Source: Candidatus Woesearchaeota archaeon (GTDB lineage Archaea > Nanobdellota > Nanobdellia > SCGC-AAA011-G17 > PNOQ01). Taken from it: a DNA stretch of 41,202 nucleotides. Below are positions 1-41,202 of the stretch, piece by piece. Made by a program: the position numbers and the translations under genes. The stretch spans positions 1 through 41,202 of the forward strand of contig JAGWAE010000003.1 in the NCBI GenBank assembly GCA_018302135.1, read 5' to 3'. Within the stretch, counting starts at the first letter, position 1. The number at the start of each line of letters is the position of its first letter. A model generated the notes under the pieces. It had not been told where the DNA came from, made no database searches, and was given only the letters and a program-made list of their open reading frames with translations.

Positions 1-313
1 CATTTCTATTATAAACTTCTCTAGCATTCTCAAATTCCAAACTACAAAAATTACACTTATCAAAAACTTGACATCCTTCTGAATCATATTTAAAATCAGT
101 CTGTCCTCTTTGATTTAAACAATCATAATAATCTTGACCATAATTATAACTACAATTATCACTAATTTTGCCCATCATGGGCACATCATAAAAAGAAGTA
201 TTACAATAGTCTTCATATTTTGGTTCAGTATAAACCGCTTGCATAAAAAGAACTATAAACATAGGTAGCAACACAGAAATACCAAGTATCATAGCTAGTT
301 TCTTTGAATTCAT
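1..313 (-). CDS. Partial CDS (C-terminus outside window): signal/TM N-terminus plus Cys-rich extracytoplasmic region
   Basis: Open reverse frame from ATG at 313-311 to the window edge without a stop: MNSKKLAMILGISVLLPMFIVLFMQAVYTEPKYEDYCNTSFYDVPMMGKISDNCSYNYGQDYYDCLNQRGQTDFKYDSEGCQVFDKCNFCSLEFENAREVYNRN... Not in the ORF track because it is truncated. TATA-like 'tttataaaag' upstream. Confidence 0.75.
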   Translation of the reverse strand, partial: MNSKKLAMILGISVLLPMFIVLFMQAVYTEPKYEDYCNTSFYDVPMMGKISDNCSYNYGQDYYDCLNQRGQTDFKYDSEGCQVFDKCNFCSLEFENAREVYNRN

Positions 314-443
314 ACCATAAACTAACAATAACTATTTATAAAAGTTCCTATCTAATAACCTCAAAACCTCATTTTTTGGCAGTCCTAGGCCTAAAACTTA
401 AAAAATCAAAAGCTTTTTATTTCAAGAAGTATCTCCTAAAAGC

Positions 444-785
444 ATGAAAATAGAGATCAGTACAAAAACAAAGGGGTTAACCAATAGTATGTTTCCAAAA
501 GAGGATTTACATGTGGAAGACTATGTTGAACTTCCAGATGGATCTAGATTGATCTTTAAAGGTGAATTAGTTCTCAGATCATACGGAAATCCCACATTAG
601 TTATAGCAAATTTAATGTTTGGGCCAAAAAGTACTAGTGACTCAGTATCCGAATGGTTATTTCAAAAACTAAACGGAAATGCTAGCGAATTAGTAATAAA
701 CACAAGAAATGTACCTTTAGACAAAGATAGAATTAAAAAAACAATAGAAGTTGAAGTAAAACGAAGTGATATGCTATTAATTTAA
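444..785 (+). CDS. Hypothetical protein, paralogue of the 6524..6859 product
   Basis: ORF 113 aa; shares MK[IL]EI.T, MFP/LFP.E..H.E.Y, GS..F.G, YG.P and EWLF motifs with the 111-aa ORF at 6524..6859. Confidence 0.75.
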   Translation: MKIEISTKTKGLTNSMFPKEDLHVEDYVELPDGSRLIFKGELVLRSYGNPTLVIANLMFGPKSTSDSVSEWLFQKLNGNASELVINTRNVPLDKDRIKKTIEVEVKRSDMLLI

Positions 786-1059
786 ATTTTGGTCTTCTTT
801 CATAAGTTTGAATTATATTTATCTATTTTTCTTCTAAGCTCAATAAATGACATTTTAGCATCATGTTTTAAACAATCTTATCTAGAAAGTCAAAAATCCT
901 GAAAAATTCTTCTTAAATATTTATAATAACTACAAACCATAAAATCATTTTGGGTGAACACAGTTTTCATGAGAGAAAAGACAACTAATTTTTAATTTAA
1001 ATAACTTACAGAACCCCGAAAACAATAAAGTTTATATAAAGATTAAATATTCTCCTACT

Positions 1060-1380
1060 ATGGCAAAATCAACAATAAATACAGTCAAAAAAGCATTAGA
1101 AGATGTTGATAATGGTGCAGGATGTTTTATTAGTTTAGTAGAAAGAGCAATCAAAGAAGAAGATATTAGTCAGTCTGTACGTTCTCCTTTTAGTTGGCCT
1201 GTCCGTAGTCCATTATACCAAGAATACCAAAGTTCGTCTGAAGGTTTAGCATTTGCATTTCTTACAAACGAGGGTATTGAGTGTTGGAGTGTGCTAAAAT
1301 ATTTGGCAAAAGGTAGAGCAACCCCAGAACTAATTCGTCAAGTTTATCTCACTTATTCAGGGCTACCCATCCAAAGATAA
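1060..1380 (+). CDS. Hypothetical protein
   Basis: ORF 106 aa; TATA-like 'tttatataaag' about 25-30 nt upstream of ATG. Confidence 0.65.
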   Translation: MAKSTINTVKKALEDVDNGAGCFISLVERAIKEEDISQSVRSPFSWPVRSPLYQEYQSSSEGLAFAFLTNEGIECWSVLKYLAKGRATPELIRQVYLTYSGLPIQR

Positions 1381-1421
1381 AAACAATAACATTTTTAAAT
1401 AAATAAATTCTAAATTAAAAC

Positions 1422-2324
1422 ATGCCAAAGAAAAAACATAGAATTATTAAAAAACTTCCAGAACTTGAACCAATAGTAAAAAAACCTTCAAAGCTAAAAA
1501 CAGATTATGATATTGCTTATGATTTTGCAGCAAAAGTTTACAAACAATTTCAAGAATCAATAAAATCTATAGTTCTATTTGGTAGTGCAGTGAAAGGTGA
1601 AACAGTAACTGGTTCAGATATTGACATTTTAATAATAATAGATGATTGCTCTATTCAATGGGATCAAGAATTAATAGCTTGGTACAGAGAAGAACTTGGT
1701 AAAATAACAGAAAGACAAACTTATGGAGAAAGATTACATGTTAACACTGTAACATTAAGTACATTTTGGGAAGATGTTAGAGAAGGAGAACCAGCAGCAA
1801 TTAATATTATAAGGTATGGTCAACCATTAATAGATTTTGGTGGTTTCTTTGACCCAATAAAAATATTACTAGCTAGAGGCAGAATAAGACCTAGCCCAGA
1901 AGCAATTTTTCTAACATTAAGAAGAGCTCCATTACATATTTCAAGATCTAAATTTGATATGGTAAACTCAATAGAACATTTATACTGGTCCATGGTAGAT
2001 TCATCACATGCAGCACTAATGGCAAGTAATCAAATTCCTCCAAGCCCAGAACATGTTACAGAAATGCTAGACGAAGTTTTTGTTTCCAAAAAAGTATTAG
2101 ATAAAAAATATGTTATTTGGTATAAAGAAATGTATGAACTTGCCCATGACATAGTTCACGGCACAGTAAAATCAATGTCTGGAAAAGATATAGATATTGT
2201 AATGACAAGAGCAATAGAATTTGAAAAAGTAATGCGTAATATAACTTCTAGATTAATTTCAAAAGAAAAAATAATTCAAGTTCAAGAAAAAGAACCTGTT
2301 CCAGAACCACCAAAAAGAAATTAA
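1422..2324 (+). CDS. Nucleotidyltransferase-domain protein with C-terminal helical (HEPN-like) region
   Basis: Pol-beta-type NTase motif FGSAVKGETVTGSDIDILIIIDD; C-terminal part shares GRIRPSPEAI, ..P..E....L.EVFV, HG.VKS..G with ORF 8115..9857. Confidence 0.8.
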   Translation: MPKKKHRIIKKLPELEPIVKKPSKLKTDYDIAYDFAAKVYKQFQESIKSIVLFGSAVKGETVTGSDIDILIIIDDCSIQWDQELIAWYREELGKITERQTYGERLHVNTVTLSTFWEDVREGEPAAINIIRYGQPLIDFGGFFDPIKILLARGRIRPSPEAIFLTLRRAPLHISRSKFDMVNSIEHLYWSMVDSSHAALMASNQIPPSPEHVTEMLDEVFVSKKVLDKKYVIWYKEMYELAHDIVHGTVKSMSGKDIDIVMTRAIEFEKVMRNITSRLISKEKIIQVQEKEPVPEPPKRN

Positions 2325-2331
2325 AAAAAGT

Positions 2332-3033
2332 TTATTTATTTAAGTATGCACTTGATACTAAAGGTAACATTGCACTAGCAAATTGATTTTCATCTTTAAC
2401 ATTATCTAAAACATACTTACTATATGTTCTAACTTTACCATCATCTAATTTATCAGTTCCTTCTTTTACAAAATATTCTGTAAACTTTCCATTAATTTTT
2501 CTCAATGGACCTCTCTTAAATACATCAACCCAGAATTTATAATCACTGTTAGCTGCAAAATACTTCAAAGCTGCCTGAAGTTCTGGTTCATCTTTATTTT
2601 TTTCAAGATAAAAGTTTATGATTAAATTAGCATCTTGACTTCTCATAACCTGATGAATTATGCCTAAATATTGGTTTAATTCTTTATGTGCTTTTGCTAT
2701 ATCTTTATATTCCCCATTTTTAGGAGCGCCAAGTTGAGCAACCTGTCCTAATAATTTTCCAGAATCAAGAGCAGCCAATATATCTTCTAAATTGCCTTTT
2801 GTTTCACTTTGAAACTTTCTTGCTTCTACATTTCTAGTTGCTTGTAATTCTGCTAAAAATCTATCATCGCTAGCACCTGCAAAAAAGTAAGGATCATCAT
2901 GTAATTCGTCTCCTAACTCTTGTCTTAGTTTAGGGCTATTACGAACTCTTGCATCATCAAAACTTTCTAATGCTTCCTGATAAGTCGCATACTTTTGCAC
3001 TAATTTTTTGTATTCATCAACATTAAATGTCAT
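2332..3033 (-). CDS. Hypothetical protein
   Basis: ORF 233 aa, convergent with the upstream gene; no family recognised. Confidence 0.7.
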   Translation of the reverse strand: MTFNVDEYKKLVQKYATYQEALESFDDARVRNSPKLRQELGDELHDDPYFFAGASDDRFLAELQATRNVEARKFQSETKGNLEDILAALDSGKLLGQVAQLGAPKNGEYKDIAKAHKELNQYLGIIHQVMRSQDANLIINFYLEKNKDEPELQAALKYFAANSDYKFWVDVFKRGPLRKINGKFTEYFVKEGTDKLDDGKVRTYSKYVLDNVKDENQFASAMLPLVSSAYLNK

Positions 3034-3100
3034 TTTTTATCACAAATTTATATGATATAACTAGTTTATAAATCTTTCTATTTTAATAACTAAATAGTAG

Positions 3101-3235
3101 TTACAGTTTCTCAGGCAGTTCTTCTTTGAATCCACAAACTTTACAATACTTTATACTATAGAAACCGTCCTCAAATTTATGTTGTCCTTCGTGTAACTCA
3201 TGACCACATTCCGGACATAAATGTATTTCATTCAT
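3101..3235 (-). CDS. Small zinc-ribbon protein (44 aa), translationally coupled downstream of PEP synthase
   Basis: Not in ORF track. Reverse frame ATG 3235 to TAA 3101: MNEIHLCPECGHELHEGQHKFEDGFYSIKYCKVCGFKEELPEKL; two CxxC knuckles (CPEC, CKVC); start overlaps the ppsA stop (ATGA). Confidence 0.75.
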   Translation of the reverse strand: MNEIHLCPECGHELHEGQHKFEDGFYSIKYCKVCGFKEELPEKL

Positions 3236-5595
3236 TTTCTAGCAGCTTCCAATACTAATCTTCTTTCTTCATCAGCCACAATTTTATTTATAGTTGAAAC
3301 AGCATCAACATTTACAGTTATTTCGTCTATTCCTGTATCAACCAAAAACTTAGCCATATCAGCATTTGAACCAGCTTGACCACAAATACTTGTTTTCACA
3401 TGATGTTTTTTACAAGTCTTTATTACATGTCTAATTTCTTTTAATACGGCAGGATGCATCTCATTATACCATTTCTGTATTCTACTATTATTTCTATCTA
3501 TAGCTAATGTAAACTGAGTTAGATCATTAGTTCCTATACTAATAAAATCAATTCCTTCCTCACAAAATTCATCCATCATCTGAACAACTGCAGGAGTTTC
3601 AACCATGATACCAAACTCCATATCTTCTAATCCCATATCCTTTATAACTTCTTTAGCATGTCTAACTTGCTCTAAATGTGTAATCATAGGTAACATTAAA
3701 CCAAGCTCTTTAAACCCTTTATTTCTAACCCTTCTTAATGCTTCTAATTGAGCCTTAAACAATTCAGGCTGATCTAAATCTCTTCTAATAGATCTCCAAC
3801 CCATCATAGGATTATCTTCTTTTGGTTCGTTTTCACCGCCAACCATATCTCTAAATTCATCAGTTCTTGCATCTAAACTCCTATACCAAACAGTTTTTCC
3901 TTTGAACGCACTACAAACTTTAGTTAAACCTTCTTCTAATCTTGAAATTAATTCTTCCTCTCTTCCATTATCAATTAAGTAACCTGGATGTTCTTTTCCA
4001 GATAATATCATAAATTCGCATCTTAACAACCCAACACCTTCAGCACCAGTAGCAGCTGCTTTATGTGCTAAATCTGGAAAGTCTGCAATAACTTTTATTT
4101 TAGTAACAGTCGGTTCAAGCACACCAATTTTTACATTTTCAGAAACAATATTAATTTCTTCAGCAGGTTTTTCTTCAATATTAATTTCTTCCTTTAAAAC
4201 TTCTTTAGCCCCTCTATAAACTTTACCTGCTTTACCATCAACAGTGATCAAATCATTTTCTTTTAATATCTTAGTAGCATTTCCAGTTCCAACAACTGCA
4301 GGTATTCCCATTTCTCTAGAAACTATTGCTGCATGGCAAGTTTGCCCACCTTCATCTGTAACAATAGCGCTAGCTCTTTCCATTGCTGCAACATAGTCTG
4401 GATTAGTCATCCTTGCGACTAAAACATCACCATGTTTTACTTTATCTAAATCATCAGCTTCTTCTACTATTTTTACATGGCCACTACCTATTCCTGGAGA
4501 AGCAGATATACCTGTCAAAATAGCCTTCTCATCTTCTAACCCCATATTTTGTTTTTCTTCTTCTGCTATCTTAGAAGTAACTTTCTCATTTGTAGTAATT
4601 CCTCTAGTCTGAACTAAAAAAATAGAACTATTTTCAATAGCAAACTCCATATCTTGTGGGGCTTCATAATGAGCTTCAACTTTTTTAGCTAAACTAGCTA
4701 ATTTACCAACTTCCCAATCAGTTAAAACTCTACCAATAGCTTTGTCAGGACTCAACATTTTTTTGCTAGTCCTTCCACTTGTTCTATCCCTATAAAACAT
4801 AAACAACTTATTTCCTATCTTCATATCTTTTAATGTCAAACTATTTTTATCTACAACATATCTATCTGGAGAAACAGCACCGGAAACAACAGCATCACCA
4901 AAACCAAAACTAGCTTCAATAATAACTTCAGATTTATCATTAGTTCCAGGATTCATACTAAACATAACTCCTGCTTTATCAGAATCAACCATTTTTTGTA
5001 TAACAACGGCTATCAAAACCTTTTCATGTTCAAAATTATTTTTTTCTCTGTAATATATTGCCCTAGCAGTAAACAAAGAAGCCCAGCACTGATGAACTGC
5101 TTGCACAACATTTTCAAAATTTTTAATATTAATATAAGTTGCTTGTTGCCCGGCGAACGAAAAATCAGGCAAATCTTCAGCAGTAGCACTAGATCTTACA
5201 GCAACAAAAGGATAATCTTTGGGTAAATTAACAAAACTTATTGTTTTTTTAGAAACATTCATCAAATCCAAATTAACATTCAAATTTTCATAAGCATACT
5301 TAATTTCTTGTTTTAATTCCTTTGGCATTTCAGCTTTTAGAATAATACTCTGAACTTGTTGAGCTGCTTTTTGTAATTGTTCATTATTATCCACGTCGGT
5401 ATTAACCAAAACTTTATTAATTTCTGGTTGCAATTTATTAACTTCTAAAAAATTTTTATAAGCATAAGATGTAACAACAAAACCATTAGGGATTGGAAAA
5501 TGAGCATTATACATCTCACCTAAATTAGCACCTTTACCACCTACAGATGCACCATCATTCTTAGAAATTTCTTGAAACCATAATATATTCTTCAT
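3232..5595 (-). CDS. ppsA: Phosphoenolpyruvate synthase (pyruvate, water dikinase)
   Basis: 787 aa; N-terminal KNDGASVGGKGANLGEM, VAVRSSATAEDLPDFSFAGQQ, phospho-His GGQTCHAAIVSREMGIPAVVGT, C-terminal MVETPAVV...FISIGTNDLTQ. Confidence 0.97.
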   Translation of the reverse strand: MKNILWFQEISKNDGASVGGKGANLGEMYNAHFPIPNGFVVTSYAYKNFLEVNKLQPEINKVLVNTDVDNNEQLQKAAQQVQSIILKAEMPKELKQEIKYAYENLNVNLDLMNVSKKTISFVNLPKDYPFVAVRSSATAEDLPDFSFAGQQATYINIKNFENVVQAVHQCWASLFTARAIYYREKNNFEHEKVLIAVVIQKMVDSDKAGVMFSMNPGTNDKSEVIIEASFGFGDAVVSGAVSPDRYVVDKNSLTLKDMKIGNKLFMFYRDRTSGRTSKKMLSPDKAIGRVLTDWEVGKLASLAKKVEAHYEAPQDMEFAIENSSIFLVQTRGITTNEKVTSKIAEEEKQNMGLEDEKAILTGISASPGIGSGHVKIVEEADDLDKVKHGDVLVARMTNPDYVAAMERASAIVTDEGGQTCHAAIVSREMGIPAVVGTGNATKILKENDLITVDGKAGKVYRGAKEVLKEEINIEEKPAEEINIVSENVKIGVLEPTVTKIKVIADFPDLAHKAAATGAEGVGLLRCEFMILSGKEHPGYLIDNGREEELISRLEEGLTKVCSAFKGKTVWYRSLDARTDEFRDMVGGENEPKEDNPMMGWRSIRRDLDQPELFKAQLEALRRVRNKGFKELGLMLPMITHLEQVRHAKEVIKDMGLEDMEFGIMVETPAVVQMMDEFCEEGIDFISIGTNDLTQFTLAIDRNNSRIQKWYNEMHPAVLKEIRHVIKTCKKHHVKTSICGQAGSNADMAKFLVDTGIDEITVNVDAVSTINKIVADEERRLVLEAARK

Positions 5596-5706
5596 ACTAT
5601 TCCCTCTTTTTCATGATAATAAACTATTTGTGTTTTATAAATTTTTTGCTATTGTAGGAGTAACACTAATTTAATAAATCAATTATTTTGTGTAATTAAT
5701 ATAAAA

Positions 5707-6108
5707 ATGATAGAAAATTGCATTAATTGCAAAGCTGAACTAAGAGGGGATGATAATAGAGAAAAGAATAGAATGGGATTTATTTGTGAAAAATGTTTTG
5801 ATCAGCAAAGAACTAAAATAATCAATAGTTTAGATAATTTTAGAAAAACAAATGAATTTGGAAACAAAGAACAAATTATTAAAAAAATGGCCTGGACAAT
5901 AGAAGAAAGAAACAAATGGTTAGGGCAAAGTTTTAATAATCAAAATACATTTCCATTCTACTATAAAAAAGGTGTCGAGGACTTACAACTAATGTTACTC
6001 GAACAGTTAATCCAGCTAATGGATAGTGCCGGATTCAATTATTGGTCAAAAGAAGCTAAACAACAACATACAGTAATACTTAAAAAGAGAGACAAACTAA
6101 AAAAATAG
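5707..6108 (+). CDS. Zinc-finger-like hypothetical protein, tandem paralogue 1
   Basis: N-terminal CINC...CEKC; alpha-helical remainder; homologous to the next ORF. Confidence 0.75.
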   Translation: MIENCINCKAELRGDDNREKNRMGFICEKCFDQQRTKIINSLDNFRKTNEFGNKEQIIKKMAWTIEERNKWLGQSFNNQNTFPFYYKKGVEDLQLMLLEQLIQLMDSAGFNYWSKEAKQQHTVILKKRDKLKK

Positions 6109-6126
6109 AAAAGAGGTGTATATGCA

Positions 6127-6519
6127 ATGGGATCAAATTGTTTAATTTGTGGAAATAGAATAGGCCATATGAACACTGGCCGTACGATAAAAGCAGGTGA
6201 ATTATGTGAAGATTGTTATAATGAAGGTTCAAAAATAGTTAGTTCTTTGAATAAGTTTAGAGTTTCTCAAGATTTTGAAAAGAAAGAAGAAATAATCAAA
6301 AAACTGAATATCATGAATCAACAATTAGGAAAATGGACAGGAGATTCAGCAGAAATAGTTCATTATTTCAATGAAAAACCTAGAGATTTACAAATAACTT
6401 ATCTTTCGCAATTAGTAAAATTAATGAGAGACGCAGGTTTTTCTCACTGGGCGGATGAAGCTAAAACTCAGCATGACGATTTATCAAGTATAAATTCAAG
6501 TTTAAAGAAGTTGAGATAA
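6127..6519 (+). CDS. Zinc-finger-like hypothetical protein, tandem paralogue 2
   Basis: N-terminal CLIC...CEDC; shared I.SL.[NK]FR....F..KE.IIKK, DLQ...L.QL..LM..AGF..W..EAK.QH with the preceding ORF. Confidence 0.75.
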   Translation: MGSNCLICGNRIGHMNTGRTIKAGELCEDCYNEGSKIVSSLNKFRVSQDFEKKEEIIKKLNIMNQQLGKWTGDSAEIVHYFNEKPRDLQITYLSQLVKLMRDAGFSHWADEAKTQHDDLSSINSSLKKLR

Positions 6520-6523
6520 ATTT

Positions 6524-6859
6524 TTATTCTAAAATTCTATTATATTCATCTTCCATTTTTCTCTTTAATAAATCTTTGTCTAAATAATCAACTATTCTTC
6601 TATTCAATCTTACAGATATTGCCTTCTGCTTTACTCTAGGAAATAACCATTCTACAAAATCCGCAACCTGTTCTTTAGAATTTATTTTAACACTGAAACT
6701 TACAGTTTCTGGCACACCATAAACTTTACTTATTGTTCGTCCATCAAAAGTTATTGCTGATCCTTCAGTAGCTTTATACTCTGTATGTATAGACTGTCTC
6801 TCTATTGGAAACAAATCATAAATTAAAGAACCATCATAAGTGTCTATTTCAAGTTTCAT
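6524..6859 (-). CDS. Hypothetical protein, paralogue of the 444..785 product
   Basis: 111 aa; see 444..785. Confidence 0.75.
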   Translation of the reverse strand: MKLEIDTYDGSLIYDLFPIERQSIHTEYKATEGSAITFDGRTISKVYGVPETVSFSVKINSKEQVADFVEWLFPRVKQKAISVRLNRRIVDYLDKDLLKRKMEDEYNRILE

Positions 6860-6916
6860 AATAAAAGTAGGTTATTAATTTTATATTTAAACATTGTTGG
6901 CAGTAATAATATATAT

Positions 6917-7432
6917 TCAACCAACAACAACAGAATAAGTTCCAGGCATTCTTGATCTAGCCATTTCCATAGATTTTTTTGCAGATTCAAGATTGTTCTC
7001 ATTAACAAATATTGTAAAAACAACAGTTCCTATTCTAGTCTGTGCAGCAACACCAACAGCCCTACCAAAAGATTTCTGCATACCTTTCTGCATTCTATCT
7101 GCTCCTGCACCAGTTAACATCTTATTTTCTCTTAAAACATGATGAGGGTACAAATGAACCAAAAAGTGATATCCATTATTACCAAAATTTTTTTGTAAAT
7201 GTCTATTAACTAAAACCCTGGCGGACTCCAAAGCATTATGTCTTATCTGCATTCTTTCTTTTGAAACAAGCATAACTTTTCTTGAGAATTCAGCTTTAAC
7301 ATCTCCCATATGAAATCTAACTATTTTAGAAGCAGGAATTGCTTTAATAAATCCTTTAGCTTTGTATTTAGATCTTCTAGTATACGCTCTTGTTACATGC
7401 TTATAACAATTACCTTTTCTTAATGTTGCCAT
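6917..7432 (-). CDS. rpl10e: Ribosomal protein uL16 (archaeal L10e)
   Basis: MATLRKGNCYKHVTRAYTRRSKYKAKGFIKAIPASKIVRFHMGD; typical L10e N-terminus and length (171 aa). Confidence 0.93.
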   Translation of the reverse strand: MATLRKGNCYKHVTRAYTRRSKYKAKGFIKAIPASKIVRFHMGDVKAEFSRKVMLVSKERMQIRHNALESARVLVNRHLQKNFGNNGYHFLVHLYPHHVLRENKMLTGAGADRMQKGMQKSFGRAVGVAAQTRIGTVVFTIFVNENNLESAKKSMEMARSRMPGTYSVVVG

Positions 7433-7433
7433 C

Positions 7434-7694
7434 TTACTTTATCTTAATTCTTGTACCAATTGCTTGACCAGGTAAACCTTTTTCAAATTTTACCCTAACT
7501 GCACCTTTGTTACCATGCTCTTTTAATATAATTCCATTAATTTCTTTACCTGCAGGACTAGTCCAAACTATGGCCTTTTTTAACAAACTTCCTGCCTGCT
7601 CTTTCGAATCAATAGAATCAAATTTTATTATCATCTGATTCATAGGATGTTGAGTTTTATGACTTCCCCTATAATCTATAATAACGCCTTCCAT
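7434..7694 (-). CDS. rpl35ae: Ribosomal protein eL33 (L35Ae)
   Basis: 86 aa; RGSHKTQHPMNQMIIKFD..., GKEINGIILKEHGNKGAVRVKFEKGLPGQAIGTRIKI. Confidence 0.9.
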   Translation of the reverse strand: MEGVIIDYRGSHKTQHPMNQMIIKFDSIDSKEQAGSLLKKAIVWTSPAGKEINGIILKEHGNKGAVRVKFEKGLPGQAIGTRIKIK

Positions 7695-7791
7695 TGTTAA
7701 ATTGGACTAAGTTATTGATTTATAAAGTTTTCTCTTAAGAAACAGATCAAAATTAAGAATAATATTAAAAGATAGAAGTTCACATATAATT

Positions 7792-8043
7792 TTATAATCT
7801 TGTTAATCTATCAGTTAATTTGTCAATTAAACTATAAATCATTCCACCACAATAACCCACTCCTGCACCAGTAAGTGCGCCATTTCCAACCCCATCTAAA
7901 CGATAGGATTGAAGAAATGATGAAATTCCATTATTATCTTGGGTCGAAAGAGTATAAATCAATCCAGCTCCGCTACCCAATAACAAACCGGCTTTTGCAA
8001 ATCGCTCTTTTATTACCGTTTCTTCCAAATTTGTCTTGAACAT
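7792..8043 (-). CDS. Hypothetical glycine-rich small membrane-associated protein
   Basis: ORF 83 aa with two Gly-rich hydrophobic segments. Confidence 0.55.
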   Translation of the reverse strand: MFKTNLEETVIKERFAKAGLLLGSGAGLIYTLSTQDNNGISSFLQSYRLDGVGNGALTGAGVGYCGGMIYSLIDKLTDRLTRL

Positions 8044-8114
8044 TTTTCTTCAAAAAAAACACAATAAATCAATACTTATAAATCTTCCTATCTTATAGCT
8101 GCCCATAATAAATA

Positions 8115-9857
8115 TTAGAAAATAATTTCTATTTCTTTTCCAACTATTTTCTTCAAATCATCAAACAAACTTTCTTTAACAGACAATACTTTAGGAATTT
8201 CAGTATCAATTAGATATTTATCCATTTCGATTATATCACTCTTTTTAACATCCTTTAACCTACCATTAACTATTGTTGCTTTTTTAATATCTTTTTCTTT
8301 AGCAGCAACATTTTCAACAATAAACGCAACACCATTTAGTAACAATATTTCACCCATTTTATTACCATGTTTAAATCTAATTTTGGCTCTTTCAACACCC
8401 AAAAACTTTTTCCTTTGTATATGATCTTCTAATACTCTAACAAAAGTTCTTGCTTCTCTTTTAACCGCATCAGACTCCGCTTTAGTTAATTTTTTAGTTT
8501 TGAAATCATTATAAGATTTATTAAAAAACTTAAAATCATCAGCTAATTTTTCAGGTAATCCTTCTTTCAAACAAAACTTCCTGAATCCTACTTCTAAATT
8601 TGTTGGTTTAGCTTCTAAATTTGATATAGACTCAGCCACTAATTTATTCATTTCCTTATTAATTATTTCAAACGTTTCTTTCTCACGTTTTCTTTCTATT
8701 TGTTTAAACATAGTATTAATTCTTTTTAAAAATTCTTCACTATCTCCAATTAATTTATCAATCTCTGCACCAGTAATACTCTTTACCTTGCCATGCTCAA
8801 TATCTTTAAAGAATAACCTTATTCTTTCTAACATATCAACATATTTTTGTTCCAATATTTTTTCTTTTTTAACAAACACTTCTTGTAAAAGTTTTATAGT
8901 TTCTTGTGGTGTTGGGGGAGATAATCCATACAACATCAAAGCGGCTTGTGCAGGATTTAATACTGCATAATACAATTCTTGACCAACAATCATTAATAAT
9001 TTACCCTTAGCTGCATCTAATAATCTATCACCGGTTTCCATAAACATATCTATAGCTTCTGGGCTAGGTCTTATTCTACCCATTTTTAATAATAATCTCC
9101 AAGGACCAAAAACTCCCCTATCATATATTGGAACTCCATCTCTTAAGAAAGTAAATATAACGGGATGTGCATCCTTTACAGATTCCCAGAAATCAGTTAA
9201 AATATAAACTTGAATATGAAATTGTTTTTTAATTCCAGTTATCGCTTCAGCTTCAAAACCCATACTTAATATTAAACCACGTAATTTATCTCTTAACTCA
9301 GCTCTTGACATTCTTTTTACGTCAGTATCATCAACTATAACATAAACATCAATATCATTAGATTTTTCACCTCTAAACAAAGAACCTGCGGCAACATAAC
9401 TAACAATATATTTTTCAAATTTTTTTATTGTCATTGATTTATGTACCTCTGATATCTTTAAAGCACCTAAAAAATCCATAGGATCATACAAAATTACAGA
9501 CACAGCAACCAACTGTAAAATTTCATATTTTCCATCAAAAAATGATTCTTTTATTTCATTCACAGTCATTATTTCTAACCATAATTTTTCATCTACTAAT
9601 TTGGCAAGTTTTATCAATTCAGGACTTATTTTATCTTTCAACCTAAAATCAGGTGTATGTTCAGATTTAGAATCATCTAAAACAACTAAAACATTAATCT
9701 TATCCTTTTCTTCTTTCTTTGGAGGCAACAACGCTAAACCTAAAGTTTCTTTCTTATAATTTTTTAATATCTTTTTTTGCAAAATATCTAATTTTTCTTT
9801 AATTTCTTTCTGTTTTTTTTCTAAAGATTTAATTTGTTCCGGAGTTAACTCTTCCAT
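8115..9857 (-). CDS. Large nucleotidyltransferase-domain protein with HEPN-like helical region and C-terminal extension
   Basis: 580 aa; GSLFRGEKSNDIDVYVIVDD NTase motif; GRIRPSPEAIDMF; shared C-terminal block with ORF 1422..2324; extra ~190 aa C-terminal region. Confidence 0.82.
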   Translation of the reverse strand: MEELTPEQIKSLEKKQKEIKEKLDILQKKILKNYKKETLGLALLPPKKEEKDKINVLVVLDDSKSEHTPDFRLKDKISPELIKLAKLVDEKLWLEIMTVNEIKESFFDGKYEILQLVAVSVILYDPMDFLGALKISEVHKSMTIKKFEKYIVSYVAAGSLFRGEKSNDIDVYVIVDDTDVKRMSRAELRDKLRGLILSMGFEAEAITGIKKQFHIQVYILTDFWESVKDAHPVIFTFLRDGVPIYDRGVFGPWRLLLKMGRIRPSPEAIDMFMETGDRLLDAAKGKLLMIVGQELYYAVLNPAQAALMLYGLSPPTPQETIKLLQEVFVKKEKILEQKYVDMLERIRLFFKDIEHGKVKSITGAEIDKLIGDSEEFLKRINTMFKQIERKREKETFEIINKEMNKLVAESISNLEAKPTNLEVGFRKFCLKEGLPEKLADDFKFFNKSYNDFKTKKLTKAESDAVKREARTFVRVLEDHIQRKKFLGVERAKIRFKHGNKMGEILLLNGVAFIVENVAAKEKDIKKATIVNGRLKDVKKSDIIEMDKYLIDTEIPKVLSVKESLFDDLKKIVGKEIEIIF

Positions 9858-9891
9858 ATATATAAAGCTCTAATTAATATCTTATAAATGT

Positions 9892-9917
9892 TTCGGAAAA
9901 AATAAAAAAATAAAAAT
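9892..9917 (-). terminator. Poly-T (archaeal-type) terminator candidate
   Basis: Minus strand reads TTTTAATTTTTATTTTTTTATTTTTT directly after the 9917 stop codon. Confidence 0.5.
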
Positions 9918-10129
9918 TAAAAGTCTAATTCATTCAAATCAATGTCATCTATTCCATTCATATCTTGATCTAATTGATCAAAATCAGTGATATCATCAGT
10001 CACTTGTTGAGTTTGTTGGTTAACATCTATGTTTTGTTCATTATCTGAAATATCACTAGTTTTAGCACAACCATATACAAACAGAGTTAGTATTAAGAAT
10101 AAAACCATTAAACTAATCTTCAGTTTCAT
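9917..10129 (-). CDS. Small acidic lipoprotein
   Basis: Lipobox-like MKLKISLMVLFLILTLFVYGCAK followed by Asp/Gln-rich segment ending ...GIDDIDLNELDF. Start taken at internal ATG (track start 10153 would overlap the upstream gene more). Confidence 0.65.
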   Translation of the reverse strand: MKLKISLMVLFLILTLFVYGCAKTSDISDNEQNIDVNQQTQQVTDDITDFDQLDQDMNGIDDIDLNELDF

Positions 10130-11111
10130 TTTCTTCACTCTCATTTTCATCATCTGTTTCGTTTTCTTCGTTTAAATCATTTTCGGTTTCATTCTCATCA
10201 TCAGAATCATCTTCACTTTCATTTTCGTCATCAGTTTCGTTTTCTTCATCTTCGTCATCATCGATTATAGCAACATTTGTAAATTCCCTATAATCTTTAA
10301 CTAACTCTTTTAAAATCTGATGTGCTTCTTTTAAGTATTCTCTTGATTTCTGTAAGTATTCTTTAGTTTGTTCAAACAAAGATGTTGCACTTTCACTATC
10401 ATTCTCTATCTGTTCATAAACATCTTTAGCTAATTCATACTGTTCTTTTGCTAGTGTTATTTTTTCATCATAGTCATCTAGAATACCCTGCATTTCCTGA
10501 ACTTCACTATCATTTTGACTTAGATTATCTAACTTGGCATGCATCTCAACAGATAACTCTTCACTAGATTCTATTATTAAACCAATTCTTTGAGTCAATA
10601 ATTCACCCGAAATTCTTTTAACACTAGGTACAAATCCGTTCCATGATTCTTTGATATCCTTAGATATAGCTCTCAATTCTTCAATTGTAGCCGCGCTATC
10701 AATCTCATTTCTGAATTCGTTTAACTCGGCTCTTTTATTTTCTATATCTTCCAAAATCTGAGCTCTTCTTTCCTCAGTGATATTTATTTTTTCAGCCCAA
10801 GCAGTTAGAATATCTAAGTGAGAATCCATTCTATCTAAAGTTCTAGATAAAAAGATATCTATTCTTTCTATAGCTTTTGATTTATCAACATCACTTATAT
10901 CATTAATTCTTTTTACTTTTTCTTTAGCCCACTGGTAATCTTCTTTTACTTCATTCCATCTTTCAAGATTAGTTTGATATCTTTCAGTAGCCTGTTTGTA
11001 ATCCTCTATAACTTTTTCTTCCCATTCTCCTCTTTCACCTTGTCTAGCATCAATAGGAGCAACACTAAACAATAACAAACTTAATATTAACAATGCAAAT
11101 ATTTTTTTCAT
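10113..11111 (-). CDS. Secreted helical protein with acidic, N-glycosylation-sequon-rich C-terminal tail
   Basis: Signal peptide MKKIFALLILSLLLFSVAPIDA; Shine-Dalgarno GGAGG (cctcc 11120-11124) supports start at 11111, not 11144; tail DDDEDEENETDDENESEDDSDDENETENDLNEENETDDENESEENETED. Confidence 0.8.
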   Translation of the reverse strand: MKKIFALLILSLLLFSVAPIDARQGERGEWEEKVIEDYKQATERYQTNLERWNEVKEDYQWAKEKVKRINDISDVDKSKAIERIDIFLSRTLDRMDSHLDILTAWAEKINITEERRAQILEDIENKRAELNEFRNEIDSAATIEELRAISKDIKESWNGFVPSVKRISGELLTQRIGLIIESSEELSVEMHAKLDNLSQNDSEVQEMQGILDDYDEKITLAKEQYELAKDVYEQIENDSESATSLFEQTKEYLQKSREYLKEAHQILKELVKDYREFTNVAIIDDDEDEENETDDENESEDDSDDENETENDLNEENETDDENESEENETED

Positions 11112-11147
11112 TTTGCAAACCTCCATATAAAACAATAAGTTCATTTA

Positions 11148-11155
11148 TTTATAAA
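11148..11155 (-). promoter_or_regulatory. TATA box candidate for the secreted-protein gene
   Basis: TTTATAAA about 37-44 nt upstream of ATG 11111, leaving a short leader containing GGAGG. Confidence 0.55.
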
Positions 11156-11170
11156 GATACTTTCTAAAAA

Positions 11171-11200
11171 TGCTTTAATAAGCTTTAGAAAGCTTTAATT
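11171..11200. repeat. Three direct decamer repeats containing GCTTTA, 10-bp spacing
   Basis: tGCTTTAata aGCTTTAgaa aGCTTTAatt; GCTTTA begins at 11172, 11182, 11192, between two divergent promoters. Confidence 0.7.
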
Positions 11201-11206
11201 GGAAAT

Positions 11207-11215
11207 GTTTTTAAA
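11207..11215 (+). promoter_or_regulatory. TATA box candidate for the membrane HTH regulator
   Basis: gtttttaaac-type A/T box about 25-30 nt upstream of ATG 11237 (leaderless spacing). Confidence 0.45.
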
Positions 11216-11236
11216 CTAAAAACCAAAAAAATAATT

Positions 11237-11884
11237 ATGAAAAAATTAATTTTAATAGTAATCTTGCTAGTTTGTGCAGACTTAGTAGAATCGGCAACAT
11301 TGCAAGGTAATATTTATGATTTTGAATTAAACAAAGCAAAAAATGTTATGATTACAGTAGATTCAATACCAAAACAAACAATAATTTCCACAGATTCATT
11401 TTATTCACTAGAACTAAATCCAGGAAATTACAAACTAACTGCACAACAATTAGTACAAAATATAACAATTGCTTCCACAACAGAAGAAATAAACATAAAA
11501 GATAATGGGATTTACAAATTAGATTTGATATTATTCCCAGAACTAGAAGATCCACCAGAAGACATTGATCTAAACGAACTAGATGAAAATAACCCAGATT
11601 ATGTTTTAATCTTTTCAATTTTAGCAATTTTGCTAATTATTACATTTGTTATAATCAAAAAAAAGAAAAAGGATGTTAAACAAATAGACATAGAAAAAAA
11701 CGAAACAGACATAGTTTTAGATTTCATAAAGAAAAATGATGGAAGAACAACTCAAAAAGATATAAGAAAATCATTAATGATGTCAGAAGCAAAGTTAAGT
11801 TTAATAATAACAGAACTAGAGCATAAAGAATTAGTTAAGAAAATTAAAAAAGGAAGAGGAAATATTATAATTTTGAACAAATAA
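11237..11884 (+). CDS. Membrane-anchored transcriptional regulator: signal peptide, extracytoplasmic beta-domain, TM, cytoplasmic winged HTH (COG2512-like)
   Basis: MKKLILIVILLVCADLVES; carboxypeptidase-regulatory-like ATLQGNIYDFELNKAKNVMITVDS...; TM YVLIFSILAILLIITFVIIKKKKK; HTH IVLDFIKKNDGRTTQKDIRKSLMMSEAKLSLIITELEHKELVKKIKKGRGNIIIL. Confidence 0.8.
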   Translation: MKKLILIVILLVCADLVESATLQGNIYDFELNKAKNVMITVDSIPKQTIISTDSFYSLELNPGNYKLTAQQLVQNITIASTTEEINIKDNGIYKLDLILFPELEDPPEDIDLNELDENNPDYVLIFSILAILLIITFVIIKKKKKDVKQIDIEKNETDIVLDFIKKNDGRTTQKDIRKSLMMSEAKLSLIITELEHKELVKKIKKGRGNIIILNK

Positions 11885-11885
11885 A

Positions 11886-12026
11886 TTAATTTTTCTTTGA
11901 AGAATATTTTTTAAGTTTTTCGTATAAACCTTTCTTATTTTCTAAATTTTTAGATGAGTTATTTCTATGATCAATGTTAGGTTCTTCTTTAAATTCAGTA
12001 TTTTCTAACTTGTTTAAAAGCCCCAT
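11886..12026 (-). CDS. Small basic hypothetical protein (46 aa)
   Basis: Not in track. MGLLNKLENTEFKEEPNIDHRNNSSKNLENKKGLYEKLKKYSSKKN; ATG overlaps stop of upstream gene (TAATG at 12024-12028). Confidence 0.55.
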   Translation of the reverse strand: MGLLNKLENTEFKEEPNIDHRNNSSKNLENKKGLYEKLKKYSSKKN

Positions 12027-12490
12027 TATTTAACTCCATATTCATTGAGAACTTGTTTATACAAATTAGCATCCTTAGTCTTAGCAAACTTTTTTATTTC
12101 CTTACTGGGCAATTTTCCTAATAATGAGTCTATAATTTTTAAAGTTCTTTTTATATCTCTGTCAGATATATCTTTTTCTTTTGTTCTCACTTTTATATAA
12201 TGGAATTTTTTATATTTAGGATTAGTTGCAATCAAAAATGCAATCAAAACAACTAAAACAATTATTAAAGTAATAAAAACAACATATTGCTCAAAACTAG
12301 TTTGACTTAAAAAGCTAGGAGATAAATTTATGCTAACATCATTTAATGAGCTAACTTTAAAATATGTCCCAGCTACTTCCACAGCAATTACAATAACAAT
12401 AAGTATGATTATTAGAATCAAAATTTTTTTCAAAGGATTAGTCGACTTATCTTCATTTAGCTTATTTCTCTTATTTTTGTTCTTTTTCAT
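12026..12490 (-). CDS. Hypothetical two-TM membrane protein
   Basis: 154 aa; two hydrophobic segments (ILILIIILIVIVIAVEVAG; YVVFITLIIVLVVLIAFLIA). Confidence 0.7.
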   Translation of the reverse strand: MKKNKNKRNKLNEDKSTNPLKKILILIIILIVIVIAVEVAGTYFKVSSLNDVSINLSPSFLSQTSFEQYVVFITLIIVLVVLIAFLIATNPKYKKFHYIKVRTKEKDISDRDIKRTLKIIDSLLGKLPSKEIKKFAKTKDANLYKQVLNEYGVK

Positions 12491-12604
12491 TCTTTTATAA
12501 ACTAAATACTCAAAAATTTAATATATAAACTTTTTGGTAAATTGTATGTTTAAACTTTTAAAATAGAAACCTTTTTAAAAAAAGTTAAGACTATAAAATA
12601 ATGT

Positions 12605-12676
12605 GAGCCTATGGCGCAGCGGTAGCGCAACACGTTTACACCGTGTAGGTCGCCGGTTCGAATCCGGCTGGGCTCA
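12605..12676 (+). tRNA. tRNA-Val (anticodon UAC)
   Basis: Cloverleaf: acceptor GAGCCTA/TGGGCTC, D-arm GCGC AGCGGTA GCGC, anticodon arm ACACG-TTTACAC-CGTGT, T-arm GCCGG-TTCGAAT-CCGGC; discriminator A; CCA not encoded. Confidence 0.95.
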
Positions 12677-13363
12677 TCCACAAACTTCACAATTCTTCTT
12701 TTTACTAACTTTAACTCTTTCAAAACTATTGCTTCCTAAATCAAACCTAAGTAAATCTTTCTCATACTTTTTCCCAGTCAACAATTTTATAGCTTCATTA
12801 ACTTGAACACTAGAAACTAAACTAGTAATAGTATTCAAAATTCCAACTGAAGCACACTTTTCAAAAGTCTTTCTATATCCAAAAACACAATTAAAACAAA
12901 TATCTTTTACAACTAAAATATTACCTTTGTCTCTAATAGCACTAGCATAAATCCAAGGTATTTTATGCAAAACACAATATTCATTAATCAAAAATCTAGC
13001 TTCAAAGTTATCAGTACAGTCTAGAACTAAATCAGAATCCAAAATAGACAAATTATCTTTATTTAACATATTAAAAACAACATTTATCTTAACCTTAGAA
13101 TTTATCTCAGTTAATTTTTTCTTAGCCACTTTAACTTTGTATTCTCCAACATCTTTTTCATTATATAAGTGCTGTCTTTGTAAGTTTTCAATTTCAATCT
13201 TATCATTATCAACTAAAATAATTTCACCAATTCCAGCTCTAACTAGTAATTCAGAAGTTAAACCTCCCAAAGCACCAAGACCAATAACAACAACTTTAGA
13301 TTTTCCTAACTTTTTCTGTTCTTTTTTACCAATAAAAATTTCCTGCCTTACATATCTATTCAT
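12674..13363 (-). CDS. ThiF/MoeB/HesA-family E1-like adenylyltransferase
   Basis: RYVRQEIFIGKKEQKKLGKSKVVVIGLGALGGLTSELLVRAGIGEIILVDNDKIEIENLQRQHLYNEKDVGEYK, DCTDNFEARFLINEYC. Confidence 0.93.
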   Translation of the reverse strand: MNRYVRQEIFIGKKEQKKLGKSKVVVIGLGALGGLTSELLVRAGIGEIILVDNDKIEIENLQRQHLYNEKDVGEYKVKVAKKKLTEINSKVKINVVFNMLNKDNLSILDSDLVLDCTDNFEARFLINEYCVLHKIPWIYASAIRDKGNILVVKDICFNCVFGYRKTFEKCASVGILNTITSLVSSVQVNEAIKLLTGKKYEKDLLRFDLGSNSFERVKVSKKKNCEVCG

Positions 13364-13413
13364 ATTATTTATTAAATCAAAATATTTAAAAACGTTTCCA
13401 AGTTCTTACTAAA

Positions 13414-13812
13414 ATGCAAACTTTAGTCTGGTATGAATCAGAACGAGCGACAACAGTGTATACCCCATTTATAGAAACATTTAGCAAACGATTAAAGAAT
13501 AAAAAAAATACAAGTCTATCTGTTTTTACAAACTTAGAGGAATCTCTGAGTGCAATTACTCCACCATTAAATATGATGATAGCCAATCATCCAAGCCCAG
13601 AAGATATGGTTGGAATAGGAAAATATATAATAAACCACCCAGATACAAGAGTTATAATAACAAGAGCTGTAGACGCAAGTAAAACTAAAGAGATAGCAGA
13701 TTCGATATTGCCAAGAGAATTAACAAAATCATCAACTTATTCCCAGATAAGTTTTTTAAGTATATCCGTGTTTTATTATAGGTTAGATGATATAATTCCC
13801 GATCAATCATAG
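13414..13812 (+). CDS. Hypothetical protein
   Basis: 132 aa; opposite orientation inside the thiolation cluster; overlaps 3' end of 13803..14150 by 10 nt tail-to-tail. Confidence 0.6.
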   Translation: MQTLVWYESERATTVYTPFIETFSKRLKNKKNTSLSVFTNLEESLSAITPPLNMMIANHPSPEDMVGIGKYIINHPDTRVIITRAVDASKTKEIADSILPRELTKSSTYSQISFLSISVFYYRLDDIIPDQS

Positions 13813-14150
13813 CCAGACATCCGTTTTAATTCATTTATCGATTTCACACCAGGATAATTTCCATCAGGGAAAACCCAAGTTGGATAAGCTTTAACCCCAT
13901 GATCCAAACACCATTGTTTATCTAATTCACAATCATGATAATCTACATATTGAAACGAATTGCCAAATAGTTTTTTCTGATCTTTACAATGTGGGCACCA
14001 TTCAGTTCCAGCCATAGAAATTCCTTGCTCACTTAAATATTTAGCAAAATTTTCCATATCCGGATCAACTTCACCACTACTTCTTAAAAAGTAAGCGAAG
14101 ATTAATACAACAACTAACAAACCAATAGTTAATTTTATCTTTTTTTTCAA
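13803..14150 (-). CDS. Membrane-anchored thioredoxin-fold protein (WCPHC active site)
   Basis: N-terminal TM; AGTEWCPHCKDQKKLFG and cis-Pro region VKAYPTWVFPDG. Confidence 0.85.
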   Translation of the reverse strand: MKKKIKLTIGLLVVVLIFAYFLRSSGEVDPDMENFAKYLSEQGISMAGTEWCPHCKDQKKLFGNSFQYVDYHDCELDKQWCLDHGVKAYPTWVFPDGNYPGVKSINELKRMSGYD

Positions 14151-14151
14151 T

Positions 14152-14349
14152 TTAACCTCCAGAGATTACAGACAAAAACTTTATTTCATCCTTATCTTTC
14201 AATTTAACAGTCTCACTAACTAATTCATTATTTCTAACAATAATAAACTCCTCTAAATTTAAATTTAATTTTTTAGCTATACCTTTAATATTATCACTTT
14301 CTATTATTTTAGTTTCTTTAGTTTTATCAATAAATATTTTTATTTTCAT
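14152..14349 (-). CDS. Ubiquitin-like beta-grasp sulfur carrier (ThiS/MoaD/Urm1/TtuB-like), C-terminal GG
   Basis: 65 aa ending LSVISGG; start overlaps the TtuA-like stop (ATGA). Confidence 0.85.
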   Translation of the reverse strand: MKIKIFIDKTKETKIIESDNIKGIAKKLNLNLEEFIIVRNNELVSETVKLKDKDEIKFLSVISGG

Positions 14350-15257
14350 TTTAGTAATTTAATATATTCACAAGCTTGACAAACCTCATTTGAAGCTGGC
14401 TCACCACAACACTTACAATATTTGATTTGACCATTTTTATATTTTTCTTTTAACAATGGTAAAACATCTAAAAAAGAAGTAATTATTGAGTATTTAGTAG
14501 CAGGATATTTCTCACTAAAATTATTTAATACATCTTTCACATCATTTCTAAAAGATTCAGTTGCGTATGGACATTCATTTAATTCTTCATTTAAACCTTT
14601 TAAAAAAGCATAAGTCATTACTTCTTTTTCAGTTAAAAAATATAAAGGCTTAACTCTTTGTATAAATCCACTTTCAGTTTTAATTCCAGTTATTGGACCT
14701 AATCTAGCAGATACTTCATTGCCTGATTTAAACATATTCATCACAATAGATTGAGCTTCATCATCTAAATTATGCCCTGTAGCTAATTTATTTAATTTTA
14801 ACTCTCTAGCTTTCTGATTTAATAAATATCTTCTAAAAACGCCACAAACACTGCAAGGATGCAATTTTAACTTTTTTACTGCATTATCCAAACTAATTCC
14901 AAATTCGTTCTCAAAACTATAAATATGTAGTTTTATTCCATTTTTTTCACAATAATTTACAGCATTTTGTAAAGTTTTACTTCTATATCCATGAATCCCT
15001 TCATCAATTGCTATTGCTAAAATTTTTGTAACTCTTTGTTTGTTAATAATATCATTCAAAATATGAAGCGTAACTAAAGAATCTTTTCCTCCAGAAACTC
15101 CAACCCCAATTAACTCTCCTTTTTTAATCATTTTGTATTGCCTTACTGTTCTTCTAACCTTTTTTTCAAAATACTTAATAAAACATGTTTTACATAAAGA
15201 AACCTGACTATTTGGAAGCTTAATTACTGGTTTTGTTTTACATCTGCTACAAGTCAT
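14346..15257 (-). CDS. ttuA: tRNA 2-thiolation protein, TtuA/Ncs6 family
   Basis: N-terminal CSRCKTKP...CKTCF, PP-loop GVGVSGGKDSLVTLHIL, TGHNLDDEAQSIVMNM, C-terminal zinc knuckle CKCCGEPASNEVCQAC. Confidence 0.92.
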   Translation of the reverse strand: MTCSRCKTKPVIKLPNSQVSLCKTCFIKYFEKKVRRTVRQYKMIKKGELIGVGVSGGKDSLVTLHILNDIINKQRVTKILAIAIDEGIHGYRSKTLQNAVNYCEKNGIKLHIYSFENEFGISLDNAVKKLKLHPCSVCGVFRRYLLNQKARELKLNKLATGHNLDDEAQSIVMNMFKSGNEVSARLGPITGIKTESGFIQRVKPLYFLTEKEVMTYAFLKGLNEELNECPYATESFRNDVKDVLNNFSEKYPATKYSIITSFLDVLPLLKEKYKNGQIKYCKCCGEPASNEVCQACEYIKLLK

Positions 15258-15304
15258 AATATTGAGTTAAACAAAGCATTCTTAAAATTTTTGGATTTCA
15301 AATC

Positions 15305-15886
15305 TTACAATTCTTCATCAATAATTTTAGAATAAATGGCTGAACTTCTGTACCCTTCTACTTTAAGCCCATTAATAAAAACAGTAGGTAACACACTAAT
15401 TTTTAACTTTTTTGCTAATTCATAATCTTTCAAAACAGATTGCCCATACAATTCATTTTCCATACACAATCTAAATTCTTCCTTAGCAAGATAAACTTCA
15501 CTAGAAAAAACAAAAATGCTTGCATAAGTTATGTTATAATAATTTTCAAATAACTTATCATGCATTTTTTCAAACTTTTTTTGAGATGCCGCACATTCAG
15601 CAGCCATAGCAGAGTAATAAGAAACATTAGTAAAATTGTAATATTTATAAATAAATTTTATTTTTCCTTCATATTTATTTCTCAAATTTTTCATAACAAC
15701 TTCAGAAGAAGCACTATCATTATTACTATAATCAACAAAAGATATTATTGTTACACTAGCATTTTCTGCCCCTAAAAAGGATTTATCTCTCTTAGCTTGA
15801 TTATATGGATTTGTCACAATAGAATATGCCACAATCCAAATAAGTATTATAAGAACTATCCATAAAAAATTCCACTTCTTTTTCAT
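15305..15886 (-). CDS. Membrane-anchored DsbA/thioredoxin_4-fold protein lacking the catalytic CxxC
   Basis: VTIISFVDYSNNDSASSEVVMKNL where DsbA-like proteins have F.D(Y/F).CP(Y/H)C; cis-Pro segment VLPTVFINGLKVEGYRS preserved. Confidence 0.78.
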   Translation of the reverse strand: MKKKWNFLWIVLIILIWIVAYSIVTNPYNQAKRDKSFLGAENASVTIISFVDYSNNDSASSEVVMKNLRNKYEGKIKFIYKYYNFTNVSYYSAMAAECAASQKKFEKMHDKLFENYYNITYASIFVFSSEVYLAKEEFRLCMENELYGQSVLKDYELAKKLKISVLPTVFINGLKVEGYRSSAIYSKIIDEEL

Positions 15887-15937
15887 ACTAATAAATTAAA
15901 AAAATATCTATTTAAAAGTTTCTAAAAAATAAAAAAC

Positions 15938-17353
15938 TTATTTAAACATCTTTGGTTTATTTGAAGACACTCTTCTTGTTCTTTGATCTTTAACATACAT
16001 TAAGTCTGCTTTAGGCATTGGCAAGTGTCCTATTATCTTCGATTTACATTTAACACTGTATGTTATAACCATTTCAGACTTTCCATCTAACTGAGGTACA
16101 TCCCAAAGCAATCTTGTTGCCACATCGCCAGTTATTTTTGTTGGTCTATGTCCAGTCAAATTAAATGGTTTTTCAACAACATTAGCCATCATATCTGTCA
16201 ATTTTATATTACTTATCCTTGATCTTGATTTATTCCTCAACCTTAACATAACACTAAGAGTTGTAACACTTTCTTTTGGATGATGTTGTACAGAAATTAT
16301 TCTCTTAGTTAATAATATATCTTTTCTCAAATACCAATATAACACACCAGCTATTATCAAAACAAGTAAAGCTATTACGCTAAACGTTCTATAATCAGTA
16401 TCAACAGTTATTGTCTTAGATTCTCCAGGAACTAGACTAAAATCCCATTCATAAACATAATAACCATTTCCTTTTGTTACAGTTGTTGGGTCTTCATTAA
16501 CTTGAGTAAATATTCTTGCAAACCATGTCAATCTTTGTGAATAAGTTTCATAACTTATTGAGTTGCCATCATTAGTTCTTTCCAAAGTATATTTAGAATA
16601 TAAAAAACCGGTTTCAGGAGTTGCTTTTTCCTTAACATCAGTATAAGAGTCTAAAGTAATCCTGTCAATCTTATCATAAACTAACTCATTATTTTCATAT
16701 ATTAAAACATGAATATCATTTTCACCAGGAGTTATTGCTCCTTCAAATTTAACCAAAAATTCTTTTTCTATCTCACTATTTGAACTTAAAGTACCAATTT
16801 CTTGAACCTCATTAAAATAATCGCTCTTCAAGCCAACTTTCAAACTGTCTATATCAGAATCATAATTACTTTTTAATTTTACTCTAAAAACAGTGTCTCT
16901 TTTTGGATTTATAGATTCAGGTAATTCAAGATCTGTATCTAGTGCCTTATCAAAAGATAAAATTTCTAGATTAAACAAATGAGAAACGCTAATAGTTTTA
17001 TCATCAATTCCAGTCAAACTCAAAGTGATACCATAATTACCTGGATCTTTCTCAACTTTATCATAAGGATACATTATTAAATCAAAAGTTTTGCTTGAAC
17101 GAGCAGGAACATCTATATCGTTCTCATCATGTTCAAATACCCATTCAAATAAAGGATAAGAAGGAACAAAAAATCTGTAAGACTGATCATCCAAATTTGG
17201 ATTTTCTACTGTGACAGAAAATATAAATTGATCACCAAGAATAGCTTTATCTTTAATAGCTGTATGACTAACAATTGGATCTTGTGCAAGTACTACATTA
17301 AAAGCCAACAATAGAACGAAAAACACCATCACACTCTTTTTGTTAATTACCAT
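15938..17353 (-). CDS. Secreted/membrane protein with Ig-like/NEW3-like repeats, TM and C-terminal beta-rich domain
   Basis: Signal peptide VMVFFVLLLAFNVVLAQ; VSHTAIKDKAILGDQFIFSVTVENPN; TM TFSVIALLVLIIAGVLYWYL; ~130 aa after the TM. Confidence 0.7.
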   Translation of the reverse strand: MVINKKSVMVFFVLLLAFNVVLAQDPIVSHTAIKDKAILGDQFIFSVTVENPNLDDQSYRFFVPSYPLFEWVFEHDENDIDVPARSSKTFDLIMYPYDKVEKDPGNYGITLSLTGIDDKTISVSHLFNLEILSFDKALDTDLELPESINPKRDTVFRVKLKSNYDSDIDSLKVGLKSDYFNEVQEIGTLSSNSEIEKEFLVKFEGAITPGENDIHVLIYENNELVYDKIDRITLDSYTDVKEKATPETGFLYSKYTLERTNDGNSISYETYSQRLTWFARIFTQVNEDPTTVTKGNGYYVYEWDFSLVPGESKTITVDTDYRTFSVIALLVLIIAGVLYWYLRKDILLTKRIISVQHHPKESVTTLSVMLRLRNKSRSRISNIKLTDMMANVVEKPFNLTGHRPTKITGDVATRLLWDVPQLDGKSEMVITYSVKCKSKIIGHLPMPKADLMYVKDQRTRRVSSNKPKMFK

Positions 17354-17400
17354 ATTACTTCTATAGAAATTATCACTAGTATTTAAATTTTTTGCTGATT

Positions 17401-17952
17401 TTACTTAACAATCTTAGCCATATCTTCAGTTATATCTATTATAGTAGAAACATGATTTGTCAAAAAACCGTCATTTATAGCAACGTTAACCTTTTTTAAA
17501 ATTAATCTTGATACTTTTTTAATATCTCTAATAGGTTTTTCGTTAATAGAACTAATATTAACTATTACAAATGGTACATCAGCTTTTTGAACTAACCTTG
17601 TAAACGCATGATAAGGTATTCTAACTCCAAGATTATCATGTCCAGGATTAACATTTCTAGCTACGCATCTTTTCTTCATTGTTAAAATAAATGTAAATGG
17701 CCCGGGCAATGTTTGAATGTAACTTTTTTTATTTACTATTAAATTTTCAAAAATCCATTTTTTGTTTGGTGCAATAATAGCCAAAGGTTTACTATGTACT
17801 ATTTGTCTTATAGCTGCAACACTTGCAGGTTTTAAAGCGTTGCAACCCAAAGCATAAACCGTATCAGTGGGATAAATAAATATTTCACCCTGTCTTATTC
17901 TATTAACAATATCTTCAACATCAATTTTATCAAAATCAACAAATTCAACCAT
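17401..17952 (-). CDS. Threonylcarbamoyl-AMP synthase, Sua5/YciO/YrdC family
   Basis: GEIFIYPTDTVYALGCNA...IRQIVHSKPLAIIAPNKKW...LPGPFTFILTMKK...NLGVRIPYHAF. Confidence 0.92.
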   Translation of the reverse strand: MVEFVDFDKIDVEDIVNRIRQGEIFIYPTDTVYALGCNALKPASVAAIRQIVHSKPLAIIAPNKKWIFENLIVNKKSYIQTLPGPFTFILTMKKRCVARNVNPGHDNLGVRIPYHAFTRLVQKADVPFVIVNISSINEKPIRDIKKVSRLILKKVNVAINDGFLTNHVSTIIDITEDMAKIVK

Positions 17953-17987
17953 AAAAAGATGAACAAAATTAAAGTTATAAACTTTTT

Positions 17988-20096
17988 CTAAGATATAATC
18001 CTAGTTGGTCTTGCCTTTTTAGTTATCTTAAATATAACTATTATTACTGCAAAAAGAAGCAAGTTTAACAAAGGAATAACCCAAACACTATGCTCAACTG
18101 TATAATTATAAACATTTTTAATAACTTCTTTAACATCATCAACTGTTTCATCAAAATCAAAGAAAACTACATTATCTTTAGGAATATCATCTGGATCACT
18201 TCCTCCATCTCCACCACTTGATCTTCCAGTTCTTCCACCGCTACCACCACTTCCACCATTACCTCCATTATTACAACTTCCACAGTCAGTTGAACAAGAA
18301 GAACAATCTTCTCCAGAATCACATGCTCCATTCCCACAAGTAGAACCACTATAAAAGCAATTCGATGTTGATCCAATTTTAGACTTAATACAGGCTTCAT
18401 CAACATCATCAATTATACCATCATGATAGAAATCTACCTTAGAATTGTATTCTCCAGATTGAATACTAGCAAATATTCCTATATCAGTTAGACTAACTAA
18501 ATCATCACCATTAAGATCAGCACAACCAGCATTACATCCACAAAATATTCCTTCTACTCTAGAACATGAAATAACTTCGTTTTCACTAAAAAACTTATCA
18601 AAACAACTCTGATCTAATTCGTTTACCAAATGATCATCATTGAAATCTATCCTAGAATCGTAATCGTCATTTAACTTAATACTAGAGAATAATCCAATAT
18701 CACTCAAAGAAAGAGAATTATCTCCATTAAAATCCGTGCATCCTCCCATCAAAGAAAAGCAATTCAACGTTGATCCAACCTTAGACTTAATACAAGCTTC
18801 ATCAACACTATCAATCATACCATCATGATAGAAATCCGCAATACGATAATAATCCCCCGATTCAATCTCAGCAAACATTCCTACATCACTTAGACTAACA
18901 GAACCATCTCCATTAAGATCAGCACAACCAGCATTACATCCACAAAATACTCCTTCTAATTTGGAACATGAAAAAACTTTGCCTTCACCAAAAAATTTAT
19001 CAAAACAATTCTGGTCTAATTCAGTTATCAAATTATCATCATTGAAATCTATCCTAGAATCGTAGTCCCCACTCAACTTAATGTTAGCAAACATTCCTAT
19101 ATCACTTAGGCTAACTGAACCATCTCCATTAAGATCTGTACATCCACCCCCCAAAGAAAAGCAATCTAAACCAGTTGCTCCAACTTGAGACTTCATACAA
19201 TATTCATCAACATCATCAATTATACCATCATGATAAAAGTCTGCTTCAGGATAATAATCCCCTGATTTGATATTAGCAAATACTCCAACATCACTTAGAC
19301 TAACTGAACCATCACCATTAAGATCAGCACAACCAGCATTACATCCGCAGTATAGCCCACTTCCAAAACATGAAATAACTTTTCCTTCACTAAAGAGCTT
19401 ATCAAAACATTTTTGATCCAATTCATTCACAGAACCATCATCATTGAAATCTGCTCTAGACTCTTTATCTCCACTTGACTTAGCACTAGCAAATAATCCT
19501 ACATCACTTAAAGAAACAGAATGATCTGAATTAAAATCTGTACATCCTCCTTCTAAATAAAAACAATCCAATCCAGTTGAACCAATTTGAGATTTAATAC
19601 AAGCTTCATCAACACCATCAATTATACCATCACTATAAAAATCTGCTTTAAAATTATAACCTCCACCTAACTTAATATTTGAAAATAAACCCACATCAGT
19701 TAGACTAACTGAACCATCTCCATTAAGATCAGCACAACCACCATTACATCCACAATAAATGGACTCTGATGAACAAGAAACAACCTTTTTTTCATAAAAG
19801 AGTTTATCAAAGCATTTTTTATCTATATCATTTAACACATTATCACTATTAAAATCTGCTCTTGAATTAAAATCTTTATTCGAAAATATATTAGAAAAAA
19901 TCCCTATATCTGATAAAGAAAGAGAACCATCATTATTAAAATCTGTACATGCCCCAGTTAGATCAGAAGTTACTTCAAATGAAAAACTAGGACTTTCCTT
20001 ACTTTCTAACACAAATCCAACGCAAAACAAAGCAGTAATTAAAAAGAAAACTATTAAACTTTTAGGAGTAAACAAAATATCACGCTTTTTTTTCAT
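17988..20096 (-). CDS. Membrane-anchored protein with eight tandem dockerin-like (paired EF-hand-like loop) modules, Cys-rich CGNGxC motif, Gly linker and C-terminal TM
   Basis: 702 aa; repeated C[TA]D[FL]N.D.S.SL[ST]D[VI]G.F...[AI]DF..D......D..C; STCGNGACDSGEDCSSCSTDCGSC; GGNGGSGGSGG linker; TM VWVIPLLNLLLFAVIIVIFKI. Confidence 0.88.
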   Translation of the reverse strand: MKKKRDILFTPKSLIVFFLITALFCVGFVLESKESPSFSFEVTSDLTGACTDFNNDGSLSLSDIGIFSNIFSNKDFNSRADFNSDNVLNDIDKKCFDKLFYEKKVVSCSSESIYCGCNGGCADLNGDGSVSLTDVGLFSNIKLGGGYNFKADFYSDGIIDGVDEACIKSQIGSTGLDCFYLEGGCTDFNSDHSVSLSDVGLFASAKSSGDKESRADFNDDGSVNELDQKCFDKLFSEGKVISCFGSGLYCGCNAGCADLNGDGSVSLSDVGVFANIKSGDYYPEADFYHDGIIDDVDEYCMKSQVGATGLDCFSLGGGCTDLNGDGSVSLSDIGMFANIKLSGDYDSRIDFNDDNLITELDQNCFDKFFGEGKVFSCSKLEGVFCGCNAGCADLNGDGSVSLSDVGMFAEIESGDYYRIADFYHDGMIDSVDEACIKSKVGSTLNCFSLMGGCTDFNGDNSLSLSDIGLFSSIKLNDDYDSRIDFNDDHLVNELDQSCFDKFFSENEVISCSRVEGIFCGCNAGCADLNGDDLVSLTDIGIFASIQSGEYNSKVDFYHDGIIDDVDEACIKSKIGSTSNCFYSGSTCGNGACDSGEDCSSCSTDCGSCNNGGNGGSGGSGGRTGRSSGGDGGSDPDDIPKDNVVFFDFDETVDDVKEVIKNVYNYTVEHSVWVIPLLNLLLFAVIIVIFKITKKARPTRIIS
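18350..19955 (-). repeat. Tandem ~402-405 bp supra-repeat (4 copies of A+B dockerin-like modules)
   Basis: Shared 10-mer 'ttaagatcag' at 18511, 18913, 19318 and 19723 (spacing 402, 405, 405). Confidence 0.85.
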
Positions 20097-20140
20097 AATC
20101 AGAAATAAAATTAAATATATTTAAAGCTTTCTAAATTTAA

Positions 20141-22204
20141 CTACAAAACTCTTGATATGCCATCAACCTTCTCAAATCTTATAACTTTATCAACAAAGCT
20201 TTCTATTTTTGGGTCATGACTTACAATTATAACTTGTTTTACACCAAGTTGTTCTAATATTAATCTAATTTTATCAACTTGTTCTTCAGAAAAACCATCA
20301 GTTGGCTCATCTAATATTAATATATCTTTAGTATTAATATCACTCATAACTGTATTAATTACTTGATTTAACGCTAACCTATAAGCCAAAGCAGCGGCAG
20401 TTCTTTCTCCACCAGATAAATGTAAATAATCTGTATCATACCCATTTTGCTGTATTAATGGAGTAAAATCATAATCCAATTTTATTTTAAGATTATCATC
20501 ACTAACCAAAATCATAAACCACTCTTTAAACAAACTATCAAAATCAGAATGAACCTTTAACATTATTTGTTTTTCCATTAATTGTATTAAATTAGAAAAT
20601 TCATTTTCAAACCAAGTAATCAACTTAGAATATTCCACTATTTTCTTCTTAATTAATTCACTATTTTCAATTTCTTTGTCCAATCTTTTAATAGTTTCAT
20701 TAAACAAATTCATTTCTTTATCATCAGAAGCTCTCTCAGAAAACAATTTCTTTTCATTATATAATAATTTATCAATTTCAGATTTAATGTTAGAATACTT
20801 TTCACCAAAATCAGGAATTAATTCCAATTCTTTATTAACCTCAGATTTTTTTACATTTAGTTCACCAATTTTAATTTTATATTTATTCTGTTCTTCATTC
20901 AATTCATTTAATTTATTATATTTTTTTTGCAAACTATCTTGTTTAAATTTATATAGTTCAAAATATGACTTTTGCTTATTCAAAGAATCCAATTCAATCC
21001 TAAAATCTTTTATTGCATTTTCAATTTCAACTTCTTTTCCGTTCAATTCATAAAATATTTCTTGATTTTCTTTTATTTTTCTATCTTCCACATCAGTTAT
21101 GTTACATTTATGAACATCAGAAACATTTTGTCTACAATAAGGACAGTGTTCGAGTTTTTGTATTTCTTTTTTTGATTTATTGGCTTCATCAATTTTTAAG
21201 TTACATTCATGTATTCTTTTAGAAAGCTCTTTCAGTTTAGATTCATTTTCTCTTACTTTTTCATTAATCTCTAAAATTTTATTATTAATTTCTTGAACGT
21301 TAATTTGATCTTTTCCTTTCAATTCTTCTTCAATTAAATTTATTTCTTCTTGTAAGTTATTTATTTCTTTATTATTTCTAGTTCTCTGGCTTAATAAATT
21401 CTCAATATTATTTTCTATCAAACTAAATTCTCTTTCTAATTTATCCCGTTTAATCTTTTTTTCTTCAATTTCTTTAAGCTCATTATTTAACTTAAAAATT
21501 TCTTCATTAAACTGTTTAATTTTAAAATCTAATTCTTCAATTTCTTGTTTTATTATAGTTACTCTAGCTCTTTTTTCATCCCTTTCGTTTATTTTATCAG
21601 GTAAACTAGAAGTTTTAATTTCAAACTCCTTTTTCTTATTTTTTATCGCAGAAGTTAAAAATTTAGAGTTATCTAATATTCTTTGATATTTATCAATTCC
21701 GAAAACTTTTCTCAATATTGTTAATCTTTCGCTAGATTCATTAAGCAGAATACTTTTCATTTCTTCTTGTGGTGTATAAACTGTATAATTGTAAACCAAA
21801 GATTTAGATTTTGTTAATGAATCCATAGGATAATTAAATAATTCTAAAACTCTTTGTTTTAATTCAACCGCAGTTCCTTCAAAAACTTCACCATTAATAG
21901 ATATAAAACCTGCACTTTGAGCTATACTATTTTTTTCTCTTTTTAATGTTCTTTTTAATATAATTTTTTTATTATCTATTTCAAATTCTAATTCAACGCT
22001 TCCTTTTGATTCCCCATGTCTTAATAAAGCTCCACCAGACAATTCACCTTTTCTTAATCCAAATAAAACAAAATCTATAGCTAACAATAAAGTCGTTTTC
22101 CCACTACCAATATTCCCACTTAATAAAATATTTCCCGCTGGAAAACTAACTTCTTGATTAACATAACTTCTAATATTTTCCAGCTTTATTTTTTTAATTA
22201 TCAT
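20141..22204 (-). CDS. rad50: DNA double-strand break repair ATPase Rad50
   Basis: Walker A LSGNIGSGKTTLLLAIDF; zinc hook CPYC; signature LHLSGGERTAAALAYRLA; Walker B ILILDEPTDGFSEEQ. Confidence 0.95.
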   Translation of the reverse strand: MIIKKIKLENIRSYVNQEVSFPAGNILLSGNIGSGKTTLLLAIDFVLFGLRKGELSGGALLRHGESKGSVELEFEIDNKKIILKRTLKREKNSIAQSAGFISINGEVFEGTAVELKQRVLELFNYPMDSLTKSKSLVYNYTVYTPQEEMKSILLNESSERLTILRKVFGIDKYQRILDNSKFLTSAIKNKKKEFEIKTSSLPDKINERDEKRARVTIIKQEIEELDFKIKQFNEEIFKLNNELKEIEEKKIKRDKLEREFSLIENNIENLLSQRTRNNKEINNLQEEINLIEEELKGKDQINVQEINNKILEINEKVRENESKLKELSKRIHECNLKIDEANKSKKEIQKLEHCPYCRQNVSDVHKCNITDVEDRKIKENQEIFYELNGKEVEIENAIKDFRIELDSLNKQKSYFELYKFKQDSLQKKYNKLNELNEEQNKYKIKIGELNVKKSEVNKELELIPDFGEKYSNIKSEIDKLLYNEKKLFSERASDDKEMNLFNETIKRLDKEIENSELIKKKIVEYSKLITWFENEFSNLIQLMEKQIMLKVHSDFDSLFKEWFMILVSDDNLKIKLDYDFTPLIQQNGYDTDYLHLSGGERTAAALAYRLALNQVINTVMSDINTKDILILDEPTDGFSEEQVDKIRLILEQLGVKQVIIVSHDPKIESFVDKVIRFEKVDGISRVL

Positions 22205-23393
22205 TTTCTAAATTTAATATTTTAAAAGATTCACTAACAATCCTTGTTTCAAAATCCAAATTCTTTTCTCCTTCTAATTTTTCATTGTCTAAAATTTTAA
22301 TTAATTCCTTTACAATATTTTCATTAATATCATTTTGTTCTAAAATTATTTTTTCTTCAATTTTATCAATACTTCCTTGTTCTAATTCAAAATTTTCAAA
22401 TTCCTTTATTTTCAACCCAGAACTATTCCTAAGAACTACATAAGCACCATTTAATTCCTCATTTAACTTACTAAAATCTATATCTGATAGTTTACCACTT
22501 TCTAAAGTTCCTTCTAATCTTATCAAAACTATTTTTCCAAATATTTCATTTTTATCAATTTTACCTAAAACATAATTTATGACTTGACTAGAATCTTTTC
22601 CATCTAAATTTACAATATAAGAAATAGTATCTTTTAATTTTACAGGAATAAATTCAGATTTTATTTCATTATTTATAAATTCATTAATGAAAAAACCACC
22701 ATGTTTTAATTTTTCCAGTTCAGCAAAATTATTTGGAAATAACGGCCCGGTGTAAACTATTTTACCATATCCTTCTTTGTTTTCATTAAAAACATAATGT
22801 GGATGTCCTCCAGCGTAATAATCAAAACCTTTTGGAAGTATAGCAACAGGCTCAGAAGATATCATAGCCAAATGTTCAGGTTTAAACTCAGTTAAAGTTG
22901 TATGAAACATAAATATTTTTTTAGATTTCTCACTTTCTAAATTAGTTCTATCTAATATTTCATAATAACTTTTTTCTAAACCACCAGATTTACCAAATAG
23001 CCCAGTAATTTTAATTCCAGTTTTAATATCATTAACAAAATTAAGTTTTATTTTATCATCAACATGTTCAAATCTAGCAACATTAATTAATAATCCTGCA
23101 TTTTCCAAAACATCAAGCATTGTTTTACCAGACGGACTATAATCATGACTCCCAGGTATAATGTAACAAGGAATATTATACTCATTTAACTTTTTTAACG
23201 AACTAGTTGTTCTTTTTATCAAATCAATTGATGGCAAAGCTGTATTAAACAAATCTCCAGCTATCAAAACAAAATCAACTTTCTTTTCAATACAAATATT
23301 AATTGATTTATTAAAAGCTTGGATTCCTAACTCTTTTAATTTTAATTCAGACCATCCACCAATATGTGAATCAGCTATATGCGCAAATTTCAT
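22194..23393 (-). CDS. mre11: DNA double-strand break repair nuclease Mre11
   Basis: MKFAHIADSHIGG, VLIAGDLFNTALPSI, IPGSHDYSPSG, GGHPHYVF; overlaps rad50 start. Confidence 0.94.
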   Translation of the reverse strand: MKFAHIADSHIGGWSELKLKELGIQAFNKSINICIEKKVDFVLIAGDLFNTALPSIDLIKRTTSSLKKLNEYNIPCYIIPGSHDYSPSGKTMLDVLENAGLLINVARFEHVDDKIKLNFVNDIKTGIKITGLFGKSGGLEKSYYEILDRTNLESEKSKKIFMFHTTLTEFKPEHLAMISSEPVAILPKGFDYYAGGHPHYVFNENKEGYGKIVYTGPLFPNNFAELEKLKHGGFFINEFINNEIKSEFIPVKLKDTISYIVNLDGKDSSQVINYVLGKIDKNEIFGKIVLIRLEGTLESGKLSDIDFSKLNEELNGAYVVLRNSSGLKIKEFENFELEQGSIDKIEEKIILEQNDINENIVKELIKILDNEKLEGEKNLDFETRIVSESFKILNLENDN

Positions 23394-23395
23394 AA

Positions 23396-24037
23396 TTATA
23401 TTTTTCTTTTAATCATGTCTAAAACTATTTCAAGATGACCTGGATTATCCACAAAATTCAAATCAGTAGTAGGGATTATTATGTTTTTTCCATCATAATC
23501 ATTCATAAAATTCATATATAAAAAACCAAGTTCTTCAAGATATGTACTTTTTGGATTAATTAATTGTCTTTCAGTTTCTCTTCCTTTATCCATCTCAAGT
23601 CTTTGTTTTATTCTTTTTCTCAAAGTTCCAACTGAGGCATGAAGTATTACCAAAAGATCTGGTTGTCTTAAAGATTTAGTACACACATCAAAATCATTTA
23701 GATAATCACCATACTTTTCATCAGAAATAAAACCCAAATCATGCAAATGTCTAGCAAATATGCCCCTATCTTCATAAATAGTTCTATCTTGAACTGAACT
23801 TCCATCAAAATACTGCATATCTAAATGCGTAGCTGCCCTACTAAAAAGATAATGTTCTTGTAACAAAAAAGCATATTCTGAAGGTTTTACACCATTCTCA
23901 ACATCTTTATAAAATTTTGACCATAACGGACTTTCCGTACTCTCAACAAATAATCTATAACCAAATCTTTCAGCTATTTTTTTAGCTAAAGTTGTCTTCC
24001 CGCTCCCTATATTTCCTGCTATAGATACAAATGTCAT
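23396..24037 (-). CDS. Deoxynucleoside kinase family protein
   Basis: SIAGNIGSGKTTLAKKIAERFGYRLFVEST, VQDRTIYEDRGIFARHLHDLG, LVILHASVGTLRKRIKQR. Confidence 0.88.
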   Translation of the reverse strand: MTFVSIAGNIGSGKTTLAKKIAERFGYRLFVESTESPLWSKFYKDVENGVKPSEYAFLLQEHYLFSRAATHLDMQYFDGSSVQDRTIYEDRGIFARHLHDLGFISDEKYGDYLNDFDVCTKSLRQPDLLVILHASVGTLRKRIKQRLEMDKGRETERQLINPKSTYLEELGFLYMNFMNDYDGKNIIIPTTDLNFVDNPGHLEIVLDMIKRKI

Positions 24038-24085
24038 AAGGCAATAAAAACCAAGTAATAAATAAAGTTAATTGTTCTAAGATAG

Positions 24086-24241
24086 CTATTTCTTAATTAT
24101 ATTTTCAGCTCTTTTTATCATATCTTTTTTTAAAGCAATAAAAACTCCACCTTTTTTTCCTTTAACAAATGTAGTTTCTCCTTCCTTGATTATATCAGAC
24201 AATTCATCTGATTCTACATCAATATGTGTTACGCTAGCCAT
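24086..24241 (-). CDS. Small hypothetical protein (51 aa)
   Basis: MASVTHIDVESDELSDIIKEGETTFVKGKKGGVFIALKKDMIKRAENIIKK; internal ATG at 24241 avoids overlap with the preceding gene, unlike track start 24313. Confidence 0.55.
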   Translation of the reverse strand: MASVTHIDVESDELSDIIKEGETTFVKGKKGGVFIALKKDMIKRAENIIKK

Positions 24242-24245
24242 AGAT

Positions 24246-24461
24246 TTACCCTTTTCGTGAATGTAAACCTTTACGTTTTTCAGCAGCCTCTTTCCATCTC
24301 CTGGCCCGCTCATCTTTCCTCCTTATAACTGAACTTAACACAAAAACAACTATTATCACAGCCCAAAAAATTATAAAATTATAAACTTGAAAAACAAATA
24401 AAAAGAAATTTAACAAAATAAGTACAATTAATAGTAAAGAAATTATTGCATTAGTTTTCAT
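24246..24461 (-). CDS. Small two-TM membrane protein
   Basis: 71 aa; hydrophobic AIISLLLIVLILLNFFLFVF and IIFWAVIIVVFVLSSVI with basic tail. Confidence 0.6.
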   Translation of the reverse strand: MKTNAIISLLLIVLILLNFFLFVFQVYNFIIFWAVIIVVFVLSSVIRRKDERARRWKEAAEKRKGLHSRKG

Positions 24462-25798
24462 TTTAGATCAATTGTTTTTCCATTTGCCAAAAATTGCAAA
24501 GTTTTACCAGTTTTATAACCTAAAACTTCAGTTAGTTCAGTAATACCTCCAATATGTGCAACATCTCCATGGCTAGGAATTATTATTTCAGGTTTCACCA
24601 AATCAATCATATCTCTAGCATCTTCTCTAGCGCCGTGCCCAGAAACATGAATATCTTTAAAAATTCTAACTCCTTCTTTCATAAATTGTTTTTCTAATTT
24701 TTGTCTATTTTCAATATTAGGAGATACAGGTATAGTTTTACAAGAAAATATTATATGATCATCATGTACAAATTTAAATGGCAATTTTTTACTGCCAATT
24801 CTAGTTAATATAGAACCTGGTTCAGCTTGATTACCTGTACAAACAACTAAATATTTATCTCTGTCCTTTTCAATTTGTTTTAATTTTCTTTCAACTTGTC
24901 TAGCATAAGTAACTATTTCAACATCACTCATAAACCCACCATAACCAGTATTAATTGCAGCCTTAGTATATTTAGCTAAAGATCTACCCAAAAAAACTAT
25001 ATCTCTATCCAATTTTTTCCCAAACTCAACCATACTTTTCAGTCTTGCAATTTGACTAGCAAAAGTAGTCATAATCATAGCATGACCTTCATTATCTGCA
25101 CCAAACATAACATCTTTTAACATTTCTCTAGCAACATTTTCAGAAGGAGTTTTCATAGGTTGATTAGAGTACAAACTATCTAACAATATTGCCCTAACTT
25201 TACCTTGTTTTCCTAATTCTCTAAGCCTATCATAATCTGGTTTTTTTCCAATAACTGGATTATTATCAAACTTAAAATCATTAGTATACAAAACAATTCC
25301 TTCTGGAGTATGAATAGCAACATTAACAACATCTAAAGTTGAATGAGTAGTTCCAATAAATTCCACTTTAATATTTTTAGAAACTTCAACAGTTGACCCA
25401 GCTTTATTGACAATTACTGGGTTCTTTAATCTTAAATTTTCATCTTCAGCCAAGGTGTTCAGAACTTCTATTGTATAAGGAGTTCCGATTATCTTAGTAT
25501 TATAATTTTTTTCTAAGTATGGAATTGCACCAACATGATCCAAGTGGCAATGTGAAGGCACTATTGCTTTAACATTATTTTTAAAAGAACTCAAAGCAGA
25601 ATCATCTGGGATTGCTCCTAATTTCTGTAAACCTTTAACCGTTAAATTTTTTCTATCTCCTCCTTGCTCTTCAAAATCAACAAGACTAGGCAAATAAAAA
25701 CCCATATCTAATATAACAATTTCATCATTATACTTAACCAAAGTCATATTTTTTCCGACTTCGTTATATCCTCCAACACCAATCACTTGCAAACTCAT
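24458..25798 (-). CDS. rnj: Ribonuclease J (archaeal beta-CASP metallo-beta-lactamase)
   Basis: GGYNEVGKNMTLVKY, HCHLDHVGAIPYL, GTTHSTLDVVNVAIHTPEG, HVSGHGAREDARDMIDLVKPEIIIPSHGD. Confidence 0.94.
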   Translation of the reverse strand: MSLQVIGVGGYNEVGKNMTLVKYNDEIVILDMGFYLPSLVDFEEQGGDRKNLTVKGLQKLGAIPDDSALSSFKNNVKAIVPSHCHLDHVGAIPYLEKNYNTKIIGTPYTIEVLNTLAEDENLRLKNPVIVNKAGSTVEVSKNIKVEFIGTTHSTLDVVNVAIHTPEGIVLYTNDFKFDNNPVIGKKPDYDRLRELGKQGKVRAILLDSLYSNQPMKTPSENVAREMLKDVMFGADNEGHAMIMTTFASQIARLKSMVEFGKKLDRDIVFLGRSLAKYTKAAINTGYGGFMSDVEIVTYARQVERKLKQIEKDRDKYLVVCTGNQAEPGSILTRIGSKKLPFKFVHDDHIIFSCKTIPVSPNIENRQKLEKQFMKEGVRIFKDIHVSGHGAREDARDMIDLVKPEIIIPSHGDVAHIGGITELTEVLGYKTGKTLQFLANGKTIDLK

Positions 25799-25825
25799 AA
25801 TAATTGAAACAGCAAGTTTAGTTTA

Positions 25826-26170
25826 TTAATCTTTCTTTTGATTAAAAGTTAATTTATCTCCAATTTTAAAGTCAAAAGAATTAGGATTAGATTCTATAAT
25901 ATATCTAGGCTTTGATTTAGGTTCTACATATAAATTAAAAGGTTTAACATTCTTTTTTATATCTATCACTTTGTAATTTTCATCCAACCAAACAACATCT
26001 ATACTAAAAAAAACAAATAACATATGAATTGCACCAGAATAGTTTTTCACATCTAAAACCACTGCTTGATTATTTTTTAATTTTCTACTAAACATTAAAC
26101 CTTTAACTGGGTTGATAAACCTAGCATTTTGAACTAAAATTTTATTATTTTTTAGAATTTGCATATTCAC
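25826..26170 (-). CDS. DUF192 family protein
   Basis: ARFINPVKGLMFSRKL...GAIHMLFVFFSIDVVWLDENYKVIDIKKNVKPF. Confidence 0.85.
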   Translation of the reverse strand: MNMQILKNNKILVQNARFINPVKGLMFSRKLKNNQAVVLDVKNYSGAIHMLFVFFSIDVVWLDENYKVIDIKKNVKPFNLYVEPKSKPRYIIESNPNSFDFKIGDKLTFNQKKD

Positions 26171-26246
26171 TACTAATTAAATAATCAGCTTATAAAAGTT
26201 ATCTTTTTTCCAAAAAATTTAAAAAATTCTGCAACATATCTAAATT

Positions 26247-26384
26247 ATGGCTGAACTCAATTACGAAGAGGGCGACATATATAGAGAAAGAGATCTATAC
26301 TGTGATGAAGGCACAGAAGAAGCAATGGACAGTGACGCAATAGATAGTGAAGAAGATGGATTCATGCAAGGCTACAATGAATAA
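26247..26384 (+). CDS. Small acidic hypothetical protein (45 aa)
   Basis: Not in track. MAELNYEEGDIYRERDLYCDEGTEEAMDSDAIDSEEDGFMQGYNE; ATG 26247 to TAA 26384 in an otherwise empty intergenic region. Confidence 0.55.
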   Translation: MAELNYEEGDIYRERDLYCDEGTEEAMDSDAIDSEEDGFMQGYNE

Positions 26385-26432
26385 ATAAAAAATTTCTTTC
26401 TTAAAACTAGGGTTATCTATCTAAACTCAAAA

Positions 26433-26906
26433 TTAATTTCTCTTTAAATCTCTTATTCTTCCATCATAAAATCCCATTATTGAACGCAGATCTTTCTCAT
26501 CACTTTTTTTTGGATATAATGTTTTACCTATACTATTCAAATAAGCTTCAATTTCAGCTATGTGTTTTCTGTCACTCATATTCATAGGATCAACTCCTAT
26601 TACAAATGGTCTAAACTCGGGTGTAAGTTCTCGCAAGAAATAATGAATTATTTGTTTAGGTTTAGTTAAGTCACCCAAACAAGTGATTTTTCTAGAATAG
26701 TGTAAACAAGTTTCACAATTATTTAAACCAACTCGGAAATTTTCTCTATCAGGAACTTCCTCACTAATTTTTTGCAATATATCTCTAAATGATGCAACAT
26801 CTGTAACAGCATCATCTAATCCCATAGTTCCTCTAGCCCCGTCTATATTAGGACTAAAAAATTGTTTATATCTCATACCCATATGAATTATATCGTATTT
26901 ACCCAT
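26433..26906 (-). CDS. Hypothetical protein
   Basis: 157 aa; TATA-like box (ttataaaa, 26931-26938) about 25 nt upstream of ATG. Confidence 0.65.
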   Translation of the reverse strand: MGKYDIIHMGMRYKQFFSPNIDGARGTMGLDDAVTDVASFRDILQKISEEVPDRENFRVGLNNCETCLHYSRKITCLGDLTKPKQIIHYFLRELTPEFRPFVIGVDPMNMSDRKHIAEIEAYLNSIGKTLYPKKSDEKDLRSIMGFYDGRIRDLKRN

Positions 26907-26930
26907 AAAAAATGAAGAATAAAGAATTAC

Positions 26931-26938
26931 TTATAAAA
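26931..26938 (-). promoter_or_regulatory. TATA box candidate
   Basis: ttataaaa about 25 nt upstream of ATG 26906. Confidence 0.5.
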
Positions 26939-26942
26939 CTAT

Positions 26943-27542
26943 TTATTCAGCTGTAAAATCATCAAGAGAAAACTTAAATTCTTTATCACTTTTTATTATT
27001 CCTCTTCTTTTCAAATATTCTTTAGCTAAAACCATAAATATTATTCCTAAACTTTTCTTACCTTTGTTATTACAAGGAATTATTAAATCTAAATTTCTGC
27101 TATCATTATTAGTATCACATAAAGCTATAACAGGTATTCCTAATTTAGAAGCATCAATAACCGCATTCTTATCTGGCCATGGATCAGTAACAATAATTAA
27201 TTTACATTCCATAAAAGTTTCCAAATCAACATTAGTTAAAATTCCTGGGGGATATCTTCCTATAAATGATCTTATTCCTGTAGCGTCAGAAAAAAGTTTT
27301 ACCGCTTTCCATCCATTTTCTCTTCTGCAAGCAACTATAATATCTTTAGGATCAAACTTTGACATTATATTAGCAGCCATATCCAATCTGTTATTTATTT
27401 GTTCTATATTCAAAACAGATAAACCATCTGGTCTTACTTTGTAAATAAACTTAGCCATAAACTTATTTCTAAATTTAGTTCCAATATGCAAACCCGCTTT
27501 CAAGTATTCTTCCAACGGCATTAAAAATTGCTCTTCTGACAT
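26943..27542 (-). CDS. rps2: Ribosomal protein uS2
   Basis: MSEEQFLMPLEEYLKAGLHIGTKFRNKFMAKFIYKVRPDGLSVLNIEQI; GIPVIALCDTNNDSRNLDLIIPCNNKGKKSLGIIF. Second Met (27542) preferred from TATA spacing; track start is 27557. Confidence 0.94.
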   Translation of the reverse strand: MSEEQFLMPLEEYLKAGLHIGTKFRNKFMAKFIYKVRPDGLSVLNIEQINNRLDMAANIMSKFDPKDIIVACRRENGWKAVKLFSDATGIRSFIGRYPPGILTNVDLETFMECKLIIVTDPWPDKNAVIDASKLGIPVIALCDTNNDSRNLDLIIPCNNKGKKSLGIIFMVLAKEYLKRRGIIKSDKEFKFSLDDFTAE

Positions 27543-27566
27543 GATTAAAATGGACAAAATTAGCGG

Positions 27567-27574
27567 TTTATAAA
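27567..27574 (-). promoter_or_regulatory. TATA box candidate for rps2
   Basis: TTTATAAA 25 nt upstream of ATG 27542. Confidence 0.55.
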
Positions 27575-27587
27575 TCTTTTTGTTTTC

Positions 27588-28760
27588 TTAATTGTTATAT
27601 TTAATCTGGTTCTCAATTTTTATTATCTCTTTTAATTTAACTTCTCGCTCTTCTCCAAATATCCCACATTTAATAATAGGTATTTTAAAACCAATAGCTA
27701 AATGAGAAATCGTTGCATCATTAGTTTCTCCAGACCTATGAGAAATAATTAAGTATAATTTATTTTTATTTGCTTCTTCAATAACTTCTTTAGTGCTAAT
27801 TAAACTACCATTTTGATTTGGTTTTATTATCATTGAATTTATAGACTTATTTTTCAAAGCTAACTTTAATCTTTCCATATTAGTAACTGTCAAATCATCC
27901 CCAGTTATCATACATTTAGTCCCAAATTTATTATTCAATTTAGCAAATCCTTTGAAATCTTCTTCCATCAATGGATCTTCAATATAATGTAATTTATACT
28001 TTTCAATTAGCTCAGAAATATATTCCACTTGTTTTTCGGGATTTAACTTTTTATCTCTATAAATATAATTTTTACCATCAAAAAAACTATTGGCTGCCAC
28101 ATCAATTCCTATTTTTAATTCTATTTTAGTTTCATCTTGAACTTCTGAAACAACTTCTTTTAATAAATCTAAAATTTCTTCTATTTTCAAATTTGGTGCC
28201 CAAGCGCCTTCATCAGTCATTTCAACTTTTAATTTCATTTTTTTTAATTTCTTTTTAACTAATTCATGAGCTAGCTTATTAGCATTCATAGCTTCACTAA
28301 AATTTTTAGAATTAAAAGGTAATAATAAAAATTCTTGGAACTCACAATGATTTTCATTCTTAATGTGTTTTCCACCACCAATAACATTTCCTAATGGCTT
28401 ACTAATTTGTCTTGTATCTTTATCTATTGTTTTCCAAACAGAACCTAAACATTTTAGAACTGCATATTCTAAAGCAATTGTTGGATTTGCTCCAAGATTA
28501 GTTTTATTTACAATTGATTCTATCTTTTTTAAATCATCAAAATTATTAATTTCTAATCCTTCAAGTTCTTTACAATCATTTATGAATTTTATACATTCAT
28601 CTATTTTCAAAACATAATCTTTAGCTTCATATTTACCTTTACTTGCCCCACTTGGCGCACTAGCTTCACCTTTACCCTTATCAGATTTTACCTGAATTTT
28701 AATAGTTTCTTCGCCTCTAGAATTCCTAATTTTTTTAGCTTTCACCTTTTTTATAATCAT
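27588..28760 (-). CDS. eno: Enolase
   Basis: Mg/catalytic motifs IGIDVAANSFF, YIEDPLMEED, ITGDDLTVTN, MIIKPNQNGSLIST, SHRSGETNDATISHLAIGF; 390 aa. Confidence 0.95.
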   Translation of the reverse strand: MIIKKVKAKKIRNSRGEETIKIQVKSDKGKGEASAPSGASKGKYEAKDYVLKIDECIKFINDCKELEGLEINNFDDLKKIESIVNKTNLGANPTIALEYAVLKCLGSVWKTIDKDTRQISKPLGNVIGGGKHIKNENHCEFQEFLLLPFNSKNFSEAMNANKLAHELVKKKLKKMKLKVEMTDEGAWAPNLKIEEILDLLKEVVSEVQDETKIELKIGIDVAANSFFDGKNYIYRDKKLNPEKQVEYISELIEKYKLHYIEDPLMEEDFKGFAKLNNKFGTKCMITGDDLTVTNMERLKLALKNKSINSMIIKPNQNGSLISTKEVIEEANKNKLYLIISHRSGETNDATISHLAIGFKIPIIKCGIFGEEREVKLKEIIKIENQIKYNN

Positions 28761-28781
28761 AAATCTGATAGAATTAATTGG

Positions 28782-28789
28782 TTTATAAA
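28782..28789 (-). promoter_or_regulatory. TATA box candidate for eno
   Basis: TTTATAAA about 22-29 nt upstream of ATG 28760. Confidence 0.55.
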
Positions 28790-28806
28790 ATTAACTACGA
28801 GAAGGT

Positions 28807-29424
28807 TCAAATTATCGTATTTTTTCTAGGTATATAGAATTCCTTATTATCAGTAAGATATCCAAATTTAGGAATTACTCTTTTTCCAGATTCATTCCAT
28901 CGAAGCTTAACAGGATTACTATCAAGTCTTAGTGGATCTTCCGTGTTAATTAAGCAAAATACAATTTCTTTTTCTTTCATCACTTTTTCTTTCATCATTT
29001 CTACAAACAACCTGTCCTCCAACTCTTTCAGTGCATTATCTAAACCGCCCATATCTGTTATCGCAGTTAATCCTAATCCAGATTGATGATATCTTTTAAC
29101 TAATTGACTTATACAATTCACATCTGCATCAAAGGGTAAATTTTTTGTATCTCTTCTATCCATAGCTCTAAGGCTTAAAGCATACCTTACAAATTCAGTA
29201 GTTGAAACCGTAACTCGCCTATTAAATATAGAAGAATAGTTACTTTCTCTTTCATCAGGGCCTACAATGAATGAGGAATAGTTAGGAAAACCACGAAAAG
29301 ATGTAATGTAAGGTTTTCCAGTTATAGGATTAGTAGTATTTGTTGCAAGATTTCCCTCATAAACTGTTTTTCTAGGATTCATCTGAACATTTAACTGTGC
29401 TTTTCTTTGCGTGTCTTCATCCAT
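28807..29424 (-). CDS. Hypothetical protein
   Basis: 205 aa; GGAG-like SD upstream and TTTATAAA at ~29475. Confidence 0.65.
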   Translation of the reverse strand: MDEDTQRKAQLNVQMNPRKTVYEGNLATNTTNPITGKPYITSFRGFPNYSSFIVGPDERESNYSSIFNRRVTVSTTEFVRYALSLRAMDRRDTKNLPFDADVNCISQLVKRYHQSGLGLTAITDMGGLDNALKELEDRLFVEMMKEKVMKEKEIVFCLINTEDPLRLDSNPVKLRWNESGKRVIPKFGYLTDNKEFYIPRKNTII

Positions 29425-29531
29425 TTTTTTCTCCGAACAACATAAATTTTAACAAAATTAGTAAAAATTAGTTATTTATAAACATTTCTATTTTGTCACA
29501 ACTAAGAAATAGTACTATAAAAAAATAAAAG

Positions 29532-29723
29532 TTAAGGCATAGGCCTTTTAATTGTAATTGGTAAAATATCTTGCTCTAATTCAAGTTTAGCTATTTCTAT
29601 CGTGCTATAATTTATTTTTTTAAGTTCTTCAGGACTTAATTTTAATAAAAGTGGAGCACCCATAGCTAACTGTAATGCTCTAGCACCAATTATTCTAGCT
29701 TTTTCATATTTAGTGTAATTCAT
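29532..29723 (-). CDS. rpoK: DNA-directed RNA polymerase subunit K (Rpo6/Rpb6)
   Basis: 63 aa; YEKARIIGARALQLAMGAPLLL...IAKLELEQDILPITIKRPMP. Confidence 0.92.
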   Translation of the reverse strand: MNYTKYEKARIIGARALQLAMGAPLLLKLSPEELKKINYSTIEIAKLELEQDILPITIKRPMP

Positions 29724-30508
29724 TTTGTTAACTCCTTTCTTAATTGTTCAGAAGCTTTTTTAGCTAATCCAATGGCACTATCAACTTCTTCCAAACTAAA
29801 ACCAATACTTCCACCTTTTTGCATAGCATGTATTTGTCCATCTTCAGATATTGCAACGCTTAATCTTGCATCAACAGATTCTTCTTCTTGTCTGTTTGTA
29901 TCAACAATCAAACTTTGTCCAATCTTAAAAATAGTACATGTTATTGGTGTTGATTTTATTGGTACTTTTGTTTTAGTAAATTCACCAAATTGAACTTTGT
30001 CTTTTTCTAATTTAGGCAATACTGCAACTCTTAAAGCAGCAATAGCAGCCAAAGCAGCAGCATCAATTAGATTACCATCATCATTTATAGTATAAATATC
30101 CAATAAGATATTCCAAACCAACTCGCCTTCTCTAATACAAAGCTTTTTCAAATCAATCATTCCAGACTCTCTAATTCCTCTATCAACTATTCTTGCTAGT
30201 TCAACAGATTGTGGATCAGGTGGTCCGGGCAAAAACAAAGGAGATGACAATGGTAACAATTCAGAGTTAGTAATTAAATTTCCTTGATCCAATGTATCTG
30301 GATAAGGAGTACCAACATCCATTTTTACTCCAGCTATAACTTCCGTATCTCCAATTTTAACTCTTGCAGAACCTTCTGCTTTGTTGGATACATTATAACT
30401 AATTTCTATTGGTTGTCTGAACTCGTTAAATTGTCTTCCATCTATTCTTGTTTTTTTATTTATCAATAAGTTAATGTAATTATTTGATCTATTACCGTGA
30501 TCGTTCAT
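29720..30508 (-). CDS. rrp42: Exosome complex subunit Rrp42
   Basis: RIDGRQFNEFRQPIEISYNVSNKAEGSARVKIGDTEVIAGVKMDVGTPYPDTLDQGNLITNSELLPLSSP. Confidence 0.93.
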   Translation of the reverse strand: MNDHGNRSNNYINLLINKKTRIDGRQFNEFRQPIEISYNVSNKAEGSARVKIGDTEVIAGVKMDVGTPYPDTLDQGNLITNSELLPLSSPLFLPGPPDPQSVELARIVDRGIRESGMIDLKKLCIREGELVWNILLDIYTINDDGNLIDAAALAAIAALRVAVLPKLEKDKVQFGEFTKTKVPIKSTPITCTIFKIGQSLIVDTNRQEEESVDARLSVAISEDGQIHAMQKGGSIGFSLEEVDSAIGLAKKASEQLRKELTK

Positions 30509-31215
30509 TTTAATGCCTCCTTATACTTATCTTTTAAAGCTTTCACTTGAACTTCTTTTATTCCCTCGCAAGCTTTCTTGGCCATTTTTAAAGCTTCTTT
30601 AATTTCTTCTTGAGACATATTTCCATCCATCTGCAATAAAGTAACCTGCCCAGTTCTTGTTCCCATTGCAACAGGTAAATCGGTAGCACCTTCAGGATGA
30701 TCTTCTTCCTCTTTGGTTAAATCTACACAAATTTTATCTGAAATTTTACCAACTGCAACCGAACTAATTAAATCCTTCATTGGTATTCCAGCATCTGCTA
30801 GTGCCAAAGATGCAGCATTAATTCCTGCAGTTCTTGTACCAGCATCTGCTTGTGTTATGTAAACATAAATATCAATTCCTGTGTAAGCAAATTTGCTTAA
30901 ATCTAACACTGGTTCTAATGCATCTACAGTTACCATAGAAATTTCAGTACTTCTTCTACTTGGACCAGGTCTTTTCCTTTCCGTTACTGAAAAACTAAGC
31001 AAATCATAAATACATTTTAATTTACCTTTCTTTGGATCTTGCAAAAAGCTTGGAAATAATTCTCTAGGACCATAAACTGCAGCTATTGCAACAGTCTTTC
31101 CCATTCTAAACATAGCACTTCCAGCTGCTCTTTTTATAATTCCAACTTTGGCTTCCAATTCTCTGACTTCATCAAATTTACGACCATCAAAACGTTTACT
31201 GTATGTCATTTTCAT
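30505..31215 (-). CDS. rrp41: Exosome complex exonuclease subunit Rrp41
   Basis: KRFDGRKFDEVRELEAKVGIIKRAAGSAMFRMGKTVAIAAVYGPRE; start moved to ATG behind GGGAG (track start 31230). Confidence 0.94.
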   Translation of the reverse strand: MKMTYSKRFDGRKFDEVRELEAKVGIIKRAAGSAMFRMGKTVAIAAVYGPRELFPSFLQDPKKGKLKCIYDLLSFSVTERKRPGPSRRSTEISMVTVDALEPVLDLSKFAYTGIDIYVYITQADAGTRTAGINAASLALADAGIPMKDLISSVAVGKISDKICVDLTKEEEDHPEGATDLPVAMGTRTGQVTLLQMDGNMSQEEIKEALKMAKKACEGIKEVQVKALKDKYKEALK

Positions 31216-31927
31216 TACTCTCCCTTTCATTAATAATTTCTCTAGGTTTCACATTCAGATAAGCGCTAATCTTATCCGTTAATCCTTCAGAATGTGCTTC
31301 ATTTTCAATTTTTCTTATTGTCTCTTCAGATTTTCTTTCATTTTCGGGATCAGTTCCAGCTATCCAAACTAAACCATTTTGACCAACAACAACATTGCAG
31401 CCAGTAGCATCTTTTATCATACTTATCATACTACCTTGCTTTCCAATTATTCTTGGAACTCTTGAAGATTCAACTTCAATTAATCTTCCAGTGCCTAATT
31501 TTCTGCATCCAGGCATTTTTAAGCTTGCATCAATTATTTTTGATGACATAACTTTGATAATTTTAGCAACTACCAAATCACCTGGCGCATAATATTGTGA
31601 TAAATCAGCATCATTAGGTATAAAGTCTCTGCTTCCTTCTTTCAACGAAACATTCATATTAAATGCCCATCCGAAATCAACTCTCCATCCACTAAAACCT
31701 ACATCTGTTACCCTACCAATCACAGTATCATTTTTTTTAGGAATATATTTTCCACCTAATGGAATCACTTTTATTAATCTTCCATCTAAGTTAAATAATC
31801 CTAATTTTGAAGATATTATTTTATCTCCTTCTCTAAATGCTCCTTCGCTAGGCAAATAGTCCATGCCATCTGCCAATTCTTGTCCAGGAACAACAATTTC
31901 TCGTTCTTTTACTAATATATTTACCAT
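31196..31927 (-). CDS. rrp4: Exosome complex RNA-binding subunit Rrp4
   Basis: REIVVPGQELADG, S1 region PKKNDTVIGRVTDVGFSGWRVDFG, KH region RVPRIIGKQGSMISMIKDATGCNVVVGQNGLVWI. Confidence 0.93.
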   Translation of the reverse strand: MVNILVKEREIVVPGQELADGMDYLPSEGAFREGDKIISSKLGLFNLDGRLIKVIPLGGKYIPKKNDTVIGRVTDVGFSGWRVDFGWAFNMNVSLKEGSRDFIPNDADLSQYYAPGDLVVAKIIKVMSSKIIDASLKMPGCRKLGTGRLIEVESSRVPRIIGKQGSMISMIKDATGCNVVVGQNGLVWIAGTDPENERKSEETIRKIENEAHSEGLTDKISAYLNVKPREIINERESNENDIQ

Positions 31928-31941
31928 TTTTGTTCTCCTTA

Positions 31942-32637
31942 TTATTTCTTTGAAATCATTTTTGACTCTAATCTACCTTGTGACATTCCATTAAGCTTGT
32001 CAAACAATTCGTTTTGCAAACCTGCAGGAACTTCAACAACAACAGTTAATGAACCATTGTTATTCCAAGTTTCATTCAAAATAGTAGAATAAAGTTTTAT
32101 AACTCCATAAGATCTTCCAGCCACATCAGCAGGAATTGTTAATTGTACTTGTCTTAACTCATAAGCTATAGGAATTATATTATTTATTTTCCTAACAATT
32201 TCCTGTATTTGCTGTTCAGCCGGTTTAAATTCATCAATATTAACTTTGGCTTGAGCCATAGCATTTTCAATTCTTAATGGAGGATGAGGTATATTTGTTT
32301 TAGGATCAACTGCATTTCGAGAAATTAAAGAAATTATCTTTTTCTTTTTATCTTCTCTTAGCTTATTTTTATATTCTGTAGTTAATTGCACTTCTCCTTC
32401 TTTCAAAACAATTTCAGCAACAGTTCTTAAAACATCAGTTCCAAAAATAGCTTTCAAACTAGTTTCAGCTACTCTTTCACCTTTTTTAACATCTTTAAAA
32501 ACATCATCGCTAACAACTGCATCGTCAAAAGTTGCTTTGCCATGTCTAAACTCCATGGCTTTTTCGCAATCTACTAGAATCTCAAAATTTAATCCTTGTT
32601 TTTTCAATCTACAAATAACTGCATCATCTACATTCAT
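31942..32637 (-). CDS. Ribosome maturation protein SBDS/Sdo1
   Basis: DAVICRLKKQGLNFEILVDCEKAMEFRHGK, ETSLKAIFGTDVLRTVAEIVLKEGEVQLTTEYKNKLREDKKKKIISLISRNAVDPKTNIPHPPLRIENAM. Confidence 0.94.
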   Translation of the reverse strand: MNVDDAVICRLKKQGLNFEILVDCEKAMEFRHGKATFDDAVVSDDVFKDVKKGERVAETSLKAIFGTDVLRTVAEIVLKEGEVQLTTEYKNKLREDKKKKIISLISRNAVDPKTNIPHPPLRIENAMAQAKVNIDEFKPAEQQIQEIVRKINNIIPIAYELRQVQLTIPADVAGRSYGVIKLYSTILNETWNNNGSLTVVVEVPAGLQNELFDKLNGMSQGRLESKMISKK

Positions 32638-33353
32638 TTTGTATATTTCCTCAAGTCTTCCTTAGTTATTTTTTTGAATTTCTTATCAGTCATATTAATT
32701 ATACATCCGTCTAATCTTTCAAGATTGAAATCCTTTCCTAATACTCTTTTCAAAGCACTGATTCCTAATCTCATTCCATCATCTAATGTCATTACATCTT
32801 TGTACTCTTTTTCTAAAATTTCTTTTAGCTCATCTTCAGCTTCACCAATTGCTGTAGCTTTATATTCCCAATAAATTCCAGTTGGATCTGTTAAGAATAA
32901 TCTTGGTCTACTATTTACGCCAGCAATTAACAATGAAACTCCAAAAGGTCTTGCTCCACCATATTGTGTAAACTGTTGTTTTATATTACATATTTCTTTT
33001 ACCAAACTATAGGCATCCATAGTTTCATCATAAGTAACTCTATGTTGTTGTGCCATTACCTGCGCTTTTTCTATTAATATTCTAGCATCAGAAACAATAC
33101 CTGCAGCTACAGCCGCTATATTATCATCAATTTGAAAAACCTTTTCTATTGTAGCACTAACTACTAATTTTTCAATTATTCTTTTATCTGCCAATAATAT
33201 AACTCCATCTTTACAAGTTATTCCTAAAGCAGAAGTTCCTTGTTTTACTGTTTTTTTAGCATATTCTACTTGTAATAATCTTCCATCTGGGCTAAACATT
33301 GTACTTGCCCTATCGTAACCCATCATTTGATGAGATAATTCACCTTGTTGCAT
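32634..33353 (-). CDS. psmA: Proteasome subunit alpha
   Basis: MGYDRASTMFSPDGRLLQVEYAKKTVKQGTSALGITCKDGVILLADKR...QYGGARPFGVSLLIAGV. Confidence 0.95.
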   Translation of the reverse strand: MQQGELSHQMMGYDRASTMFSPDGRLLQVEYAKKTVKQGTSALGITCKDGVILLADKRIIEKLVVSATIEKVFQIDDNIAAVAAGIVSDARILIEKAQVMAQQHRVTYDETMDAYSLVKEICNIKQQFTQYGGARPFGVSLLIAGVNSRPRLFLTDPTGIYWEYKATAIGEAEDELKEILEKEYKDVMTLDDGMRLGISALKRVLGKDFNLERLDGCIINMTDKKFKKITKEDLRKYTK

Positions 33354-33687
33354 TTTTAATTTCCTCCTTTTTGATAAACTTTTGTTTTGCTTTATTCAAT
33401 GTACCAGAAACACCAATAACATTAAAAATTACATTTCCTTTTATCAAGCTCAAAGCCATTTTTACTTCATTTAAATATTTAGGATTTGCTTTTATAATCC
33501 CTTTGTTTTTTACCCAGCAATCACTTATTACTGAAAAACCAGACCTAGCTATTCCGAATTCTCCTAAAAACTTAAGACATTCACTTTCCACAGTAGATTG
33601 AGCTCTAGCTCTATCAAACTTTTCAGCAATTACTTCAAATACTATATAACGTTTTTTTTCTTTTAACGCTGGTAACAAAGGTTTCAT
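33340..33687 (-). CDS. rnp2: Ribonuclease P protein component 2 (Pop5/Rpp14)
   Basis: KPLLPALKEKKRYIVFEVIAE...LKFLGEFGIARSGFSVISDCWVKNKGIIKANPKYLNEVKMALSLI. Confidence 0.88.
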   Translation of the reverse strand: MKPLLPALKEKKRYIVFEVIAEKFDRARAQSTVESECLKFLGEFGIARSGFSVISDCWVKNKGIIKANPKYLNEVKMALSLIKGNVIFNVIGVSGTLNKAKQKFIKKEEIKNATR

Positions 33688-33747
33688 ATTACAACCTTGA
33701 GAAGACTAACGCCTTTCTCTTTCATTCAAAAAAAGTTAGAGCTAAGT

Positions 33748-34455
33748 TTATTTATAAACCTTTCTACTTCTAGAATTAGCCCACCTTTGAGCAAAACCAG
33801 GAATTTCTGAACAACCAAGAACACCTAATCTATAATCCATATTAGTAGGTTTGTCATCAGGCCCTATAGATCTACAATTAAGAACATTTACAGGATAAGA
33901 TCTAAATCTAACCACTTTCCCAGATTCAGGAGGAACAAAATAAATATTTTTACCTCTTTCATATTTTTGAACTTCAGACATTTTAGTCGGAAATCCTTGT
34001 TCGTTTAATGAGTCCAAATCAGCAAAACAAATTTGATCTAAACATTCTTCCAATAATTCAACATTTTTAGCAACTACTGTTCCACATTCAAATCTATGTT
34101 CAGACTTAACTTGTAAACCCATAAAACCATCTTCATTAGGTTCAAAGTAAGCATCTAAAAAAGTATCACTCCCACCATTATTACCAATCACGAAATAATC
34201 ATATAAATTTCTAACTCTTTTACCATATAATTTAGAGTTTTCAAAATTATCACTAGGTCGAAGCTCAAAGTTTCCATTATAAGCTTCAATCATATTAAGA
34301 AAATGTCTTGTAAATACTGGGACAACTGGCATAACTAATCTATATCTATCTAGATGATGAGGTTCATCTATCCATTTTCTACGCAATCCCATCTCTCTCT
34401 GAGTTATACCCATTCCATATTGTGGTACTAAAATTGAATTTGACATTTCACACAA
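33748..34455 (-). CDS. Hypothetical protein
   Basis: 235 aa ORF; no family recognised. Confidence 0.65.
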   Translation of the reverse strand: MCEMSNSILVPQYGMGITQREMGLRRKWIDEPHHLDRYRLVMPVVPVFTRHFLNMIEAYNGNFELRPSDNFENSKLYGKRVRNLYDYFVIGNNGGSDTFLDAYFEPNEDGFMGLQVKSEHRFECGTVVAKNVELLEECLDQICFADLDSLNEQGFPTKMSEVQKYERGKNIYFVPPESGKVVRFRSYPVNVLNCRSIGPDDKPTNMDYRLGVLGCSEIPGFAQRWANSRSRKVYK

Positions 34456-34526
34456 AAATATTGATCTATTTAAAAAGGTTACGAATATCGATAAATTTAT
34501 AAAATAAAAGATAAAATTAATATAAG

Positions 34527-34859
34527 GTGATAAAAATAAAATTTAATGTTTTACTCGGTTTATTATTAACCTTAGCAATAGTTTCAATAATAGTATCTAA
34601 CTACCCAAATTCTATATCTATTAAACAAACAAATTCTCAACAATTTTCCCCACAAAAAGAATTAAATAAATTAGATACTAATGTAGGATTGCTACATTAT
34701 AGCTGTTCAAACACTTGCTGGGAAAATGATAGATGCCAAAAATCAGAATCATTCCAAGGCGTAAATAAAAATTATTATTGTATTTGCTCAGAATGTGAAA
34801 CAACCGAAAAATGTATTTTATCTTCCAACGAAAGAAATAATTTTGTTTGGAACTGTTAA
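34527..34859 (+). CDS. Secreted or membrane-anchored Cys-rich small protein (GTG start)
   Basis: TM LLGLLLTLAIVSIIVS; C-terminal Cys-rich CSNTCWENDRC...CICSEC...C....C. Confidence 0.6.
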   Translation: MIKIKFNVLLGLLLTLAIVSIIVSNYPNSISIKQTNSQQFSPQKELNKLDTNVGLLHYSCSNTCWENDRCQKSESFQGVNKNYYCICSECETTEKCILSSNERNNFVWNC

Positions 34860-35264
34860 TTATTTAGATTTCTTCTTTACTACTTTTTTCTTATCTACTT
34901 TTTTAGCAACAGGTTTTTTCTTAGTTTCAGAGAAAACCTCCCATATTGGATAAGTTTTTCTTGTGTATGGGGAGCTTTTCCATATTTTGACTATTCTTCC
35001 ATCTCTAACATCAAATCTACATAAAGTATAATACACTGGTTGATTCATATAACCGCCTTCTTTTATAACAAATTGTAAATCATAACTGCCACTACTCCAG
35101 TTACCTGTATATTGATGCATAAATTTTTTAAAAACCTTAGGATCTTCACAATCCTTCTTTTTCAAAGCTATAAATTTATTCTTATGATAAGGTGCCTTGT
35201 AAGCATCTCTTATCTTCAAAACAAGCATTGCCCTTGTGAAATTAACTTTTATCTGTTCTTCCAT
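34860..35264 (-). CDS. Hypothetical protein with Lys-rich C-terminal tail
   Basis: 134 aa; ...WEVFSETKKKPVAKKVDKKKVVKKKSK. Confidence 0.65.
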   Translation of the reverse strand: MEEQIKVNFTRAMLVLKIRDAYKAPYHKNKFIALKKKDCEDPKVFKKFMHQYTGNWSSGSYDLQFVIKEGGYMNQPVYYTLCRFDVRDGRIVKIWKSSPYTRKTYPIWEVFSETKKKPVAKKVDKKKVVKKKSK

Positions 35265-35313
35265 TTTACTACTTTAGTCTAGTATATTCTACAACCCATG
35301 TATATAAACTTTT

Positions 35314-35805
35314 CTAAGAATTCAAGACCCTTTCAAACGTTTTCAAACAATCAGAACTTCTTAATTCATATTTTTTCTTGGCAAAACTAGAAAAAACCAT
35401 TTTAACTCTATATTTTTTACACAGTTTATAATTTTGTCTCATTCTACCCAAAATTTTAGCTCTTTCTCTACCTTCACTATTTAAAATATTAGAAAAGTTA
35501 AAACCTATAGCAACATCATTTTTTCTTGCCAACTCACAAAGTACATGATTTAATCCAGACCTTCTAAAAAACAAAGAATCTTTCTGATTATTTCTCTCAG
35601 GATTTAACAAAATATCTACACTTTTATTTTCAACTGCAGCCCTGTTAATATTTTCATCTCCGCCATTAATAATAACTAATCCTTTATTTTTTTGGATTTC
35701 ATTTCTTAACTTAACTAAAGGAACATCAATTATACTAATTAGCTCAGTCTCAATCTTTAATTGTTTTTCAATTTCCTCATCCTGTACAAAAACTAATTGT
35801 TTCAT
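35314..35805 (-). CDS. rnp3: Ribonuclease P protein component 3 (Rpp30), short form
   Basis: NRAAVENKSVDILLNPE...SGLNHVLCELARKNDVAIGFNFSNIL...ERAKILGRMRQNYKLCKKYRVKMVFSSFAKKKYELRSSDCL. Confidence 0.85.
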   Translation of the reverse strand: MKQLVFVQDEEIEKQLKIETELISIIDVPLVKLRNEIQKNKGLVIINGGDENINRAAVENKSVDILLNPERNNQKDSLFFRRSGLNHVLCELARKNDVAIGFNFSNILNSEGRERAKILGRMRQNYKLCKKYRVKMVFSSFAKKKYELRSSDCLKTFERVLNS

Positions 35806-35820
35806 AACAAAATATCAAAA

Positions 35821-36306
35821 CTAAGAATTAATAAAACTAACGATTTGTTTAATATCATATCCTTTAGTTGTGTTTAAAACAAATAAATTGTGTTTCATTT
35901 CTTTACTCTCAATTACACATGTATCAAATATTTCAGCTTCTAAATTATCTTTTATTTTTTGAGCTGAATACTTCCTTTTCTTTAATCTTTCACGTAACAC
36001 AGAAATATCACAACTAGTTACAATACATAAATCAACATATCTCTTTGGTAAATAGTGACTTAGATGCGAATCAATAATTAAATTTTTCTTACTTTTTTTT
36101 ATTATTTCAATTAAAAACTTATTTAATTTTTTAACATCAACAATTTCACATTTATTTTTTTTATCATAATCATTAGATAATTTATTTTCTTTGATTAATT
36201 TAGTAACATCCAAATATTCAAATTTCAAAATTTTGCTCAACTTTTTAGCTAGCCTAGTCTTCCCAGTTCCAACACAACCACTTACTACTATTACTTTCAT
36301 AATCAA
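35821..36306 (-). CDS. Fap7/AK6 (hCINAP)-like adenylate kinase
   Basis: MKVIVVSGCVGTGKTRLAKKLSKILKFEYLDVTKLI; NLIIDSHLSHYLP; LRERLKKRKYSAQKIKDNLEAEIFDTCVIES. Confidence 0.88.
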   Translation of the reverse strand: MIMKVIVVSGCVGTGKTRLAKKLSKILKFEYLDVTKLIKENKLSNDYDKKNKCEIVDVKKLNKFLIEIIKKSKKNLIIDSHLSHYLPKRYVDLCIVTSCDISVLRERLKKRKYSAQKIKDNLEAEIFDTCVIESKEMKHNLFVLNTTKGYDIKQIVSFINS

Positions 36307-36334
36307 AAAGAATAAACTAAGTTTAAAAAACTAA

Positions 36335-36769
36335 TTATTTATACATATGAGCATTTGACAATATTTCATTAAGAACATGAGAGTCCTGAACATGACGAGA
36401 AACGGTTGAAATCATAAGTATAACTGCCCAAGGATCTTCAGAAACTGCTAATTGTTGAACATGTGAAAGCGTATAATGTTTAGGACCAGTTATATTTCTG
36501 ACCTCAGTCCAAAAAGCCTGATAATCTGGACCATTTTTGCTGATATCTGCCTGTCTCATACCAACATCATGAAACACTTGAGCAGACGGATGATCAGACA
36601 AAAAATCATCGATGGAAGGAGCATCAACTTTCAAAATATACTCCAAATAAGCAACACCTATTCTATCTTTTTGTTCTGAATTTAAAATTACACTCTGAAA
36701 ATCCCACAAAGATTGATAAAGAATAACGGATACCTCGCCCAATTGATAATGATCTCTTTTAGAAGTCAT
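36335..36769 (-). CDS. Hypothetical protein
   Basis: 144 aa ORF. Confidence 0.6.
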   Translation of the reverse strand: MTSKRDHYQLGEVSVILYQSLWDFQSVILNSEQKDRIGVAYLEYILKVDAPSIDDFLSDHPSAQVFHDVGMRQADISKNGPDYQAFWTEVRNITGPKHYTLSHVQQLAVSEDPWAVILMISTVSRHVQDSHVLNEILSNAHMYK

Positions 36770-36800
36770 ATCTCAGTGGAATTAGTCAGAATTTATAAAT

Positions 36801-37478
36801 TTAACTAATCGTAGTTCCAACAAATTTTTTATCTTTTAAAACTTTCTTAAAATTCTTTAAATTTTTATTAATAATATAAGTTTTAATTCTAGCTCCATTA
36901 ATTATTTTAGCAGCAGACTGATCTAAAACAAAATGTTGTCCAGCTTTAAATTTAATTTTATCAATCTTAATAATAAAATCTTTAAAGCTTATAGCAGAAA
37001 TAAATTTAGCATCTTTATGAGTTCTAGGATCATTAGTATATAATCCATCAACATTAGTCACATTAACAAAAAAATCAGCTTTTATTAAAGCTGCAACTTC
37101 AGCAGCATTTCCATCTGAAGTCATGTTAGCACGCTCACCCAGAGCACCACAAATAACCAAATTATGAATTTTTAATAACTTTTTAACATCATTCAAACTT
37201 TCAGGAATATCATGTTTAATATCAAAAACACCACTAACTAACCTAGCATTTAATCTTGTGGCTGCAATACCAACAATACTTAATAATTTATCATCTTTAA
37301 CTATATGTTTCAATGAATCAATATATTGTCTAGCAGTTTTTCCACCACCACAAACTATCACAACTTTGTTCTTTTTGCTAAACTTCTTTATTAACTTAGA
37401 AAACTTCTTTAAATATTGATAATCGACCTTATCAGGAACAATAATAGACCCACCTAAACTAATCACAACTTTTTTCAT
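36801..37478 (-). CDS. pyrH: Archaeal UMP kinase
   Basis: KKVVISLGGSIIVPDKVD, VIVCGGGKTARQYIDSL, ADFFVNVTNVDGLYTNDPRTHKDAKFI. Confidence 0.92.
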   Translation of the reverse strand: MKKVVISLGGSIIVPDKVDYQYLKKFSKLIKKFSKKNKVVIVCGGGKTARQYIDSLKHIVKDDKLLSIVGIAATRLNARLVSGVFDIKHDIPESLNDVKKLLKIHNLVICGALGERANMTSDGNAAEVAALIKADFFVNVTNVDGLYTNDPRTHKDAKFISAISFKDFIIKIDKIKFKAGQHFVLDQSAAKIINGARIKTYIINKNLKNFKKVLKDKKFVGTTIS

Positions 37479-37513
37479 AACTAATTTTTAATTTGTTAAT
37501 TTTTAAACTTTAC

Positions 37514-38605
37514 TTATTTGGACTTAAAAAACTTAGCCAACTTTATACCTTGTTGCAAAAAATAATTACTTCCAACACCATAAGATTTATCGGGCAAAGA
37601 GCTATTTTTAACAAATTCAAATCTTGCTATTCTTTGACCATTTTGAATCATAAAATTATGATCACTAGTTCTAACTTCGAGTATAGCTGGACTGCCTTTC
37701 ATATTTTTCTTTCCGCCATTTCCAAATCCAGGATCAAAAAAACCGGCGTAATGACTTCTTAAATCACTCAAAGTTGGTTCTATAGGAACTATTTCACAAG
37801 AATAATCAACAGGTATACTTATATTTTCCTTTGTTTTTAAAATATAAAAAGAACCTCTTTCTAAAATAAGCTTTTCATCTTTTGCGTAAATTTTTTCAAA
37901 ATAATCATCAGGATCATAATATTCTTTCTTTATTAAATCAATAAATTTAGAAGCATTTTTAGATTTATATCCAACTAATTTGTGGTTAACATCAACAGTT
38001 AAATACAAACCATTGTTATGAATATATTTTTTGATATCTAACTTATTTCCATTTTCATCATATAACAAAGGAAATTTTTTATTTAAATCATAAAGTTCTT
38101 TATCTTTAAGTATATTAGAATCGTTTTTAAAAAATCTTAATTGAGTTAAACTAACAAATTTCGAGAGTTTTACAGGGAATGATTGTGGTATTACTTCCAA
38201 ATACAATTTTCCTTTATATCCTTTAGGCAAATAATCAAAATGGCTTACTTTATCAGCAATAACTCTAGTTAACAAATCAATCCTTCCAAAAGAACTTTTT
38301 GGATTAGTTTTTGCAAAAACATTTATAGGAAGTTTTAATTCTTCTAAAATAGGAATTATATAAACATTTCCAGGATAAAGAATAATACCTTCGTTAATAT
38401 CAAGAATTTCATAACTAGTTTCTTTCAAAAAAGTATCAATATCTGAATTTATAGGTAAAAAAGAAGAAGGAATAACAAACATTTTATCATCAACTCTTAA
38501 ATCAAAACTTGATGGCTGAATTTGCGAATCTTCTATTCCTATTTTTGACTTCATAATTCCTAATTTTATAAATTTTTTAATATCTTTATCAACTAAAGCA
38601 GTCAT
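37514..38605 (-). CDS. dcd: 2'-deoxycytidine 5'-triphosphate deaminase, two-domain type
   Basis: IQPSSFDLRVDDKMFVI; NPKSSFGRIDLLTRVIAD; GKLYLEVIPQSFPVKL; second copy SHYAGFFDPGFG...AILEVRTSDHNFMIQNGQRIARFEF. Confidence 0.88.
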   Translation of the reverse strand: MTALVDKDIKKFIKLGIMKSKIGIEDSQIQPSSFDLRVDDKMFVIPSSFLPINSDIDTFLKETSYEILDINEGIILYPGNVYIIPILEELKLPINVFAKTNPKSSFGRIDLLTRVIADKVSHFDYLPKGYKGKLYLEVIPQSFPVKLSKFVSLTQLRFFKNDSNILKDKELYDLNKKFPLLYDENGNKLDIKKYIHNNGLYLTVDVNHKLVGYKSKNASKFIDLIKKEYYDPDDYFEKIYAKDEKLILERGSFYILKTKENISIPVDYSCEIVPIEPTLSDLRSHYAGFFDPGFGNGGKKNMKGSPAILEVRTSDHNFMIQNGQRIARFEFVKNSSLPDKSYGVGSNYFLQQGIKLAKFFKSK

Positions 38606-38699
38606 TTGAAAAATAAAGAATCGAACTATATTTAAATAATTTGTTAGAATCTATTAAAAAGGAAGTTTTATAAATCAATTATTTGTTGCAAAATTGAAA

Positions 38700-39068
38700 A
38701 TGAAAACAAAAACTAAAAAAGGATTAGTAAGTTTGGTAGCTGCCAGCGGATTTTATTTATATATGTGTATTCCAGCTTCAATAAGAGTAAATGAAGCATT
38801 AAAACAAACAAAATTTGAAGAAATGTTCACAGTTAGAGCTGAAAACGGGCCATACCAAGTAGTAAATCATGCATTAGATTACAATGGAGATTTGGACAGA
38901 ATAAGATTATTAAGAGACGACTTTCTAAGGCAAAATAACTCTGTTTATATGTTTGGAGAATGGAGATCAACAAGATACGGCAAAAATAAACCAGAACCTA
39001 GTGCAGATATATCAGGTTTCGCAGTTTGTTACAATCCATTTAAAGCATCAAGCCCAAACGAAGATTAA
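38700..39068 (+). CDS. Hypothetical protein with N-terminal TM
   Basis: MKTKTKKGLVSLVAASGFYLYMCIPASIRV; track start 38694 is TTG; ATG 38700 lies ~26-33 nt from TTTATAAA. Confidence 0.6.
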   Translation: MKTKTKKGLVSLVAASGFYLYMCIPASIRVNEALKQTKFEEMFTVRAENGPYQVVNHALDYNGDLDRIRLLRDDFLRQNNSVYMFGEWRSTRYGKNKPEPSADISGFAVCYNPFKASSPNED

Positions 39069-39352
39069 TCAGAAGTAAATAATCTTGAGTCATGAACATC
39101 AAAAACATCACTTCTTGCACCCGCATCTAACCAACCATGGGCATAATTTAAAGCTGCAAAGGCATTAACATAATCATCTTTTTTATAAAAGTGTTTAGCA
39201 TCAGATATATATCTTGAAATCATATCAATAAAATCATCAAAATACTTTTTATTTTTACCTGGATTTTTTTTAGCCATTTCAAAAGCTTCTTGACTAATAT
39301 TAAAATATTTTTCCAGCTTTTCTTTAGTTATTTTGTCCATAAAACTACTCAA
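39065..39352 (-). CDS. DUF357 family protein
   Basis: AKHFYKKDDYVNAFAALNYAHGWLDAGARSDVF. Confidence 0.85.
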   Translation of the reverse strand: MSSFMDKITKEKLEKYFNISQEAFEMAKKNPGKNKKYFDDFIDMISRYISDAKHFYKKDDYVNAFAALNYAHGWLDAGARSDVFDVHDSRLFTSD

Positions 39353-39423
39353 AAATACATCTTTAAATATCTATCTAAAAAGCCAATAACATATTTAAAC
39401 AAAGTTAAATTCCTCCAACTTTA

Positions 39424-40119
39424 ATGGAAAGAGGTAGATTCATAGTTTTAGAAGGTATAGATGGTTCTGGTAAAAATACTCAACTAAGTCTTATCACTAG
39501 AGAATTATTTGATTTAAACAAAGGTTCAGATTTAAAACAGACTAGAGAGCCATGGAAATCAGAATATGGAAGAATGATAAGACAAATTCTAAAAAGTGAT
39601 AGAGATCCAAGAGAAAAAGGAGAAGATTGTTTTGATTTATATGTAAAAGATAGAACATTACATTTACAAATGATTGAACAAGAATTAGCACAAGGTAATA
39701 TAGTAATTTCCGATAGATATTATTACTCAACTATTGCATATCAACAAGCCCAAGGAATTGAATTAGAAAGAATAATAGAAGCAAACAAAGTATTTCCAGT
39801 TCCAGACTTAACAATGGTGTTCAAAATCCCCCCGGAAAAGGCATTAAGAAGGATTTCTAAAAATAGATCAAAAAAAGAGAAATTTGAAGAGTTAGCATTT
39901 TTAACTCAAGTTGCCTATTATTTCGAAAATATGAGATCTTTCACAGACAGATTAGATAAAGCTAGAGAAATCGTGGACCCAGATTACAAAAAAGAAACTT
40001 TACTATTTGTAAATGCCGACCAAGCACCAACAAAAGTTTATAGTGAAATAAGAAGATGTTTAGAATATCAAACAATCATGCAAGAAATACAGCAGATAAG
40101 AGCAAGATTAAATCTTTAG
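39424..40119 (+). CDS. tmk: Thymidylate kinase
   Basis: GRFIVLEGIDGSGKNTQLSLI, TREPWKSEYGRMIRQIL, ISDRYYYSTIAYQQAQG, PDLTMVFKIPPEKALRRI. Confidence 0.94.
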   Translation: MERGRFIVLEGIDGSGKNTQLSLITRELFDLNKGSDLKQTREPWKSEYGRMIRQILKSDRDPREKGEDCFDLYVKDRTLHLQMIEQELAQGNIVISDRYYYSTIAYQQAQGIELERIIEANKVFPVPDLTMVFKIPPEKALRRISKNRSKKEKFEELAFLTQVAYYFENMRSFTDRLDKAREIVDPDYKKETLLFVNADQAPTKVYSEIRRCLEYQTIMQEIQQIRARLNL

Positions 40120-40176
40120 TTTTATATCTTTCTAACCATAAATGATTATAAATCCAAGTTTATTCAAAAAAACACA

Positions 40177-41067
40177 ATGGAAGCAGAAAGATTACAAAGA
40201 GCAAGTTCACCTGCTTTAGATGAGATTTTGGGACAACAATTCAACGTTTTAGATAGAGGATTTATTAGAGTTGTAGATTATATGGGCAATGATTCCTCCA
40301 TAGTTCAAGCAGCCAGAGTAAGTTATGGTAAAGGAACTAAAACAATTTCAGATGATGAAGGATTAATAAGATACTTAATGAGACATGATCACACTTCTCC
40401 ATTCGAAATGTGTGATATTAAACTACATGTAAAAGTACCAATGGATGCCTGGCGTCAATGGATTAGGCACAGAACTGCTTCAGTAAATGAAATAAGCTCT
40501 AGATATTCAGAAGTCAAAGATGAAAGACAGCAAACTTTACCAGATGCTTGGCGTTTACAATCAAAAGATAATAAGCAAGGAAGTAAAGGATATTTAGAAC
40601 AATCACTTGGAGAGAATTTAACAATAAACGAATTAGAATTACAACAACACGCACAACAAGTGTATCAAGAAAGAATAGATTTGGGTGTTGCAAAAGAACA
40701 AGCAAGAAAAGATTTACCATTATCAACTTACACAGAAGCTTATTGGGAAATTGATTTGAAAAATTTAATTCATTTTTTAACATTAAGAATGGAATCTCAT
40801 GCACAATTAGAAATTAGAAGTTACGCCAGCTTAATAGGTGAAGAAATAGTTTCAAGATGGGTACCTTTAACTTGGCAAGCATTCAAAGATTATAGATTAA
40901 ATGCTATAAAACTTTCAGCACAAGAAATAGAAATTATCAGTAAATTAATCGATCCAAATAGAGTTTCAGAAGAATATCTAAATAGTTTAGCACAACAACA
41001 AGGATTAACAACAAAAGTAGAAAGAGCAGAATTTATAAAAAAGGTGAGAAGAATAACAGGAGAATAA
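40177..41067 (+). CDS. thyX: Flavin-dependent thymidylate synthase ThyX
   Basis: RHDHTSPFEMCDIKLHVKVPMDAWRQWIRHRTASVNEISSRYSE; C-terminal HFLTLRMESHAQLEIRSYA. Confidence 0.95.
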   Translation: MEAERLQRASSPALDEILGQQFNVLDRGFIRVVDYMGNDSSIVQAARVSYGKGTKTISDDEGLIRYLMRHDHTSPFEMCDIKLHVKVPMDAWRQWIRHRTASVNEISSRYSEVKDERQQTLPDAWRLQSKDNKQGSKGYLEQSLGENLTINELELQQHAQQVYQERIDLGVAKEQARKDLPLSTYTEAYWEIDLKNLIHFLTLRMESHAQLEIRSYASLIGEEIVSRWVPLTWQAFKDYRLNAIKLSAQEIEIISKLIDPNRVSEEYLNSLAQQQGLTTKVERAEFIKKVRRITGE

Positions 41068-41192
41068 TGAAAAAATTATTACTAAACATTTCTTTATTTA
41101 TTTTTATAATTTTAACTGTATTTAATTTAATATTTTTAATAGAAACTGCAAGAAACAAAGATTTATCACAATTTTATTATCAAAATAAATAA
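41067..41192 (+). CDS. Very small single-TM protein (41 aa)
   Basis: Not in track. MKKLLLNISLFIFIILTVFNLIFLIETARNKDLSQFYYQNK; TAATG overlap with the thyX stop. Confidence 0.55.
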   Translation: MKKLLLNISLFIFIILTVFNLIFLIETARNKDLSQFYYQNK

Positions 41193-41202
41193 AGAAATGT
41201 TT

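Follow-up and report, generated by a model that had tools for sequence, protein, structure and literature searches.

The window analysed here, a 41,202-nucleotide stretch that makes up one contig of a Candidatus Woesearchaeota genome (637 kb, 88% complete), carries on its minus strand the gene for an eight-dockerin membrane protein. The gene is a single open frame of 702 amino acids (positions 17988-20096), and the Pfam profile Dockerin_1 (PF00404) matches its product in five stretches (2.8e-18; 66.3 bits), the best of them at aa 123-171, in module B1. An NCBIfam search of the same protein returned no match. The chain opens with a signal peptide or N-terminal hydrophobic segment (19992-20096; aa 1-35, with a core at aa 14-32 of hydropathy 2.47) and continues with tandem modules that span aa 49-582, a strongly acidic region with a net charge of about -62. 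Behind the modules lie a Cys knot, CGNGACDSGEDCSSCSTDCGSC (18273-18338; aa 587-608), which carries the motif CGNGAC, a Gly/Ser-rich linker recognised from its composition (18189-18272; aa 609-636), and a C-terminal transmembrane helix followed by a basic tail (18021-18086; aa 671-692), with a Kyte-Doolittle hydropathy of 2.91 at aa 671-689. A preliminary description of this DNA had listed a CGNGxC-type Cys motif, a Gly linker and a C-terminal transmembrane segment, and all three are present after the modules. Our best explanation of this layout, tentative as a whole, is a type I membrane protein with a signal-like N-terminus, an extracellular stalk of four dockerin doublets and a C-terminal helix.

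No Pfam model scored above threshold against the Cys knot (18273-18338), which is the sole matching stretch in most of the relatives that a search returned. Among the order's large proteins of surface type, a knot of the form CGNGxC...GExCxxCxxDCG recurs in juxtamembrane or C-terminal position.

The modules belong to two classes, A and B. Module A1 (19740-19952; aa 49-119) has its loops at aa 52 and 81 and ends in a CGC hinge, and it is followed by B1 (19548-19739; aa 120-183), whose loops lie at aa 123 and 152, the latter with Tyr at position 3. The same succession is found in A2 (19335-19547; aa 184-254; loops at aa 187 and 216) and B2 (19146-19334; aa 255-317; loops at aa 258 and 286, the second with Tyr), in A3 (18930-19145; aa 318-389; loops at aa 321 and 350), the first half of which has B-like codons, and B3 (18744-18929; aa 390-451; loops at aa 393 and 421, the second with Tyr), and finally in A4 (18528-18743; aa 452-523; loops at aa 455 and 484) and B4 (18351-18527; aa 524-582; loops at aa 527 and 555, the second with Tyr). 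In all, 16 loops of the pattern D-x-[N/Y]-x-D-x6-D were seen, compared with a mean of 0.34 and a maximum of 4 in 2000 shuffles of the protein. The module map and the shuffle test thus confirm the eight modules, the strict A-B alternation and the 16 loops that had been described earlier.

One A and one B module form a supra-repeat of 402 or 405 bp that occurs four times, as previously proposed and as borne out by lag identities (0.60 and 0.49) and by Tandem Repeats Finder, which gave a period of 402 with 3.5-3.9 copies, matches of 77-79% and scores as high as 1642. Identity ranges from 0.58 to 0.74 among A modules, from 0.66 to 0.79 among B modules and from 0.36 to 0.54 between the two, and since the within-class and between-class ranges do not overlap, the view of A and B as two maintained classes stands. 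The reported start of the A modules required a correction, the first one opening with GACTDF and not with GGCTDF. The contig is of the metagenome type and the gene is made of tandem repeats, features that would be compatible with an artefact of assembly or prediction affecting the repeat number, the frame or the class assignment. We consider this very improbable: the repeat copies are merely 77-79% alike, a single open frame runs across the gene, the A-B unit recurs in two other genomes, and the longest exact repeat within the gene is 40 bases, which makes an artefactual copy number unlikely.

Dockerin fold and cysteine framework

An AlphaFold2 model of one A+B unit, built from ten aligned sequences, reached a mean pLDDT of 85.8 and a pTM of 0.67 and displays a loop-helix-loop-helix arrangement in both modules, with predicted helices at unit positions 14-26, 43-54, 85-95 and 113-121. 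When this model was compared with the PDB using Foldseek, the top matches were dockerins; the best module match was 2y3n_B (probability 0.99, TM 0.70 by target, rmsd 2.0, 36% identity), and the lowest E-value, 0.027, belonged to the Clostridium thermocellum double dockerin 8x39. No match against the PDB reached E<=0.001, as expected for modules so small, and the structural support therefore comes from how well the folds overlap and from the top matches being dockerins. A two-unit model attained just a pLDDT of 77.2 and a pTM of 0.45, so it does not settle how successive units are arranged.

Taken together, the profile, the loop pattern and the fold of the model support the assignment of the modules as type I dockerins. 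Two of the checks that the preliminary description had put forward for this assignment were favourable, the PF00404 profile scoring well above its curated cut-off (66.3 versus 22.9 bits) and the A+B model overlapping solved dockerins. With type I dockerins the modules share the duplicated loop-helix module, D1-N3-D5-D12 loops and this structural overlap; they differ in being assembled, eight in number, in one membrane-anchored chain, in having extra Cys and a Tyr at position 3 of the second B loop, and in belonging to a genome and an order without a cohesin over the cut-off.

The Tyr that had been noticed at position 3 of every second B loop is indeed found in four of four, and it takes away the usual third-position side-chain ligand. 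All 16 loops described are thus present, but the canonical ligand set is complete in 12 of them, the four second B loops being the exceptions; in the relatives discussed below, these loops carry Asp or Asn at position 3. Judging from the ligand residues, each module would bind Ca2+, with two sites in A and with one normal and one weak or altered site in B.

The conserved Cys mentioned earlier can now be specified as eight per A+B unit, all of them invariant when ten units drawn from three genomes are aligned; the hinge core CGCxxGC is equally fixed there, as are, in most loops, the Asp residues at the first and last positions. Compared at the sequence level, the CGCxxGC hinge architecture is common to proteins of two other Woesearchaeota. 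We propose that the Cys located two residues before loop 1 pairs with the Cys after the last helix, which would place a clasp across each module, and that the Cys pair of the CGC hinge may bond with helix Cys and lock A and B as one block.

The best support for such an N-to-C disulfide clasp per module comes from a membrane-anchored protein of another family of the class (L138 in genome G154, 2734-5577), in which every module has a Cys immediately ahead of it and another immediately behind it. This protein resembles ours in its N- and C-terminal hydrophobic segments, its seven tandem dockerins flanked by two Cys each and the lack of a listed cohesin over the cut-off in its genome. It differs in having one module class, without the CGC hinge and without A-B alternation, and it represents an independent case.

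Relatives and genomic neighbourhood

The distribution of the doublet was evaluated in 103 genomes of the order, whose named members are Candidatus Woesearchaeota, and in 371 genomes of the phylum. Scanning genome contigs with the single protein as query yielded no relatives; an alignment of A-B units recovers two relative genomes. Strong scores for the doublet plus hinge are confined to the source genome and these two genomes, which belong to another family of the same order, and full A-B units in the doublet genomes have E-values from 1e-43 to 1e-57. The remaining matches in the 103 order genomes and the 371 phylum genomes have E-values no better than 1e-10, which fits single dockerins, and no A-B unit was found in the viral contigs, phages and plasmids searched.

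The two relatives, RIFCSPHIGHO2_01_FULL_29_27 (L030/L089) and RIFCSPLOWO2_02_FULL_30_14 (L031/L090), share the doublet, the eight invariant Cys and the CGCxxGC hinge with our protein, as well as the signal segment and the C-terminal transmembrane helix. They differ in distributing the modules over two neighbouring genes with two to four modules apiece, in two additional Cys in their B modules, and in the presence of an Ig-like domain in one gene. Companion domains also occur among the relatives, such as Big_1/Invasin_D3 in L030 and PKD in L097. Within the source family, L093 and L094 are membrane-anchored multi-loop dockerin proteins that lack the Cys pattern and consist of plain loop ladders.

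A grouping of the A and B modules as single clades across families was rejected: the eight modules of the array form one clade (100/99), and constraining all A modules together fits worse (p-AU 0.03), in a comparison of short sequences with long branches. This single clade of eight suggests that the array expanded and was partly homogenised within its lineage, while the hinge architecture is shared.

The gene lies in a housekeeping neighbourhood. The succession of mre11, rad50, sua5, a surface-type protein and a DsbA-like gene is kept in a genome of the same genus (G001) and, in parts, in G002 and G008. The slot between rad50 and sua5 holds the eight-dockerin gene here, several unrelated genes in G001 and one gene in G002; as its content differs per genome, the eight-dockerin gene is a lineage-specific insertion. 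The nearby DsbA-like and thioredoxin-like genes were considered as companions of the Cys-rich protein; for the DsbA-like gene the idea is not supported, given that it is also kept downstream of sua5 in G001, which has no counterpart of the eight-dockerin gene. In the DsbA-like protein (15305-15886) the CxxC motif seems to be replaced by SNND, and the gene adjoins sua5 in the same-genus genome too.

Plain ladders of dockerin loops also occur in adjoining genes of another genome, G297 (L139, 939-2105, and its neighbours), where a 388-aa protein has eight strict-pattern loops and no Cys, and where many more dockerin matches are present.

The constant first half of the modules

The two halves of the module differ in how far A and B resemble each other. 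Loop 1 and helix 1 show 66% A-B identity, compared with 70-77% within a class, whereas the second half shows 28% A-B identity, compared with 61-70% within a class. Among A-B pairs of the first half, synonymous codons agree at 0.65 versus 0.56 expected from codon usage; because this agreement is barely above expectation, the likeness of the first halves mostly reflects constraint at the protein level. The first half of A3, to judge from its codons, was probably partly converted by local gene conversion.

The first loops are marked by a helix-1 pattern, D-x-G-x-F-[A/S], which is found in eight of eight first loops and in none of the eight second loops of the protein. The pattern is also present in both loops of a dockerin-like module on an RHS-repeat protein of the same genome (L009) and in three of four dockerin loops of the sister genus (G002), and it is absent from the 93 loops of the order's other families. 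A pattern unique to the source genome was therefore rejected, as the sister genus has it and another family has DFFxFA. Family f9 dockerins (L050, L054, L056, L069, L070, L080) carry the helix-1 pattern DDFF[LIM]FA across proteins and genomes. As far as these sequences go, helix-1 patterns look clade-specific, and a shared pattern may represent shared ancestry of a clade's modules rather than shared binding. The pattern common to L009 and the eight first loops would accordingly fit either a common partner or a common module ancestry. For family f11 relatives, A-B identity is 0.40 in the first half and 0.35 in the second; with halves that differ only slightly, a constant face does not characterise this kind of doublet in general.

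Partner search and possible roles of the array

Cohesins are the known sockets into which dockerins plug, and a search of the source genome for cohesins had been suggested as a check. It yielded no cohesin partner, with no match at E<=10 in this 88% complete genome, and no cohesin over the cut-off was found in the 103 genomes of the order, 29 of which have dockerins. The cohesin model is able to detect the cohesins of the phylum, given that 17 of its 371 genomes match, all from other orders; nine of these 17 carry dockerins too (Fisher p 0.0008). As the source genome is 88% complete, a cohesin of its own may be missing from the assembly or may have diverged. In a 0.6-Mb archaeal genome (G280), neighbouring genes encode dockerin-like C-termini and cohesin domains (L140), a locus that is likely a genuine cohesin-dockerin cluster.

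Neither a cognate cohesin nor a dockerin-bearing glycoside hydrolase, both elements of a cellulosome-like system, was found in the source genome, and the tandem modules are dockerins, not the tandem cohesins of a scaffoldin. Apart from the eight modules, the genome showed just one that is dockerin-like (18.5 bits, below the cut-off), located at the C-terminus of L009, a 1980-aa RHS-repeat protein; in the RHS homologues of L009 from G001, G007 and G008, a stretch resembling a dockerin occupies the equivalent place.

With eight modules, the protein belongs to the multi-dockerin proteins, which have at least two dockerins per chain. Such proteins are not unprecedented, with up to seven modules in bacteria, as double, triple, sextuple and septuple dockerins have been reported and called rare, with structure and function known just for the double ones (PMC12484212). 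The double dockerin Clo1313_0689 of Clostridium thermocellum (PDB 8x39, 8x3a) resembles our array in its tandem dockerins; its modules pack against each other through a stable interface, and an intramolecular clasp, not described as a Cys pair, is present in the first of them (PMC12484212). It differs in being attached to an S8 protease and in occurring in a cellulosome producer with many cohesins. Archaea that have dockerins and cohesins without cellulose degradation are known, and archaeal pairs have been shown to bind (PMC9012536). In the literature searched, no paper on dockerin arrays of Woesearchaeota was found. Compared with known multi-dockerin proteins, the protein stands out by its module number, by a doublet rich in disulfides and by coming from an order in which no cohesin over the cut-off was found.

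The interpretation we favour, with something short of even confidence, is a surface stalk stiffened by Ca and disulfides that repeats one contact face eight times. The constant helix-1 faces would be the contact surface for a partner, which would be offered eight near-identical sites at the cell surface. This partner would be something other than a recognisable cohesin of the same genome, namely a diverged cohesin-like protein, a protein with a different fold or a molecule that a neighbouring cell provides. Almost as likely, the modules could be rod units stabilised by Ca and disulfides that hold something off the membrane or build the cell coat, with no partner at all. Such a role would agree with an order that has dockerins in 29 of 103 genomes and no cohesin, with the strong Cys reinforcement, and with the free variation of module number and companion domains among relatives (L030, L097, L093/L094); a rod, however, has no need of a constant loop-1/helix-1 half next to a divergent second half, nor of a helix pattern that recurs where an otherwise unrelated protein of the genome carries a dockerin.

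Cohesin-dockerin pairs are frequently species-specific, and neither a host nor a matching cohesin is in evidence, which weighs against a cell-to-cell adhesin whose eight dockerins would bind cohesins on a neighbouring organism, for instance a host archaeon or bacterium, and so put a lock of the cellulosome type to use in attachment. The protein is membrane-anchored and multivalent, the genome is small and of the symbiont type, and cohesins occur in other archaea, including the control genome Methanosarcina acetivorans, ANME archaea (PMC9012536) and other orders of the phylum; even with these points in its favour, we regard an adhesin as quite improbable. It is also unlikely, if somewhat easier to envisage, that the order's dockerins use a socket of non-cohesin fold or the cohesins of another organism, with the stalk serving as a polyvalent surface receptor for secreted proteins that bear such a socket or for a neighbouring cell. 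The preliminary description had proposed a polyvalent, Ca-dependent surface scaffold. Its dockerins, its two classes and its membrane anchoring have held up, and the scaffold role is at most plausible; it would require a partner other than a recognised cohesin, the searches of the genome and the order having turned up none. In cellulosomes the multivalent scaffold bears cohesins, not dockerins, and a polyvalent dockerin scaffold would therefore be the reverse of that arrangement.

Whichever role applies, dockerins in over a quarter of the order's genomes, with a recognisable cohesin in none, make the role of cohesin-less dockerins testable. Attachment proteins are almost unknown in the Woesearchaeota group, for which an eightfold, disulfide-reinforced surface array is relevant, and the Cys-stapled doublet could provide a stiff, Ca-dependent building block for protein engineering.

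The RHS-repeat protein L009 itself appears to be split into two secreted proteins (contig C8, 186-6128 and 9593-10729, minus strand). One is the 1980-aa shell that ends in the dockerin-like module, and the other, a distinct protein of 378 aa, has a signal peptide of its own and opens with the end of an RHS core (RYYDSDLGRFTSVDP...). A relative of this 378-aa piece stands alone in G001 (L116, 335-1486).
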